From NCBI RefSeq assembly GCF_013426975.1, contig NZ_JACCPY010000005.1, forward strand, positions 62,001-126,000: a stretch of DNA of 64,000 bases. The letters are read 5' to 3'. Below the pieces are notes generated by a model that ran no database searches, was not told the DNA's origin, and saw only the letters and a list, made by a program, of their open reading frames with translations. The first letter of the stretch is position 1. Each line of letters opens with the position of its first letter. The stretch is from Sphaerotilus sulfidivorans (GTDB taxonomy: Bacteria; Pseudomonadota; Gammaproteobacteria; Burkholderiales; Burkholderiaceae_C). Below, in pieces: positions 1-64,000 of the stretch. The position numbers and the translations under genes are program-made.

Positions 1-251
1 AACTATTTGGACTGCAGTGTGATTATAACTTTTCACTCGACAAATCAGAAGGAACTTGCCGTATACTTTTTGAGTTTTCAGAAACCGACGAATACAATAA
101 TGTAGAACTCGTCCTAAATCTTTCTTTACTAAAAATGGAAGCAAATGACTCTGGCATCTCGAGAAACATAATAAAAAGAAAATTGCTAGAATCGCTTGAA
201 AATTTTAAATTGGAAACCTATGAAAAATATAGAACAAAACAAGTTGCATAA
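1..251 (+). CDS. Partial hypothetical protein, 3' end only
   Basis: An open frame enters from the left edge (first full codon at base 3) and stops at TAA 249-251, giving about 82 residues that begin LFGLQCDYNF and end KYRTKQVA. I do not recognise the family. The codons are AT-rich (many AAA, GAA, AAT, TTT), quite unlike the GC-rich genes that follow from about 430, which suggests horizontally acquired DNA. The C-terminal part is charged and probably helical. The start lies outside the window. A long inverted repeat begins about 10 bp after the stop. That the frame is coding is moderately supported by its uninterrupted length in such AT-rich DNA. Confidence 0.5.
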   Translation, partial: LFGLQCDYNFSLDKSEGTCRILFEFSETDEYNNVELVLNLSLLKMEANDSGISRNIIKRKLLESLENFKLETYEKYRTKQVA

Positions 252-261
252 ATAACCATTG

Positions 262-371
262 CGTCTATTAAACCGGCAACTATCTCTATGACATAAATTC
301 GACGTTTTCCTTGCAAATCAAGGACTTGCAAATTTTTCAATATAATGCTTTTGATTGCCGGTTTAATGACG
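262..371. repeat. Imperfect 17-18 bp inverted repeat with 75-nt centre, attC-like or MITE-like
   Basis: The arm CGTCTATTAAACCGGCAA (262-279) is matched by TTGCCGGTTTAATGACG (355-371), which is complementary except for one extra base. The centre is AT-rich and holds a direct repeat, CTTGCAAAT, twice. The element starts about 10 bp after the stop codon of the AT-rich partial gene. Position and roughly 110-bp length resemble an integron cassette recombination site, but the outer heptamers ATTAAAC/GTTTAAT do not fit the usual RYYYAAC/GTTRRRY rule, so a terminator-like or miniature-element repeat is equally possible. Confidence 0.45.
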
Positions 372-374
372 TCA

Positions 375-402
375 CCCAAACCACTTCGCGCATCGGTTTG
401 GG
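375..402. repeat. Hairpin with 8-bp perfect arms
   Basis: CCCAAACC (375-382) and GGTTTGGG (395-402) are exact reverse complements separated by 12 bases. No T-run follows on either strand, so it is not a standard intrinsic terminator. It lies just where AT-rich DNA changes to GC-rich DNA. Confidence 0.4.
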
Positions 403-419
403 CGCCGCAGGTAAACTTT

Positions 420-629
420 ATGTTAAAAATCATTAGCTGGTTTTCATCGAAATCACGCCCCGGCAAGGCCGTGGATGCAGGGCTGAACCTGCTGGACACG
501 GCGATCGGCTTTGGCCTGGTGTCCGTGGCAGCCGTGGCGGCGGTGTTTGGAAAATTCCTGCTCGGCGGGTTGCTGGCCGCATTGGCGCTTGGCGTATTTG
601 TTCGTCTGAAGCGCCGCACAAAGTCCTGA
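420..629 (+). CDS. Possible small membrane protein (doubtful)
   Basis: ATG at 420 opens a 69-residue frame ending in a TGA at 627-629; an in-frame ATG at 345 would add 25 residues but lies inside the inverted repeat. Residues 26-62 are strongly hydrophobic (ATAIGFGLVS-like then GLLAALALGVFV), enough for two short membrane helices, and the protein ends with a basic tail RLKRRTKS. No family is recognised and no clear ribosome binding site precedes ATG 420. The remaining bases of 252-768 hold only the repeats described and the upstream region of the LysR gene. Confidence 0.3.
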   Translation: MLKIISWFSSKSRPGKAVDAGLNLLDTAIGFGLVSVAAVAAVFGKFLLGGLLAALALGVFVRLKRRTKS

Positions 630-768
630 GCGTCCGCACGGACACGTTGTTCTCGATGTCGAACGGCGGGACTCGAGGCCGCGCAAGCAACTCCGCCTCG
701 TGCAAGCGCATCGGCCGCTCGTCCCGCCACCCACCCCTTCCGCCGCTCTTGCCCATCCCCCACCCCGC

Positions 769-1683
769 ATGGACCGTCTCAAGCAGCTCGAAACCTTCGC
801 CGCCGTGGTGCAGCGTGGCAGCCTGAGCGCCGCCGCGCAGGCCGAGGGCGTGGCGCCCGCCGTGATCGGCCGGCGCATCGACGCGCTGGAAGAGCGCCTC
901 GGCGTGAAGCTGATGGTGCGCACCACCCGCCGGCTCTCTCTCACCCACGAGGGCAGCGCCTTCCTGGAGGACTGCACCCGCATCCTGGCCGACATCGCCA
1001 GCGCCGAGGCCAGCGTCAGCGCCGGCGGCGTCAAGGCCAGCGGCCATGTGCGCATCACCGCGCCCGGCGGCTTCGGCCGGCGCCATGTCGCGCCGCTGGT
1101 GCCGGGCTTCCTGGCGCAGCACCCGGAGGTGTCGATCTCGCTGAACCTCTCCGACCGGGTGATCGATCTGGTCAACGAGGGCTACGACTGCGCGGTGCGC
1201 GTCGGCGACCTGCCCGACTCCAGCCTGATCTCGGTGCGGCTGGCCGACAACCGGCGGCTGTGCGTGGCGGCGCCCGCCTATCTGGCGCGCGCCGGCGTGC
1301 CGCAGCATCCGCTGGAGCTGATGCGCGGCGGCCATGAATGCCTGACGCTGAGCTCCGAGGCCAGCCAGTCGCGCGGCTGGGCCTTCACGATCGACGGCGA
1401 GGTGCAGCACCTGCGCCCGCCCGGCCGGCTCGACTGCACCGATGGCCAGGTGCTGCACGCCTGGTGCCTGGCCGGCCTGGGCCTGGCCTGGCGCAGCACC
1501 TGGGAGGTCGAGGCCGATCTGGCCGCCGGGCGGCTGGCGAGCGTGCTCGACGCACACGCCGCGCCGCCCAACGGCATCTACGCGGTGCTGCCGCATGTGC
1601 GCCACCTGCCGCTGCGGGTGCGGCTGTGGATCGATTTCCTGAAGCACTCCTACGCGACACCGGGCTACTGGACTGCAGGATGA
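769..1683 (+). CDS. LysR-family transcriptional regulator
   Basis: The 304-residue product starts [10 protein letters not shown] and has the LysR layout: a winged helix-turn-helix in residues 1-60 ([16 protein letters not shown], then [20 protein letters not shown]) and a periplasmic-binding-like effector domain from about residue 90 ([18 protein letters not shown]). The ATG at 769 is chosen because LysR proteins begin just before the first helix; an upstream in-frame ATG at 700 would add a proline-rich tail unlike the family. No Shine-Dalgarno is evident. LysR regulators commonly control a neighbouring gene, but the next gene is co-directional and unrelated in function, so its target is unknown. 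Confidence 0.9.
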
Positions 1684-1771
1684 GGCGCAGCCGCACGCTT
1701 CATGGCAGCATGATCTCCGGCAACAATTCACGAACCCCAAAGTACCAGGGGCCGGACCGAGGAGAGCGACG

Positions 1772-2674
1772 ATGAAGTGGGATGGACAGCGCGAAAGCAG
1801 CCAGATCGAGGACCGCCGGGGCAGTGGCGGCGGCGGTCGGGGTGGCGGCGGCATCCGGGTGGGTGGCGGGCGAGGGGTCGGCCTGGGCACGATCGCGGTC
1901 GCGCTGGTGGCTGGCTGGATCTTCGGCATCAACCCCGGCACGATCATCGGCGTGCTCGGCGGCCTGGAGGGCGCGGCCCCCGGCGCCACGCAGCAGGCCC
2001 CGGCGCCCAGCGCGACACGCAGCGCGCCGCAGGACGAGAACGCGCGCTTCGTCTCGACGGTGCTGGCCTCGACCGAGGACATCTGGCAGGAGACCTTCCA
2101 GGCCTCCGGCCGCGACTACCGCAAGCCGGTGCTGGTGCTCTACCGCGGCTCGACCCGCTCGGCCTGCGGCACCGGCCAGGCGGCGATGGGGCCGTTCTAC
2201 TGCCCCGGCGACGAGAAGGTCTACCTCGACCTGGGCTTCTTCGAGACGATGCGCCGCCAGCTCGGCGCGCCGGGCGACTTCGCGCAGGCCTATGTGGTGG
2301 CGCACGAGGTCGGCCACCATGTGCAGCACCTGCTGGGCATCACCGACCGGGTCGACGCGCTGCGCGGCCGCCAGAGCGAGGCGCAGGCCAACGCGATGTC
2401 GGTGCGGCTGGAACTGCAGGCCGACTGCTTCGCCGGCGTCTGGGCCGGACGCTCGCAGCAGGCGAAGAACTGGCTCGAGCAGGGCGATCTGGAGGAAGCC
2501 ATGAACGCCGCCTCGCAGATCGGCGACGACACGCTGCAGCAGAACGCCGGCGGCGCGGTGCGCCCGGAGAGCTTCACGCACGGCTCGAGCGCGCAGCGCA
2601 TGCGCTGGTTCCAGCGCGGCTTCCAGAGCGGCCAGGTGTCGCAGTGCGACACCTTCCAGGCACGCAGCCTCTGA
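1772..2674 (+). CDS. Neutral zinc metallopeptidase, YpfJ family
   Basis: The 300-residue protein has a Gly/Arg-rich N-terminus (residues 15-36), one hydrophobic segment (about 37-60, [14 protein letters not shown]) and a peptidase domain with the zinc motif HEVGH at residues 178-182, followed by [13 protein letters not shown], which carries the downstream acidic ligand. This is the pattern of the YpfJ/KPN_02809 family (Pfam Zn_peptidase). It is probably anchored in the inner membrane with the catalytic domain outside. ATG 1772 follows an AGGAG with about 8 bases of spacing. Substrates are not known for the family. The gene converges on the small PAS/Cys gene. Confidence 0.9.
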
Positions 2675-2677
2675 GCC

Positions 2678-2694
2678 GAGCGGCGGCGCCGCTC
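2678..2694. terminator. GC-rich hairpin between convergent genes
   Basis: GAGCGGC-GGC-GCCGCTC is a perfect 7-bp stem placed between the stop codons of two converging genes. It lacks a T-run, so its role as a terminator is only suggested by position. Confidence 0.3.
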
Positions 2695-3253
2695 AGCCCG
2701 GCGGCGCCATCTCGGCCAGGCAGCGCGGGCAGACGCCGTAGTCGACCTGCAGCGGTCGCGCCGCGTGAATGTGCTCGGGCGGCTCCCAGTAGCCCTGGGG
2801 CGTGCAGACCCACAGGCAGATGCTGCAGCGCAGCCACGGCGGCGTGCCGGTGCCTGGCTGCGAGACCACGCTGCGGGTCTCGAAGCGCAGTGCGGTGGCG
2901 CGGGGCCGGGCCTGCACCAGCGTGTGCTCGATGCGCACCCAGCCGTCGGGCAGAGGAACCAGACGCATCTGCATCTGCCGCGACAGCGCGGGCGCATCGC
3001 AGCGGTAGTTCAGCAGGCGAGGCTGCCGGGTCAGCCGGGAGGCCTGCAGCGCGGACTCGATGAACATGCGCGTCGTGTCGCCCGCCAGAAAGCGACCCAG
3101 CGGGCGGCCGATCACGCCATGACGGAAGGCGTTGCCACTGCCCTGGCCCGCCAGCGCCGCCGCATCCCAGTCGGGACTCACGTCGATGACCCGATTGTCG
3201 CGGTCGAGCAGATACCAGGAGGCCAGCTCCCCACCCGGGCTCACGGCGTGCAT
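2693..3253 (-). CDS. Small PAS-like protein with Cys-rich C-terminus
   Basis: The 186-residue product starts MHAVSPGGELASWYLLD. Its first 100 residues (LLDRDNRVIDVSPDWD, GRPLGRFLAG) look like a PAS fold. The C-terminus carries CSICLWVC and, further on, CPRCL, two CxxC-like pairs that could bind a metal. It follows the CheB-CheR-GGDEF-EAL fusion gene on the same strand and overlaps its 3' end by 13 nt; a GTG at 3244 would give a tight GTGA stop-start overlap instead. Neither start has a strong Shine-Dalgarno, so translational coupling is likely. Function is inferred only as sensory or an accessory to the fusion protein. Confidence 0.7.
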   Translation of the reverse strand: MHAVSPGGELASWYLLDRDNRVIDVSPDWDAAALAGQGSGNAFRHGVIGRPLGRFLAGDTTRMFIESALQASRLTRQPRLLNYRCDAPALSRQMQMRLVPLPDGWVRIEHTLVQARPRATALRFETRSVVSQPGTGTPPWLRCSICLWVCTPQGYWEPPEHIHAARPLQVDYGVCPRCLAEMAPPG

Positions 3254-6200
3254 TCGAGCATCGCGGCCGAAGCCAGCCAGCGCTCGCAGGCCTCGGCCGG
3301 CATCGGTCGCCCGCGCAGGAAACCCTGCACCAGCAGATCCTGACCGCGCTCGCGCAGGCACTGCTGCAGCGCCTCGGTCTCGACGCCCTCGGCGACCAGC
3401 CGCAGGCCCAGCGCCCGGCCCAGACCGATGACCGCCTCGACGATCTCGCGATCGTCGCGCTGGTCGGCCATGCCCTGCACGAAGCTGCGGTCGATCTTCA
3501 GCTCGCGGATCGGCAGGTGCCGCAGCAGCGCCAGCGACGAGTAGCCGGTGCCGAAGTCGTCGAGCGAGAGCTGCACGCCCAGCACCTCGAGCCGGCGCAG
3601 CACCCGGTCGAGCGCCTCGTCGCGCCGCAGCAGCGCGCTCTCGGTGATCTCGAGCACCAGGCGCTCGCCGGGCACGCCATGCGCGATCAGCAGCTGCTGC
3701 AGCCGGTCGGGCAGGCCGGCGTCACGCATCTGGCGGGCGGCCAGATTGACCGACATGCACAGGTCCACATGGCCCTGCGCCCGCCATGCCGCCAGCTGCC
3801 GGCAGGCCTGGTCGAGCACCCAGTCGCCGATGCGCTCGATCAGCGAGGACTCCTCGGCGATCGGCAGGAAGACCGTCGGTGCGATCAGCGTGCCCGCCGG
3901 CGACCAGCGCAGCAGCGCCTCCACGCCATGCACCGCCCCGGTGCGCAGATCGACCTGCGGCTGATAGTGCAGCACCAGCTCGTCGCGGCCGAGCGCATGG
4001 CGCAGGCCACTCTCGATGTGCAGACGCTGGCGCGCGCTGCTGCCGACCTCGCTGGCATAGAACTCATAGCGCCCGCGCCCGGCGTTCTTGGCGCGGTACA
4101 TCGCCGCATCGGCATGGCTGAGCAGCGTGGCCGCATCGCTGGCATCGCCCGGATAGAGCGCCACCCCGATGCTGGCACCGGTCGACAGCAGCGTGCCGCG
4201 GAACGGGATCGGCTCGGCCAGCAGCAGCTGGATGCGCTCGACCGTCAGCAGGCACTCGTGGCGCGAGCTGTTCTCGAGCAGCAGCACGAACTCGTCGCCG
4301 CCCAGCCGCGCCAGCGTGTCGCAGGCGCGCACGCAGCCGCTGATGCGCTGCGCGGCCAGCTTCAGCACCTCGTCGCCGGCGTCATGGCCCAGGCTGTCGT
4401 TGATGGTCTTGAAATGATCGAGGTCGATGAAGCACAGCGCGATCTCGGTGCGCTGGCGCCGCGCATTGTCGATCGCATGGCTGGTGCGGTCCATCAGCAG
4501 GCTGCGGTTGGGCAGCGTGGTCAGCGCGTCGTGAGTGGCCTGATGGCGCATTTCCTCGCGGGTACGAGTCAGGTCGGAAATGTCGGTCAGGGCCACCACC
4601 ACATGGGCGATGCCGCCGGTCTCGTCGGACAGCGGACTCGCCGACATCCAGCAGGTCGCCATCGAGCCATCGGCGCGACGGCCGGTGACCTCGCCCTGCC
4701 AGCGCCCCTGCCTATGGACCTGCGCCAGCAGCCCGGGCAGAAAGTTGTCGTCATCGTGCCCGCCGCACAGGAAGTCCGCCGGCTGACCCAGCAGCGCCGC
4801 CTCGCTGCGGCCTGCAAGCTGGCACAAGGCCCCGTTGACCCGCCCGATGCGGCCGTCGGCATCCAGGATCATCAGCCCCTCGGAGCTGACCTCGAAGACC
4901 TTGGCGGCGATGCGCAGCGACTCGTCGGCCTGGCGCACCGGCGTCAGATCGACCGCCTGCATGCCGATCGCCTCGAGCGTGCCGGCCGCGTCATATAGCC
5001 CGAAGCGGGTGGCCCACCACCAGCGCTTCTCGCCGGCCACGACGAAGGACTGCTCCAGCTCGGTGGTGGCGCCGTCGCGCAGCAGGTCGAGATCCGCCTG
5101 GCGCAGCAGGCTGGCAATGTCGGCAGGCATCACCTGCGCATCGGTGCGCCCGACCAGATCGCCCGTCGCCCGCCCGAAAAAATCGGCATAACGCGAGTTG
5201 GCGAACTGGTAGCGCCCGCTGGTGTCCTTGATGGCCATCAGCGCCTGTCCGTGGCTGAGCACCGACAGCAGCCGCTGCTCGACCTGCCGTGTCTGGCGTT
5301 CGGCCCGGGCCAGGTCGGTGTTGTCGACCACCGTCAGCACCACGCCGCGGCGCTCGCCGCCCAGCACGTTGTGGCTGAGGTGCAGCACATACTCGCGCCC
5401 GTCCTCGCCGGGCGGCAGCTCCAGGGACAGCGGGCTGGCGCTGGCCTGGGCCTGCGCGACGGTGGCCACCAGATCCGGAATGCCGCTGGGACGGTACATC
5501 GTCGACAGCGGCAGCCCCGTCGCGCCGCGGCTGAGCCGGAAGAGCTGCTCGGCCGCCAGGTTGTAGCGGTTGATGCAGAACTTTTCGTCGATCACCAGCA
5601 TCGGCATCGTGATGCTGTTCTGGATGCTCTGCAGTTCCTCGGCCAGCTGCTGGTGGCGCCGCCACTGGTGGTTCAGCTCGGCATTGACGGTGGAGAGCTC
5701 CTGGTTGGTGGCCTGCAGCTCCTCGTTGGCCGACTCCAGCTCCTCGTTGCTGGCCTGCAGCTCCTCGTTGGTGGCCTGGGCCTCCTCGTTGAGCGCCTGC
5801 ATCTCCTCGTTGAAGGACTCGAGCTGCTCGATCAGGCTCTTCATGCGCGCGCGCGCATCGGCCAGCTCGGCGGCCTCGGCGGCGCCCGACTCCGCCGGCG
5901 TGATTCGGCGCGTGCCACGCGCGCGCATCGGCAGAAAGGCCAGCAGCACCAGCCGACTGCCCGAGTGGCCCGCACCGCCTGCCCCGGCAAAGGCGTGCAG
6001 GACCATCTGCCAGCGCTGGCGCCGACGCTGCTGCACCAGCGTGATCTCGGCCTGATGGGTATCGCGCGAGCCATCGCCCAACAGCGCGCACAGCAGGCGC
6101 AGCTCGGTCTCGATCTCGGGGCGGGCCATCGACAGCACATCGAAGGTCTGCGCGCCGGCCCGCAGCTGCAGGAAAGGCGAGACCTCGCCATGCACCAGCA

Positions 6201-7893
6201 GCACCCGCAGACGCTCGTCGAGCAGCACGCAGGGCGGCAGATACAGCCGCGCACCTTGACGCAGCAGCGCCAGCTCCAGCTCGACCGCGCTGGAGGGCAT
6301 GGCTGGTCGCTGCGGCACCGGGGCGGCCGGCGCACGGACGGCCGCAGTCGGGCTCTCCAGGACATCCGGCGGCGTCAGGTCGATGGCCGTGCTGCCCAGT
6401 CGAGCGGTCAGCGCAAGCCCGGCCCGGCGCTCGTACAGCCGCACGCCGTTGTCGAACGAGCGGAACAGATCCTCATGGTGCAGCGTCGACTCGTTCTGGC
6501 CCAGCATCAGCAGCCCACCCGGGCGCAGCGCGAAATGGAACATGCGCATCACCCGTGTCTGCGCCTCGGGCTTCAGGTAGATCAGCACATTGCGGCAGCT
6601 GATCATGTCGAGCCGGGGAAACGGCGGATCGCGGGTCAGGTCATGCCGAGAGAAGACGATGCTCTCGCGCAGCACCTTGTCGATCTCGACATGCTGACCC
6701 AGCGCATGGAAATGCAGCGCACGCAGGCGGTCGGGCAGCGCCGTCATCGTGGCCCCGTCGTACACGCCGCGCCGGGCCTGCTGCATCGCCTCCAGATCCA
6801 GATCGGTGGCAAAGATCTGCAATGGATGCTCGTCCAGCCGGTCGCCCAGCGCGTCGCGCCAGACCATCGCCACCGAATAGGCCTCCTCGCCGGTGGCGCA
6901 GCCCGCCACCCAGACCCGCACCGGCTCGCCGGCCGGCTTGCGCGCCAGCACCCGCCCGACCTGCTCGACCAGGTGCTCGAAGGCCAGCGGATTGCGCCAG
7001 AAAGAGGTGACCGAGATCAGCGTCTCGCGCGCCAGCGCCTCGATCTCGCCCGCATCGGCCGCCAGCCGCTCGAGATAGGCCGGCAGCGTCTCCGCGCCCA
7101 CTGCCTGCATGCGCCGGGCCAGGCGGCGGCGCAGCGTCGGCTCCTTGTAGTCGGCCAGATTGATGCCGCAGTGCAGGCGCACCCGCTGGAACAGCGCATT
7201 CAGATCGGCATCGGCCGGGATCGGCAGCACCGGCACCAGCAGCTCGTCGTCGACCCGGTCAGCCGCAGCAAGAATGTCGGCTTCTCCGATCGGTGAACTC
7301 ATCGGGGCAGCGGCCCAGAGCGCAATAGCACGGCCCATGCCCTCCAGGGACATGCGCCGGTTGCGCCCGACGCTGCGCTCGGCGGCTTCGGGCATGCCGC
7401 TGTAACGGGCGCTGTCGGCGCTTTCCACCAGCACCAATCCTCCAGCGTCCCGGATGCGCCGAAGCCCGTGCGCCCCGTCGCTGCCGGTGCCCGACAGCAC
7501 GATGCCGGCCGCACGCGGTCCGAGCTGCTGGGCCAGCGACTCGAAGAACAGATTGATCGACGGCCGCGGGATCGAATGCGGCTCCGGCTCGGCCAACCTC
7601 AGCCGGCCGCCCTCGAGACGGATGTGCGCATTGTTCGGCGTGACCAGCACGGTGTCGGGCCGGGGCAGATCGCTGTCGCCGACCTCCTGCACCGTCATCC
7701 GGGTGTGCGGCCGCAGGATCTCGGCCAGCACCGAACGATGGGTAGGCGTCATGTGCTGCAGCAGCACGAAGCACAGCCCGGAATCGACAGGAAGCTGTGC
7801 GAGCAGCAGGCGCAGGCTTTCCAACCCGCCGGCCGACGCCCCCACGCCAACCAGCCCCGCCAGCACGGGCGGACTCTCCGTTGTCATCTCCAT
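3241..7893 (-). CDS. CheB-CheR-coiled coil-PAS-GGDEF-EAL fusion protein
   Basis: A single frame of 1550 residues joins a CheB methylesterase domain (GASAGG, QHM and GTGSDGA give the Ser-His-Asp triad, residues ~10-190), a CheR methyltransferase (~225-490, WVAGCATGEEAYS), a heptad-rich coiled coil (~680-750, repeated NEELQ units), about three PAS domains (~750-1110), a diguanylate cyclase with intact GGDEF near residue 1198 and an RACD inhibitory site just before it, and an EAL phosphodiesterase near 1325 with ESALL, DDFGTGYSSL and KIDRSF. All catalytic motifs look complete, so it may both make and break c-di-GMP. ATG 7893 follows GGAG by 8 bases; ATG 7920 is possible. No transmembrane segment is seen, so it is cytosolic. 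Confidence 0.92.
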   Translation of the reverse strand: MEMTTESPPVLAGLVGVGASAGGLESLRLLLAQLPVDSGLCFVLLQHMTPTHRSVLAEILRPHTRMTVQEVGDSDLPRPDTVLVTPNNAHIRLEGGRLRLAEPEPHSIPRPSINLFFESLAQQLGPRAAGIVLSGTGSDGAHGLRRIRDAGGLVLVESADSARYSGMPEAAERSVGRNRRMSLEGMGRAIALWAAAPMSSPIGEADILAAADRVDDELLVPVLPIPADADLNALFQRVRLHCGINLADYKEPTLRRRLARRMQAVGAETLPAYLERLAADAGEIEALARETLISVTSFWRNPLAFEHLVEQVGRVLARKPAGEPVRVWVAGCATGEEAYSVAMVWRDALGDRLDEHPLQIFATDLDLEAMQQARRGVYDGATMTALPDRLRALHFHALGQHVEIDKVLRESIVFSRHDLTRDPPFPRLDMISCRNVLIYLKPEAQTRVMRMFHFALRPGGLLMLGQNESTLHHEDLFRSFDNGVRLYERRAGLALTARLGSTAIDLTPPDVLESPTAAVRAPAAPVPQRPAMPSSAVELELALLRQGARLYLPPCVLLDERLRVLLVHGEVSPFLQLRAGAQTFDVLSMARPEIETELRLLCALLGDGSRDTHQAEITLVQQRRRQRWQMVLHAFAGAGGAGHSGSRLVLLAFLPMRARGTRRITPAESGAAEAAELADARARMKSLIEQLESFNEEMQALNEEAQATNEELQASNEELESANEELQATNQELSTVNAELNHQWRRHQQLAEELQSIQNSITMPMLVIDEKFCINRYNLAAEQLFRLSRGATGLPLSTMYRPSGIPDLVATVAQAQASASPLSLELPPGEDGREYVLHLSHNVLGGERRGVVLTVVDNTDLARAERQTRQVEQRLLSVLSHGQALMAIKDTSGRYQFANSRYADFFGRATGDLVGRTDAQVMPADIASLLRQADLDLLRDGATTELEQSFVVAGEKRWWWATRFGLYDAAGTLEAIGMQAVDLTPVRQADESLRIAAKVFEVSSEGLMILDADGRIGRVNGALCQLAGRSEAALLGQPADFLCGGHDDDNFLPGLLAQVHRQGRWQGEVTGRRADGSMATCWMSASPLSDETGGIAHVVVALTDISDLTRTREEMRHQATHDALTTLPNRSLLMDRTSHAIDNARRQRTEIALCFIDLDHFKTINDSLGHDAGDEVLKLAAQRISGCVRACDTLARLGGDEFVLLLENSSRHECLLTVERIQLLLAEPIPFRGTLLSTGASIGVALYPGDASDAATLLSHADAAMYRAKNAGRGRYEFYASEVGSSARQRLHIESGLRHALGRDELVLHYQPQVDLRTGAVHGVEALLRWSPAGTLIAPTVFLPIAEESSLIERIGDWVLDQACRQLAAWRAQGHVDLCMSVNLAARQMRDAGLPDRLQQLLIAHGVPGERLVLEITESALLRRDEALDRVLRRLEVLGVQLSLDDFGTGYSSLALLRHLPIRELKIDRSFVQGMADQRDDREIVEAVIGLGRALGLRLVAEGVETEALQQCLRERGQDLLVQGFLRGRPMPAEACERWLASAAMLECTP

Positions 7894-8002
7894 GCCGATC
7901 GCTCCGTACTGCCCATGCAATTACTGCTGTCTTTTGCAGCAGATCTGGCCGCTCATCGTGCCCGAAATTGTTCAGTTCAGGAGCACATTTCTGTGACGCC
8001 AT

Positions 8003-9013
8003 TCACGACTGACCCGCCCCCCCCACCCCGAAACCCCAGGCCACCAGCGCGAAGCTGCCAAAGGCCAGCACCGTCGAGGCCAGGATGATCCGGGCCACGC
8101 GGCCGTTGTCGGCGCGGTAGCGCTCGGCCAGCAGGGAGACGTTGCTGGCGCTGGGCAGCGCAGCAGCCAGCGTCAGCACCATCAGCTGGAAGTCGCTCAG
8201 GCCCAGGCCGGCCTGCTGGGCCAGCCGGCCGCCACCCCAGACCAGCGCCGGATGCACGACCAGCTTGATCAGCGCCACCGGCAGATAGCGGCGCGGCGAC
8301 ATCGGCGGCGCGGGCTGCCCCTGCGCATCCAGCCCGGAGCGCCACAGCACCGCGCCGATGGTGAACAGCGCCACCGGGCTGGCGGCATCGGCCAGCATCG
8401 CGATCACCCGGTCGACCGGACCAGGCAGCGTCAGTCCGGTCACCGACATCAGCGCGCCCAGACCGATCGACCACGGCAGCGGATTGGACAGCGCCGCGCG
8501 CAGCGAGCGCAGCACCGCCGCCCGCGCGGCGGCCGCGTCACCCGCATGCGAGGCGGCCGGATCATCGTGATGCAGCTGCGCGATGGCGATGCACAGCGAA
8601 CTGGTGACGAACAGGTCCAGCAGCACCGTGGTGATGACCGGCCCGGCCGCCGCCGGCCCGAGCAGCGCCACCAGCAGCGGCACACCCATGAAGCCGGTGT
8701 TGGGAAAGGCCGCCACCAGCGCACCGAAGGCGGCATCGCGCAGATTGCCGGCCGCGCGCCGGGTCAGCACGATCGTCAGCGCCACCACCGCCAGCGCGCA
8801 GGCCAGATAGAGGCCCAGCACCACCGGATCGAGCAGCTCGGCCACCGGCAGCCGCGCGCCGAAGCGCAGCAGCATGCAGGGCAGCGCGAAGTACAGCACG
8901 AAGGCGTTGAGCCCTGGCACCGCCGCCAGCGGCAGCAGCCCGCGCCGTGCGGCGAGGTAGCCGATCAGGATCAGCGCGAAGAACGGAACGGTGACGGTGA
9001 GGATGGCCTGCAT
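8003..9013 (-). CDS. AEC-family (auxin efflux carrier type) transporter
   Basis: The 336-residue product starts MQAILTVTVPFFALILIGYL and is hydrophobic throughout, with about ten predicted helices in two halves separated by a polar loop near residues 165-185. Family hallmarks include the GFMGVPLLVALLG segment and the C-terminal ALPSASNVSLLAERY. AEC carriers in bacteria export or exchange carboxylates such as malate or malonate, but the substrate cannot be told here. The gene is divergent from the EEP hydrolase gene, with about 110 bp between the chosen starts. Upstream in-frame codons to 9097 are rejected because they would place a Cys-rich tail before the first helix. Confidence 0.88.
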   Translation of the reverse strand: MQAILTVTVPFFALILIGYLAARRGLLPLAAVPGLNAFVLYFALPCMLLRFGARLPVAELLDPVVLGLYLACALAVVALTIVLTRRAAGNLRDAAFGALVAAFPNTGFMGVPLLVALLGPAAAGPVITTVLLDLFVTSSLCIAIAQLHHDDPAASHAGDAAAARAAVLRSLRAALSNPLPWSIGLGALMSVTGLTLPGPVDRVIAMLADAASPVALFTIGAVLWRSGLDAQGQPAPPMSPRRYLPVALIKLVVHPALVWGGGRLAQQAGLGLSDFQLMVLTLAAALPSASNVSLLAERYRADNGRVARIILASTVLAFGSFALVAWGFGVGGAGQS

Positions 9014-9123
9014 GGTCCGACAGTATCCCAGCGATGTTCCGGGGTGACATCCGGACAGGCATGCCGGACAGCGACAATCGGCGATCCGTTTTTCCACATC
9101 CGCCGTCCGACGGAGACCCGCCC

Positions 9124-10251
9124 GTGACCCTCGCCTCCCCCGCCCTGCGCAGCCTGGCGCGCTTCAGCGTGATCGCCTCGACGCTGATGGCGCTGGCGCT
9201 CGCCTGGCTCTACCACTTCGCGCCGCGTCATCTGGCGCTGGTCGAGCTGACCCGCTATGCGCCCTTCCTGATCTATCTGGTGCCGGGGCTGACCGCCCTG
9301 GCGCTGTCCTGGCTGCTGGCGCCGCTGTGGCGCGTCATCGCCGCGCTGACACTGACGCTGATGCTGACCGCGGTGATGGATGTCTCCACCGGCCTGAGAA
9401 GCGATCCGCTGCCGTCCGATGCCGCGGCGGCCGGCGTGCGGCCGGTGCGGCTGATGACCTACAACATCAAGTCCTACCGGGCCGCCTTCCGCTGGGGCGG
9501 CTTCGTGCCGCTGAACAACGAGATCGCCTCGCAGCAGCCCGACATCCTGGTGATGCAGGACGCCCGCGAGGTCTCCCGCGCCGGCGACCTGCCCTTCGGC
9601 ATGCGCGAGGTGCTGCCCCAGCACAAGCTCTACGCCTACGGCCAGTACGCGATCGCCAGCCGCTTTCCGCTGTCGGACTGCCGGCGCGGCGACATCTCCT
9701 TCCGCGGCGAGAAGCACGAGTACATCCGCTGCACCGTCGACATCGGCGGCACGCTGGTCGACGTGATCACCGCCCATCTGCTGACCCCGCGCGCCGGCCT
9801 GAACGCCGCCCGCTTCGAGCTGCACCAGGGCCTGGACGACTGGAATCACAATGTCGCCGACCGCATGACCCAGGTCGATGCGCTGGTGCGCGATCTGGTG
9901 CCGCTGCGCCGTCCGACCATCCTCGCCGGCGACCTGAACGCGCCCGAGCACTCGCCGGTGGTGCGCACGCTGATGGCGACCGGCCTGCGCAACGCCTTCT
10001 CCACCGCCGGCCGTGGCTGGGGCTACACGCACGGCCATTCGCTCAAGCCCTGGGTGAGCTTCCTGCGCATCGACCACATCCTGGTCAGCCCGGAGATCGG
10101 CGTGACCTCGGCGCATGTCGGCTGGCGGGGTGGCTCCGAGCACCGCCCGGTCATCGCCGATCTGCTGGTGCCGGTGCGCCAGGGCCTGCGCCAACCTGTG
10201 GACAAGTCTGTGGATAAGCCTGTGGACAAGTCTTCAGGCAAGTCGAAGTGA
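9124..10251 (+). CDS. Membrane-anchored endonuclease/exonuclease/phosphatase-family protein
   Basis: GTG at 9124 is preceded by GGAG with 8 bases of spacing and gives 375 residues; ATGs at 9034 and 9061 are alternatives. Three hydrophobic segments (about 12-30, 46-67, 69-87) anchor the protein, then an EEP domain follows with LMTYNIKSY, AGDLNAPEHS, FLRIDHILVS and SEHRPVIADL, which supply the metal and catalytic residues. The family includes nucleases, phosphodiesterases and sphingomyelinases; the substrate is unknown. The last 18 residues (PVDKSVDKPVDKSSGKSK) are encoded by three tandem 12-bp DnaA-box-like repeats. The stop overlaps the start of the next gene as GTGA. Confidence 0.85.
   Translation: MTLASPALRSLARFSVIASTLMALALAWLYHFAPRHLALVELTRYAPFLIYLVPGLTALALSWLLAPLWRVIAALTLTLMLTAVMDVSTGLRSDPLPSDAAAAGVRPVRLMTYNIKSYRAAFRWGGFVPLNNEIASQQPDILVMQDAREVSRAGDLPFGMREVLPQHKLYAYGQYAIASRFPLSDCRRGDISFRGEKHEYIRCTVDIGGTLVDVITAHLLTPRAGLNAARFELHQGLDDWNHNVADRMTQVDALVRDLVPLRRPTILAGDLNAPEHSPVVRTLMATGLRNAFSTAGRGWGYTHGHSLKPWVSFLRIDHILVSPEIGVTSAHVGWRGGSEHRPVIADLLVPVRQGLRQPVDKSVDKPVDKSSGKSK
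10197..10229 (+). repeat. Three tandem 12-bp DnaA-box-like repeats inside a gene
   Basis: TGTGGACAA (10197), TGTGGATAA (10209) and TGTGGACAA (10221) lie at an exact 12-bp period, each inside CCTGTGGAYAAG-like context. They are read in frame as V-D-K three times at the end of the EEP hydrolase. The middle copy equals the reverse complement of the consensus DnaA box TTATCCACA. Confidence 0.9.
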
Positions 10252-11216
10252 GCCGCCCTCGCCCCGACTGGACGCCGCCGATGCGCGACGGCGTCGGTGC
10301 CAGCCGCGTGGCGGTGCAGCCGGGCGCGGGGCGCACGGTGCTCGAGTTTCTCTGCGCCCGGCTGCCCGCGCTGGATGCCGCCGCCTGGCGCGCCCGCCTG
10401 GACGCCGGCGAGGTGCTGGCCGCCGATGGCCGGCCTGTGGACAAGTCCGAGCCCTGTGGACAACACCGGCTGCTCTGGTACTGGCGTCGCCTCGACGCGC
10501 CCGAGCCGCAGGTGCCCTTCGACGAAATCATCCTGCACCGCGACGAGCGGCTGCTGGTGGTCGACAAGCCGCATTTCCTGCCGATGACGCCCAAGGGCCG
10601 CCATCTGCACGAGACGCTGCTGGTGCGGCTGAAGAAGGCCACCGGGCTGGAAACGCTGGTGCCGCTGCACCGGCTCGACCGCGAGACCGCCGGCGTGGTG
10701 CTGTTCTCGCTCGATCCGGCCAGCCGCGGCGTCTACCAGGCGCTGTTCCGCGACCGCTCGATCGAGAAGGTCTACGAGGCGGTCGCGCCCTGGCGCGAGG
10801 CGCTGGGCACGACGCTGCCGCGCCTGCACGCCAGCCGCCTGGCCGAGCGCGAGGGCGAACGCTTCATGCAGATGCACGAGGTGCCGGGCGAGCCCGACGC
10901 CTTCACCCGCATCGCGCTGATGGAGCGCAACGCCGCCAGCGGCCTAGCGCGCTACCGGCTCGAGCCGCTGACCGGGCGCAAGCACCAGCTGCGCGCGCAC
11001 CTGGCCGCGCTGGGCGTGCCGATCGTCGGCGACCGCATCTATCCAGTGCTGCAGCCCGAGCCGGCGCCGGACGCGCCGCCCGACTGGCGCGAGCCGCTGC
11101 GCCTGCTCGCGCGCGAGATCGCCTTCGTCGATCCGCTCGACGGCCGCACGCGGCGCTTCGCCAGCACGCGCCGGCTGTCGCTGCACGCCCCAGGCATCAA
11201 CCCAGCGACGGCTTGA
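10248..11216 (+). CDS. RluA-family pseudouridine synthase
   Basis: The 322-residue protein has the RluA catalytic motif HRLDRETAGVVLF, with Asp144 as the expected catalytic residue, and the later ARYRLEPLTGRKHQLRAHLA motif of the family. It converts uridine to pseudouridine in rRNA or tRNA; the target base is not deducible. GTG 10248 overlaps the TGA of the preceding gene (GTGA), so the two are probably translationally coupled. Two DnaA-box-like repeats at 10436 and 10455 fall in the N-terminal region and are read as PVDKS and CGQ, in two different frames, apparently as a tolerated insertion before the catalytic domain. The 3' end overlaps the converging ROK gene by 20 nt. Confidence 0.9.
   Translation: MSRPRPDWTPPMRDGVGASRVAVQPGAGRTVLEFLCARLPALDAAAWRARLDAGEVLAADGRPVDKSEPCGQHRLLWYWRRLDAPEPQVPFDEIILHRDERLLVVDKPHFLPMTPKGRHLHETLLVRLKKATGLETLVPLHRLDRETAGVVLFSLDPASRGVYQALFRDRSIEKVYEAVAPWREALGTTLPRLHASRLAEREGERFMQMHEVPGEPDAFTRIALMERNAASGLARYRLEPLTGRKHQLRAHLAALGVPIVGDRIYPVLQPEPAPDAPPDWREPLRLLAREIAFVDPLDGRTRRFASTRRLSLHAPGINPATA
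10436..10463 (+). repeat. Pair of DnaA-box-like TGTGGACAA repeats
   Basis: Two exact TGTGGACAA copies start at 10436 and 10455, both inside the pseudouridine synthase gene and read in different frames (V-D-K and C-G-Q). Confidence 0.85.
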
Positions 11217-12426
11217 GGAAGATGTCCTTGTCGGGAAAGAACTGGGTGTGCAGCGGCAGCAGCGCGCCGCCCAGCGCCCGTGCATGCGCGCCGACCCGGC
11301 CGGTCAGCAGCGCCGGCGCGTGCAGGCCGTCGAAGCGGTAGACCGCCAGGCGCTGGCCGGTGCGCTCGATCAGCGCATCGATCAGCGGCCGCGCCAGCGA
11401 GCCGTCGACGATCACCGCGTCCAGATCGAGCATCGCCGAGCCGCTGGCGGTGGTCATCGCCAGCGCCAGGCTCGCCTGCTCCAGCCAGGGCTCGACCAGC
11501 GCGGCGAAGCGCGGCTCGACGATGTCGTCGCGCTGCACCTGCAGCGGATCCAGCCCGGCCTGCAGCAGCGCCTGCTCCAGCTGCCAGCCCGAGGCGACCT
11601 CGAGCAGCTGCGGCGGCGGCTCGCCGCCACGCGCCAGACCGACCGGCAGCGAGCCGATCGCGCCGGCATTGCCGCGCTGGCCGGTCACGATGTGGCCCGA
11701 CAGCACCAGCCCGCCGCCGACGAAGGTGCCGACGAAGATGTAGAGAAAGCTGCGCACCGCGGTGCCGTGGCCCTGCAGCAGCTCGGCCACGCAGGCGGCG
11801 GTGGTGTCCTTGGCGAAGCTCACCGGCAGGTGCGTCATCGCCTCGACCTCGCGGCGCAGGTCCAGATGCTCCCAGCCGGCCAGCGCGCCGTGCGCCCGCG
11901 AGCCCAGCACGCCCGACCATTTCTCCATCGACAGCGGCGAACTCAGGCCCAGCCCGACCACCCGCGCCCACAGGTCGCCGAGCTGCTGCTGCAGCCGCGT
12001 CAGCCCCTCGGCGATGCAGGGCAGCACCCGCGCCGGATCGGGCAGGTCGTAATGGAATTCGTGGCGATGGCGCACCCGACCGACGAAGTCGCAGGCCAGC
12101 ACCTCCAGGCTGCGCCGGCCGACCTGCACGCCCAGGCTGATCGCGCCGTCCGGGTTGAGCGCCAGCGGCACCGAGGGCTGGCCGATGCGCCCGCGCACCC
12201 GCTCCTGCTTGAGCAGCAGCCCGTCGTCGAGCAGCCGGCTGACGATGATCGAGACGGTCTGCGACGACAGCTGCGTCAGCCGCGCCAGATCGGCCTTGGC
12301 GATCGCGCCGTGCAGGCGGATCGCCTGCAGCACGGTGCGCTCGTTGAACTGGCGCATGCCGCTGTGGTTCGACCCACGAACGGCACGTTCGTCAGGCTCG
12401 AAGGTGGCGGCGGAAAGGGAGTGCAT
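11197..12426 (-). CDS. ROK-family transcriptional repressor
   Basis: The 409-residue product has an N-terminal winged helix-turn-helix (RTVLQAIRLHGAIAKADLARLTQLSSQTVSIIVSRLLDDG, about residues 25-75) and a C-terminal ROK sugar-kinase-like fold with the segment GTFVGGGLVLSGHIVTGQRGNAGAIGS, so it resembles XylR/NagC-type repressors rather than a free kinase. It is divergent from the transaldolase-like gene, and the 129-bp gap contains an AGTAAA/TTTACT inverted repeat fitting a repressor site. The ligand is unknown; a sugar or polyol is likely for the family. ATG 12426 is the chosen start; an upstream in-frame start to 12474 cannot be excluded. No clear Shine-Dalgarno is present. Confidence 0.87.
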   Translation of the reverse strand: MHSLSAATFEPDERAVRGSNHSGMRQFNERTVLQAIRLHGAIAKADLARLTQLSSQTVSIIVSRLLDDGLLLKQERVRGRIGQPSVPLALNPDGAISLGVQVGRRSLEVLACDFVGRVRHRHEFHYDLPDPARVLPCIAEGLTRLQQQLGDLWARVVGLGLSSPLSMEKWSGVLGSRAHGALAGWEHLDLRREVEAMTHLPVSFAKDTTAACVAELLQGHGTAVRSFLYIFVGTFVGGGLVLSGHIVTGQRGNAGAIGSLPVGLARGGEPPPQLLEVASGWQLEQALLQAGLDPLQVQRDDIVEPRFAALVEPWLEQASLALAMTTASGSAMLDLDAVIVDGSLARPLIDALIERTGQRLAVYRFDGLHAPALLTGRVGAHARALGGALLPLHTQFFPDKDIFLKPSLG

Positions 12427-12481
12427 GGCGGCAGACAGGATCAGAGCGGCCCAGCATGCCCGAATCGGGGGCACAGCTCCA

Positions 12482-12506
12482 TTAGTAAATCACCTAGTTT
12501 TACTTA
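12482..12506. promoter_or_regulatory. Candidate ROK repressor operator
   Basis: TTAGTAAA (12482-12489) and TTTACTTA (12499-12506) form an inverted repeat with one mismatch around a 9-base spacer. It is an AT-rich spot in GC-rich DNA in the divergent promoter region between the ROK gene and the transaldolase-like gene, where autoregulation and control of the partner would be expected. Confidence 0.55.
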
Positions 12507-12555
12507 GATCTTTCCCGAGGCGAAAACCCTGCACCGTACCGCGAGAATAGCGGAC

Positions 12556-13254
12556 ATGGCCGATCTGCTGCACCCCGCCCCCGCCCCGCGCCCCGACTTT
12601 CATCTCTGCCTCGACAGCGCCGATCTCGACGCGCTGCGCACCTGCCTGCCGCATCCGCTGGTGCATGGCGTGACGACCAACCCGACGCTGCTGCGCCGCG
12701 CCGGGCTGCGCCAGGCCGACCTGCCGAGGCTGGTCGAAACGCTGCTGGACTGGCGGGTCCGGCAGGTGCAGGTCCAGGTGAGCTGCGCGCAGACCGACGA
12801 GATGCTGCGCGAGGCCGACGGCCTGATCGCGCTGGCCGATCCCGGCCAGCTGGTGGTGAAGATCCCGGCCACCCGCGAGGGTCTGGCCGCCGGCGCCGAG
12901 CTGGCGCGCCGTGGCGTGCCGGTCACCTTCACCGCGGTGTGGGCGCCGGAGCAGGCGCTGTTCGCAGCGATGCTCGGCGCCGCCTATGCCGCGCCGTATC
13001 TCGGCCGGATGCAGGATGCCGGCCTCGACGGGCTGGCGCAGATCGCGCAGATGCAGGCCCGCCTGGAGGGCAGCGCCGCGCCGACCCGGCTGCTGGTGGC
13101 CAGCCTGCGCAGCCGCCAGGCCTGCCTGGACGTGATCGCGCTGGGCGCGCGGGCGATCACCATTCCGCCCGCCCTGTTCGCCGAGCTGATCGATCACGAG
13201 CCGACCCGCGCGGCCGAACGGGTCTTCCTGGCCGACGCACGGGCCGACGACTGA
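12556..13254 (+). CDS. Transaldolase / fructose-6-phosphate aldolase-like protein
   Basis: The 232-residue protein has the compact transaldolase fold: FHLCLDSADLDAL at the start, GVTTNPTLLRRAG, the lysine-bearing strand LVVKIPATREGL (Lys102 as probable Schiff-base lysine), VTFTAVWAPEQAL, YAAPYLGRMQDAGLDG and a C-terminal ITIPPALFAELI. This length matches the short FSA/TalC type rather than the 320-residue classical transaldolase. It probably cleaves or forms a ketose phosphate such as fructose 6-phosphate or sedoheptulose 7-phosphate. The divergent ROK gene probably regulates it. Start ATG 12556 has no strong Shine-Dalgarno. Confidence 0.85.
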   Translation: MADLLHPAPAPRPDFHLCLDSADLDALRTCLPHPLVHGVTTNPTLLRRAGLRQADLPRLVETLLDWRVRQVQVQVSCAQTDEMLREADGLIALADPGQLVVKIPATREGLAAGAELARRGVPVTFTAVWAPEQALFAAMLGAAYAAPYLGRMQDAGLDGLAQIAQMQARLEGSAAPTRLLVASLRSRQACLDVIALGARAITIPPALFAELIDHEPTRAAERVFLADARADD

Positions 13255-13283
13255 GAGACACCCGCGGAATCACCACCGCCGGT

Positions 13284-14168
13284 TCAGTCGACGCTGCAGC
13301 CCGAGGGCAGCGCCCAGGTGGTCTGCGGCTTCATCGCCTTCAGCGCCGCCGAGGCGCTGATGCGCACGCTGGCCGCGCCCAGGCGCTGCTCCAGCTCGGC
13401 GATGCTGACGATGTAGCGGTCGAGCGCGCCCAGGCCGGTGGTGTTGGGAATCAGCCAGGCGATCGCCTTGCCGGCGCCGGTGGCCGGATCGGTGGTGATC
13501 AGCGCCTTCCACAGGAATTCCGGCGTGCGGATGCCGTGGCTGCTCAGGTAGAAGTCGTTGGTGTCGCTGGCGGTGTCGCCGTGGACCACGCCGCCGTAGA
13601 CCTGCACCGGCGCCAGATCGCGATAGCACTCGGCCACCGTCTCGGCCTCGAGCCAGATGCCGCGGTTGAAGCCCGAGACCTGCGGCACGATGTTGCTCAT
13701 GTAGTTGGCGCGCCGGATCAGCGCGCTGTCGGAGTCCATGTGGTTGGACATCACCAGATGGCCGCGGTCATAGCCCGGATGCACGCTCTCGTAGCTGGCG
13801 GTGCTGGTCTGCTGCAGGCAGCCGGCCGGCAGCGTCGGGTCGAAAGTGAAGGAACTCGGCCGCGCGGTGCTGCCGGTGTCGGCCTGCAGGGTGTAGCGGT
13901 AGTGCAGCGCGGTGCGGTCGGTGCAGTCGTAGATCAGCCGGAAGCCGTTGTAGTCCTGGTCGATGATCCAGTGCCCGGACGGGCCGGCGCGCTCGACGCT
14001 GGCCTCGGCGCCGCTGTCGGTCGTGGTGTCCGTCTGCGTCGTGTCGTCGCCGCCGCCGCAGCCGGCCAGGGCCAGCGCGGCCATGCACGCCAGCGCGGCC
14101 GACCTCAGCCGCAGGCGAGAGACCGAGGTGGGCGCGTGGACCGAGGCGCGGTCGAAAGTGGTCAGCAT
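13284..14168 (-). CDS. DNA/RNA non-specific endonuclease, predicted lipoprotein
   Basis: The 294-residue product starts with a long signal region ending in the lipobox LALAGC followed by GGGDD, so it is probably a lipoprotein. The mature part carries DRGHLVMSNHMD (Asp134 to His137), the active-site signature of the Serratia-type beta-beta-alpha-metal nuclease family, and NYMSNIVPQVSGFNRGIW, which supplies the conserved metal-binding Asn region. It cuts DNA and RNA without sequence preference in characterised relatives. It is transcribed alone, converging on the transaldolase-like gene. The residues before the signal core suggest that ATG 14168 may be early; ATGs nearer the hydrophobic core are possible. 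Confidence 0.88.
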   Translation of the reverse strand: MLTTFDRASVHAPTSVSRLRLRSAALACMAALALAGCGGGDDTTQTDTTTDSGAEASVERAGPSGHWIIDQDYNGFRLIYDCTDRTALHYRYTLQADTGSTARPSSFTFDPTLPAGCLQQTSTASYESVHPGYDRGHLVMSNHMDSDSALIRRANYMSNIVPQVSGFNRGIWLEAETVAECYRDLAPVQVYGGVVHGDTASDTNDFYLSSHGIRTPEFLWKALITTDPATGAGKAIAWLIPNTTGLGALDRYIVSIAELEQRLGAASVRISASAALKAMKPQTTWALPSGCSVD

Positions 14169-14224
14169 GGAATCCCCTTGAATTGAATAAATTGAATGAT
14201 CTGCCGATGGCCTGAGCGCGCCGA

Positions 14225-15196
14225 TTACAGCACCCCCGATCCGGCTGCCGGCCCGTCGGCCTGCGGCATCACGCCGTCACCGAGAAGCAGGTCGCGGCAC
14301 TGTTGCGCAGCTTGCGCATCCAGCCGCCCCGCCTGCGCAGCCAGCGCGACCTGCGGCAGCGCCAGCCGGCGGTAGAAGTCGAGCGGATCGTGCGACGACG
14401 GCGCCAGCGCCTGCAGCGCCGCCAGGTGGGTGCGCAGCACGCCGGTGTCGCCGCGCGCGATCGGCCCGGACACCGCGCCGGCCAGGCCGCGGCCCTCGAC
14501 CGCATCGAGCGTGCCGCGCGCCAGCGGCAGCAGCGCCGCCAGCGCCTGGGCCTCGTCGACGCCGAAGGTTTTCCACAGGCTCGTCGCCTCGGCCAGCACC
14601 GGCAGCAGGAAGCTGGCGGCATAGCCGGCGGCGACGTGGTAGCGCGCCCGCATGCCCGGCGGCAGCACGATCGGGCGCAGGCCCAGCACCGCGGCCAGCG
14701 CCTGCAGCGCTTCGGCCAGCGCGCTGCCGGCCTCGGCCTCGATCGCCACCGTGCTGCCCGCCAGTCGATCGGCCGCACGCAGCGGATCCGAGAAGATCTG
14801 CAGCGGATGAAAGCCGCCGGTGGCCGCGCCCGCCCGCGCCGCACCCGCCAGCGCCGCGACCTCGGTGGCGCCGCTGCAGTGCACCACCGCCTGCCCGGGG
14901 CGCCAATGCAGCGCCTCGGTGCAGCTCGCGATGTGATCGTCGGGCACCGTCAGCAGCACCAGCCCGGCCTGGTCGACCGCCGCCTGTGGATAACTCGGCT
15001 GTGGACAACTTTCCGGCCAGCCCGGACCGAGTGCCTGGCGCCGACTGCCGATGGCCGCCACCGCCATGCCGCGGCGTGCCAGCGCGATCGCCAGCGCCTG
15101 CGCGACCCGGCCGGCGCCCACCAGCACGATCGGGGGCAGCACACGAGCGGCGTGGCCTGTGGATAAGTCCGTGGAAAGGGGGAGGCTTGCGTTCAT
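14225..15196 (-). CDS. Rossmann-fold DUF2520-domain oxidoreductase-like protein
   Basis: The 323-residue product begins with a nucleotide-binding motif (VLVGAGRVAQALAIALARRG, residues ~25-45) and continues with a dinucleotide-binding fold (VLLTVPDDHIASC, VVHCSGATEV, GGFHPLQIFSD) and a helical C-terminal DUF2520 domain (YHVAAGYAASFLLPVLAEA). The family resembles F420H2:NADP oxidoreductase/ProC-like enzymes; substrate unknown. ATG 15196 lies 25 bp from the divergent MazG-like start. DnaA-box-like repeats occur inside the gene at 14985, 15000 and 15158, encoding the peptides SCPQPSYPQ and DLSTG, with a one-mismatch copy at 14569. These lie in the N-terminal loop and between the first strands, so they look like tolerated insertions. 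Confidence 0.85.
   Translation of the reverse strand: MNASLPLSTDLSTGHAARVLPPIVLVGAGRVAQALAIALARRGMAVAAIGSRRQALGPGWPESCPQPSYPQAAVDQAGLVLLTVPDDHIASCTEALHWRPGQAVVHCSGATEVAALAGAARAGAATGGFHPLQIFSDPLRAADRLAGSTVAIEAEAGSALAEALQALAAVLGLRPIVLPPGMRARYHVAAGYAASFLLPVLAEATSLWKTFGVDEAQALAALLPLARGTLDAVEGRGLAGAVSGPIARGDTGVLRTHLAALQALAPSSHDPLDFYRRLALPQVALAAQAGRLDAQAAQQCRDLLLGDGVMPQADGPAAGSGVL
14985..15008 (+). repeat. Pair of DnaA-box-like repeats in DUF2520 gene
   Basis: TGTGGATAA (14985) and TGTGGACAA (15000) lie 15 bp apart inside the gene on the opposite strand, which reads them as YPQ and CPQ. A third exact copy, TGTGGATAA, is at 15158 near the start codon. Confidence 0.85.
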
Positions 15197-15221
15197 GGCG
15201 CCATCATGCACACTGGCCCGC

Positions 15222-15605
15222 ATGGATATCCACAGCCTGCAGACCCGCCTGCGCGCCTTCTCCGCCGAACGCGGCTGGGAGCCGTACCAGAACCCCAAGA
15301 ACCTCGCGATGGCGATGGTGGTCGAGGCCGCCGAGCTGGTCGAGATCTTCCAGTGGCTCAGCCCCGAGCAGGCGGCCGACATCGCCGCCGATGCCGCGCG
15401 CCAGCAGCATGTCGGCGAGGAGATCGCCGATGTTCTTGTCTATCTGCTGCAGATCGCTGATCGTTGCGGCATCGACCTCGAGGCGGCGGTCGAACGCAAG
15501 ATCGGGCTGAACGCGCTCAAGTATCCGGTGCCGAGTTCTCCACAGCCCGCCCCGACCGATTCCGGAGTTGCCGATGCCCCGTCCCCCGAGCCCCGTGCCG
15601 ACTGA
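15222..15605 (+). CDS. MazG-like nucleotide pyrophosphohydrolase
   Basis: The 127-residue product starts MDIHSLQTRLRAF and has the all-alpha NTP pyrophosphatase pattern: VVEAAELVEIFQWL gives the first ExxE metal site (Glu35 and Glu38) and GEEIADVLVYLLQIADRCGIDL gives the second acidic ExxxD helix. RS21-C6/MazG relatives hydrolyse non-canonical or excess (d)NTPs to monophosphate and pyrophosphate. The start codon region includes ATATCCACA, one mismatch from a DnaA box. The 3' end overlaps the 2OG oxygenase gene by about 32 nt, so the two are probably co-transcribed. The divergent DUF2520 gene starts 25 bp away, which leaves little room for separate promoters. Confidence 0.88.
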   Translation: MDIHSLQTRLRAFSAERGWEPYQNPKNLAMAMVVEAAELVEIFQWLSPEQAADIAADAARQQHVGEEIADVLVYLLQIADRCGIDLEAAVERKIGLNALKYPVPSSPQPAPTDSGVADAPSPEPRAD

Positions 15606-16467
15606 GTTGTCCACAGCCGCGCCGCAGGTGGCGGTGATCGACTGGCGCGCCGCCGATGCGCCGGCCCGATTTGTCCACAGCCTGCTGCACACCGGCTTCG
15701 CGGTGCTGACCCATCACCCGATCGACACCGCGCTGCTGCGCCGGATCGAGGCCGAGTGGGACCCCTGGCTGGCCTCGCCGGCTGTGGACAACTGTCGCTT
15801 CGACCCGCTGACCCAGGACGGCTATGTCGGCCCGGAGCGTTCCGAGACCGCCAAGGGCCAGACCGAGAAGGACCTGAAGGCCTTCTTCCACCACTATCCC
15901 GGTGGACGTTATCCCCAGGAGCTGTCCGACGCCGCGCTGCGCTACCGCGCGCAGGCCGAGGCGCTGGCGGCGCAGCTGCTCGACTGGGTGCAGACGCACG
16001 CGCCCGAGGCGGCGCGCAGGAGTTTTCCACAGCCGCTGCCGGAGATGATCGCCGGCAGCCGGCAGACCCTGCTGCGCATCCTGCGCTATCCGCCGCTGCG
16101 CGGCGACGAGCCGGCCGGTGCGATGCGCGCGGCCGCGCATGAGGACATCAATCTGCTCACCGTGCTGCCCGCCGCGCGCGAGCCGGGCCTGCAGGTGCTC
16201 GGCCGCGACGGCCTGTGGCGCGACGTGCCCGGCGATGCCGGCTGGCTGGTGATCAACACCGGCGACATGCTGCAGGAGGCCAGCGGCGGCGTGTTTCCGT
16301 CGACCACCCACCGCGTCGCCCGGCCGGTCGGCGAGGCGGCGCGGCGGGCACGCATGGCGATGCCGCTGTTCCTGCATCCGCGCCCGGAGGTGCGGCTGTC
16401 GGCACGCCACACTGCCGCCAGCTACCTCGACGAGCGGCTGCGCGAGCTCGGTCTCAGAGCGCCCTGA
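15574..16467 (+). CDS. 2-oxoglutarate/Fe(II)-dependent oxygenase, isopenicillin-N-synthase type
   Basis: The 297-residue product has the jelly-roll dioxygenase motifs: AAAHEDINLLTVL gives the HxD pair (His189 and Asp191), STTHRVARPV gives the distal His246 and the 2OG-binding Arg, and an N-terminal DIOX_N-like region is present (ARFVHSLLHTGFAVLTHHP). Substrates in this group range widely, so none is proposed. ATG 15574 follows GGAG (15563-15566) by 7 bases; TTG 15568 is an alternative. Exact DnaA-box-like repeats at 15607, 15671 and 15783 and a one-mismatch copy at 16023 fall within the gene and are read in different frames (ELSTA, FVHS, VDN). The 3' end overlaps the converging Pat-like gene by 14 nt. 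Confidence 0.88.
   Translation: MPRPPSPVPTELSTAAPQVAVIDWRAADAPARFVHSLLHTGFAVLTHHPIDTALLRRIEAEWDPWLASPAVDNCRFDPLTQDGYVGPERSETAKGQTEKDLKAFFHHYPGGRYPQELSDAALRYRAQAEALAAQLLDWVQTHAPEAARRSFPQPLPEMIAGSRQTLLRILRYPPLRGDEPAGAMRAAAHEDINLLTVLPAAREPGLQVLGRDGLWRDVPGDAGWLVINTGDMLQEASGGVFPSTTHRVARPVGEAARRARMAMPLFLHPRPEVRLSARHTAASYLDERLRELGLRAP
15607..15791. repeat. Three DnaA-box-like repeats in the oxygenase gene
   Basis: TTGTCCACA starts at 15607 and at 15671, and TGTGGACAA at 15783. All lie within the N-terminal third of the oxygenase gene and are read in two different phases and both orientations. Confidence 0.8.
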
Positions 16468-19168
16468 CCACCAGCTTGAAGTCCGGATCCTCGGGGAAGG
16501 GCCGGACCTCGTAGCCCAGGCCACGCATCAGACGCAGCATGTTGGGGTTGTTCGCCAGCACCAGGCCCTCGATGTGGGCCAGGCCCTTGTCGCGGGCGAA
16601 GTCCTCGATCGACAGCATCAGCCGCGAGCCCAGGCCCTGACCCTTGTAGTCGTCCGACACCACCAGCGAGAACTCGCAGGTCGTCTGGTCCGGATTGGTG
16701 ATGTAGCGCGACACGCCAATGATCTTCTCGGTCTCGACGAACTCGCCGTCCTCGCCCAGCACCCGGTCGGTGTGCACCGCCACCAGCGCCATCTCGCGGT
16801 CGTAGTCGATCAGCGTGTAGCGCGCCAGCATGCGCGCGGGCAGCTCGTGCATCGCGCTGGCAAAGCGGAAATAGCGGCTCTCCTCCGACAGCCCGCGGGT
16901 GAAGGCCTGCAGCATGTCGGCATCGTCCGGGCGGATCGGCCGGATGGTGTAGAGGTCGCCGCCCTTCATCGGCCACTCGCGCTCGTAGCGACTCGGGTAG
17001 GGCAGGATCGCCAGGTGCTGGTAGTCGCGCGCGGTCGGGCCAGCATGGTCGATGACGATGCGCGCATCCACCGCGACCGCGCCGCTCTCGTCGACGATGA
17101 TCGGGTTGATGTCCATCTCGCGCAGCTGCGGCAGCTCGCAGACCATCTCGGACACCCGCAGCAGGATCTGCTCGACCGCCTCGAGATCGACCGCCGGCGC
17201 GCCGCGCCACTCGCCCAGCATCGTGGCGATGCGGGCCCGCTCGATCAGCCGGTGGGCGAGGAACTGGTTCAGCGGTGGAAGTTCCATCGCACGGTCGGCG
17301 ATCAGCTCGATCATCGTGCCGCCGGCGCCGAAGGTGATGACCGGGCCGAAGGGATCGTCGGTGGTCAGGCCGATGAAGATCTCGCGCCCGCGCCGCTTGG
17401 CCGCCATCGGCTGGATGGTCACGCCGTTGATGCGCGCCTTGGGCTGCACCCGGCGCACCGCGGCGAGCATGTCGTTGAAGACGTCGCGCACCTGCGCGGC
17501 GGTCGAGATGTTCAGTGCCACACCCTGCACGTCGGACTTGTGGCTGATGTCGGGCGAGTCGATCTTCAGCGCCACCGGATAGCCGAGCTGGCTGGCGATC
17601 AGCATCGCCTCGCCGGCGGTGCGCGCCAGCATGGTGCGGGTGACCGGGATGTGATAGGCCGCCAGCAGGGCCTTCGACTCCATCTCGGTGAGCACCTTGC
17701 GCCGCTCGGCCAGCACGCTCTCGATCAGCAGCCGCGCGCCCTCGGTGTCGGGCGTGGCCAGCTGCGACAGCGGCGGCGGCGTCTGCTGCAGCAGCTGCTG
17801 GTTCTGGTAGAAGTTCGCGACGTTGGCGAAGGCGTCCACCGCCGCCTCCGGCGTGCGGAAGGTCGGGATCAGCGCGCTGTTGAGCTTGACGCGCGCATCG
17901 CGCACCCGCTCGTCGCCCATCCAGCAGGTCAGCACCGGCTTGGCCATGTGGTGGATGTGGTCGCAGACCACCTGCGCCACGCCGTCCGGATCGCTGTCGA
18001 GCTTGGGGCTGTAGATCACCAGCACGCCGTGCACCGAGCGGTCCTTCGCACAGGCCAGCAGCGCGGCCTTGAACTGCGCCGGCGTGGCTTCCTCGCCCAG
18101 GTCGATGACCGACTCCAGCGTGGCATGCGGCGCCAGCGCCGGCGCCAGCTCGGTGCGGCCGGTGTCGACCAGCCGGGCCACATCCAGGCCGACCTCGTTG
18201 GCCCGGTCGGCCGCCAGCACCGCCGGCCCGCCGCCATTGGTGACGATCGCCAGCCCCTTGCCGACCGGCTTGTAGCGCGAGGCCAGGCACTTGGCGGCCG
18301 AGAACAGCTGCGTGAACGAGCGCACCCGCACCACGCCGGCGCGGCGCAGCGCCGCCTCGAAGACATCGTCCGATCCCACGATCGAGGCCGAATGCGTCAG
18401 CGCGGCGGTCGAGCCCGCCGGCTGGCGACCAGCCTTCATCACGACGACCGGCTTGGCGAAGGCCGCCGCACGCAGCGCGCTCATGAAGCGCCGCGCGTCA
18501 TGGATGCCCTCCATGTAGACCAGGATGCTCTGGGTGGCGGCATCGTTGGCCAGGAAGTCCAGCACCTGCGGCAGATCGACGGCGGTGTTGGCGCCCAGCG
18601 AAACGACGGTGGAGAAGCCCACCGCATTGCGCGCGGCCCAGTCCAGGATGGATGCGGTCAGCGCACCCGACTGGCACACCAGCCCGAGCGGCCCTGGCGC
18701 CGCGAGCCGGCCGGCAACACTGGCGTTGAGCTTGAGCAGCGGGCGCTGGAAGCCCAGCGAGTTCGGCCCGAGCAGGTGCATGCCATGCCGGCGCGCGATG
18801 TCATGCAGCTCGCCGCACAGCGGACCCGGCAGGCCGGTGGACAGCACCAGCGCCGCCCGGCAGCGGATGCGTCCTGCAATTTCCACTGCTGCGGCGATGC
18901 GCTCATGCGGCAGCGCGATGATGGCCAGATCGGCACGCGAGTGCGCCAGATCCGACAGCGTGCCGGTCATCTCGATGTCGAGAAAGTTCAGCGAGCCGCC
19001 GAAACCGCCCGCGCGCAGCTCCGCCAGCATCGTGCGCGTCAGCGCCGGCGCCTCTTCGAGGTGATCGGGATGGCCCGCAAAGACGACGATCGACTTCGGG
19101 GCGAACAGGGGGGTCAGGAAGTGGTGGTCCACAGGACAGCCTGCGTGGTGGGGGGCAACGCGCAGCAT
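16454..19168 (-). CDS. Pat-like acyl-CoA synthetase (NDP-forming) / GNAT acetyltransferase fusion
   Basis: The 904-residue product has an NDP-forming acyl-CoA synthetase body: CoA-binding domain (about 15-150, APKSIVVFAG), succinyl-CoA-ligase-like domains (~160-450, HTSASIVG-like segment TAALTHSASIVGSDDVF with the probable phospho-His), an ATP-grasp region (~480-720, GYPVALKIDSPDISHKSDVQGV) and a C-terminal GNAT domain (~745-900, SDDYKGQGLGSRLM). This is the architecture of the protein lysine acetyltransferase Pat/PatZ, which acetylates acyl-CoA synthetases and other enzymes. The order is that of enteric Pat. ATG 19168 is chosen; a GTG a few codons later is possible because no Shine-Dalgarno marks the start. 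Confidence 0.87.
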   Translation of the reverse strand: MLRVAPHHAGCPVDHHFLTPLFAPKSIVVFAGHPDHLEEAPALTRTMLAELRAGGFGGSLNFLDIEMTGTLSDLAHSRADLAIIALPHERIAAAVEIAGRIRCRAALVLSTGLPGPLCGELHDIARRHGMHLLGPNSLGFQRPLLKLNASVAGRLAAPGPLGLVCQSGALTASILDWAARNAVGFSTVVSLGANTAVDLPQVLDFLANDAATQSILVYMEGIHDARRFMSALRAAAFAKPVVVMKAGRQPAGSTAALTHSASIVGSDDVFEAALRRAGVVRVRSFTQLFSAAKCLASRYKPVGKGLAIVTNGGGPAVLAADRANEVGLDVARLVDTGRTELAPALAPHATLESVIDLGEEATPAQFKAALLACAKDRSVHGVLVIYSPKLDSDPDGVAQVVCDHIHHMAKPVLTCWMGDERVRDARVKLNSALIPTFRTPEAAVDAFANVANFYQNQQLLQQTPPPLSQLATPDTEGARLLIESVLAERRKVLTEMESKALLAAYHIPVTRTMLARTAGEAMLIASQLGYPVALKIDSPDISHKSDVQGVALNISTAAQVRDVFNDMLAAVRRVQPKARINGVTIQPMAAKRRGREIFIGLTTDDPFGPVITFGAGGTMIELIADRAMELPPLNQFLAHRLIERARIATMLGEWRGAPAVDLEAVEQILLRVSEMVCELPQLREMDINPIIVDESGAVAVDARIVIDHAGPTARDYQHLAILPYPSRYEREWPMKGGDLYTIRPIRPDDADMLQAFTRGLSEESRYFRFASAMHELPARMLARYTLIDYDREMALVAVHTDRVLGEDGEFVETEKIIGVSRYITNPDQTTCEFSLVVSDDYKGQGLGSRLMLSIEDFARDKGLAHIEGLVLANNPNMLRLMRGLGYEVRPFPEDPDFKLVVRAL

Positions 19169-19255
19169 ACGGCAGGCACTTGCCGGGAACGGTGCAGGGG
19201 GGCGGAGATTTGCGCTGGGACAAGGCCCCCGATGCAATTCGGCATTCGACCGCGG

Positions 19256-19285
19256 AGTTGTCCACAGGCCAGCCTGTGGACAACT
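19256..19285. repeat. Perfect 30-bp palindrome of two DnaA-box-like repeats
   Basis: TTGTCCACA (19258) and TGTGGACAA (19275) face each other in a perfect inverted repeat with 14-bp arms AGTTGTCCACAGGC and GCCTGTGGACAACT around CA. It is intergenic, between the Pat-like gene start and the terminator after LivJ. Confidence 0.85.
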
Positions 19286-19304
19286 TCGTGCCGCCAGCGC
19301 CATG

Positions 19305-19325
19305 AAAAAGGGGGCCGAAGCCCCC
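19305..19325 (-). terminator. Intrinsic terminator downstream of LivJ
   Basis: On the minus strand GGGGGC-TTCG-GCCCCC is followed by five T residues, a classic tetraloop hairpin plus T-run. It lies about 75 bp beyond the stop of the LivJ gene at 19400 and before the Pat-like start. Confidence 0.85.
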
Positions 19326-19399
19326 CCCCGTTGTCGTTGTCGTTGCTGTTGCCGTGACCGCTGCGGACCGAGATCCGCCCGACACCGACAGTGCGACGT

Positions 19400-20542
19400 T
19401 CAGCGCACCACCGCGATCTGCTCGCGGTTGCCGCCCTTGTAGGTGAACATCGTCAGCGCACCGTTCTTGATGTCGCCCTTCTCGTCGAAGGTGATCGTGC
19501 CGGTCACGCCCTTGTAGCCCGTCGTCTTGGCCAGCACCGGCAGGTACTTGACCGGATCGCTCGAGCCGGCCTTCTCCATCGCCGCCACCAGCACGTTCAC
19601 CGAGTCGTACACATACGGCGCGTAGATCTGCACGTCGGCGTTGAACTTCGTCTTGAAGCGGGCCTTGAACTCGTCCATGCCCTTCTTCTGCTCGCCTTCG
19701 ACACCGCCGGCCTCGGCGCACACCACCTGGCTGTCGTCCATCGCGCCGCCCGACAGCTTGGGCAGCTCGCCCGAGCAGATGCCGTCGCCGCCCATGAACT
19801 TCGCCTTGATGCCCAGCTGCTTCATCTGGCGGATCATCGGGCCCGCCACCGCGTCCATGCCGCCGAAGAACACGATGTCCGGCTTCTTCGCCTTCAGGTT
19901 GGTCAGGATCGCGGTGAAGTCCGTCGCCTTGTCGTTGGTGAACTCGCGCGCCACCGTCTTGCCGCCTGCGGCCTTCACGCCCTTCTCGAACTCGTCGGCC
20001 ACGCCCTGGCCGTAGGCGGTGCGGTCATCGATCACCGCGATCGACTTGCCCTTGAGCTGCGTCACCGCGTACTTGCCCAGCGTGCCGCCCAGATGCACGT
20101 CGTCCGCCACCAGACGGAAGGTCGTCTTGAAGCCCTGGCGGGTGTACTTCGGGTTCGTCGCCGACGGCGACACCTGCGGAATGCCCGCGTCGCTGTAGAT
20201 CTTCGACGCCGGGATCGAGGTGCCCGAGTTCAGGTGGCCCACCACGCCGGCGACCTTCGAGTCCACCAGCTTCTGGGCTGCGGCCGTGCCCTGCTTCGGA
20301 TCGCCACCGTCGTCCTCGGCCAGCAGCTCGAACTTCACCTTCTTGCCGCCGATCGTCACGCCCTTGGCATTGAGCTCGTCCACGGCCATGCGCGCGCCGT
20401 TCTCGTTGTCCTTGCCCAGGTGCGCGATGCCGCCGCTCGTCGGGCCCACATGGCCGATCTTGACCACTTCCTGGGCCGAGGCAGTGCCTGCGGTAGCCAG
20501 CAGCGCCAGGCCAGCGAGAGCGACATTGAGCTTGTGATTCAT
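19400..20542 (-). CDS. Branched-chain amino acid ABC transporter substrate-binding protein, LivJ family
   Basis: The 380-residue product has a signal peptide (MNHKLNVALAGLALLATAGTASAQ) and the periplasmic Leu/Ile/Val-binding fold, with GHVGPTSGGIAHLGKDNENGARMAVDELN, DDGGDPKQGTAAAQKLV, NSGTSIPASKIYSDAGIPQVSPSATNP and DDRTAYGQGV. It captures branched-chain amino acids or related ligands for a Liv-type importer. No permease or ATPase genes are adjacent, so it must work with components elsewhere. A strong terminator follows. Its upstream gap is the 610-bp region with an origin-like arrangement, so the promoter of this gene may lie in or beside it. Confidence 0.93.
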   Translation of the reverse strand: MNHKLNVALAGLALLATAGTASAQEVVKIGHVGPTSGGIAHLGKDNENGARMAVDELNAKGVTIGGKKVKFELLAEDDGGDPKQGTAAAQKLVDSKVAGVVGHLNSGTSIPASKIYSDAGIPQVSPSATNPKYTRQGFKTTFRLVADDVHLGGTLGKYAVTQLKGKSIAVIDDRTAYGQGVADEFEKGVKAAGGKTVAREFTNDKATDFTAILTNLKAKKPDIVFFGGMDAVAGPMIRQMKQLGIKAKFMGGDGICSGELPKLSGGAMDDSQVVCAEAGGVEGEQKKGMDEFKARFKTKFNADVQIYAPYVYDSVNVLVAAMEKAGSSDPVKYLPVLAKTTGYKGVTGTITFDEKGDIKNGALTMFTYKGGNREQIAVVR

Positions 20543-20748
20543 CTGGAAGTCTCCGCGAAAGAAGTGAAGCGAGAAACGTGAGTTGGAGCCCGTGTGCTTT
20601 CAAGATGTGTGCCAGCCATCTGCCTGTGCCATGGGCTCGGCCGTGTCCAGTCCTCTTTCCTCAAGACCTGTCTTTGGCTGTTCCTGGATGTTCTGGCTCT
20701 TCCGGGGATGCCGCCACGCTCTTCCTTCCCGATCTTCTCCCCGAAAAA

Positions 20749-21070
20749 GTTATCCCTGTCTTCTTATGTATTTATAAGTAGTACATAGTAGTAGAGGGCG
20801 CTCTTTTCTGTGGAGAACTCATGTTTTCCTTTTGAAATCAACGACTTGAGTCATGGATAACTCTGTGGAGGACCCTGGGGATTGCGGTGGACAGAAAGAG
20901 AGCAACTTCGGAAGGCCCCGTGTTTTCCCGAGTTGTTCATGTGCTGTCCCCTGCTTGCTCACAGACTTGTCCCCAGGCTGGGGCATGAACCGCTGATGTG
21001 CGTGAGACATCTCACGAATCTGCCATTTCAGGAAAGTTGTCCACAGCTTTTTATCCACAGCGGTGGACAA
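20749..21070. other. Candidate replication-origin-like element
   Basis: Read on the minus strand, a DnaA-box-like TTCTCCACA (20817-20809) is followed by a GC-containing spacer (20808-20795), a run of CTA-type trinucleotides CTACTACTATGTACTACTT (20794-20776) and an AT-rich stretch (20775-20760). This order, box then GC spacer then DnaA-trio then AT-rich duplex, matches the basal unwinding system known from Bacillus subtilis oriC. Toward the SET gene the region holds TTGTCCCCA (20967, one mismatch), TTGTCCACA (21037), the consensus box TTATCCACA (21051) and GGTGGACAA (21062, one mismatch). No dnaA, dnaN, gyrB, parAB or rnpA gene is in the window, so chromosomal-origin identity is inference. Confidence 0.5.
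21037..21070. repeat. Cluster of three DnaA-box-like sites
   Basis: TTGTCCACA at 21037, TTATCCACA (perfect consensus) at 21051 and GGTGGACAA (one mismatch, reverse orientation) at 21062 lie within 34 bp upstream of the SET gene. Confidence 0.85.
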
Positions 21071-21152
21071 CTCGGCCTGCAGCTCGCCTGAGGGCCGGCG
21101 GGCCGGTCGGCTACCCGTACCATCGCGGCTTCAGTCGATCGGGGAACCGTCC

Positions 21153-21572
21153 ATGGGCAAGCCTGCCAACCCTCAGAAGTACGCCGTCATCAATGCCCCG
21201 AGCCGGATCGATGGCACCGGCGCCTTTGCCGCCGAACCGATCCCACCGGGACGCAAGATCGGCGAGATCCGGGGTGAGGCCATCAGCGTCCAGGAAGCCC
21301 GCGAACGGGTGAAGAACGTCGATCGCATCATGATGGTGGAGATTTCCGACCGGAAGGCGATCGATGCCTCAAGATCGCTCGATCCGCTGCGCTTCACGAA
21401 CCACTGCTGCCGCCCCAATGCGGTGCTTCGCATCCGTCAGGGGCGGGTCGAGATCCATTCGATGCGACAGATCGAAGAGGGCGACGAGATCACCTGCGAC
21501 TATGGCGAGACGCACCACGAGGGCGGGATGACCTGCCACTGCGGCGTGCCCGGCTGTGTGGGCAAGCTGTGA
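21153..21572 (+). CDS. SET-domain protein
   Basis: The 139-residue protein is a minimal SET domain. GTGAFAAEPIPPGRKIGEIRG resembles the N-terminal SET strand, RFTNHCCRPNAVLR the NHSCxPN-type motif and EEGDEITCDYG the catalytic Tyr region, followed by a Cys-rich post-SET-like end (CHCGVPGCVG). Eukaryotic relatives are lysine methyltransferases; small bacterial SET proteins are thought to methylate proteins but few are characterised. ATG 21153 is chosen because the SET fold begins within 20 residues; an upstream frame to 21063 would start inside a DnaA-box repeat. No clear Shine-Dalgarno is seen. It lies alone beside the origin-like region. Confidence 0.85.
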   Translation: MGKPANPQKYAVINAPSRIDGTGAFAAEPIPPGRKIGEIRGEAISVQEARERVKNVDRIMMVEISDRKAIDASRSLDPLRFTNHCCRPNAVLRIRQGRVEIHSMRQIEEGDEITCDYGETHHEGGMTCHCGVPGCVGKL

Positions 21573-21578
21573 ACAACC

Positions 21579-21633
21579 GGTGAGGAAGCAGTGAAGAAGC
21601 GGTGAGGAAACGGTGAGGAAACGGTGAGCAAGC
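21579..21633 (+). repeat. Five tandem 11-bp repeats
   Basis: Five head-to-tail units of consensus GGTGAGGAAAC start at 21579, 21590, 21601, 21612 and 21623, the third and fourth being identical. They begin just after the SET gene stop and lie between convergent genes, outside any supported coding frame. Confidence 0.85.
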
Positions 21634-21663
21634 GGCTCCGATCTGTGGAGATCGGGCGCAGAT

Positions 21664-21683
21664 CCGGTGGACAAGTCCACCGG
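21664..21683. terminator. Palindrome between SET and fadD-like genes
   Basis: CCGGTGGAC-AA-GTCCACCGG is a perfect inverted repeat with 9-bp arms located between the stop codons of two convergent genes. Without a T-run it is only a possible transcription-stop or protein-binding site. Its core GGTGGACAA is one mismatch from the DnaA-box-like repeat. Confidence 0.35.
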
Positions 21684-21688
21684 AAGGT

Positions 21689-23401
21689 TCAAGGCGCGGT
21701 GCTGCGGGCCGAGTCGCGCAGCTCGCGCCTGAGGATCTTGCCGACATTGCTCTTGGGCAGCTCGTCGCGGAACTCGATCTGGCGCGGGCACTTGTAGGCG
21801 GTGAGATGGCGCCGGCAGTGCTCGGCGATTTCGGTCTCCGACAGCGCGGGGTCGCTGCGCACCACGCACAGCCGCACCGCCTCGCCGCTGTGCGCGTCGG
21901 GCACGCCGAAGGCGGCGCATTCGAGCACCCCGGGATGCTGGCTGACGACCTGCTCGATCTCGGTCGGATAGACGTTGAAGCCGGACACCAGGATCATGTC
22001 CTTCTTGCGGTCGACGATGCGCACCTGGCCGTCGGGCGACATCACGCCGATGTCGCCGGAGCGGAAGAAGCCGTCGGCGCTCATGACCTTGGCGGTCTCG
22101 TCGGGGCGCTGCCAGTAGCCGGCCATGACCTGCGGGCCGCGGATGCAGATCTCGCCGGCCTGGCCGAAGGGCAGGTCGCGGCCCTCGTCGTCGCGGATGG
22201 TGATGTCGGTCGAGGGCACCGGCAGGCCGATGGTGCCGGTGAAGGTCTTCAGGTCGAGCCGGTTGGCGGTGGCCACCGGCGAGGTCTCCGACAGCCCATA
22301 GCCCTCGGCGACCGGGCAGCCGGTGACCTGCAGCCATTTCTCGGCGGTGGCCTGCTGCACTGCCATGCCGCCGCCGTTGCTGACCACCAGCGCCGAGAAG
22401 TCGAGCCGCGCGAAGGCAGGATCGTGGGCCAGCGCGTTGAACAGCGTGTTGACCGCCGGGAACATGTGGAAGCGCTGGCCGCGCAGCGCGCCCACCAGCG
22501 CCTTCAGGTCGCGCGGGTTCGGGATCAGGATCAGCCGAACCCCCATGCGCACGCCGAAGAAGAAGGACAGGGTCAGCGCGAAGATGTGATAGAGCGGCAG
22601 CGCGCACACCCCGGTGAGCTGCTGCGCGCCGAAGCTGCGGAACTGCGGCGAGAACCAGGCCTCGCACTGGCGCACATTGGCCACCACATGGCGGTGCAGC
22701 AGCACCGCGCCCTTGGACACCCCGGTGGTGCCGCCGGTGTACTGAAGAAAGGCGATGTCGTCGGGCCGCACCTGCACCGGGCTGCGGTGCTGGCCGCGCG
22801 CCGAGCGCAGCGCCGGCCGCCAGCGGCTGACGCTGCGACCGTCCTCCAGCGGCAGCTCGAAGGCCGGCACCATCTTGCGCACATGGCGCACCGCAAAATC
22901 GATCAGCCGACCCTTCCAGGCCGGCAGCATGTCGCCGGTGGAGGTCAGCAGCACATGGCGAACCGCGGTGCGCTCGATCACCTGCTGCAGCGTCGCGGCG
23001 AAGTTCTCCAGCAGCACGATCACTTCCGCACCGGCATCGCGCAGCTGGTGCTCGAGCTCGCGCGGGGTGTAGAGCGGGTTGACATTGACCACGATGCCGC
23101 CGGCGCGCAGCACCGCGGTGATCGCGACCATGTACTGCGGCAGATTGGGCATCATCAGCGCCACCCGGGTGCCCGGCACCACGCCGTGGCGCTGCAGCCA
23201 GACGGTCAGCGCCTCGGCCTCCCGGTCCAGATGGGCGAAGCCGCTGCTCTCGCCAAGAAAGACCGCCGCCGGCCGGGCCGCATGGCGGCGCAGGCCGTCA
23301 TCGAGCAGGTCGACCAGCGTGCCGGCATCGCTCAGGTCGATCTCGGCGGGCACGCCGGGCGGATAGTGGGCCAGCCAGGGGCGGGGCAGGGCGGTGCTCA
23401 T
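21689..23401 (-). CDS. Long-chain fatty-acid-CoA ligase (FadD-like)
   Basis: The 570-residue protein is an acyl-adenylate-forming ligase that activates fatty acids to acyl-CoA at the inner membrane face. The AMP-binding P-loop is LQYTGGTTGVSKGAVLLHRHVVAN, followed by the VAEGYGLSETSPV motif and the C-terminal hinge and lysine region RSGDIGVMSPDGQVRIVDRKKDMILVSGFNVYPTEIE ... ELPKSNVGKILRREL. Length and motifs match FadD. ATG 23401 is preceded by GGAGGAG with about 5 bases of spacing, a strong Shine-Dalgarno, so longer upstream frames are rejected. It is divergent from the lipase-like gene, so the two may share lipid-related regulation, but this is inference. Confidence 0.9.
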   Translation of the reverse strand: MSTALPRPWLAHYPPGVPAEIDLSDAGTLVDLLDDGLRRHAARPAAVFLGESSGFAHLDREAEALTVWLQRHGVVPGTRVALMMPNLPQYMVAITAVLRAGGIVVNVNPLYTPRELEHQLRDAGAEVIVLLENFAATLQQVIERTAVRHVLLTSTGDMLPAWKGRLIDFAVRHVRKMVPAFELPLEDGRSVSRWRPALRSARGQHRSPVQVRPDDIAFLQYTGGTTGVSKGAVLLHRHVVANVRQCEAWFSPQFRSFGAQQLTGVCALPLYHIFALTLSFFFGVRMGVRLILIPNPRDLKALVGALRGQRFHMFPAVNTLFNALAHDPAFARLDFSALVVSNGGGMAVQQATAEKWLQVTGCPVAEGYGLSETSPVATANRLDLKTFTGTIGLPVPSTDITIRDDEGRDLPFGQAGEICIRGPQVMAGYWQRPDETAKVMSADGFFRSGDIGVMSPDGQVRIVDRKKDMILVSGFNVYPTEIEQVVSQHPGVLECAAFGVPDAHSGEAVRLCVVRSDPALSETEIAEHCRRHLTAYKCPRQIEFRDELPKSNVGKILRRELRDSARSTAP

Positions 23402-23565
23402 GGAACTCCTCCGGAGCCGGGGTCGGCGATGTGGGCCGGATTGTTCGGTGCCCCGGAACCGCGGCGTCTCCGGGCTTGCCCGGAGGCGAGCGGTGGCCTG
23501 TCCCTTCAGTGACAGGCGCCTCGCGGCATCATGTCCGCCACGCACGCAACGACGGGAGGCGCAAG

Positions 23566-24465
23566 GTGCTGGCGATCGGACTGGGACTGGGGCTGCTGCT
23601 GATGGCCGGCGTGCTGGCGGGGGTGCTGGCGGGCCTGCTGCCGTGGCCGCTGCTGCTGCTGCCGCTGCTCCATCCGCTGGCCCTGCTGGCCGAGATGCTG
23701 ATGGCCGCCGCGCTGCACCGGGGCGATGCGCTGGCGCGGCCACCCTGGCGGGAACGCTGGCGCGCCTGGGCGGCAGAGACCGGCTGCTCGAGCCGGCTGT
23801 TCCTGCGCGAGCAGATGCTGCGCGAACACCGCTGGCCGGATGCGCAGGCCGCCGCGCCGGGCGTTCGCGGCGTCTTGCTGATCCACGGCCACCTCTGCAA
23901 CCGCGGCGTCTGGAACGACTGGCAGCCCGGGCTGCGCGCGCTGGGCGTGCCGGTGATCGCGCCCAGCCTGGAGCCGCTCTTCGTGTCGATCGACCAGCAC
24001 GCGCCGGTGATCGACGCGGCCATCCGCCGGCTCGAGGCGCTGACCGGACAGGCGCCGCTGGTGGTCTGCCACAGCATGGGCGGACTGGTGCTGCGGGCCT
24101 GGTGGCGCGCCCAGGTGCAGGCCGGTGCGACGCCGCAGGCCGTCAGTGCACGTGTCGCCGGGGTCATCACCGTCGGCACGCCGCATCGCGGCACCTGGCT
24201 GGCCCGCTTCGGCCTGCGCCCGAATGTTCGCCAGATGCGCCTGGACAGCGACTGGCTGCGGGCGCTGGCCGCGGCCGAGACACCGGCCTGGCGGGCGCGC
24301 TTCCTGTGCGTGCGCAGCGACTGCGACACCATCGTCTTTCCGCCGCGCTGCGCGCTGCTGGAGGACGCGCCGGCGCTCACGCTGCCTTCGCGCGGCCATC
24401 TCGAGCTGCTCGACGACCCGATTCTTCGCCGGCAGGTCGAGCAGGCGCTGCGCGCACGGACATGA
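23566..24465 (+). CDS. Membrane-anchored alpha/beta hydrolase, lipase-like
   Basis: GTG 23566 follows GGGAGG by 6 bases and gives 299 residues. The N-terminus has two strongly hydrophobic segments (residues 1-25 and about 26-50), then an alpha/beta hydrolase with GVLLIHGHLCNRGVW (oxyanion-hole His-Gly), the nucleophile elbow VVCHSMGGLV and late residues SDCDTIVFP and SRGHLELLDD that can supply the acid and His. It resembles triacylglycerol lipase and PGAP1-like hydrolases with the nucleophile probably facing the periplasm; the substrate is unproven. It is divergent from the fadD-like gene, which would suit release and activation of fatty acids. Confidence 0.85.
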   Translation: MLAIGLGLGLLLMAGVLAGVLAGLLPWPLLLLPLLHPLALLAEMLMAAALHRGDALARPPWRERWRAWAAETGCSSRLFLREQMLREHRWPDAQAAAPGVRGVLLIHGHLCNRGVWNDWQPGLRALGVPVIAPSLEPLFVSIDQHAPVIDAAIRRLEALTGQAPLVVCHSMGGLVLRAWWRAQVQAGATPQAVSARVAGVITVGTPHRGTWLARFGLRPNVRQMRLDSDWLRALAAAETPAWRARFLCVRSDCDTIVFPPRCALLEDAPALTLPSRGHLELLDDPILRRQVEQALRART

Positions 24466-24544
24466 TGCACGGGCCCGGACCGTGGTACTGTGTGGTTCAG
24501 GTCGGATTCAGGATGGTCCGCACCGGAACTGCAATCATCGAACG

Positions 24545-25048
24545 ATGGATTCTGCCTCCACCTCCGCTTCCGCCGTGACCGCGCCGGCGCCGCTCGACGA
24601 CATCGATCGGCGCATCGTCGATGCGCTGCAGCGGCAGGGCCGCATGACCTTCGACGAGCTGGCCGGACAGGTCCAGCTCTCGGCCTCGGCGGTGCTGCGC
24701 CGGGTGCGCCGGCTCGAGGAGAGCGGCGTCATCGTCGGCTACTCGGCCATCGTGCCGCCGCAGCGCCTGGGCCTGACGGTGACCGCGCTGATCGAGCTGC
24801 GCCTCGAGCCGGGGCCGGCCGCGGCCGACGCGCTGGCCCGTGCGCTGCAGGACTGGCCCGAGGTGGTCGAGTGCCTGCGCCTGGGCTGCGACCCGAGCCG
24901 CTATCAGCTCAGGGTGGTCAGCGCCGACCTGGCGCAGCACGGCCGCTTCATGACCGAACGCCTGCAGATGCTGCCCGGCCTGCGCGACTGCCATGCGCGC
25001 TTCGTGCTCGAGCAGCTGCGCACCGGCCGCTCCGGCCCGGCGGCCTGA
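24545..25048 (+). CDS. Lrp/AsnC-family transcriptional regulator
   Basis: The 167-residue product starts with a Ser/Ala-rich tail, then the Lrp winged helix-turn-helix (LDDIDRRIVDALQRQGRMTFDELAGQVQLSASAVLRRVRRLEESGVI, residues ~17-63) and a RAM ligand-binding domain. The family senses amino acids and regulates their metabolism and transport. The upstream lipase-like gene is in the same direction with about 80 bp between, and a PPK2 gene follows in convergent orientation. The target is unknown. ATG 24545 fits the family; an upstream extension would run into the preceding gene. Confidence 0.9.
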   Translation: MDSASTSASAVTAPAPLDDIDRRIVDALQRQGRMTFDELAGQVQLSASAVLRRVRRLEESGVIVGYSAIVPPQRLGLTVTALIELRLEPGPAAADALARALQDWPEVVECLRLGCDPSRYQLRVVSADLAQHGRFMTERLQMLPGLRDCHARFVLEQLRTGRSGPAA

Positions 25049-25072
25049 GCGCAGGCGCCGGGCAGCGCCGGC

Positions 25073-26311
25073 TCAGGCCGGCGTGCTGCCGGCGAGCTGG
25101 TCCTCGTTGCCATAGGCCTCGCCATAGGCGCTGCCGACCAGGGCCGGCCGGCCGACGATCAGCGGATCGACCGGCCCGAGCGTGCGCAGATCCTTGCGTG
25201 CGTAGGGCATGCGGTGCAGCACATAGCGCATCGCGTTCAGGCGCGCGCGCTTCTTGCAGTCCGACTTGATGACCGTCCACGGCGCGTCCTGGGTGTCGGT
25301 GTGCAGGAACATCGCCTCCTTGGCACGGGTGTAGTCGTCCCATTTGTCGAGGCTGGCCTTGTCGATCGGGCTGAGCTTCCACTGCTTGAGCGGATGTGTC
25401 TCGCGCTCCTTGAAGCGGCGGCGCTGCTCGGCGCGGCTGACCGAGAACCAGAACTTGAACAGGAAGATGCCGTTGCGCACCAGATTGCGCTCGAACTCGG
25501 GCGCCTCGCGCATGAACTGCTCGTACTGCGCATCGGTGCAGAAGCCCATGACCCGCTCGACGCCGGCGCGGTTGTACCAGGAGCGGTCGAACAGCACGAT
25601 CTCGCCGCGGGTCGGCAGGTGCTGCACGTAGCGCTGGAAGTACCACTGGCCGCTCTCGATCTCGCTGGGCTTCTCCAGCGCGACGACGCGCGCGCCGCGC
25701 GGGTTGAGGTGTTCCATGAAGCGCTTGATCGTGCCGCCCTTGCCCGCGGCGTCGCGGCCCTCGAACAGGATGACGACGCGCGCGCCGGTCTCCTTCACCC
25801 ACGCCTGCAGCTTCAGCAGCTCGACCTGCAGCCGGTACTTCTGCTGCTCGTAGTTCTTGCGCGCCATCAGGTGGCGGTAGGGATAGGCGCCGTCGCGCCA
25901 GCCCGGCGCCAGCTCGGTGTCCGGATCGACGCCGGGCATCGGCACGGGCTGGCGCCGGGCGGCCATCGAGCCGCGCATCAGCGCCAGATCGTCCGGCGAG
26001 GAGCCGGCGATCAGCGCCTGCAGCTGGTCGCGCCAGGTGGTGTCGTCGATCTCGCCGCGCTGGCGCCTGGCCATCACGTCCGACAGCGCCATCTCGCGCG
26101 AGGCCTGCGCGGCCTCGGTCGCGGCCTGGACCTCGTAGTGCTCCAGCCTGGTGGCGGTGATCGGTGCGGACTTGTCGGCCATCTCGACCGGCGCGGCCTG
26201 CTTGCGCCGCCGGGGTGCCCGGGGTGAACTTGGGGGCGCGGCGGCGGCGGGCGGTTCGCTGGTCACTTCGGGCGTGACGGTCGAGGGGCGGGTGCGGGTG
26301 CGAGCGGTCAT
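25073..26311 (-). CDS. Polyphosphate kinase 2 family protein
   Basis: The 412-residue protein has the PPK2 core: a Walker A-like VVILFEGRDAAGKGGTIKRF (~180-200), the lid Walker B region EIVLFDRSWYNRAGVERVMGF (~238-258) and the late RRRFKERETHPLKQWKLSPID with catalytic basic residues. PPK2 enzymes transfer phosphate between polyphosphate and nucleotides (usually polyP-driven GDP or ADP phosphorylation). An unusually long N-terminal region (about 110-150 residues rich in Ala, Pro and Arg) precedes the core, so total length exceeds the typical 260-300. ATG 26311 has AGGGA upstream. The gene is divergent from purT, so polyphosphate and purine functions flank one promoter region. Confidence 0.9.
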   Translation of the reverse strand: MTARTRTRPSTVTPEVTSEPPAAAAPPSSPRAPRRRKQAAPVEMADKSAPITATRLEHYEVQAATEAAQASREMALSDVMARRQRGEIDDTTWRDQLQALIAGSSPDDLALMRGSMAARRQPVPMPGVDPDTELAPGWRDGAYPYRHLMARKNYEQQKYRLQVELLKLQAWVKETGARVVILFEGRDAAGKGGTIKRFMEHLNPRGARVVALEKPSEIESGQWYFQRYVQHLPTRGEIVLFDRSWYNRAGVERVMGFCTDAQYEQFMREAPEFERNLVRNGIFLFKFWFSVSRAEQRRRFKERETHPLKQWKLSPIDKASLDKWDDYTRAKEAMFLHTDTQDAPWTVIKSDCKKRARLNAMRYVLHRMPYARKDLRTLGPVDPLIVGRPALVGSAYGEAYGNEDQLAGSTPA

Positions 26312-26462
26312 GGCGGAATCCCTGGTCGGTGTTCGAGATGGGCCGAACGATGGGTGCAGATGACAGCATCATGAAAATCCCGCGCGGCGCCGTCCTTGCG
26401 GAGGGTCAATTTCAGGCCAGCCGGCACAATGGAGGATTGCTCACGTCCTGCCAGGAGCCTGC

Positions 26463-27665
26463 ATGAAACCGATCGGAACCCCGCTGTCCGCCCATGCCAC
26501 CCGCGTCATGCTGCTCGGCAGCGGCGAGCTCGGCAAGGAAGTGCTGATCGCGCTGCAGCGCCTCGGCGTCGAGACGATCGCGGTCGACCGCTACGACAAC
26601 GCGCCCGGCCAGCAGGTCGCGCACCACGCCCGCACCATCGCGATGAGCGATGCGGCGCAGCTGCGCGCGCTGATCGAGACCGAGCGGCCCGACCTGGTGG
26701 TGCCCGAGATCGAGGCGATCGCCACGCCGGAGCTGGAGCGGCTCGAGGCCGAGGGCGTCGTGCGCGTCATCCCGACCGCCCGTGCCGCGCGCCTGACGAT
26801 GGACCGCGAGGGCATCCGCCGCCTCGCTGCCGAGACGCTCGGCCTGCCGACCAGCCCCTACCGCTTCTGCGACTCGCTCGAGGAGTTGCAGGCGGCGATC
26901 GACGCCGGCATCGGCTATCCCTGCGTGGTCAAGCCGGTGATGAGCAGCTCCGGCAAGGGCCAGAGCCGGCTCGACGGTCCCGACGACGTGCGCAAGGCCT
27001 GGGACCACGCGATGGCGGGCGGTCGGGTCAGCCACGGCCGCGTCATCGTCGAGGGCTTCATCGACTTCGACTACGAGATCACGCTGCTGACGGTGCGCGC
27101 GCTCGGCGCCGACGGCCAGGTCGAGACGCACTTCTGCGACCCGATCGGCCACCTGCAGGTGAAGGGCGACTATGTCGAGAGCTGGCAGCCGCACCCGATG
27201 CGGCCGGCGGCGCTGGCCGAGGCGCAGCGCATCGCGCGTGTCGTCACCGACGACCTCGGCGGCCAGGGCCTGTTTGGCGTCGAGCTGTTCGTCCGTGGCG
27301 ATCAGGTCTGGTTCAGCGAGGTCAGCCCGCGCCCGCACGACACCGGCATGGTGACGATGTGCACCCAGTGGCAGAACGAGTTCGAGCTGCACGCCCGCGC
27401 CATTCTCGGCCTGCCGGTGGACACCGCGCTGAAGTCGGCCGGCGCCAGCGCGGTCATCTACGGCGGCGTCGAGGCCGAGGGGCTGGTCTTCGACGGCGTC
27501 GACGAGGCGCTGCGGGTGCCGCGCTCCGAGGTGCGCCTGTTCGGCAAGCCCGAGAGCTTCGAGCGCCGGCGCATGGGCGTGGCGCTGGTGCGCAACGAGG
27601 ACGTGGAGAAGGCCCGCGAACAGGCCCGTCTGGCCGCCTCGAAGGTGCGTCCGCGCCGGCCCTGA
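26463..27665 (+). CDS. purT: Formate-dependent phosphoribosylglycinamide formyltransferase
   Basis: The 400-residue protein is GAR transformylase 2, which uses formate and ATP to formylate GAR in purine synthesis. Visible landmarks are [21 protein letters not shown] (N-terminal fold), ATP-grasp residues [65 protein letters not shown], and a C-terminal SYGG-like domain. Length is typical for PurT. ATG 26463 follows AGGAG. It is independent of folate, unlike PurN. It precedes the ProQ-like gene in the same direction with about 65 bp between. Confidence 0.95.
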
Positions 27666-27730
27666 AGGCGTCCGGTCCCGACTCGGGCCACAATCGCGAC
27701 TTCCGTTGCCAACACCGTTCCACCAGAACC

Positions 27731-28807
27731 ATGTCCACCCCCGAGATCCCGACCGACGCCGAGGTCACCGCCGCCACTCCGGCTCCCGAGACCCCCGCGC
27801 CGATCGAGGCAGCCGCCGTCTCCGGTCCGGCCCTTGACGCCGCACCCGAGATCGCCGCCGAAACGGCAGTCGAGCAGACCGCGGCCGCACCGAGCCCGGC
27901 CAAGACTCCGGACATGAGCCCGGCCGAATGCGCCCGCCAGCTGCGCGAGCGCTTTCCGGCGCTGTTCGACGGCCCGGCCCGGCCGCTGAAGCTGCGCATC
28001 CAGGCCGACATTAAGGAGCGTGCGCCGGGCGTGTTCAGCCGCGCGACGCTGTCGGCCTTCCTGCGCCGCCACACCAATTCCACCGCCTATCTGGTCGCGC
28101 TGACCAAGGCTGCCAGCCGCACCGACCTCGACGGCCAGCCCGCCGGCGACATCAGCGACGAGCACCGCACGGTCGCGCAGCAGGAGCTCGACCGCCGCCG
28201 CGCGCTGCACCAGGAGCGCCGCGCCCAGGAAGCGAAGCAGCAGCAGCGCGAGCCGCGCCGTGGCGCTGCCCCGCAGGGCGAGGCCGCCACGGGCGAGCCG
28301 GCCCGCGAGCCGCGCGAGCCTCGTGAGGCACGCCCCCCGCGCGCACCGCGTCCGCCGCGGGGCGAGGGCCGTCCGCCGCGCGAAGCCCGTGAGTCGCGCG
28401 AGCCGCGTGAACCGCGCGCCCCGGGCAGCCGCCCGCCGCACCAGGAGCGCGACGCCCAGGCCCGCCCGCCGCGGGGCGATCGTCCGGAGCGTCAGGACCG
28501 GCCCGCACGGCCGCCGCGTGACGAGGCCGCCCGTGCGGCAGCGGCACCGGTTCGCCAGGAGGCCCCGGTCGAGCGCGTGCAGGACGATCCGCAGCGCCGC
28601 GAGCGCGCCCAGCTGCTGCGCGACTTCGAGCGCAGCTCGCTCAAGCGCTCGAGCTTCTGCGTGCTGCGCGGCGTGCCCGAGGACCAGCTCGACGCGCTGC
28701 TCGCGCAGGCGCGCCGCGAGGCCGCCGAGGCCCCGGCCCGCGCGCCTCAGCGCGAGGAGCAGGGCGAGCGCCGCCCTGGCGGTGCCGGCCGGCCGCCGCG
28801 CCGCTGA
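27731..28807 (+). CDS. ProQ/FinO-domain RNA-binding protein with long RP-rich tail
   Basis: Of 358 residues, a ProQ/FinO domain occupies about 70-150 (AECARQLRERFPALFDGPARPLKLRIQADIKERAPGVFSRATLSAFLRRHTNSTAYL), which in relatives binds structured sRNAs and 3' UTR hairpins as a global RNA chaperone. An acidic/Ala-rich tail precedes it, and a long Arg/Pro/Glu-rich stretch (about 175-300: repeated EPREP, ARPPR and GDRPER units) follows, ending with a short helix AQLLRDFERSSLKRSSFC. The tail is probably disordered and RNA-binding. Gene is same-strand with purT. ATG 27731 lacks a strong Shine-Dalgarno. The tail is the unusual part. Confidence 0.87.
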   Translation: MSTPEIPTDAEVTAATPAPETPAPIEAAAVSGPALDAAPEIAAETAVEQTAAAPSPAKTPDMSPAECARQLRERFPALFDGPARPLKLRIQADIKERAPGVFSRATLSAFLRRHTNSTAYLVALTKAASRTDLDGQPAGDISDEHRTVAQQELDRRRALHQERRAQEAKQQQREPRRGAAPQGEAATGEPAREPREPREARPPRAPRPPRGEGRPPREARESREPREPRAPGSRPPHQERDAQARPPRGDRPERQDRPARPPRDEAARAAAAPVRQEAPVERVQDDPQRRERAQLLRDFERSSLKRSSFCVLRGVPEDQLDALLAQARREAAEAPARAPQREEQGERRPGGAGRPPRR

Positions 28808-29004
28808 GACCTCGCCCAGCGCCTCATCACCCTCGACACAGGCTCGACGCCCGAGCTTGAGGTCGGGTGCGTACCGATGAGCGTGCGCTTGCCGCCGCTC
28901 TTCGCGGCTTGGTCAGCCACATCCAGGTGTCACGATCGGATGCCCCTTCTCGCCCGCCTCCGGCGCAGGTGCGAAGGTCATCCTCACCGACACCCTGGAT
29001 TGCC

Positions 29005-29496
29005 ATGAATCGCTTCACCTTCCTGAGCACCGCGGTGCTGGCGCTGGCCACCGCCGGCGCGGCGCAGGCCGCCGATCCCAAGGCCACCATTGCCGATCTC
29101 GAGGCCCGCCTGACCCGCATCGGTGCGGCCAAGATCGAGGGCACCGACACGGTGGCCGGCAAGACGGTGCCGGCACTGTTCTTCGGCGACCGCAAGATCA
29201 ACGGCAACTACGATGTGGTCGACGCGGTCCGCAAGGCGCATGGCGCCACCGCCACTGTCTTCGTCAAGGACGGCGACGAGTTCGTGCGCATCAGCACCAA
29301 TGTGCTGACGCCGGAGGGCAAGCGGGGCGTGGGCACGCAGCTGGCCCGCAATGCCGCCTACGAGGCGGTCAGCAAGGGCAGCGAATACTGCGGCCCGATC
29401 GACGTGCTGGGCACCGCCTTCGACGCCTGCTACCGGCCGATCAAGGACGGCGGCGGCAAGATCGTCGGCGTGAGCTACATCGGCCACAAGAAGTGA
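29005..29496 (+). CDS. Periplasmic Cache-domain protein
   Basis: The 163-residue protein has a signal peptide ([23 protein letters not shown]) and a Cache-type ligand-binding fold: [64 protein letters not shown] and [33 protein letters not shown]. It resembles the Cache_3/Cache_2 fusion domain seen as the periplasmic sensing part of chemoreceptors. Here it stands alone, and the chemoreceptor gene starts 7 bp downstream, so the two may form a sensor complex. No membrane helix follows the domain. Ligand unknown. Confidence 0.8.
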
Positions 29497-29503
29497 GCCT
29501 GTC

Positions 29504-31099
29504 ATGGCTGCTTCCCATGCCGCGCGCGAGCGGTTCTCGCGTCTGAGCCTGGGCACCCGGCTCAGTCTGGGCTTCGGTGTCGGCGTCGTGCTGGCCGGTG
29601 CCGTGGGCGGCGTCGGTCTGGCGGGGCTGCATCAGGTCGGCAGTCGCACCGACGAGCTGTCGGCCCGCTGGCTGCCCGGCGTGGCCCAGCTGGCCACCAG
29701 CCGGGCTGCGCTGCTGGAGATGCGGGACTTCGAGGTCAGGCACAGCCGCACCGACGATCGCAGCTATCACGCCGAGTACGAGGAGAAGATCACTGCGGCG
29801 CTGAAAGCCGCCGACGAGGCGCTCGCCGCCTATGCCGCCAGTGCGGCTTCCGACGAGGCGACCCGCGCGCATCTGGAGAGCTTCCGCAAGGCCTGGGAGG
29901 CCTACCAGAAGACCCAGCAGCAGGTGGTGTCGCTCGGTCGGGAGGGCAAGCAGCAGGATGCCGCCGACATCAGCGACGGTGCCGCCAGCATGCATGTCGA
30001 CGAGGCGCTGGTCGCGCTCGACCAGCTCTGGAAGCACACCCTCGCGTCGGGCAGCCAGGCCAGTGCCGAGGCCGCGGCCATCCAGTCGACCGCGATGAAG
30101 TCGATGGGCGCGCTGCTGCTGCTGGCGGTGCTCTCAGGCAGTGCGCTGGCCTGGCTGATCGTGCGCAGCCTGCGCCGCCAGCTCGGGGGCGAGCCGGCGG
30201 TGGCGGTCGAGATCGCGCGTTCGGTGGCGGGCGGCGACCTGTGCACACCGGTGCCGGTGCGTGCCGGCGACACCGACAGCCTGATGGCCCAGCTCCAGGC
30301 GATGCAGGTCTCGCTGGTGCGGGCGGTCAGCGCGGTGCGGCAGGGCTCCGAGCAGGTGGCCGACACCAGCAGCCAGATCGCCCAGGGCAACCGCGACCTC
30401 TCGGCCCGCACCGAGCAGCAGGCCGCGGCGCTGGAGGAGACCGCCGCGACCATGGAGCAGCTCGGCACCACGGTGCGCCACAACGCCGACAACGCCCGCC
30501 AGGCCAGTGCGGTGGCGCGCGAGTCGTCCCAGGTCGCCGCGCAGGGCGGCGAGGTGGTCACCCAGGTGGTGCAGACGATGCGCGGCATTCACGAGGCCTC
30601 GCGCAAGATCGCCGACATCATCGGCGTGATCGACGGCATCGCCTTCCAGACCAACATCCTGGCGCTGAACGCGGCGGTGGAGGCCGCACGGGCCGGCGAG
30701 CAGGGCCGTGGCTTCGCGGTGGTGGCGGGCGAGGTGCGCACGCTGGCGCTGCGCTCGGCCGAGGCCGCGCGCGAGATCAAGTCGCTGATCTCCACCAGCG
30801 TCGATCGCGTCGAGCAGGGCTCGATGCAGGCCGACGAGGCCGGGCGCAAGATGCAGGAGATCGTGAGCTCGATCCAGCGGGTGGCCGATCTGGTCGGCGA
30901 GATCAGCGTTGCCAGCGAGGAGCAGAGCACCGGCGTGGCCCAGGTCGGCCAGGCCGTCTCGCAGATGGACCAGGTCACGCAGCAGAACGCCGGGCTGGTC
31001 AGCCAGGGCACCTCGTCGGCCGAGCATCTGGCCGAGCAGGCGCAGTCGCTGGTCGAGGCGGTCGCGGTGTTCCGGGTCGATGCGCACGATCGACACTGA
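29504..31099 (+). CDS. Methyl-accepting chemotaxis protein
   Basis: The 531-residue protein has a membrane segment near 20-42, a periplasmic four-helix-like sensor (45-200), a second membrane segment (~200-222), a HAMP linker and a signalling domain with [44 protein letters not shown], the highly conserved CheA/CheW-binding hairpin. Glu/Gln-rich segments ([34 protein letters not shown]) are likely methylation sites. It sits 7 bp after the Cache protein, its probable sensing partner. A bidirectional terminator follows. Confidence 0.93.
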
Positions 31100-31119
31100 A
31101 CCCGCTGCGCCATGAAGAA

Positions 31120-31143
31120 GGGGCCGCATCTGCGGCCCCTTTT
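31120..31143. terminator. Bidirectional intrinsic terminator
   Basis: GGGGCCGC-ATCT-GCGGCCCC followed by TTTT on the plus strand ends the chemoreceptor gene; the minus strand reads the same stem followed by TTCTTC beyond the metK stop. It is well placed between convergent genes. Confidence 0.85.
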
Positions 31144-31173
31144 GTCATTGGGTCATCGCGTCAGCGCCCCGGC

Positions 31174-32355
31174 TCACAGGCCGGCGGCGGCGCGCAGCAG
31201 CTGCGCCTTGTCGGTGCGCTCCCAGGCGAACTCCGGCTCCTCGCGGCCGAAGTGGCCGTAGGCGGCGGTCTTCGAGTAGATCGGGCGCAGCAGGTCGAGC
31301 ATCTGGATGATGCCCTTCGGGCGCAGGTCGAAGTGCTCGTGCACCAGCGCGGCGATCCGGTCGTCGGAGATCACGCCGGTGCCTTCGGTGTAGACCGTGA
31401 TGTTGATCGGGCGGGCCACGCCGATCGCGTAGCTCACCTGGATCTGGCACTGGCGCGCCAGGCCGGCGGCCACGATGTTCTTGGCGACATAGCGCGCGGC
31501 GTAGGCGGCCGAGCGGTCCACCTTCGTCGGATCCTTGCCCGAGAAGGCGCCGCCGCCGTGCGGGCAGGCGCCGCCGTAGGTGTCGACGATGATCTTGCGG
31601 CCGGTCAGGCCGCAGTCGCCCTGCGGGCCGCCGATGACGAAGCGGCCGGTCGGGTTGATCAGGTACTGGGTGTCCTGCAGCCATTCCTTGGGCAGCACCG
31701 GCTTGATGATCTCCTCGATGCAGGCCTCGTAGAAGCTGGCCTTCATCTTCGTGGCCGTCTCGCTCTGGTCGGGGCTGTGCTGGGTGGAGAGCACCACGGT
31801 GTCGATGCTGTGGGGCTTGCCGTCCACATAGCGCATCGTGATCTGGCTCTTGGCGTCCGGGCGCAGGAAGGGCAGGCGGCCGTCCTTGCGCAGCTGCGCC
31901 TGGCGCTCGACCACGCGGTGCGCGTAGTAGATCGGCGCGGGCATCAGCTCAGGGGTCTCGTCGCAGGCGTAGCCGAACATCAGGCCCTGGTCGCCTGCGC
32001 CGGTGTTCAAGTGGTCGTCGGAGGCGTGGTCGACGCCCTGGGCGATGTCGTTCGACTGCTTGTCGTAGGCCACCAGCACCGCGCAGCCCTTGTAGTCGAT
32101 GCCGTACTCGGTGTTGTCGTAGCCGATGCGCTTGATCGTGTCGCGCGCGACCTGGATGTAGTCGACATGCGCGTTGGTGGTGATCTCGCCGGCCAGCACG
32201 ACCAGACCGGTGTTGGTCAGCGTCTCGGCGGCCACGCGCGAGCGCGGGTCCTGCGCCAGGATGGCGTCGAGGATCGCGTCCGAGATCTGGTCGGCCACCT
32301 TGTCGGGGTGTCCTTCGGACACCGATTCGGACGTGAAGAGGAAATCGTTCGCCAC
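31174..32355 (-). CDS. metK: S-adenosylmethionine synthetase
   Basis: The 393-residue product makes SAM from methionine and ATP. Landmarks are the N-terminal [27 protein letters not shown], the ATP-binding [12 protein letters not shown] and [16 protein letters not shown] and the C-terminal [10 protein letters not shown]. The start is GTG at 32355 (complement of CAC) preceded by AGGAG with 7 bases of spacing. A hairpin TGCCGAAA/TTTCGGCA lies upstream at 32452-32476. It is divergent from the first LpxL-type gene, the usual betaproteobacterial arrangement. Confidence 0.96.
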
Positions 32356-32451
32356 TTATAAACTCCTGTGATCCAAACAAGCTTTTCGGCGCGTGTCGCC
32401 GTGCTGTTGAGGAGCCTGCGGCGAACGCTTTAGCGGCATTTTTTCCACTTC

Positions 32452-32476
32452 TGCCGAAAATCTCTCGATTTCGGCA
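32452..32476. promoter_or_regulatory. Hairpin in the metK / acyltransferase intergenic region
   Basis: TGCCGAAA (32452-32459) and TTTCGGCA (32469-32476) are perfect 8-bp arms. The hairpin lies in the 195-bp gap between divergent metK and lpxL-type genes, where an operator or leader structure is plausible. I do not recognise a known SAM-responsive riboswitch in it. Confidence 0.4.
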
Positions 32477-32550
32477 GGTGGCGTGCCCGGTCAAGACCCG
32501 GCCCGTCGCCCCGCAAGTTGTTCCTTAACTCGGCGAATGTGACGAATTCT

Positions 32551-33465
32551 ATGCCCGTGATCGCCTCCCTGTTCAACGCCGCCTCGAAGGCCCCGCTGCC
32601 GTTGCTCCATCGCATCGGCGCGCTGCTGGGCTGGGTCACCTGGTGCGCCTCGCCGACCTACCGGCGCCGTCTGGCGGCCAACATCGCCCAGGCCGGTCTG
32701 CCGGCGGCGACCCGGCGCCTGGCGGTGGTCTCGGCCGGGCGCATGGTGGCCGAGCTGCCCTGGCTGTGGTGCCGCCGGCCTGATGCGCCGCTGGGCGACA
32801 TCGTGCGCTGGGAGGGCGCCGAGCATGTCGAGGCGGCGCTGGCGCGCGGCCGCGGCCTGGTGATGCTCACGCCGCATCTGGGCTGCTTCGAGATCATCGC
32901 GCAGGCCTATGCCGAGCGCTGGGGCGGCCAGCGCGCGATGACGGCGCTGTACCGCCCGGCGCGCCAGCCCTGGCTGCGCGATCTGGTGGCGCAGTCGCGC
33001 AACCGCCCCGGCCTGGAGACGGCGCCGGCAACGCTGGCCGGCGTGCGTCAGATGATCCGCGCGCTGCGCAAGGGCGGCACGATCGGCCTGCTGCCCGACC
33101 AGGTGCCGCCCGACGGCCTGGGCGTGTGGGCACCCTTCTTCGGCCGCGAGGCCTACACGATGACGCTGGCCGCGCGACTGGTGCAGCAGACCGGCGCCGA
33201 CTGGCTGCTGCTGGCCTGCGAGCGCCTGCCGGGCGGCCGCGGCTTCGTCATCCGCGCCAGCCTGCCCGACGAGGCACTGCCCGCCAGCGCCGACGAGCCC
33301 GATGCCGAGCGCCTGGCGGTGCGCAGCGCCGGCATCGTCAATCGCGCGATGGAGCGGCTGATCCGCCAGAATCCCGGCCAGTATCTGTGGGGCTATCACC
33401 GCTACAAGGCGCCGCGTGCGCTGGCGGAGCCTGCCCCCGCGCCTGCTTCCGACGCTTCCGCATGA
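32551..33465 (+). CDS. Lysophospholipid/lipid A acyltransferase, LpxL (HtrB) type, copy 1
   Basis: The 304-residue protein has an N-terminal membrane region and the LPLAT acyltransferase fold with the HX4E motif HLGCFE (His109, Glu114), followed by LYRPARQPWLRDLV and GTIGLLPDQVPPDGLGVWAPFFGREAYTM. LpxL-type enzymes add secondary acyl chains to lipid A (Kdo2-lipid IVA) at the inner membrane. ATG 32551 fits the family; no Shine-Dalgarno is seen. It overlaps the next copy by ATGA and so is coupled to it. Confidence 0.9.
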   Translation: MPVIASLFNAASKAPLPLLHRIGALLGWVTWCASPTYRRRLAANIAQAGLPAATRRLAVVSAGRMVAELPWLWCRRPDAPLGDIVRWEGAEHVEAALARGRGLVMLTPHLGCFEIIAQAYAERWGGQRAMTALYRPARQPWLRDLVAQSRNRPGLETAPATLAGVRQMIRALRKGGTIGLLPDQVPPDGLGVWAPFFGREAYTMTLAARLVQQTGADWLLLACERLPGGRGFVIRASLPDEALPASADEPDAERLAVRSAGIVNRAMERLIRQNPGQYLWGYHRYKAPRALAEPAPAPASDASA

Positions 33466-34358
33466 AATCCTTTCTCTCGAACATGGCCGCCCGGCTGGTG
33501 CTCGGCCTGCTGTGGCTGCTGCACTGGCTGCCGCTGGGCCTGCAGACCCGCCTCGGCCAGGGGCTGGGCGCGCTGCTTTGGCGGCTGGGCAAGTCGCGTC
33601 GGCGCATCGCGCTGCGCAACCTCGCGCTGTGCCTGCCCGAGAAGACGCCGGCCGAGCGCGAAGCGCTCGCCCGTGCGCACTTCGGCTGGCTGGGCCGCAG
33701 CTTTCTCGAGCGCGGCATGCTCTGGTACGCCTCGCGCGAGCGGCTGTCGCGCCTGATCCAGGTCGAGGGCGACGTGAAGCTGGCCGAGCGCAGCGAGCGC
33801 CCGGTCATGTGGCTGGTGCCGCATTTCCTGGCGCTGGACGTGGCCGGCGTCAGCGTGCTGCTGAACCAGGGCCGCCATGCCGGCTCGATCTATCAGGCGC
33901 AGAGCAATCCGGTCTTCGATGCGGCGATGCGCCGTGGCCGGCTGCGCTTCGGCAACGCAGAGATCTTCGCCCGCAGCGAAGGCGCGCGCGCGCTGATGCG
34001 CGCCATCAAGCGCGGCGACGCCTTCTTCAACCTGCCCGACATGGACTTCGGCGCGCGCGACGCGGCCTTCGTGCCCTTCTTCGGCGTGCCGGCCGCGACG
34101 CTGCTGGCGCCGTCGCGCATGGCGCGTGCGCTGGGCATGGTGGTGCAGCCGGTGGTCAGCGAGATGCTGCCCGGCGGCCAGGGCTGGCGCATCCGCTTCC
34201 TCGAACCCTGGACCGACTTTCCCACCGAGGACGCGGTGGCCGACACCGCGCGCATGAACCGCTGGATCGAGCAGGAGGTGCGCCGCCTGCCCGAGCAGTA
34301 CCTGTGGGTGCACAAGCGCTTCAAGACCCGGCCCGAGGGCGAGGCGGGGCTGTACTGA
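33462..34358 (+). CDS. Lipid A acyltransferase, LpxL (HtrB) type, copy 2
   Basis: The 298-residue protein starts with an N-terminal membrane anchor (MAARLVLGLLWLLHWLPLGL), then the acyltransferase motif with HX4D (HFLALD: His121, Asp126), GSIYQAQSNPVFDAAMRRGR, and MDFGARDAAFVPFFGVPAATL. ATG 33462 overlaps the stop of copy 1 (ATGA). Two tandem copies next to metK and dapF are a familiar Burkholderiales arrangement, so the pair probably adds two different acyl chains. Downstream, the expected dapF is separated by a toxin-antitoxin module. Confidence 0.9.
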   Translation: MKSFLSNMAARLVLGLLWLLHWLPLGLQTRLGQGLGALLWRLGKSRRRIALRNLALCLPEKTPAEREALARAHFGWLGRSFLERGMLWYASRERLSRLIQVEGDVKLAERSERPVMWLVPHFLALDVAGVSVLLNQGRHAGSIYQAQSNPVFDAAMRRGRLRFGNAEIFARSEGARALMRAIKRGDAFFNLPDMDFGARDAAFVPFFGVPAATLLAPSRMARALGMVVQPVVSEMLPGGQGWRIRFLEPWTDFPTEDAVADTARMNRWIEQEVRRLPEQYLWVHKRFKTRPEGEAGLY

Positions 34359-34725
34359 GCTACACTTCCGAACTTAACGAGATTGACGAAATGTCGATCT
34401 GAAATGTGAAGTGGCACATGCTTGTGGTAACGCTCGACTCTGATCCATCGACTATCTCGACTGCCTCCGAAAAGATGCGTTCTGCGTACTTGGAGTACGC
34501 CAGACTCGTGATCTGCGGACCGATAGATGCCTACGAACGCTATCGAACAGTAGTCAAGACGTCCTTGCGTTTGCTGCTTGCGAGCAGACAGCAAACGCAT
34601 GCACTTCCACGCAGAGATACAGGACTCAGGCAAGCGCGCCGCAACGCTTCGTGCGGATTTTTCGGCCAAGCCAAGGTCAACGCGCGCAATGCGCCTTGAG
34701 TGCTCGTCGTTCAGTCCCTTCCATC
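34359..34725. promoter_or_regulatory. AT-richer control region upstream of the RES/Xre module
   Basis: This 367-bp gap has no convincing gene; the frame 34406-34699 has no recognisable product. It is less GC-rich than its neighbours, suggesting that it came with the toxin-antitoxin cassette. It holds two inverted repeats: GCGTAC-TTGGA-GTACGC at 34484-34500 and GCGTTTGCTG/CAGCAAACGC at 34567-34598 (10-bp arms), the latter enclosing a nested CTGCT/AGCAG. These are natural candidates for operator sites of the antitoxin. Confidence 0.6.
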
Positions 34726-35196
34726 ATGAAAACCCAGACGACTGAAACCTCGACGTCTTCCGTCCTTCCCCGCCGAAGCGCGCGAGCCGCCAGACCTTCG
34801 CCCTACCTGACCCCGACCGAGACGAATGCACTGCTGCATGCCAGCCTCGACAGCCGCCTGCGTCGGCTCGAGCAGGCCGACATGATGAGCACCGACGAGG
34901 CCGCCGCCCTGCTGGGCACCAGTCGCGTGACCATCAACGCCTGGATCGGCAAGGGCCGCTGCATCGGCCTGACGCAGACCAAGCGCGGGTTCAAGGTGCC
35001 GCGCTGGCAGTTCGAGCCGGCCGTGTGGGCGCATGTCGCCCTGATCGGTCAGGCGCTCGGGCTGAGCGAGGGCTGGGCGTTGCTGAACTTCTTCGAGACT
35101 CCACACGGCGGCCTCGAAGGACTGACGCCGCGACAGGCCCTGGAACAAGGTCAGGCTGAGCGCGTGCTCGCCGTGGCCCGGACGGAAGGCGCCTGA
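34726..35196 (+). CDS. Xre-type antitoxin of a RES/Xre module
   Basis: The 156-residue protein has a Ser/Thr/Arg-rich N-terminus, then a helix-turn-helix-like region (MSTDEAAALLGTSRVTINAWIGKGRCIGLTQTKRGFKVPRWQFEPAVWAHVALIGQALG) and a C-terminal region (ALLNFFETPHGGLEGLTPRQALEQGQ) of the MbcA/ParS/Xre toxin-binding type (DUF2384). It probably represses the module and neutralises the RES toxin, whose gene starts 17 bp after its stop. ATG 34726 lies just after the two inverted repeats. Confidence 0.82.
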   Translation: MKTQTTETSTSSVLPRRSARAARPSPYLTPTETNALLHASLDSRLRRLEQADMMSTDEAAALLGTSRVTINAWIGKGRCIGLTQTKRGFKVPRWQFEPAVWAHVALIGQALGLSEGWALLNFFETPHGGLEGLTPRQALEQGQAERVLAVARTEGA

Positions 35197-35212
35197 ACCG
35201 CGATCTTCCCGC

Positions 35213-35794
35213 ATGAAACTGAGCGATCTCACCTACTGCCAGGAACACACGCTGCCGCGGCTGCATTCGATGTACCGCATCCAGCGCACCCGCCGCACCG
35301 CCAGCACTGTGGCGATCGGGCCGGTGCGGCTGCCGCCCACCGGACTGATGGGCGGCCGCTTCGACCTGCCGGATCGGCCGGTCGGCTATTTCGCCGAAGA
35401 GCCTGAGACTGCGGCCTACGAGACGCTGGCGCGGCGCGAGGCCCATGTGCTGTCGATGGCTGACCTGCGTCTGCGCAGCCTGCTCTGGGTCCAGCTCACC
35501 GAGCCGGTGCGGCTGCTCGATCTGCGTCCGCATGCGCCCACCTGGCCGGTGCTGACCTCGCTGCGCTTCGGCTGCACGCAGGAACTGGCCGCCGACGCGG
35601 CCCGCCACGGCTATCACGGCCTGATCTACCGCTCGGCCCAGCAGCACGATCACGACTGCTACGTGCTGTTCGACCCGGCCCTGGGCTGGTTGCGCCGGGT
35701 GGAGAGCGCGCCGCTGGTGGATGCGGCCACGGGCGGTCTGCACCACCTGCTGCGCGATGTGGCCCGTGGCGCGCAGATGCCGTTCGTCCCATGA
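35213..35794 (+). CDS. RES-domain toxin (NAD+-degrading)
   Basis: The 193-residue protein is a RES domain: [24 protein letters not shown] (E of R-E-S), LRLLDLRP, and late [20 protein letters not shown] (S of R-E-S). The catalytic pattern matches characterised RES toxins, which degrade NAD+ by phosphorolysis or hydrolysis and arrest growth. It follows the Xre-type antitoxin by 17 bp. Its stop overlaps an in-frame ATG of dapF (35791, ATGA). The pair lies inside an otherwise conserved lpxL-dapF neighbourhood. Confidence 0.88.
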
Positions 35795-35817
35795 GTCACG
35801 CCCCGGATAATCCCGCC

Positions 35818-36708
35818 ATGACCACCCGCTCGCCTCTTCCCTTCACCAAGATGCACGGCCTCGGCAACGACTTCGTCGTGTTCGATGCCACCCGCGCGCC
35901 GCTGGCGCTCAGCGAAGAACAGCTGCGCTTCGTCGGCGACCGGCGCTTCGGCATCGGCGCCGACCAGATTCTCGTCGTCGAGCGCCCGCAGGGGCCGGAT
36001 GCGGACTTCCGCTACCGCATCTTCAACGGCGCCACCGGCGAGGAGGTCGAGCACTGCGGCAACGGCGCGCGCTGCTTCATGCGCTTCGTGCGCGAGCAGG
36101 GCCTGAGCGACCGCGACGAGGTGCGCGTCGAGACGATGAACAACCGCATCGTGCTGCGCATGCAGGCCGACGGGCGGGTCACCGTCGACATGAACCAGCC
36201 GATTCTCGAGCCCGAGCGCGTGCCCTTCGATCCGTCCGGGCTGCAGCCGCGGCTGGAGAACGACGCCGAGCTGTGGCCGCTGGCCAACCCGGCCGCGCCG
36301 CAGGAGCAGGTCGAGGTCGCGGTGGTGTCGATGGGCAATCCGCACGCGGTGCAGCGCGTGGACGATGTCGACACCGCGCCGGTGGCGCAGGTCGGGCCGT
36401 GGGTGGAGTCGCATCCGCGCTTTCCGCGCAAGGTCAACGCCGGCTTCCTGCAGGTGGTCGCGCGCGACCGGGTGCGGCTGCGGGTGTTCGAGCGCGGCGC
36501 CGGCGAGACGCTGGCCTGCGGCACCGGCGCCTGCGCGGCGGTGGTGGCCGGCATCCGCCTGGGCTGGCTGGACGCGCGCGTCGACGTCGAGACCCGCGGC
36601 GGCGAGCTGACCATCGAGTGGGACGGCCCCGGCAGCAGCGTGCGCATGACCGGTCCGGCAGTCACCGTGTTCGAGGGCCATGTGGAGCTGCCGGCGGCTT
36701 CCTGCTGA
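35818..36708 (+). CDS. dapF: Diaminopimelate epimerase
   Basis: The 296-residue product interconverts LL- and meso-diaminopimelate in lysine and peptidoglycan synthesis. Landmarks are [18 protein letters not shown], the first catalytic cysteine in [14 protein letters not shown], and the second in [17 protein letters not shown] 35818 begins 10 residues before KMHG, as usual in the family; ATG 35791 overlaps the RES toxin stop (ATGA) and would add nine residues. If the earlier codon is used, the toxin and dapF are translationally coupled, an odd pairing of toxin with an essential gene. Confidence 0.92.
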
Positions 36709-36804
36709 ACCGGATCGGCTTGTGCATTCAAGGCGCGGATGAAGGGCATCCGGCCGGCTTTTCCTTCGGGTGACCGGCCAGGGGCTGCGCTACCCTCGCT
36801 CGCC

Positions 36805-37500
36805 ATGAGCAGCATTCCGGGCCGACTGAGCGGCCTTTCCGAGGACGACATCGCCAGCTACCTGATGCAGACGCCCGGCTTCTTCGAGCGTCATGCCGAG
36901 CTGCTGGCCAATGTCGAGCTGGCCAATCCGCATGGCCAGCGCGCCGTCTCGCTCCAGCAGCGCCAGATGGAGATGCTGCGCGAGCGCATTCACGGCCTCG
37001 AGCGCCGCCTGATGGAGATGATCCGCCACGGCCAGGAGAACGCGGTGCTGTCGGACCGGCTGCACCAGTGGGTGCGCGGCCTGATGCTGCTGGCCGACCC
37101 GCGCGACATTCCGGACATGCTGGTGATCGATCTGCAGGAGCAGTTCATGGTCCCGCAGGCGGCGATGCGGCTGTGGGAGGTGGCGCCGGACTTCGAGTCC
37201 GAGCCGGTGGCGCGCGGCGTCAGCCCCGAGCTGCGCCGCTTCGCCTCCAGCCTGGTCACGCCCTGCTGCGGCGCGCACACCAGCTTCGAGGCGGTGCAGT
37301 GGCTGCAGCAGCCCACCGCGGTGGCTTCGCTGGCGCTGCTGCCGCTGCGTCGCAGCATGACCTCGCCGGCCTTCGGCATGCTGGTGCTGGCCTCGCCGGA
37401 TCCGATGCGCTACACGCCCGAGATGGGCACCGATTTCCTGGTGCGCATCGCCGAGCTGGCCAGCGCCGCGGTGACCCGTCTGCTTCCCGACGGCGGCTGA
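36805..37500 (+). CDS. DUF484 family protein
   Basis: The 231-residue protein matches the DUF484 family, a GAF-like fold found next to dapF and usually xerC in many Proteobacteria. Landmarks are LSEDDIASYLMQTPGFFERHAELLANVELANPHGQRAVSLQQRQMEMLRERI at the N-terminus and SPAFGMLVLASPDPMRYTPEMGTDFLVRIAELASAAVTRLL at the end. Function is not established. Here xerC does not follow; a metallopeptidase-like gene does. Confidence 0.88.
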   Translation: MSSIPGRLSGLSEDDIASYLMQTPGFFERHAELLANVELANPHGQRAVSLQQRQMEMLRERIHGLERRLMEMIRHGQENAVLSDRLHQWVRGLMLLADPRDIPDMLVIDLQEQFMVPQAAMRLWEVAPDFESEPVARGVSPELRRFASSLVTPCCGAHTSFEAVQWLQQPTAVASLALLPLRRSMTSPAFGMLVLASPDPMRYTPEMGTDFLVRIAELASAAVTRLLPDGG

Positions 37501-37591
37501 CCTGCCAAGCCCGTCCGGGCGCCGGGGTCTCGGGCACGCTGCCACCATGACTGGCGGTCTTCGCCTGATGCGGTCCGCGAGGAGGCTTGTG

Positions 37592-38236
37592 ATGCCCGTG
37601 CCGCTGTCCGCGTTCGCCGTCGCCCTGGAGGCCGCCTCGGCCTCGGTCCCCTCCGCAGGCTCCGCCGATGCACTGCTGCTGCAGGTGCTGCTGGCCGCCG
37701 CGGTGCGGCTGTCCGGACTGCCGGCGCTGCCGGTCGATGCGCCGGCGCCGGTGCTGGTCGATCTGCCGGTGGCCGAGCTGCACCGCCAGGCCTGCCCCGA
37801 GCGGCCCCGCGACTGCGCGCGCCTGATCGCTTGGCATGACGCCGCCGGGGGGCGGGTGCTGCTGAGCGACCAGCTCGACTGGCGCATGCGGCCGGTCGAC
37901 CGCTCCTTCGTGCTGCACGAACTGGTGCATGTGCTGCAGGCCCGGCGCCCCGGCAGCCCCCGCGACGACGACTGCGCCCGCGCGCTCGACGACGAGCGCC
38001 TGGCCTACCGGGTGCAGAACGCCTGGCTGGACGAACAGGGGCGCGCCGAGCGTTTCGGCGGCATGCTGCATGCCCTGCGCTGCGCGGCCGCGCAGGTCGA
38101 TGCCGACGGGCGGATGCGGCTGCGCCGCGGTGGCGGCAGCGACGGCGATGCCGAGGCCCTGATCGGCGACCTGATGCGGCGCCGCAGCCTCACCCCACCG
38201 GAAACAGCCCCGCCACCGCCCGGTACAGCGCCCTGA
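37592..38236 (+). CDS. Putative HExxH metallopeptidase-like protein
   Basis: ATG 37592 follows AGGAGG by 6 bases, giving 214 residues; earlier ATGs at 37547 and 37568 lack a binding site. The N-terminus is Ala/Leu-rich, perhaps a signal peptide. The zinc motif HELVH (residues 109-113, VLHELVHVLQARR) is followed by DDERLAYRVQNAWLDEQG, whose Glu could be the third ligand; it resembles DUF6647-type gluzincins. It sits where xerC would be expected downstream of DUF484. Its 3' end overlaps the converging xylB by 47 nt. Confidence 0.75.
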   Translation: MPVPLSAFAVALEAASASVPSAGSADALLLQVLLAAAVRLSGLPALPVDAPAPVLVDLPVAELHRQACPERPRDCARLIAWHDAAGGRVLLSDQLDWRMRPVDRSFVLHELVHVLQARRPGSPRDDDCARALDDERLAYRVQNAWLDEQGRAERFGGMLHALRCAAAQVDADGRMRLRRGGGSDGDAEALIGDLMRRRSLTPPETAPPPPGTAP

Positions 38237-39659
38237 AGCGCGCATGGCGAGCCGCCAGCCGCGCGGTCTCGGCCGGATCTGGCGAGAAGGTCGCGGCGAT
38301 CTCGGGTGCGGGGCAGACCTGGTCGAGCGTGCCGCCGTCGGCCAGCCAGGCCAGGCGCGCCGCGCCCAGCGCGCCGCCGGCCTCGCCGCCGTGGCGGGTG
38401 ACCATCGGCACGCCGATCGCGTCGGCCAGCAGCTGCGCCCACAGGCCGGAGCGCGCGCCGCCGCCCACCAGCGTGAGGCCGGCCACCTCGCCGGGCTGCA
38501 CGCCCAGCGCGTGCCAGCCGTCGAGCAGGCCGAAGGTCACGCCCTCGATCACCGACCAGCCCAGCGCGGCCGCGTCGTGCTCGTTGGTCAGCCCGAAGAA
38601 GCTGCCCTGCGCGTGCGGGTTGTTGTGCGGCGTGCGCTCGCCATTCAGGTAGGGCAAAAAGAGCGGCGCGCGCTCGCGCTGCTGCGGCGTCAGTTGCGCG
38701 ACCTGCTCGAGCAGCGCGCCCTCGCTCGCCGCGCCGACCAGCCGCGTCACCCAGCTCAGGCCGTTGGCGGCGCTGAGCATCACGCTCATCTGGTGCCAGG
38801 TGCCGGGCAGCGCGTGGCAGAAGGCGTGCATCGCGCTGGCCGGGTTCGGGCGGAAGCGGTCGCTGGTCAGGAAGATCACGCCCGAGGTGCCCAGCGAGAC
38901 GAAGCCCTCGCCCGGCCGCACCGCGCCGATGCCGACCGCGCTGGCGGCGTTGTCGCCACCACCGCCGGCGACGATCACGCCGGCCGGCAGGCCCCAGCGG
39001 GCGGCCAGCTCGGGCCGGAGCGTGCCGGAGGCCTCGCTGCCCTCGACCAGCCGCGGCATCTGCGCCTCGGTCAGGCCGCAGGCGGCCAGCACCTCGGCCG
39101 ACCAGCGCCGCTCGGCCACGTCCAGCCACAGCGTGCCGGCGGCGTCGCTCATCTCGCCGACGCGCTCGCCGGTCAGCATGAAGCGCAGCCAGTCCTTGGG
39201 CAGCAGCACGGTGGCGGTCTTCGCGAAGACCTCCGGCTCGTGCCGGCGCACCCACAGCAGCTTCGGCGCGGTGAAGCCGGGCATGGCCAGATTGCCGGCG
39301 ATGGCGTGCAGACGCGGGCAGGCGGCCTCCAGCTCGGCGCATTCGGCGCCGCTGCGGCCGTCGTTCCACAGGATGGCCGGGCGCAGCACCTCGCCGGCGG
39401 CGTCCATCAGCACCGCGCCGTGCATCTGGCCCGACAGGCCGATCGCGCGCACCTGCGCCAGCGCGGCGGCCTGCCCGGCCTGCAGCCGCGCCATCGCGCG
39501 CGCCATCGCGTCCCACCAGTCGGCGGGCGACTGCTCGCTGTGCAAGGGCGCGGGGCGCTGCACGGTCAGCCGCTCGCCGACGCTGGCGACGAGGCGGTGC
39601 TGCCGGTCGAGCAGCACCAGCTTCAGCTCGGAGGTGCCGAGATCGATGCCGAGGTACAT
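38190..39659 (-). CDS. xylB: Xylulokinase of the pentitol operon
   Basis: The 489-residue product is a FGGY-family kinase that phosphorylates D-xylulose to xylulose 5-phosphate. Landmarks are MYLGIDLGTSELKLVLLD, GLSGQMHGAVLMD, the WNDGRSGAEC stretch, ATLWLD-like and GGGGDNAASAVGIGAV and the C-terminal VGGGARSGLWAQLLADAIGVPMV. ATG 39659 is preceded by AGGA. It is the last gene of the minus-strand pentitol operon, 46 bp after the AraC gene. It completes D-arabinitol catabolism after DalD. Its 3' end overlaps the metallopeptidase-like gene. Confidence 0.93.
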   Translation of the reverse strand: MYLGIDLGTSELKLVLLDRQHRLVASVGERLTVQRPAPLHSEQSPADWWDAMARAMARLQAGQAAALAQVRAIGLSGQMHGAVLMDAAGEVLRPAILWNDGRSGAECAELEAACPRLHAIAGNLAMPGFTAPKLLWVRRHEPEVFAKTATVLLPKDWLRFMLTGERVGEMSDAAGTLWLDVAERRWSAEVLAACGLTEAQMPRLVEGSEASGTLRPELAARWGLPAGVIVAGGGGDNAASAVGIGAVRPGEGFVSLGTSGVIFLTSDRFRPNPASAMHAFCHALPGTWHQMSVMLSAANGLSWVTRLVGAASEGALLEQVAQLTPQQRERAPLFLPYLNGERTPHNNPHAQGSFFGLTNEHDAAALGWSVIEGVTFGLLDGWHALGVQPGEVAGLTLVGGGARSGLWAQLLADAIGVPMVTRHGGEAGGALGAARLAWLADGGTLDQVCPAPEIAATFSPDPAETARLAARHARFRALYRAVAGLFPVG

Positions 39660-39705
39660 GGGAAAAGATCCTGCGGAAAGGTTCAGGCCGGACTCAGGTC
39701 GCGGC

Positions 39706-40641
39706 TCAGGCCGCGCCGCCGAAGCGGTTGTCGGCCTGCTTGCGGAACTCGCTCGGCGTCAGCCCCTTGATCTCGAGGAAGCGCCGGTTGAAGTTCGCGA
39801 CGTTGTTGAAGCCGACCTCGAAGCAGATGTGCGTGATCAGCCGGTCCGATTCCATCAGCAGCTGGCAGGCGCGGTTGATGCGGACGCGGTTGACGAAGTC
39901 GGTGAAGGTGTTGCCGGTGGCGCGGCGGAAGAAGCGGCTGAAGCGGCTCTCGCTCATGCCCAGCTCGGCGGCGATGTCGGCGGCGGAGAAGGCCTGGCCG
40001 AGGTTGTCGGTGATGCGGCTGACCACCGCGTCGATCTGGTCGAGCGAGGTGTCGTCGTCGATGCTCTGCATCTGCACGTTAGACAGCAGCCGGTAGTCGG
40101 TGCAGGCGGCCAGCTCGGCCATCAGCTCGCAGAAGACGGCGAAGCGGCGCAGGCCGCGCGCCTCCTTGATGCGCTGCCAGGACTGCTGCGCGCGCTCGCC
40201 CATGCCGAAGAACTCGATGCCGTGGCGCGCGCGCTCGAGCATCGGCAGCACCTCGCCCAGCTCGGGGATGGCCGCGGCGGCGCGCGCCATCGGCTCGTGC
40301 TGGAACTGGATCGCCAGGTCGCGCAGCGCCACGCCGCCGTCGGGCATGTCCATCGACAGCCAGTTGTGCGGCAGCCGCGGGCCGGTCAGCACCAGGTGGC
40401 CGGGCTGGAACTGCCCGATCCAGTCGCCGACGAAGACCTTGCCCGAGGTGCTGGTGATCAGGTGCAGCTCGTACTCGTCGTGGTAGTGCCAGCGCGCCAG
40501 CGGGGTGGGGAAGCCGTGCGCCAGGCAGCGCACGGTGCCGGCCTCGTCGGGCGATTCGTAGCCCAGATCCGGCGAGCGGACATGGTCGTACTCCAGCTCG
40601 GGGCGGGTCTGGCGCGGAATGGTGCGGAGCTTGGCAGGCAT
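39706..40641 (-). CDS. AraC-family regulator within the pentitol operon
   Basis: The 311-residue protein has a cupin-like N-terminal sensing half (LARWHYHDEYELHLITSTSGKVFVGDWIGQFQPGHLVLTGPRLPHNW) and a C-terminal AraC DNA-binding region with two helix-turn-helix units (AFSAADIAAELGMSESRFSRFFRRATGNTFTDFVNRVRINRACQLLMESDRLITHICFEVGFNNVANFNRRFLEIKGLTPSEFRKQ). It probably activates the operon in response to a pentitol. It is transcribed with the operon, between DalD and XylB, with gaps of 43 and 46 bp. ATG 40641 is chosen by family length. Confidence 0.92.
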   Translation of the reverse strand: MPAKLRTIPRQTRPELEYDHVRSPDLGYESPDEAGTVRCLAHGFPTPLARWHYHDEYELHLITSTSGKVFVGDWIGQFQPGHLVLTGPRLPHNWLSMDMPDGGVALRDLAIQFQHEPMARAAAAIPELGEVLPMLERARHGIEFFGMGERAQQSWQRIKEARGLRRFAVFCELMAELAACTDYRLLSNVQMQSIDDDTSLDQIDAVVSRITDNLGQAFSAADIAAELGMSESRFSRFFRRATGNTFTDFVNRVRINRACQLLMESDRLITHICFEVGFNNVANFNRRFLEIKGLTPSEFRKQADNRFGGAA

Positions 40642-40684
40642 GATGAACCCGAGGTTACCGCGCGCGGGCGGGCGTGCCGGGCCC

Positions 40685-42091
40685 TCAGGCGCGGTGGCCG
40701 TGGGCCGCGACGAAGGCGGCCACCCGCTCGCCGGCGCGGCGCACCGCGTCGACCAGCCGGGCGTCGCCCGCCAGCTCGCCCCACAGCGGCGGGTCGGCGC
40801 AGAATGCGGCCACCGGGTCGGCCGCGTCGCACATGGCGTGGGCGACCGCCGCGTCCATCGCCTGGTCCTGGTAGGCGTAGGGCAGGCCGCCGCGGTGCCA
40901 GACCTGCAGATAGGCCAGGAAGAGCGCCGGCAGCATCGCCACGCTGTCGATGGTGGCGCCGGCGGCCAGGCGCTCGCGGATCGTCGGCGCGATGAAGCCG
41001 GGGATCTTGCTGAAGCCGTCCATCGCCACGCGCTGGTTGGTGTCGCGGATGGCGGGGTTGCCGAAGCGGTCCAGCACCACGTCGCGGTACCTGGCCAGGT
41101 CGATCGGGCAGGGCTTCTCGGGCGTGTCGAGCACCGGAATGGTGTCGTCGGTGACGTAGTCGAAGGCCATCTGGCGGATCGCCGGGTCGTGCGTGCCTTC
41201 GTGGATGTACAGATGGCCGACCAGCGTGCCGGCCCAGGCGATGCACGAGTGCGTCGCGTTGAGCAGGCGGATCTTGGCCTCCTCGTAGGCATCGACCGAC
41301 TGCACCATCTCGACGCCGACCGTCTCCCAGGCCGGGCGGCCGGCGATGAAGCGGTCCTCGATCACCCACTGGATGAAGCTCTCGCCCATCAGCGCGGCGG
41401 GGTCGTCCACGCCGGTGGCGGCCAGCACCCGCTCGCGCACGTCGGGCGTCGGGCGCGGCGTGATGCGGTCGACCATCGCGTTCGGGCTGGTGGTGTTGGC
41501 CTGCACCCAGGCCAGCAGTGCGGTGTCGCCCACGAGCTCGATGAACTGCAGCAGGCCGCCGCGCGAGCGGTCGCCGTTGTGGCGCAGGTTGTCGCAGTTG
41601 AGCAGCGTGACCGGGCCGGCGCCGCTCTTCATGCGCGCGCGCAGCAGGGCGGTCAGCGCGCCGTAGATCGTGCCGCCCGGCTGGCCGGCGCGCGCCGCGT
41701 CGAGGTCGGCGCGCAGGTCGGCGAAGGTGGCCAGGTCGAGCCGGTTCTGCGCGTCGAGGTAGTAGCCGGCCTCGGTGACGGTGAAGGAGATGATCTTGGT
41801 GTCGCTGCTCGCGCCTTGCGCGATCAGCCCGGCCAGGTCGGGCGTGTAGCCGATGACCTGGCGGATCGAGGTGATGCGGGTGTAGCGGTGCTCGCCGGCC
41901 GGCGAGATGGTCTCCAGCGTGTAGGCGCCGCCCTGGGCCTGGAGCGCGGCGATCGTCTCGGCCATGTCGGGGCGGGTGTTGCCGCCGGCCAGTTGCCAGC
42001 CGGTGTCGCCGCTCTGGATGAGCTCGTGCAGGTAGACAGCCAGGTGGGCCCGGTGGAACGAGCCCAGGCCGAGGTGCAGGATGACGTTCAT
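40685..42091 (-). CDS. dalD: D-arabinitol 4-dehydrogenase (mannitol dehydrogenase family)
   Basis: The 468-residue product is a polyol-specific long-chain dehydrogenase. Motifs such as LHLGLGSFHRAHLAVYLHELIQSG, VTLLNCDNLRHNGDRSRGGL, NTTSPNAMVDRITPRPTPDVRERV and MGESFIQWVIEDRF closely resemble the Klebsiella DalD sequence as I recall it, so D-arabinitol to D-xylulose is favoured over mannitol. It uses NAD+ in the cytosol. The gene sits between the SDR gene (upstream in the operon) and the AraC gene, and XylB downstream would take the xylulose. ATG 42091 has a G-rich stretch upstream but no clear AGGAG. Confidence 0.9.
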   Translation of the reverse strand: MNVILHLGLGSFHRAHLAVYLHELIQSGDTGWQLAGGNTRPDMAETIAALQAQGGAYTLETISPAGEHRYTRITSIRQVIGYTPDLAGLIAQGASSDTKIISFTVTEAGYYLDAQNRLDLATFADLRADLDAARAGQPGGTIYGALTALLRARMKSGAGPVTLLNCDNLRHNGDRSRGGLLQFIELVGDTALLAWVQANTTSPNAMVDRITPRPTPDVRERVLAATGVDDPAALMGESFIQWVIEDRFIAGRPAWETVGVEMVQSVDAYEEAKIRLLNATHSCIAWAGTLVGHLYIHEGTHDPAIRQMAFDYVTDDTIPVLDTPEKPCPIDLARYRDVVLDRFGNPAIRDTNQRVAMDGFSKIPGFIAPTIRERLAAGATIDSVAMLPALFLAYLQVWHRGGLPYAYQDQAMDAAVAHAMCDAADPVAAFCADPPLWGELAGDARLVDAVRRAGERVAAFVAAHGHRA

Positions 42092-42127
42092 GGTGGGGGG
42101 GCGTCTTGTCGGTGGGGGTGTTCTGGC

Positions 42128-42859
42128 TCAGAGGTCGAAGTTCGAGGGCATCAGCACGACATCGCGGATGGTCACGCCGCGCGGGCGGGTCAGCATGAAG
42201 GTGATGACCGCGCCGATCTCGGCCGGCTCGATCAGGCTGCCGGAGGCGCGCGCCTGGGCCAGCTTGTCGGCGGGCCAGTCGGCGATCAGGCCGGTCAGCA
42301 CCGGGCCCGGCGAGATCGAGCCCACCCGCAGGCCGTGCCTGAAGACCTGGCGGCGGGTGGTCTGCACGAAGCAGTCGATCGCCCACTTGGACGACGCGTA
42401 GACCGGCTCCCACGGCGTGGGGTAGTGCGCCGCCAGCGAGCTGGTGACGAGAATGTCGCCCGAGCCGCGCTCGATCATGTGGGGCAGCGCGTCGCGCACG
42501 TTCTTCATGACCACCGCGACATTGAGCTGCAGCATGCGGTCGATCGCGTCGGTGTCGGCATCGACCAGGTCGCCGCCGATGTAGAGCCCGGCGTTGGCGT
42601 GCAGGATGTCGAGCCGGCCGGCCAGGGCCAGCACCTGCGGCACCAGCGTGCGGCACTGCGCGGCGTCGAGCAGGTCGAGCTGCAGCGGGATGACCGCATC
42701 GCCATGCTCGGCCTGCATCGCCGCCAGGCCGGCGGCGTCGCGGTCGACCAGCACCACGCGGGCGCCGCCGGCCAGCAGCGCCTCGGCGCTGGCGCGGCCG
42801 ATGCCGGAGGCCGCGCCGGTGATCGCGGCCACCTGGCCTTCGAAAGGACGGTTCTTCAT
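42128..42859 (-). CDS. rbtD: Ribitol 2-dehydrogenase-like SDR
   Basis: The 243-residue protein is a short-chain dehydrogenase with the NAD motif GAASGIGRASAEALLAGG, NAGLYIGGDL, catalytic Ser with YASSKWAIDCF (Tyr-x-x-x-Lys) and the terminal VTIRDVVLMPSNFDL. Segments such as HANAGLYIGG, WEPVYASSKWAID and TTRRQVFRHGLRVGSISPGPVLTGL resemble Klebsiella ribitol dehydrogenase, so ribitol to D-ribulose is inferred. It lies between the ABC ATPase and DalD in the operon. No ribulokinase is visible, so the ribulose would need another kinase or promiscuous XylB. Confidence 0.85.
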   Translation of the reverse strand: MKNRPFEGQVAAITGAASGIGRASAEALLAGGARVVLVDRDAAGLAAMQAEHGDAVIPLQLDLLDAAQCRTLVPQVLALAGRLDILHANAGLYIGGDLVDADTDAIDRMLQLNVAVVMKNVRDALPHMIERGSGDILVTSSLAAHYPTPWEPVYASSKWAIDCFVQTTRRQVFRHGLRVGSISPGPVLTGLIADWPADKLAQARASGSLIEPAEIGAVITFMLTRPRGVTIRDVVLMPSNFDL

Positions 42860-42885
42860 CGAATTTCCCCCGTGAAAGCGCAGAA

Positions 42886-43917
<1,032 letters not shown>

Positions 43918-43952
43918 GGGAGGATGTCTCGTGGAATGGTTGACTGCGCCGG

Positions 43953-44786
43953 TCACTTCACGGCGCCGAAGGTCAGGCCCTGCACCAGCTGCTTCTGGCT
44001 GAACCAGCCGAAGACGACGATCGGGGCGATCGCCAGCAGCGAGGCGGCCGACAGCTTGGCCCAGAACAGGCCCTCGGGGCTGGAGTACTGCGCGATCAGC
44101 GCGGCCAGCGTGCCGGCGTTGGCGGCGCTGAGGTTGAGCGACCAGAAGGCCTCGTTCCAGCTCAGCACCAGGCACAGCAGGCCGGTGGAGGCGAAGCTGC
44201 CCAGCGACAGCGGCAGCAGCACCTGGACGGCCTCCTGCCAGAGCGTGGCGCCGTCCATGCGGGCGGCCTCGAGGATCTCCGGCGGGATCTCGCGGAAGCC
44301 CGAATAGAGCATCCAGACCATGATCGGCAGGTTGGAGAGCGTGAAGACGATGATCAGCCCGAGCTGGGTGTCGAGCAGCGCCGACTTCTGCGCCAGCACA
44401 TAGATCGGCACCAGCGCGCCCACCGCCGGCATCATCTTGGTGGAGAGCATCCACATCAGGATGTCCTTGGTCCGGGGGCCCTTGAAGAAGGCCATCGCGT
44501 AGGCGGCCGGGCCGGCCAGGAGCAGGCCCAGCAGCGTCGAGACCACGCTGGTCACCACCGAGTTCCAGGCGTAGTGCAGGTAGTCGCTGCGCTCCTGCAC
44601 CTCGTGGAAGCTCTCCAGCGTCGGGGTGAAGAAGATCTGCGGCGGCACCGCGATGGCCTGCAGCTCGGTCTTGAAGGCGGTCAGCACCAGCCAGCCCAGC
44701 GGGAAGAACAGCAGCAGCGTGACCAGCCAGGCCGCCACGGTGCGCAGCAGCAGCACCGGCGTCAGGGAGGAGGGACGGGACGACAT
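43953..44786 (-). CDS. Polyol ABC transporter permease, MalG type
   Basis: The 277-residue protein has six predicted membrane segments and the permease signature EAARMDGATLWQEAVQVLLPLSLG, which couples to the ATPase. It pairs with the permease encoded just upstream in the operon. ATG 44786 lies 11 bp after the stop of the other permease gene. Similar to SmoG/MtlG-type polyol permeases. Start preceded by GGGAGG-like sequence. Confidence 0.93.
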   Translation of the reverse strand: MSSRPSSLTPVLLLRTVAAWLVTLLLFFPLGWLVLTAFKTELQAIAVPPQIFFTPTLESFHEVQERSDYLHYAWNSVVTSVVSTLLGLLLAGPAAYAMAFFKGPRTKDILMWMLSTKMMPAVGALVPIYVLAQKSALLDTQLGLIIVFTLSNLPIMVWMLYSGFREIPPEILEAARMDGATLWQEAVQVLLPLSLGSFASTGLLCLVLSWNEAFWSLNLSAANAGTLAALIAQYSSPEGLFWAKLSAASLLAIAPIVVFGWFSQKQLVQGLTFGAVK

Positions 44787-44797
44787 CGGGAGGCTCC

Positions 44798-45658
44798 TCA
44801 CTTGTCCAGGTTCTTGCCGACCAGGCGGATCAGGAAGACGGCGGCGATGTTGGCCAGCACGACCGCGAACAGCGCGCCGGCCGAGGCCACGCCCGCATCG
44901 AAGTTCAGCAGCGCCTGCTTGAAGATCAGGAAGGCCATGTTGGTGCTGGCATCCCCCGGACCGCCGCCGGTGGTGGTGTAGATCTCGGCGAACACGGAGA
45001 GCAGGAAGATCATCTCGATCATCACCACCACCGCCACCGAGCGGCCCAGGTGCGGGATGTAGAGATAGCGCAGTTGCTGCAGGTAGTTGGCGCCGTCCAT
45101 GCGCGCGGCCTCGATCTGCTCGCGGTCCATCGACTGCAGCGAGGTCACGAAGATCAGCGTCGCGAACGGCAGCCACTGCCAGCTCACCATGATGATCACG
45201 CTCAGCAGCGGCCAGTCGGTCAGCCAGTCCACCGGCGTGGCGCCGAAGAACTGCCAGACCTGCGCCAGCACCCCGTAGATCGGGTTCATCATCATGTTCT
45301 TCCACAGCAGCGCATTGACCGTGGGCATGACGAAGAAGGGGCTGATCAGCAGGATGCGCACCAGGCCGCGGCCCGGGAACGGATCGTCGATCAGCAGCGC
45401 GATGGCCGCGCCCAGGCCCACCGTGATCAGGATGACGCTGCCCAGCAGCAGCAGCGTGTTGATCACCGAGGTCGTGAACGACGGGTCGGTGATGAAGTAT
45501 TCGAAGTTCTCGAGCCCGACGAAGCCGCTCTGGTCGGGCTGCATCAGGTTGTAGCGGATCACGCTGAAGTACAGCGTCATCACCAGCGGCACGATCATCC
45601 ACAGGAAGAGCGTGGCCACCGCGGGCGCCATCAGGGCGCGGGGCAGGAATCGGTTCAT
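44798..45658 (-). CDS. Polyol ABC transporter permease, MalF type
   Basis: The 286-residue protein has about six membrane segments, with ALMAPAVATLFLWMIVPLVMTLYFS at the N-terminus and the coupling signature IEAARMDGANYLQQLRYLYIPHLG. It forms the pore with the next permease. Similar to SmoF/MtlF-type permeases. ATG 45658 starts the reading frame. About 140 bp separate it from the binding-protein stop at 45800, more than the other gaps, so an internal processing or promoter site is possible. Confidence 0.93.
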   Translation of the reverse strand: MNRFLPRALMAPAVATLFLWMIVPLVMTLYFSVIRYNLMQPDQSGFVGLENFEYFITDPSFTTSVINTLLLLGSVILITVGLGAAIALLIDDPFPGRGLVRILLISPFFVMPTVNALLWKNMMMNPIYGVLAQVWQFFGATPVDWLTDWPLLSVIIMVSWQWLPFATLIFVTSLQSMDREQIEAARMDGANYLQQLRYLYIPHLGRSVAVVVMIEMIFLLSVFAEIYTTTGGGPGDASTNMAFLIFKQALLNFDAGVASAGALFAVVLANIAAVFLIRLVGKNLDK

Positions 45659-45799
45659 GGGTCCACCATCGTGCGCGGCCGGTCAGGTCGTGGAGGGGGC
45701 CGGAGGTCGCCCCCCGGCCCGTCTCCACGCCTGCCGGCCATGCCTCACCTCACCACAGGGAGAGGGTCGAGAAGTCGGCTGCAGCGCGCCCTGCGGGCA

Positions 45800-47110
<1,311 letters not shown>

Positions 47111-47446
47111 CATGTGTCTCCTCGCGGGATGGAACAGGAACGGACTACGTGGGGAGCGGCCGGGGCCCCGGCGGTGCAGCGCTGGCACCGGGCTGGAGCG
47201 GTCAGCCCCGATCGACAGGCGCAACGATAGGTGCTGACGCATGCACCGATTGATACGGATGCAGCCCATTCATGTACTTCATTGCACGTAATGACTCGGG
47301 TTTTCCATAGGTGTGTGGGAGAAAGTACAGATTTGTACTTTCTTGCATTCAATCGCTGCAACGCAGCATTGAAACTCGCATGTTCCTCGGCCATCGCCGC
47401 TTGCGCATTGGCCTGGAGCGGACGGCTCGCGCCACAATCTCGCCCC
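47111..47446. promoter_or_regulatory. Divergent promoter region of the pentitol operon
   Basis: This 336-bp gap holds no gene I can support. It is AT-richer around 47260-47360 and carries two inverted repeats: AGAAAGTAC/GTACTTTCT (47320-47343) and a CAATCGCTGC/GCAGCATTG hairpin (47350-47371). They fit control sites for the operon's AraC regulator or the RlmI-like gene promoter. Confidence 0.5.
47320..47343. promoter_or_regulatory. Candidate operator, 9-bp inverted repeat
   Basis: AGAAAGTAC and GTACTTTCT are perfect complements with 6 bases between. The palindrome is 210 bp upstream of the polyol binding protein and about 100 bp upstream of the rRNA methyltransferase gene. Which gene it controls is unknown. 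Confidence 0.5.
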
Positions 47447-48628
47447 ATGAAAGTCATCCGTCTGCGTGAAGGCAAGGAGCGCTCGCTCCTGCGCAAGCAT
47501 CCCTGGGTGTTCCAGGGCAGTGTCGAGAAGGGCCGTGCCGATTCCGGCGAGACCGTGCGGGTCGAGAGCCACTCGGGCCAGTTCCTGGCCTGGGCCGCGT
47601 TCAGCCCGAATTCGATGATCCGGGTGCGGGCCTGGAGCTTCGACGAGGCCGAGCGCATCGACGCCGACTTCTTCCGCCGCCGCGTCGAGGCGGCGGTGGC
47701 GATGCGTGCGCGCCTGGGGCTGCGCAGCAACGGCGTGCGCCTGATCCACGGCGAGGCCGACGGCCTGCCCGGCCTGATCGTCGACCGCTACGAGGACATC
47801 CTGAGCGTGCAGTTCCTCAGCGCCGGCACCGAGCGCTGGAAGCAGCAGATCGCCGACGCGCTGCTGGCCGCCACCGGCTGCACCCGCCTGTTCGAGCGCA
47901 GCGACTCCGCCGTGCGCCAGATGGAAGGCCTGGAGCCGGTCAAGGGCTGGCTGCGCGGCGGTGGCGACACCACCGTGACGCTGCACGAGCACGACATCCG
48001 GCTCACCGTCGATGTCGAGGAAGGCCACAAGACCGGCTACTACCTCGACCAGCGCGAGAACCGGGCACTGTTCGCGCGGCTGGTGCGCCAGTTCGGCTGC
48101 CAGTCGGTGCTGAACTGCTACAGCTACACCGGCGGCTTCAGCGTCTCGGCGCTGGCCGGCGGTGCCACCGAGGTGGTCAGCGTCGACTCCTCCGGCCCGG
48201 CGCTGGCGCGCGCCTCGGCGCATGTCGAACTCAACGGCTTCGATCCCGCACACCACACCGCGCTGGATGCCGACGTCAACGGCACGCTGCGCCAGATGCT
48301 GAAGGACGGCCGCCAGTTCGACGCCATCGTGCTCGACCCGCCGAAGTTCGCCCCCAGCGCCGCGCACGCCGACCGTGCCAGCCGCGCCTACAAGGACATC
48401 AACCGCCTCGGCCTGAAGCTGCTCAAGCCCGGCGGCCTGCTGCTGACCTTCTCATGCTCGGGCGGCATCGGCGCCGAGCTGTTCCACAAGATCGTCGCCG
48501 GCGCCGGGCTGGACGCCGGCGTGGACGCCTACATCCTGCAGCGCCTGGAGGCCTCCAGCGACCACCCGACCACGGTCAACTTCCCCGAGGGCGAGTATCT
48601 GAAGGGGCTGGTGCTGCTGAAGCGCTGA
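47447..48628 (+). CDS. RlmI-like 23S rRNA cytosine methyltransferase
   Basis: The 393-residue protein has an N-terminal PUA-like region (KVIRLREGKERSLLRKHPWVFQGSVEK) and a Rossmann methyltransferase domain with the YYLDQRENRALFARLV region, SVLNCYSYTGGFSVSALAGGATEVVSVD and IVLDPPKFAPS, the DPPxF motif. RlmI methylates C1962 of 23S rRNA in E. coli using SAM. ATG 47447 is chosen by family start. A second, shorter paralogue occurs at 56.3 kb. Confidence 0.9.
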   Translation: MKVIRLREGKERSLLRKHPWVFQGSVEKGRADSGETVRVESHSGQFLAWAAFSPNSMIRVRAWSFDEAERIDADFFRRRVEAAVAMRARLGLRSNGVRLIHGEADGLPGLIVDRYEDILSVQFLSAGTERWKQQIADALLAATGCTRLFERSDSAVRQMEGLEPVKGWLRGGGDTTVTLHEHDIRLTVDVEEGHKTGYYLDQRENRALFARLVRQFGCQSVLNCYSYTGGFSVSALAGGATEVVSVDSSGPALARASAHVELNGFDPAHHTALDADVNGTLRQMLKDGRQFDAIVLDPPKFAPSAAHADRASRAYKDINRLGLKLLKPGGLLLTFSCSGGIGAELFHKIVAGAGLDAGVDAYILQRLEASSDHPTTVNFPEGEYLKGLVLLKR

Positions 48629-48659
48629 AGCGCTGAGGTGTCGTCGCTGCGGAGCGCGC

Positions 48660-49166
48660 TCAGGCGCTCTCCGCCAGCAGCTTCTCCAGCAGCAGGTGCA
48701 GCTGCTGGAAGTCGGGCTCGCCGACATAGCGCTTGACGATCTCGCCCTTGCGGTTCAGCACGAAGGTGGTCGGGGTGAGCTGCACCTTGCCGTACTGGCG
48801 CGCGATCTCGCCGGTGTTGTCGATCGCGACCTTGAAGGGCAGCTGGCGCGATTCGGCGAAGCTGGCCACATAGGCCGGCGGGTCGTAGCTCATCGCCACC
48901 GCCAGCGTCTCGAAACCCTTGTCCTTGTACTTCTGGTGGGTCGCGACCAGCTCGGGCATTTCCTTGACGCAGGTGGTGCAGCTGGTGGCCCAGAAGTTGA
49001 CCAGCACCACCTTGCCCTTCAGCGCTTCGGCCGAGGTCTGCTTCGTGCCGTCGAGCAGGGTGTAGCTGATGGCGGGCGCCTTCTCCTTGCTGCCGACCGC
49101 AAACGAGGCGGTCACGGCGATGGCGGCAACGACGGCGGCGGCGAGGGCGATGCGGGCGGCTTTCAT
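48660..49166 (-). CDS. TlpA-like thioredoxin-fold protein
   Basis: The 168-residue protein has an N-terminal membrane anchor or signal (MKAARIALAAAVVAAIAVTASFA) and a thioredoxin-like domain with the motif VLVNFWATSCTTCVKEMPELV, the CxxC pair being C-T-T-C, and the cis-Pro loop QLTPTTFVL. It is probably a periplasmic reductant for disulfides, e.g. in cytochrome maturation, but the partner is unknown. ATG 49166 is the start. It is transcribed against its neighbours. Confidence 0.9.
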   Translation of the reverse strand: MKAARIALAAAVVAAIAVTASFAVGSKEKAPAISYTLLDGTKQTSAEALKGKVVLVNFWATSCTTCVKEMPELVATHQKYKDKGFETLAVAMSYDPPAYVASFAESRQLPFKVAIDNTGEIARQYGKVQLTPTTFVLNRKGEIVKRYVGEPDFQQLHLLLEKLLAESA

Positions 49167-49304
49167 GGTGCGACGAAGTTTACGGCAGCCCCCGCGGCAG
49201 CGGCCGGTCTGTGCCGGGGAAGCCCGGCTGTTCGTGCGGCCGCCGTGCCGCGTGGGCCCGGACAATGAACCGATCCGTTCCCGTGGGTGCCGTCCCGTCC
49301 TGCC

Positions 49305-49916
49305 ATGTCCTGCGCCGTTCCTGCTGCTTCCCGCCCGCCCGTTTTCTCCTTGTCGTCCACCGGGCTGATGCTGTCGCTGTCCCTGCTGCTGTCGCTGCCA
49401 TCGGTCGCGGCGGCGCCCGAGCCCCAGGGCCTGGTGGCGGTCTCGAAGGACGGCCAGACGGTGGTCGATGTCGAGAGCGGCCTGGCCTGGTCGCGCTGTG
49501 TCGAGGGCATGCGCTGGAGCGGCGGGCGCTGCGTCGGCCAGGCGCTGCGGGTGATGCAGTCGCAGGGGCCGGATCTGGCCGCAGCACGGCGCCAGGCCGA
49601 CGGCCGGCCGTGGCGGGTGCCGCGTGCGATCGAGATGCGCCGGGTGCTGCAGCGCGCCGCAGGTTCGCCCGGCGGCATCGACAAGCTGTTTCCCGACACG
49701 CCCGAGGGCTGGCTGTGGAGCGCCTCGGCCACCATCGAGGCCGGTCCGGTCAACATTCACAGCTATGACAGCGTGATGCGCGGGCGCACCTCGGAGAACG
49801 AGGAGCGGCTCGACGGCCTGCACGGCTGGGTGATCGACGGCCACACCGGCCGGGCGCGCTCCGACATGAGCCGCGACACGCCGCTGCCGGTGCGGCTGGT
49901 GCGGCCGCGCGACTGA
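49305..49916 (+). CDS. DUF1566-like secreted protein
   Basis: The 203-residue product has a probable signal peptide (LMLSLSLLLSLPSVAAA) and a DUF1566-like body with VVDVESGLAWSRCVEGMRWSGGRCVG, WRVPRAIEMRRVLQRAA, LFPDTPEGWLWSASATIEA and VNIHSYDS. DUF1566 domains occur in extracytoplasmic proteins and in Lcl adhesins; a function is not established. ATG 49305 is chosen; GTG 49287 or ATG 49365 are possible. The gatB gene follows by about 110 bp. Confidence 0.7.
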   Translation: MSCAVPAASRPPVFSLSSTGLMLSLSLLLSLPSVAAAPEPQGLVAVSKDGQTVVDVESGLAWSRCVEGMRWSGGRCVGQALRVMQSQGPDLAAARRQADGRPWRVPRAIEMRRVLQRAAGSPGGIDKLFPDTPEGWLWSASATIEAGPVNIHSYDSVMRGRTSENEERLDGLHGWVIDGHTGRARSDMSRDTPLPVRLVRPRD

Positions 49917-50025
49917 GGGCGGCGCAGGGCGGCCGGGGCGGCTGCGGCTTGCGGTTTTCCCGAGGGGCGCGGCGATGCCGTAGCATTTCCGCTTTGCGTC
50001 CGCGCTGCAGCAAACCGCCCGCCCC

Positions 50026-51477
50026 ATGACCGCCTCCCTTCTCGTGCGTGGCTACGAAGTCGTCATCGGCTTCGAGACCCATGCCCAGCTCTCGACCCAG
50101 TCGAAGATCTTCTCCGGTGCCTCGACCCGTTTCGGCGCCGAGCCCAACACCCAGGCCTGCGCGGTCGATCTGGCGCTGCCCGGCGTGCTGCCGGTGATGA
50201 ACCGCGGCGCGGTCGAGCGCGCGATCCAGTTCGGCCTGGCCGTCGACGCGACCATCGCGCCGATGTCGATCTTCGCCCGCAAGAACTACTTCTACCCGGA
50301 TCTGCCCAAGGGCTACCAGATCAGCCAGTACGAGATCCCGGTGGTGCAGGGCGGTCACATCGACTTCCTGGTCGACGGCGTGAAGCACCGGGTCAACCTG
50401 ACCCGCGCCCACCTCGAGGAGGACGCCGGCAAGTCGGTGCACGAGAACCTGCACGGCATGACCGGCATCGACCTGAACCGCGCCGGCACCCCGCTGCTGG
50501 AGATCGTCACCGAGCCGGAGCTGCGCTCGTCGAAGCAGGCGGTCGAGTACGCCCGCGCGCTGCACACGCTGGTGGTGTGGCTGGGCCTGTGCGACGGCAA
50601 CATGCAGGAAGGCTCGTTCCGCTGCGACGCCAACGTCTCGGTGCGCCGCCCCGGCCAGCCCTTCGGCACCCGGCGCGAGATCAAGAACCTCAACAGCTTC
50701 CGCTTCCTGCAGCAGGCGATCGACTTCGAGGTCAACTGGCAGATCGACCAGATCGAGGACGGCTTCGACATCGTCCAGGCCACCGTGCTGTTCGATCCGG
50801 ACACCGGCGAGACGCGCATGATGCGCACCAAGGAAGACGCGCACGACTACCGCTACTTTCCCGATCCGGACCTGCCGCCGCTGGTGATCGCGCCCGAGTG
50901 GGTCGAGCGGGTGCGCGGCGAGATGCCCGAGCTGCCCGCCGCGCTGGCCGAGCGCCTGCAGGCCGAGCACGGCCTGCCGGCCTACGACGCGGCCATGATG
51001 ACCGCCAGCCGAGCCACCGCCGACTATTTCCTGGCCGCGGTCGCCGCCTGCGGCGCGCCCAAGCCGGTGGCCAACTGGGTGATGGGCGAGATCAGCAAGC
51101 GCCTGAACGCCGACGGCGGCGACATCGCCGACGCGCCGGTGGGCCCGGCGCTGCTGGGCGCGCTGATCCGCCGCATCCAGGACGGCACCATCTCGAACAA
51201 CGCCGCCCGCCAGGTCTTCGAGGCGCTCTGGAGCGGCGAGGCCACCGAGGTCGACGCCGTCATCGAGGCCAAGGGCCTGAAGCAGATGAACGACACCAGC
51301 GCACTCGAGGCCATCCTCGACGAGGTGCTGGCCGCCAACGCCAAGTCGGTCGAGGACTACCGCGCCGGCAAGGAAAAGGCCTTCGGCGCGCTGGTCGGCC
51401 AGGCGATGAAGGCGACCAAGGGCAAGGCGAACCCGGCCCAGGTCAACGAGCTGCTGAAGAAGAAGCTGGCCGGCTGA
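50026..51477 (+). CDS. gatB: Aspartyl/glutamyl-tRNA(Asn/Gln) amidotransferase subunit B
   Basis: The 483-residue protein converts misacylated Glu-tRNA(Gln) or Asp-tRNA(Asn) with GatA and GatC. Landmarks are [106 protein letters not shown] and a C-terminal tRNA-binding YqeY-like region. In many bacteria gatCAB are contiguous; here gatA and gatC are not adjacent. A strong terminator follows. Confidence 0.95.
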
Positions 51478-51503
51478 TCCGGCCGCGCCAGCGACATCCC
51501 CGG

Positions 51504-51535
51504 CCTGCGCCGCGACCCGGCGCAGGTCGTTTTTT
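51504..51535 (+). terminator. Intrinsic terminator downstream of gatB
   Basis: CCTGCGCCG-CGACC-CGGCGCAGG forms a 9-bp stem with a 5-base loop, followed by TCGTTTTTT. It begins about 27 bp after the gatB stop. Confidence 0.85.
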
Positions 51536-51559
51536 CATTCATCCCACCAGGATCGAAAA

Positions 51560-52699
51560 ATGACGAGTTCCCGCAGGATTCTGCTGAACGCGCTGGCGCT
51601 GGCCGGCCTCGGGCTGGCCGCCGCCGGCCCGCTGCACGCCCAGGAGCGTGTGCGCATCGGCTTCATGAGCCCGCTGACCGGCCCGCAGGCCGCCAGCGGC
51701 ATCGACAACCGCGACGGCGCGCAGCTGGCGATCAAGGCGCTCAACGCGCGCGCGATCAAGGTCGGCGGCAAGCCGGTCCAGTTCGAGCTGGACGTCCAGG
51801 ACGACGGCGCCGATCCGCGCCAGGGCGTGCAGGTCGCGCAGGCGCTGGTCGACAAGGGCCTGAAGTTCGTGCTCGGCCCCTACAACTCGGGCGTGACGCT
51901 GCCGGCCTCGCGCGTCTTCGCCGATGCCGGCGTGCTGGTGCTGACGGTGGCCTCGAACCCGAAGGTCACGCAGCCGGCCCAGGCCAACCTCTTTCGCATC
52001 GGCGCGACCGACAACCAGCTCGGTGCCAAGATGGCGACCTACGCGGCGCAGGACCTGAAGGTGGCCACGGTCGCGGTGATCGACGATCGCACCGCCTACG
52101 GCCAGGGTGTGGCGCAGGAGTTCATCGCGCAGGCGCAGAAGCTCGGCCTCAAGGTGGTCGCCAAGGAATTCACCAGCGACAAGGCGACCGACTTCAGCGC
52201 CATCCTGACCGGCATCCGCGGCCTCAAGCCCGATGCGGTCTTCTACGGCGGCTACTCGGCGCAGGCCGGCCCGATGCTGCGCCAGATGCGCTCGCTGGGG
52301 CTGAAGGCGCCGCTGCTGGGCGGTGACGGCATCTGCTCGTCGGAAACCGCGACGCTGGCGCAGATGAGCGCCGACCTGAATGTCTACTGCACCCAGGGCG
52401 GCGCGCTGATGGACCGCAGCGACAGGAGCCGCGCCTTCGTCGAGCGCTACCGCGCCGAGTACAAGCGCGATCCGCTGACCTATGCTGCCGCCTTCCACGA
52501 CGGCGCCAACCTGCTGGCCGCGGCGATCGAGGCCACGCAGTCGCTGGATCCGAAGAAGCTCGCCGAGCACATCGCCAAGGGCAGCCATGCCGGCGTGGCC
52601 GGCGACTATGCCTACGACAGCCGCCACGACCTGCGCTCGTCGGCGGTGACCGTCTTCACCTTCAAGGGCAAGGATGTCGTGGCGCTGAAGAGCCTCTGA
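51560..52699 (+). CDS. Branched-chain amino acid ABC substrate-binding protein, LivJ family, copy 2
   Basis: The 379-residue protein has a signal peptide (MTSSRRILLNALALAGLGLAAAGPLHAQ) and the Liv-binding fold: GFMSPLTGPQAASGIDNRDGAQLAIKALNA, DDGADPRQGVQVAQALVDKG, NSGVTLPASRVFADAG, DDRTAYGQGVAQEF. It resembles the LivJ protein at 19.4 kb but is clearly divergent, so ligand specificity may differ. No permease or ATPase genes are nearby, so it is also an orphan. ATG 51560 follows the gatB terminator and a GGAT element. Confidence 0.92.
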   Translation: MTSSRRILLNALALAGLGLAAAGPLHAQERVRIGFMSPLTGPQAASGIDNRDGAQLAIKALNARAIKVGGKPVQFELDVQDDGADPRQGVQVAQALVDKGLKFVLGPYNSGVTLPASRVFADAGVLVLTVASNPKVTQPAQANLFRIGATDNQLGAKMATYAAQDLKVATVAVIDDRTAYGQGVAQEFIAQAQKLGLKVVAKEFTSDKATDFSAILTGIRGLKPDAVFYGGYSAQAGPMLRQMRSLGLKAPLLGGDGICSSETATLAQMSADLNVYCTQGGALMDRSDRSRAFVERYRAEYKRDPLTYAAAFHDGANLLAAAIEATQSLDPKKLAEHIAKGSHAGVAGDYAYDSRHDLRSSAVTVFTFKGKDVVALKSL

Positions 52700-52710
52700 G
52701 GCGCTGCTGA

Positions 52711-53370
52711 TCAGCGCGCGGCGGTGGGCGCGGTCAGGCTGCCTGGCGCCGCGCCGTTCCAGAGCTGGCGCAGCCGCGCCAGCTCCTGGTCGAAGCTGGC
52801 GTTGATGCGCCGGTTCTCGGCCTGGTGGCTCTGCATCGCGTCCTTCTGCGCCTGGGTCGCCACCTGGTTCTGCTCGATCTTGTGCTTGAGCGCACGCGGC
52901 AGCTCGCGGCCCTTGTAGAACTCGGCCTCCTCGCGCAGCTGGTGGCGCTCGCGCTCGAGCTCCTCCATGCGCTTGCCGGTGCTCTGCATGGCCGAGCGCA
53001 CCGGCTCCAGCGCGGCCTCGCGGGCCTCGTTGTGGCGTTCGATGTCCGGATAGCGGCTCAGCAGGTTGCGGTCATGGCGGATCGCGTCGCGGCGGGTGCG
53101 CTCCTCGAGCTGCTCGCGCCGGCGTTTCTCCTCGGCGGCGGCGCGCTCCTCGGCGGTCATCGACGGCGGCAGGATGCGCCGCACCGAGCCGTCGGCGCCG
53201 CGCACCTGCTGCTCGCGGTCCATGCACTCGGCGATCGGGCGATCGGCGGTCAGGCGCTGGCCGCGGGCGTTGACGCAGGAATAGATGTCGGCCTGCGCCG
53301 GCAGCGCGACCGCGCCCAGCGCGGCGGCCAGCACCAGCCCGACGGGAACGCGAGCCGCCGCGCGGCTCAC
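52711..53370 (-). CDS. DUF4124-domain protein with coiled-coil tail
   Basis: The 219-residue protein has a signal peptide ([27 protein letters not shown]), then a short DUF4124-type segment [29 protein letters not shown] and a long charged helix-rich tail ([51 protein letters not shown]). Function is unknown; periplasmic. Its start overlaps the stop of pyrE upstream by ATGA, so the two are coupled. Confidence 0.85.
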
Positions 53371-54062
53371 ATCTGCACCCCGTAGCGGTCGCGGTAGGCC
53401 TGCACCGCCGGCAGGTTGCCGGCCAGGCGGGCATCCTGCTGCGCACGCAGGTAGGCCAGCAGGTCGGCCAGCGTGGCGATCGCCACCACCGACAGGCCCA
53501 GGTCGCGCTCGACGAACTGCACCGCCGAATGCTCGGCGTCGACGCCGTTCTCGCTGGCCTTCTCCTGGCGGTCCAGCGCGATGGTCACGCCGCAGGGCGT
53601 GGCGCCGGCGGCGCGGATCATCGCGATCGACTCGCGCACCGAGGTGCCGGCCGAGATCACGTCGTCGATGATCAGCACCCGGCCCTTGACCGGCGCGCCC
53701 ACCAGCGTGCCGCCCTCGCCGTGGTCCTTGGCTTCCTTGCGGTTGTAGGCGTAGGGCACGTTGCGTCCCAGGCGCGCCAGCTCGATGGCCACCGCCGCCG
53801 CCAGCGTGATGCCCTTGTAGGCCGGGCCGAACAGCATGTCGAACTCCAGCCCCGAGTCGATCAGCCGGCGTGCATAGAATTCGGCCAGGCGGCCCAGCCG
53901 GGCGCCATCATCGAACAGGCCGGCGTTGAAGAAATAGGGCGACATCCGCCCCGCCTTGGTCTTGAACTCGCCGAAGCGCAGCACGCCGGCGTCGACTGCA
54001 AAAGCCACGAAATCCTGGGCGAGGGCATCGGTGCGGGGGGTGCTTGCGTCTGGGGTCGTCAT
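53367..54062 (-). CDS. pyrE: Orotate phosphoribosyltransferase
   Basis: The 231-residue protein catalyses orotate plus PRPP to OMP. Landmarks are [76 protein letters not shown], the PRPP-binding motif. ATG 54062 is chosen; ATG 54080 is a possible earlier start. It overlaps the DUF4124 gene (ATGA) and is divergent from exonuclease III, with 18 bp between start codons. Confidence 0.95.
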
Positions 54063-54080
54063 CTCGGAAGGTCTTTGCAC

Positions 54081-54887
54081 GTGCGTCTGGTCAGCCTCAA
54101 TCTCAACGGCATCCGCTCAGCGGCCACCAAGGGCCTTCATGCGTGGGTCGAGTCGGTACGCGCCGATTGTATGGGGGTGCAGGAACTCAAGGCACAGGCT
54201 CCGGACCTGAGCCCGGCGCTGTCCGTCATCGACGGGATGCAGGGTTTCTTCCATCACGCGCAGAAAAAAGGCTACTCGGGCGTGGGCGTCTACAGCCGTG
54301 TCACGCCGAGCGAGGTCATCGTCGGGCTCGGCGACGAGGAGTTCGACGCCGAGGGCCGCTACCTGGAGGCGCGTTACGACTCGCCACATCGGCGGCTGTC
54401 CATCATCAGCTGTTACTTCCCGAGCGGCTCGTCCTCGGAGGAGCGCCAGCAGGCCAAGTACCGCTTCCTGGCCCGCATCGCGCCGCACCTGCGCGCGCTG
54501 CGCCAGAGCGGGCGCGAGTTCGTGCTGATGGGCGACGTCAACATCGCCCACCGCGAGGCCGACCTGAAGAACTGGAAGGGCAACCTGAAGAACTCCGGCT
54601 TCCTGCCCGAGGAGCGCGCCTGGATGACGACGCTGCTGACGCCGCTCGACCAGGGCGGCGGCGGCCTGGTCGACGTCTACCGCCATCTGCACCCCGACAG
54701 CACCGACGCCAGCTACACCTGGTGGAGCAACCGCGGCCAGGCCCGCGCGAAGAACGTCGGCTGGCGCATCGACTACCACCTGGCCACGCCCGGCCTGGCC
54801 GAGACCGCGCGCGCCGCCTCGATCTACAAGGACAGCTGGTTCAGCGACCACGCGCCGCTGACCATCGACTACGGATACGCGCTGTGA
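54081..54887 (+). CDS. Exodeoxyribonuclease III-like AP endonuclease
   Basis: The 268-residue EEP-family protein is an AP endonuclease/3'-5' exonuclease for base excision repair. Landmarks are [27 protein letters not shown] (catalytic Glu), the [10 protein letters not shown] tyrosine region, [19 protein letters not shown] and [13 protein letters not shown] (Asp-His pair). GTG 54081 follows GGAAGG by about 9 bases. It starts 18 bp from the divergent pyrE start, a close arrangement often seen in betaproteobacteria. A perfect 20-bp palindrome follows the stop. Confidence 0.9.
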
Positions 54888-54890
54888 ACC

Positions 54891-54910
54891 CCGGGCGCGA
54901 TCGCGCCCGG
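54891..54910. terminator. Perfect 20-bp palindrome between convergent genes
   Basis: CCGGGCGCGATCGCGCCCGG is a perfect palindrome four bases after the exonuclease III stop and just before the converging ATPase stop. It has no T-run; it may end transcription as a GC-rich hairpin or bind a protein. Confidence 0.4.
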
Positions 54911-54920
54911 CCATGCCGCT

Positions 54921-56108
54921 TCAGCGCCAGGCGTCGCCCGGCATCGTTCGCTTCATGAACTCGTCGAACATCGGGACCGTGAAGGCGGTGTCGCCGTGAT
55001 TCGGGCTCCAGACCATGCCCTTGGTGATGAGCGCGCTTCGCACCGGCGCCAGCGACGTGACGATGGCGCCGTAGCAGGCCGCGATGTCGCCTGACCGGTG
55101 CGGGCCCGGGCCGATCTCGGCCATGGCGCGCAGGTATTTCTTCTCCTTCGGCGTCAGCCGATCGAAGCGGACCCGGAAGAAGCTCTCGTCCAGCGCGGCC
55201 ACGGCCGTGGTCGACGCGGTGGCGACATCGTCCGCCGTGATGGGGGACACGCTGGCCGCACGCCAGGTATGGCTGCCCCACTGCTGCAGGAAATAGGCAT
55301 AGCCCTGTGTCACCGCGAGGATCTGCTCCAGGGCCTCGGGCGCGATGCGGACGCCCTCGTCCGCAAGCGGCTTCTCGATGGCGCGCCGGGCGGCCTGCGG
55401 GGCCAGGGGGCCGATCGTCGGAAAGTCGAACAGGCGCTCGGCATAGGACTTGGCATTGCCCAGGCGGCCGCGCAGCTGAGGCAGCCCGGCGCCGACCAGG
55501 ACCACGGGCAGCTGCCTCTGCTCGGTCCGGTGCATGGCCGTGATCAGGGCCGCCAGCTGGGCTTCCTCGACATACTGCAGTTCGTCGATGAAGACGGCCA
55601 GCGCCGTGCCGGCGGCCTTGGCCGCCAGTCCGACCTGCTCGAACAGGGCCTGCAGGTCATGTTCCAGATCGCCGTTGTCGGCCAGGCCGGGCTCCGGGGC
55701 GTAGTCCATGCCGACCTCGATGTCGCCGAAGGTGACCTTGAGCTTGCTGGCGAAGCCGGCCAGCGCCCGCAGGCCACGCACGGCGAGGTCTCGGGCGGCG
55801 GCCACCTGGCTCAGCCGCAGCAGGGCCTGGCGCAGCTGCGGGGCCAGCAGGGCGGGCAGGGAGCGCCCCTCCGGCGCCTCGATCCGGACCGTGTGGATGC
55901 CCGCGGCTTCCGCGTCGCCCCGGATCCGGTCCAGCAGCACGGTCTTGCCGACGCCACGCAGCCCGACCAGCATCGCGCTCTTTGCCGGCCGGCCGATCCG
56001 GGCTCGCTCAAGGGCCACCTGGATCGAGGTCCGCAGATCGTCGCGGCCCGCCAGTTCGGGTGGCGGTGTGCCCGCTCCGGGCGCGAAGGGGTTGCGTATG
56101 GCGTCCAT
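54921..56108 (-). CDS. AAA-type ATP-binding protein
   Basis: The 395-residue protein has an Orc1/Cdc6-like AAA+ ATPase core with Walker A MLVGLRGVGKTVLLDRI (residues ~46-62), Walker B ALAVFIDELQYVEEAQLAAL, and a C-terminal winged-helix-like region (DRLTPKEKKYLRAMAEIGPGPHRSGDIAACYG). Its family includes stand-alone ATPases of uncertain role. The upstream DNA is AT-rich with a CAAGAT/ATCTTG inverted repeat at 56143-56162, so autoregulation is possible. No partner gene is obvious. Confidence 0.8.
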   Translation of the reverse strand: MDAIRNPFAPGAGTPPPELAGRDDLRTSIQVALERARIGRPAKSAMLVGLRGVGKTVLLDRIRGDAEAAGIHTVRIEAPEGRSLPALLAPQLRQALLRLSQVAAARDLAVRGLRALAGFASKLKVTFGDIEVGMDYAPEPGLADNGDLEHDLQALFEQVGLAAKAAGTALAVFIDELQYVEEAQLAALITAMHRTEQRQLPVVLVGAGLPQLRGRLGNAKSYAERLFDFPTIGPLAPQAARRAIEKPLADEGVRIAPEALEQILAVTQGYAYFLQQWGSHTWRAASVSPITADDVATASTTAVAALDESFFRVRFDRLTPKEKKYLRAMAEIGPGPHRSGDIAACYGAIVTSLAPVRSALITKGMVWSPNHGDTAFTVPMFDEFMKRTMPGDAWR

Positions 56109-56142
56109 GCCGATGAGTTTATTGCAATCTTTGAAAAGTTAT

Positions 56143-56162
56143 CAAGATTGAATAAGATCTTG
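56143..56162. promoter_or_regulatory. Inverted repeat upstream of the AAA ATPase gene
   Basis: CAAGAT (56143-56148) and ATCTTG (56157-56162) form a 6-bp inverted repeat in an AT-rich promoter-like stretch (56110-56165) upstream of the ATPase gene on the minus strand. Confidence 0.35.
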
Positions 56163-56287
56163 GGAGGGGCGCAAGCCAAGGTGGCGGCGCGGTGGTGATA
56201 GATTGCCGGCCCGGGTGCCTCTCGAGCGCAGCCCGACTCGCCTGATCTGGCCGCCTCTGCGGTGGCCGTGTCGCTTCCGAGAACACC

Positions 56288-57283
56288 GTGAGCCGTGCCG
56301 CATGGCGGCCGCAGCTCCTGCATGAAGAGCACCCCTGCACTGTGAAGGCCCTCCTTGACGCGATCGCCGCGATGCCCCGCCCGACCGGGGCGGTGCGGAT
56401 CTTCCACGGCCGCGGCGGCCTGCATCCGGGCTGCGAGCCCTGGACGCTGGATGCCTGGCCGCCGGTCTGGGTGCTGACCTGCTTCCGCGCGCCCGCCGCC
56501 GATCCGGCCGAGGACGAGGCCGAGCTGGCCACGATCGGCGCCGCGCTGGCCGCGCGCTGGGCCGAGATCGCGCCGGGCGAGCCGCTGGACTGGGTCTTCC
56601 AGCGCCGCCACGAGGGCCGCAGCGAGACGCGCCTGATGGCCGGCGCGGTGCCCGAGCCGCATGTCGTCGAGGAAGACGGCCTGAAGTTCCTCGTCCATGT
56701 GCTGCGCGGCCAGAACCACGGCCTGTTCCTGGACATGGCCGAGGGCCGGCGCTGGGTGCGCGAGCAGGCGCGCCGGCAGCCCGGCCTGAGGGTGCTCAAT
56801 CTCTTCGCCTACACCTGCGGCTTCTCGGTGGCGGCGCTGGCCGGTGGGGCAGGCCGGGTGGTCAATCTCGACATGAGCCGTGGCGCGATCTCGATCGGCC
56901 AGCAGAACCACCGCCTCAACGCGCTGGATGCGGGCGCCACCTTCCTGCCGCATGACCTCTTCACCACCTGGGGCAAGATCGGCCGCGGCGGCCCCTACGA
57001 CCTGATCGTGGTCGATCCGCCCAGCTACCAGAAGGGCAGCTTCGTCGCCACCAAGGACTACGCGCGGCTGCTGCGCCGCCTGCCCGATCTGCTGATGCCC
57101 GGCGGCCAGGTGCTGCTGTGCCTGAACGCGCCCGAGCTGGGCAGCGCCTTCCTGCACGACGCGATGCGCGAGCACGCGCCCGAGCTGGCCTTCGTGCGCC
57201 GCCTGGACAACCCGCCGGTCTTCGCCGATGTCGATCCGGAGCGCGCGCTGAAGGTTCTTGTCTACGTCCTGCCCCGCCCATGA
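56288..57283 (+). CDS. RlmI/RlmK-type SAM-dependent methyltransferase, copy 2
   Basis: The 331-residue protein has a Rossmann methyltransferase with FLVHVLRGQNHGLFLDMAEGRRWVREQA, VLNLFAYTCGFSVAALAGGAGRVVNLDMSRGAIS and DLIVVDPPSYQKGSFVATKDYARLL (DPPSYQ). It resembles the RlmI family but the N-terminal PUA-like region is replaced by a different 100-residue segment, so a distinct RNA target is likely. GTG 56288 is chosen; GTG 56342 and ATG 56372 are possible. It overlaps the VOC gene by ATGA. Confidence 0.85.
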   Translation: MSRAAWRPQLLHEEHPCTVKALLDAIAAMPRPTGAVRIFHGRGGLHPGCEPWTLDAWPPVWVLTCFRAPAADPAEDEAELATIGAALAARWAEIAPGEPLDWVFQRRHEGRSETRLMAGAVPEPHVVEEDGLKFLVHVLRGQNHGLFLDMAEGRRWVREQARRQPGLRVLNLFAYTCGFSVAALAGGAGRVVNLDMSRGAISIGQQNHRLNALDAGATFLPHDLFTTWGKIGRGGPYDLIVVDPPSYQKGSFVATKDYARLLRRLPDLLMPGGQVLLCLNAPELGSAFLHDAMREHAPELAFVRRLDNPPVFADVDPERALKVLVYVLPRP

Positions 57284-57711
57284 GCCTGCTGAGCATTCAC
57301 CACGTCGCCATCATCTGCGCCGACTACGCCCGGTCGCGCCGCTTCTATGTCGAGCTGCTGGGCCTGCGGGTGCTGGCCGAGAACTTCCGCGAGGCACGCC
57401 AGTCCTGGAAGCTCGACCTGGCGCTGCCCGACGGCGGGCAGATCGAGCTGTTCTCGTTTCCCGCGCCGCCGCCGCGTCCCTCGCGGCCCGAGGCGCAGGG
57501 GCTGCGCCATCTGGCCTTCCGGGTCGAGGATGTGGCGGGCTGGAAGGCGCGGCTGGAGGCCGCCGGCATCGCGGTCGAGCCGATCCGCGTCGACGAGTAC
57601 ACCGGCCGGCGCTTCACCTTCTTCGCCGATCCGGACGGCTTGCCGCTCGAGCTGTACGAAAGTGGCGGGAAAGCAGCATGTACGCCGGAGAACCAGGGGA
57701 ATGGCGCCTGA
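57280..57711 (+). CDS. VOC-family (glyoxalase-like) protein
   Basis: The 143-residue protein is a VOC/glyoxalase-fold protein with metal-ligand candidates in SIHHVAIICADYARSRRFY (His8), GLRHLAFRVEDVAGW (His) and LPLELYES (Glu). Pattern resembles the YaeR/glyoxalase I-like subgroup. Substrate not known. ATG 57280 overlaps the stop of the methyltransferase gene (ATGA), so they are coupled. Confidence 0.9.
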   Translation: MSLLSIHHVAIICADYARSRRFYVELLGLRVLAENFREARQSWKLDLALPDGGQIELFSFPAPPPRPSRPEAQGLRHLAFRVEDVAGWKARLEAAGIAVEPIRVDEYTGRRFTFFADPDGLPLELYESGGKAACTPENQGNGA

Positions 57712-57847
57712 ATGAGCGATCGATGTGCCCATTCGGTCACGACATCGGCCGTGTGGCCGATGCCGTGCCGGCCGGGCGGGCCTAGTCTGGAAACCAGAGG
57801 GCCGGCACAGGGCCGGTCCGGCAGACGACCCCACCCAGGAGTTCGCC

Positions 57848-58546
57848 ATGAGCACCTCTCGTTCCACGCCGTTCCCGGTTTCCGTCCGTCCTCGGTCTGG
57901 CCGCCGCTTTGCCGCCGTGCTGGCGCTGGCGGCCACCGGTCTGCTGCCCCAGGCACAGGCCGGCGAGGTCTACGCCAATGTCGGCCTGCCCGGCATCGGC
58001 CTGGGCTATGCCCATCCGATCGACAGCCGCTTCACGGTGCGCGCCGACTTCATGACGCTGGGCAGCCGCTCGAAGTCGACCACCGAGGAGGGCATTCGCT
58101 ACGACGGCCGCTACAAGCTGCAGCGTCTGGCGGTACTGGGCGACTGGTTTCCCTTCGGCGGCAGCTTCCGGCTGACCGGCGGCCTGAGCTCGAACCAGTA
58201 CAAGGTCACGCTGGATGCCACCGGCGAGAACGGTTCGCTCACCATCGGCGATCGCACCTACACCACCACCGCCGCCGACGGCCTGAAGGTCGAGGTCAAG
58301 TTCCCCAGCGTCACGCCCTATCTGGGCATCGGCTGGGGCCACCAGAGCGCCTCGGGCTGGCGCTTCGGCGCCGACATCGGCGCGCTGGTCGGCCGCGCCA
58401 AGGTCAATGCGACGGTGCGCGGTGCGCTGGCCAGCGAGCCGGACATCCAGGCCAACCTCGACAAGGAACTGGCCGAGCTGCGCGACGGCGTCGGCAAGGT
58501 GCGCGCGATTCCGCAGCTGTCGGTGGCGATCGGCTACAGCTTCTGA
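57848..58546 (+). CDS. Outer-membrane beta-barrel-like protein
   Basis: The 232-residue protein has a signal peptide ending near QAQA (ALAATGLLPQAQAGEVYANVGLP) and alternating hydrophobic strands consistent with an eight-stranded barrel (GLGYAHPIDSRFTVRADFMTLGSRS, YKLQRLAVLGDWFPFGGSFRLTGGLSSNQYKV, SVTPYLGIGWGHQSASGWRFGADIGALVG). The chain ends in IGYSF, an aromatic C-terminal residue typical of outer-membrane barrels. ATG 57848 follows AGGAG. Function unknown. Confidence 0.8.
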   Translation: MSTSRSTPFPVSVRPRSGRRFAAVLALAATGLLPQAQAGEVYANVGLPGIGLGYAHPIDSRFTVRADFMTLGSRSKSTTEEGIRYDGRYKLQRLAVLGDWFPFGGSFRLTGGLSSNQYKVTLDATGENGSLTIGDRTYTTTAADGLKVEVKFPSVTPYLGIGWGHQSASGWRFGADIGALVGRAKVNATVRGALASEPDIQANLDKELAELRDGVGKVRAIPQLSVAIGYSF

Positions 58547-58548
58547 GC

Positions 58549-60477
58549 TCAGGTGGTCGCCAGATCGGCCGAGCACTGCGCCAGCCGGGTGACCCGCAGC
58601 TTCAGCGGCAGCATCAGCCGCTCGGCCTCGTCGAGCCGGCCTTCGCGGGCCAGATGGCTGATGCGGCGTGACAGCCGCTCCAGCGCCTCGGCCGAGCAGT
58701 TGCCGGCCGCACCGGCGATCTGGTGGGCCAGCAGGTCGATGCGGGCGGTATCGCGCGCGAGGAAGGCCCGGTCCAGCTCGTCCAGGCGCGGCAGGGTGTC
58801 CTCCACCAGCATCGCGACCAGCTCGCCCATCAGCGCCTGATCGCCACCCAGGCGCTCCAGCAGTTCATTCGAATCGAGGTCGCGCCAGGCGCGGTTGTCG
58901 CCCTCGGCCGGCTCGAGCGTGGGGATGACCGCTGCGGTCGCGGACTCCGGCACGGCCGACGGGGCGCAGTCCGGCAGCCGCAGGCGCACATGGAAGAGGC
59001 TGCCCCGGCCGGGCTCGCTGTCGACCGCGATGCTGCCGCCCATCAGCCGGGCCAGCCGCGCGCAGATCGCCAGGCCCAGGCCGGTGCCGCCATGGCGGCG
59101 GGTGGCCGGATCGGCCGCCTGCGAAAAGGCCTCGAAGATGCGCTGCTGCTGGGCCGGCGCAATGCCCACGCCGCTGTCCTCGACCGACAGGTGCAGCTCG
59201 TGCACGCCTTCGGCCTGGGGCTGGCTGGACAGGCCGACCGCGATGCCGCCCTGCTCGGTGAACTTGATCGCATTGCCGAGCAGGTTGTCGACGATCTGCG
59301 CCAGCCGGGCCGCGTCGCCCAGCAGCCAGGACGGCACGCTGGCATCGATCGAGAGAGACAGCGCCAGCCCGCGCGCGCGGGCTGCCGGCCGGCGCATCTC
59401 CACCTCCTGCTCGAGAAGCTGCCGCGGCGAGAGCGGCGCGCTGTCGAAGCGCAGGTCGGCCGACTCGATGCGGCTGTAGTCGAGCACATCATTGATCACC
59501 AGCTCGAGCGCCCGGGCCGACTCGCGCAGCAGCTGCAGGTGTTCGCGCTGCTCTGCGTCCAGAGGGGACGATGCCTGGGCTTGCGCATCCATCAGCAGGT
59601 CGCTCATGCCCAGGATGCCGTTGAGCGGGGTGCGGATCTCATGGCTCATGACCGTCAGGAAGCGGGTCTTGGCCTCGGAGGCCGCCTCGGCACGACGGGC
59701 CTCGGCGGTGCGCTCCTCGACCAGCTGGTTCATCAGCGCCATGGTCTGCTCGACGGTGCAGTCGCGGCTGCGGATCTGGTCGAGCATCGACTGGAAGGCG
59801 GCCACGGTGCGGCCGATCTCGTCGCTGCCGGGCTCGGGCAGCCGGGCCTGCTCGATGCGGCCTTCGGCGATCGCGGTGGCTGCCGCGGAGAGTTCGTCCA
59901 GCGGCTGGCTGATGCGCTGCGCCAGCGGCCGGGCCAGCCGGCGCAGCAGCAGCCCGGACAGCAGCGCGGCCAGCACCATCGCGCCGCTCTGGGCCAGCAG
60001 GCTGCCGAGCAGGTCGTGCTGGTCGATCTGCACCGTCACGCTGCCGACCCGCTCGCGCAGGTGGTCGACCACCGGCACGCTGCGCACCAGCCGGCCGCTG
60101 AGCAGCTGGCCCTCGCGGCTCCACAGCCCCGGCGTCGGTGCGCTGCCCCAGGAGGCCAGCGGCGTGGTCTGCCCTGCGGCATAGACCCAGATGCCGCTGA
60201 TGCGTGGCTGGGATTCCGCGATCGAAAGATGCCGGGAAATGCTCGCCGGGTCACCCGCAGCCAGCGGCTCGGCGATCAGCGCGGCCAGAGCGCGGGTCAC
60301 GTCGGCGGCTTCCGTCTCGGCATGATGGAGCGCGAAGCGCCAGCCCACCAGCAGCGTGACCAGCACCGACAGCAGCAGCGTCAGCGCGGTGCACAGGCCG
60401 ATGAGCCGGCGCAGCTGCTGGCGCAGCGGCCGGCGCTGCGCGCCCAGGCCGACCTGCCGGATCCATCGCTCGATCAT
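58549..60477 (-). CDS. Sensor histidine kinase with C-terminal HPt domain
   Basis: The 642-residue protein has a membrane segment near 30-50, a periplasmic sensor region, a second membrane segment (~170-190), a HAMP domain ([41 protein letters not shown]), HisKA with phospho-His [19 protein letters not shown], a HATPase_c region ([39 protein letters not shown]) and an HPt domain with [18 protein letters not shown], whose His is in the expected position. No receiver domain separates kinase and HPt. ATG 60477 starts 4 bp after the stop of the response regulator gene upstream in the operon. Confidence 0.92.
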
Positions 60478-60481
60478 GGCT

Positions 60482-61564
60482 TCAGACGGCGGTCGGCGCC
60501 GGGGTCGTGGCCTGGCCGGGTTCTTCCGGCAAGGTGTCCTGATGGCGATCATGGATCGCGGTGACTTCGTCCCAGGCCGACAGCAGCGCCTCGACGCAGT
60601 CCGGGTCGAAATGGCTGCCGGCGTTGTCGACCAGGAAGCTGCGCGCCTGCTCGAGCGGCCAGGCCTTCTTGTAGGGCCGCTTGGAGGTCAGCGCGTCGAA
60701 GACATCGGCCACCGCGACGATGCGCCCGACCAGCGGAATCGCCTCGCCGCGCAGGCCCTGCGGATAGCCGCTGCCGTCGAACTTCTCGTGATGGCTGTGC
60801 GCGATGACCGCGGCCATGCGCAGCAGCGGCGAGGGGCTGTCGCGCAGGATCTGGTAGCCGATGGCGGCGTGCTCGCGCATGATGGCCATTTCCCGCTCGT
60901 CGAGCCGGCCGGGTTTGAGCAGGATGTGGTCGGGCGTGCCGACCTTGCCGATGTCGTGCATCGGCGCGGCGCGGTGCAGCATGTCGAGCATGGCCTCGGG
61001 CAGGCCGAGCTGATGCCCGATCAGCCGCGAGTACAGCGCCATGCGCACCAGATGCAGGCCGGTCTCGGGGTCGCGGTATTCGGCCGCGCGCGACAGCCGC
61101 AGGATGGTGTCGTACTCGCGCTCGGCGATGACGCGGGTGGCGCGCTCGACCTCCTCGGCCAGCGTCGCGGCCCGCTCGGCCAGCGCCTTCTGGCTGCGCC
61201 GCAGCGCAAGCATGTTCTTGGCCCGCGCCAGGAACTCGGGCCGGTCGACCGGCTTGGTCAGGAAGTCGCTGGCCCCGCGCGCCAGCGCGTCGTAGCGCAC
61301 CTGGGCCTCGTGGCTGGCGGTGATCATCAGGATCGGCACGTCGGCCTTGCCCGGATGCAGGCGCAGCTGCTCGATGAAGGACAGGCCGTCGACCACCGGC
61401 ATCATGTAGTCGAGCAGCAGCAGGTCGAAGTCGTGGGTCAGGCACCACTGCAGCGCCGGCACCGGGTCGGTGAAATCGACGCTGGGCACCTCCGAGAGCT
61501 GGCGTGCCAGCGCCTTCAGCAGCGCGACGTTGACCCGGTTGTCATCGACGATGACGATCTGCAT
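60482..61564 (-). CDS. Response regulator with HD-GYP phosphodiesterase domain
   Basis: The 360-residue protein has an N-terminal receiver ([10 protein letters not shown], phospho-Asp in [13 protein letters not shown], Lys in LTKPVD) and an HD-GYP domain with the HD pair in [20 protein letters not shown] and the GYP motif in [14 protein letters not shown], the pattern of c-di-GMP phosphodiesterases. It is the first gene of a two-gene operon with the histidine kinase downstream (4 bp gap), so it is the likely output of that kinase. Confidence 0.93.
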
Positions 61565-61649
61565 GCTTCCTCCGGCGGACGACGCCGGCGGGACGACACG
61601 ATCCGCCGGACCGGAGAAAGATCGGTCGCCGCGGGCGCCGACTTGAGCG

Positions 61650-62639
61650 TCACTGCGGCTGGAAGCCGCTGGCGCGGATGATGCGCGCCCAGGTCGCGCG
61701 GTAGGCCTGCTCGCGCGCGGCCAGCTTCGCGCCGTCGCTGAAGCCCACGCTCAGGCCCATCGCGGTCAGCCGCGCATGCACCTCGCGCTGCGAGATCACC
61801 CGCGCCAGCGCCGCGGCGAAGCGCTCGCGCACGTCCGCGGGCGTGCCCGCCGGCGCGAACACGCCGTAGTAGGGCATGTCCTCGAAGCCCGCCAGGCCGA
61901 GCTCGGCGAAGGTCGGCACCTCCGGCATCGCCGCCTGGCGCCGCCCGCCCAGCACCGCGACCACCTTCAGCCGGCCGGCGCGGTGGTTCTCGATGAAGTC
62001 GGGAATCGAGCCGACACCGGCGGCGATCTGGCGGCCGAGCAGGTCGGTGATCATCGGCGCGCTGCCGCGGTAGGGCGCGGCCACCAGATCCAGGCCGTGC
62101 TTGTCGCCGATCACCTTGACCAGGAATTCCGGCACCGAGGCCGGCGCCGGCACGCCGATCGCGCCCTTGCCCTGGCCGGCGCCGCGCACCCAGTCGACAT
62201 ACTCGCGCAGGCTTCTGGCCGGCGTGGCGTCCGACAGCGCCAGCGCGTTGACGAAGTCGGCAAAGCCGGCCACCGGCACGAAGTCCCTGGCCGGATCGAA
62301 GCCGGGCTGGCGCGCGACCAGCGGCAGGATCGAGATGGTGTGGTCGTGGCTGATGAAGAAGGTGGTGCCGTCGGGCGCGGCGGCCTTGAGCGCCTGCGCG
62401 GCGAGCTGGCCGCCGGCGCCGGGCTTGTTCTCGACGATGACCGGCTGGCCGAGCACCTCGCGCAGCCGCTCGGCCAGCAGCCGGGCGATGGCATCGGTGC
62501 CGCCGCCGGCGGGGAAGCCGACCAGCAGCCGGATCGTGCGGCTGTCGGCGCGGGCCGCCGGCAAGGCGGTGGCGGCCAGTGCGGCGGCCCCGGTGGCCAG
62601 GACGGCGCGGCGGGAAAGGCGGACTTGCGGGTCGGTCAT
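61650..62639 (-). CDS. Tripartite tricarboxylate transporter-type substrate-binding protein (TctC/Bug family)
   Basis: The 329-residue protein has a twin-arginine-like signal RLSRRAVLATGAAALAATALPAARA and the Bug fold: IRLLVGFPAGGGTDAIARLLAERLREVLGQPVIVENKPGAGGQLAAQAL, DGTTFFISHDHTISILPLV, GVPAPASVPEFLVKVIGDKHGLDLVAAPYRGSAPMITDLLGRQIAAGVGSIPDF. Bug proteins are very numerous in Burkholderiales and bind carboxylates or other small molecules; no TctA or TctB gene is adjacent. ATG 62639 starts the TAT signal. Confidence 0.92.
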   Translation of the reverse strand: MTDPQVRLSRRAVLATGAAALAATALPAARADSRTIRLLVGFPAGGGTDAIARLLAERLREVLGQPVIVENKPGAGGQLAAQALKAAAPDGTTFFISHDHTISILPLVARQPGFDPARDFVPVAGFADFVNALALSDATPARSLREYVDWVRGAGQGKGAIGVPAPASVPEFLVKVIGDKHGLDLVAAPYRGSAPMITDLLGRQIAAGVGSIPDFIENHRAGRLKVVAVLGGRRQAAMPEVPTFAELGLAGFEDMPYYGVFAPAGTPADVRERFAAALARVISQREVHARLTAMGLSVGFSDGAKLAAREQAYRATWARIIRASGFQPQ

Positions 62640-62744
62640 GGGGTCGGGATCCTTGGCAGAGGGTGAAAGGACAGGCTGGTCGTCATGGTAGTCCCGTGCC
62701 CCGGTCGAGGGTCTGACGCCGCGCACACGCTAAAGTCACCCGCC

Positions 62745-64000
62745 ATGGACGAGACGAACGCCCGCCAGGTGCTGCTGCTGCGCGCCTTCGAGACCGCCCG
62801 CCCCGCGCATCCGCTGTGGGGCGAGGATGACCGCCGCTGGGCCTCGCGCGTCGCGCTCGAGGAGGCGCCCGCCGACGACACGCCCGAGCGCTTCCTGGCG
62901 CGCCGTGCCGCGGCGGCGCTGCGCCGCCTCGGGCCGCGCGAATCGCATGTGCGCGACTGGCTGGCGCATCCGCTGTGGCATGGGCGCTGGATGCCGGCCG
63001 CGCTCGGTCTGGGTCTGATGCTCGGGCTGGTGGCCGACGCGCTCGGGCCCGCGCACCGCATCAGCCTGCTGGCGCCGCCGGTCTGGGCGCTGGTGCTGTG
63101 GAATCTCGGGGTGATCGTGCTGGTGCTGCTGCGCGGGCTGCTGGCGCTGCGGCCCTCGGCCTCGCCGCAGCCGGGCGGCCTGCGCGGCTGGCTGGCCCGG
63201 CGCACGCTCGACCTGCGCAGCCTGCGGCGCACCCGCCGCGATGAACGCCGCCCGCCGCCGGACGCCCCCGATGCGCCCAGCCTGGCCAGCCTGCTCGACA
63301 CGCTGGCCGTCCAGTGGCTGAGCCTGAGCGCCCCGCTGGCCGGCGCACGCGCCGCGCTGCTGCTGCATCTGGGTGCGATCGGGGTGGCGCTGGGCGTGAT
63401 CGCCTCGCTCTATCTGCGCGGGCTGGTGCTCGACTACCGCGTCGGCTGGTCCAGCACTTTCCTGGACACCGGCACGGTGCACCAGGCGCTGTCGCTGCTG
63501 CTCGAGCCGGCGGCGCGGCTGTCCGGCCTGAGCCTGCCGGATGCCGCGACGCTGGCGGCGCTGCGCCTCACCGAAGGTGCACCGGTGCTGCCCGCGCCCG
63601 GCGGCATCGACACCGCCGCGCCGTGGATCCATCTGTGGTCGATCACGCTGGTCCTGGCGGTGGTGCTGCCGCGCGCGCTGCTGGCGCTGCTGGCGGCGCT
63701 GCAGGCCGGCTGGCTGGCGCGGCGCTTTCCGCTGCCGCTGACCGAGCCCTATTTCCGCGAACTGCTCGGCCAGCAGCGCCGCGAGGCCGCGCGGCCGGTG
63801 CTGCTGCCCTACGCGCAGCCGGCCGAGCCGGCCCGGGTCGCGGCGCTGACCGACCTGCTGCGCCGGCAGCTGGGCGAGACGCTGGCGCTGCAGGTCGCGC
63901 CGGTGCGCGCCTACGGCAGCGAGGACGAGACGGCGCTGCAGGCTTCGGTGGCGGGATCGCCCTCGCTGCTGCTGCCGCTGTTCGATCTGTCGGCCACGCC
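62745..64000 (+). CDS. DUF2868-domain membrane protein, 5' part (runs off window)
   Basis: ATG 62745 opens a frame that continues uninterrupted for 418 codons to the window end with no stop. Segments such as ARQVLLLRAFETARPAHPLWGEDDRRWASRVALEE, ESHVRDWLAHPLWHGRWMPAALGLGLMLGLVADALG, LLAPPVWALVLWNLGVIVLVLLRGLLAL, GVALGVIASLYLRGLVLDYRVGWSSTFLD and TLVLAVVLPRALLALLAALQAGWLARRFPLPL match the DUF2868 family, a membrane protein usually followed by a DUF3482 GTPase gene. About four or more membrane segments. Function unknown. The 3' end is missing. Confidence 0.85.
   Translation, partial: MDETNARQVLLLRAFETARPAHPLWGEDDRRWASRVALEEAPADDTPERFLARRAAAALRRLGPRESHVRDWLAHPLWHGRWMPAALGLGLMLGLVADALGPAHRISLLAPPVWALVLWNLGVIVLVLLRGLLALRPSASPQPGGLRGWLARRTLDLRSLRRTRRDERRPPPDAPDAPSLASLLDTLAVQWLSLSAPLAGARAALLLHLGAIGVALGVIASLYLRGLVLDYRVGWSSTFLDTGTVHQALSLLLEPAARLSGLSLPDAATLAALRLTEGAPVLPAPGGIDTAAPWIHLWSITLVLAVVLPRALLALLAALQAGWLARRFPLPLTEPYFRELLGQQRREAARPVLLPYAQPAEPARVAALTDLLRRQLGETLALQVAPVRAYGSEDETALQASVAGSPSLLLPLFDLSAT

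Follow-up and report, generated by a model that had tools for sequence, protein, structure and literature searches.

The locus considered here raises the question of whether an intergenic region that carries DnaA boxes, trinucleotide repeats, and an AT-rich stretch, on a contig that lacks dnaA, is an origin of replication and, if so, of which replicon. The window, i.e., the whole stretch of 64,000 nucleotides that was analyzed, covers positions 62001-126000 of C101, a 235-kb contig of a 4.39-Mb draft genome in 126 contigs (G000). The initial annotation had offered three options: a dnaA-distal chromosomal origin, an origin of another replicon, or an origin-like regulatory site. The first fits best, as judged from the GC skew of this genome and of two relatives (G008 and G308) and from conservation of the unwinding module. 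We put the probability that the 611-bp region between livK (our own label for a periplasmic binding protein gene) and a SET-domain gene is the oriC of the main chromosome, situated away from dnaA, at about 0.92.

A putative unwinding module between livK and a SET-domain gene

The features of the region and its flanks, in window positions, are as follows.

20543..21153, no strand assigned: candidate oriC, livK/SET intergenic region, 611 bp; the GC-skew minimum of the contig is at window position 21247
19400-20542, minus strand: flanking livK-type periplasmic binding protein gene, with its start at 20542
ATG at 21154, plus strand: flanking SET-domain protein gene
20809..20817, minus strand: proximal DnaA box of the module, TTCTCCACA, with 1 mismatch relative to TTATCCACA
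20795..20808, minus strand: spacer GAAAAGAGCGCCCT, 14 nt, GC-containing, with CT at its end; the 14-nt spacing recurs in the family
20776..20794, minus strand: DnaA-trio run CTACTACTATGTACTACTT, three trios in register and more shifted by one base
20749..20775, minus strand: AT-rich stretch adjoining the trios, candidate DUE (first-melting region); 31% GC for 20749-20796 and 18% for 20765-20781, against 70% for the window
21037..21045, plus strand: distal DnaA box TTGTCCACA
21051..21059, plus strand: distal DnaA box TTATCCACA, perfect consensus
21062..21070, minus strand: distal DnaA box TTGTCCACC, inverted (GGTGGACAA as read forward)

The region holds both a cluster of DnaA boxes, with the three distal ones spanning 34 bp, and an AT-rich unwinding element. 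The initial annotation had described a DnaA box, a GC spacer, CTA trios, and an AT-rich stretch on the minus strand, and all of these lie where it placed them; its far-side boxes, including a perfect consensus within 34 bp, were located at 21037-21070, and the intergenic region that it gave as 610 bp measured 611 bp. GC content within the window is lowest elsewhere, at about 160-250 (20% over 50 bp), in a part of the contig with 62% GC.

The unwinding system of B. subtilis, the BUS, is defined in the available text of PMC8287927 by a box with no more than 2 mismatches to TTATCCACA, a spacer of 0-16 bp between the box and the first trio, and at least three consecutive trios with a central A (3'-NAN-5'). 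The module described here has 1 mismatch in TTCTCCACA, a spacer of 14 nt, and CTA CTA CTA in register, and in these sequence features it agrees with the definition. The order of parts, the three in-register trios, and a distal box group like that in incC are shared with B. subtilis as portrayed in the accessible portions of PMC6669920, which describes the BUS and a distal box group, and of PMC8287927. The spacer given there has a limit of 16 and a peak at about 10-13, compared with the 14 found here. Unlike the B. subtilis BUS, the module is not beside dnaA, one strong proximal box was noted, the 14-nt spacing recurs across the family, and several members have two or three modules.

The pattern CACA-N14-CTACTACT has a single exact copy in the 4.39-Mb genome. 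A looser form of the motif (up to 2 mismatches) matched twice in the window where 0.56 matches were expected, a count that was reached in 8 of 100 shuffles; the loose motif alone is thus not significant, and the case rests on conservation and skew. A BLASTN search with the region matched 10 of 40 genomes, its own included, and 6 of 12 congeners. The trio-box block lay within the match in 8 of the 9 matching relatives, the match in G028 being elsewhere. The six congeners that had no BLASTN match weigh against the site; among these, G009 has modules by pattern search, and pattern searches of G003 and G011 gave no exact module. The initial annotation had named conservation as a check, and it was borne out: in an alignment of seven genomes of the genus Leptothrix TAGTAGTAGAGG is invariant, and the box beside it varies yet stays within 1 mismatch of TTATCCACA or TTGTCCACA, and the module recurs in the family. 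Matches to livK, SET, and FadD occur in identical order on contig C1 of G001 and on NZ_JABSNM010000001.1 (Leptothrix sp. C29).

Across the family, CACA-N14-CTACTACT matched 66 of 299 genomes compared with about 51 for a reversed control (counted by eye). Raw counts of this 12-base pattern are weak evidence, and because they barely exceed the control, we rely on box, flank, and spacing instead. When a pass was taken to be a box with no more than 1 mismatch and a flank of no more than 45% GC, the 30 family loci that were fetched, with 36 pattern hits among them, gave 28 passes and 8 failures, and the spacer ends in CT in 23 of the 28 that passed. With the gap left free (4-24), 85 of 200 genomes matched, and the reversed control matched more often than the pattern. 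The 141 matches listed in that search collapsed to 116 when identical 19-letter starts were merged, between genomes too, and the commonest gap was 14 (32 matches); among those listed with a gap of at least 14, CTA or TTA stood exactly 14 nt past CCACA in 66 of 86. A stricter pattern searched across the order matched 4 of 250 genomes, all of them among the 7 from the family, and its control had 0 hits. The matches listed from all bacteria include Acidovorax, Hydrogenophaga, Variovorax, Paracidovorax, and Macromonas, whose family we take to be of the Comamonadaceae type; matches outside the family in the search of all phyla are probably mostly chance.

Some genomes have two or three matches to the module pattern, at spacings of 0.4-29 kb across genomes. 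Contig C1 of G016 has matches at 40.1, 49.3, and 69.4 kb, and multiple matches also occur in G015, G022, G112, G165, G169, G213, G234, G252, G287, and G320; second copies were read in context in G015, G112, G165, G213, G234, and G287. Judging from these sequences, multiple modules suggest bipartite or redundant origins.

Position relative to GC skew, dnaA, and parS

Cumulative GC skew, a check that the initial annotation had proposed, places the global minimum of C101 at contig position 83,247 (window 21,247), where the skew switches from negative to positive, 0.2-0.5 kb from the module and box region. None of 5000 permutations matched the change point at 83 kb. Sampling of G008, a member of the same genus, in 20-kb stretches gave negative skew without exception in the 21 that start between 20 kb and 1.76 Mb, the surroundings of dnaA (1.326 Mb) included. 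Skew was positive in 9 of the 10 stretches that follow (1.78-2.44 Mb); the last 9 samples (2.66-4.60 Mb) were mixed, with 3 positive and 6 negative. In a contiguous 160-kb scan of G008 the skew reaches its minimum at 1,777,468, the change point falls at 1,781 kb, and the module lies at 1,785.7 kb, so that the turn lies no more than 8.3 kb from the homologous site while dnaA is 460 kb off. In G308, from another genus, a 400-kb scan found the minimum at 3,172,067, no more than 0.2 kb from a module; this genome has a module at 3,172.2 kb (a CTATTACTAC variant; CTATTAC) and, at 3,175.5 kb, a second one that matches exactly, and dnaA is at 3,340.7 kb (165 kb away). The skew of G099 is negative before dnaA, mixed between dnaA and the module, and positive in the five stretches past the module's own, to 0.82 Mb. 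G009, of the same genus as the window, is contrary: its modules are at 4,753.8 and 4,754.2 kb, and the skew drops until about 4.89 Mb and turns near dnaA (position 0). Either a recent rearrangement or a moved origin may account for a minimum nearer dnaA than the module pair. In all, three of the five genomes (the window's own, G008, and G308) support the site, and in these the outcome that the initial annotation had named as a refutation, a skew minimum elsewhere such as at dnaA, did not occur; G009 speaks against the site, and G099 is mixed.

The initial annotation had found no dnaA in the window. The gene is on a separate contig, C121, at 20.9-21.4 kb; C101, which continues for 82 kb or more in both directions from the site, lacks it. 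C101 does carry, beyond the window, mnmG, rsmG, and a gene for a ParA-type ATPase at 11.6-15.7 kb, which is 67-71 kb from the site, and no ParB was recognized beside parA among six proteins scanned at that locus. Where a checked module (a box with no more than 1 mismatch and an AT-rich flank) shares a contig with dnaA, the two are 15-460 kb apart in 16 of 16 genomes (G008, G009, G015, G016, G022, G046, G099, G112, G141, G165, G174, G252, G287, G308, G314, and G320). Six genomes with the pattern alone (G147, G216, G251, G281, G297, and G319) were left out of this set, and module and dnaA are on different contigs in G000, G213, and G305.

An origin at dnaA itself was considered and rejected, as no trio run was found in the DNA fetched around dnaA from nine family genomes (G000 and 8 others). 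The fetched dnaA DNA of G016, G009, and G030 starts at contig position 1 and is missing the upstream side; the DNA upstream of dnaA in G009, checked separately, had no trio run. Among three dnaA loci from other families, those of G030 and G038 carry TACTATTA as a short run, with no box placed at the module spacing. The most AT-rich 50-mer around dnaA of G000 has 40% GC, versus 26% at the module region, and the 172-kb contig C121 had no skew turn in a change-point test (p 0.70). Inspection of the sequence by eye placed an rpmH-like gene beside dnaA on C121, and just past that gene, at C121:23,111-23,210, is a DnaA-box-like run of GTGGATAA/GTGGAAAA repeats.

Sites of the parS type (GTTNCACGTGNAAC) were found in 19 of 20 genomes searched, the exception being the window's own, which has no exact GTTNCACGTGNAAC even though a parA-type gene and mnmG are on C101. 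Of the genomes searched, 13 have a checked module, and in every one of them parS lies closer to the module (7-163 kb) than to dnaA. Another pattern, TTCCACGTGGAA, matched in 3 of 14 genomes, and GTTNCACGTGNAAC was used for the counts reported. A parS-like core, TTTCACGTGAAA, occurs within mnmG at C101:13,259 and is the sole such core on C101 and C121.

Other explanations of the site must be weighed against a main-chromosome origin. It is improbable, in our view, that the true oriC is at dnaA-rpmH on C121, with the site described here serving to bind DnaA for regulation or titration and an old inversion accounting for the switch in skew. Such an arrangement would accord with dnaA being the usual neighbor of oriC, with the presence of TTATCCACA and TTGTCCACA between dnaA and the rpmH-like gene and of more boxes beyond, and with the skew minimum of G009, but it is at odds with the DNA around dnaA, where there was no trio run and no 50 bp below 40% GC, with the lack of a skew turn on C121 and the renewed coincidence of module and minimum in G008 and G308, and with the nearness of parS to the module in 13 of 13 genomes.

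Many Burkholderiales carry secondary replicons, and in a draft of 126 contigs C101 might belong to a chromid or megaplasmid whose origin this is. We consider this very improbable, given that no plasmid Rep was present among eight neighboring proteins scanned and that the homologous site of G008 is on a 4.83-Mb contig that also bears dnaA; and with mnmG, rsmG, and a parA-type gene on C101, the origin of another replicon that the initial annotation had allowed for is unlikely. Least probable of all is that the region has no origin function and serves livK and the SET gene as a promoter region under DnaA control. The skew minimum falls here, and 30 family loci have no livK/SET match in their fetched flanks, yet most have the module, which weighs more against a promoter than the divergent orientation of the two genes and the likewise conserved block before the SET start weigh for it.

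DnaA boxes beyond the module

C101 makes up 5.4% of the genome and holds 36 of its 51 copies of TTRTCCACA, compared with 2.7 expected (binomial p ~3e-34, with clustered boxes treated as independent). All but one of the 36 lie between 7.6 and 146 kb of the contig, and the module is at 82.8 kb. The members of this halo of boxes within the window include the following.

10197..10463, minus strand: halo DnaA-box cluster, 5 TTRTCCACA, no module match
14985..15791, no strand assigned: halo DnaA-box cluster, 6 TTRTCCACA, no module match
19258..19283, no strand assigned: halo pair of inverted TTGTCCACA boxes

Further clusters of TTATCCACA and TTGTCCACA are found outside the window at 7.6-34.3 kb and 142.8-145.8 kb of C101, with boxes often 11-15 bp apart. 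Because C101 has one module match only, the clusters on it lack a module. A crude ORF caller placed 28 of the 36 halo boxes within ORFs, although GTG starts are supplied by GTGGACAA itself. In G008, 30 of 70 TTRTCCACA are within 160 kb around the module, and weaker excesses near modules are seen in G015 (7 of 33 boxes) and G016 (9 of 44).

An accumulation of DnaA boxes near the origin is also reported for E. coli, and the available portion of PMC12371093 interprets it as favoring titration. By simple count the excess described here is steeper than that in E. coli (PMC12371093, as far as its available text goes), with 36 of 51 TTRTCCACA on 5.4% of the genome, although the motif sets counted differ. 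A bolder proposal, which we offer tentatively and hold to be doubtful, is that oriC has been uncoupled from dnaA family-wide and that initiation in Leptothrix is buffered in cis by the strong, module-free halo clusters, which lie up to about 75 kb from the origin and would be duplicated soon after it fires, as an extreme natural case of DnaA titration.

A predicted origin of ordinary mechanism away from dnaA

If the livK/SET region is the oriC of the main chromosome, DnaA would occupy the three distal boxes (21037-21070) as well as the module's own box (20809-20817). A filament that starts at the module's box would then extend past the 14-nt spacer to the trios in single-stranded form (20776-20794) and stretch the trio strand such that the AT-rich stretch (20749-20775) opens. 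The helicase may then be loaded at the opened stretch, and two forks would start. The sequence parts, with their conservation, spacing, and placement relative to the skew switch, to dnaA, and (in relatives) to parS, are observed here; the binding of DnaA, the growth of its filament, the opening of the strands, and the loading of the helicase are modeled on work in B. subtilis and other species. In our view the site is very probably a true origin of the chromosome, with an ordinary mechanism but an unexpected location. The unwinding mechanism is already known; the newer and more interesting parts are the family-wide displacement and the dense DnaA-box halo.

Chromosomal origins that are separated from dnaA occur in E. 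coli and Caulobacter. The candidate origin resembles these in being dnaA-distal and differs in its neighbors, its trio modules, and the parS sites 7-163 kb off in 13 relatives. The origin of Burkholderia cenocepacia chromosome 1, as described in the available text of PMC4948915, likewise has DnaA boxes, an AT-rich block, and parS near the origin; its exact position is called uncertain there, and the likeness drawn here is by description and not by sequence. We found no description of a dnaA-distal origin for this family in the literature, and DoriC may list one.

Genome records are often opened at dnaA, with origins assumed to be there, and the records of several complete relatives start at this gene. 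In SkewDB (PMC8941118, in its available part), dnaA is no more than 5% from the skew origin in over 80% of chromosomes. A margin of 5% of a chromosome is coarse and would take in many of the distances between module and dnaA found here. If the module marks the origin, placing the origin at dnaA would miss it by tens to hundreds of kb in this family, and a displaced origin would affect coverage-based estimates of growth rate, skew analyses, and replicon design. The lineage is not among the species assayed in the portion of PMC8287927 available. A displaced trio module with a 14-nt spacer in one to three copies per genome may offer natural variation for testing the BUS model, and the halo of DnaA boxes may serve as a natural test of DnaA titration models.
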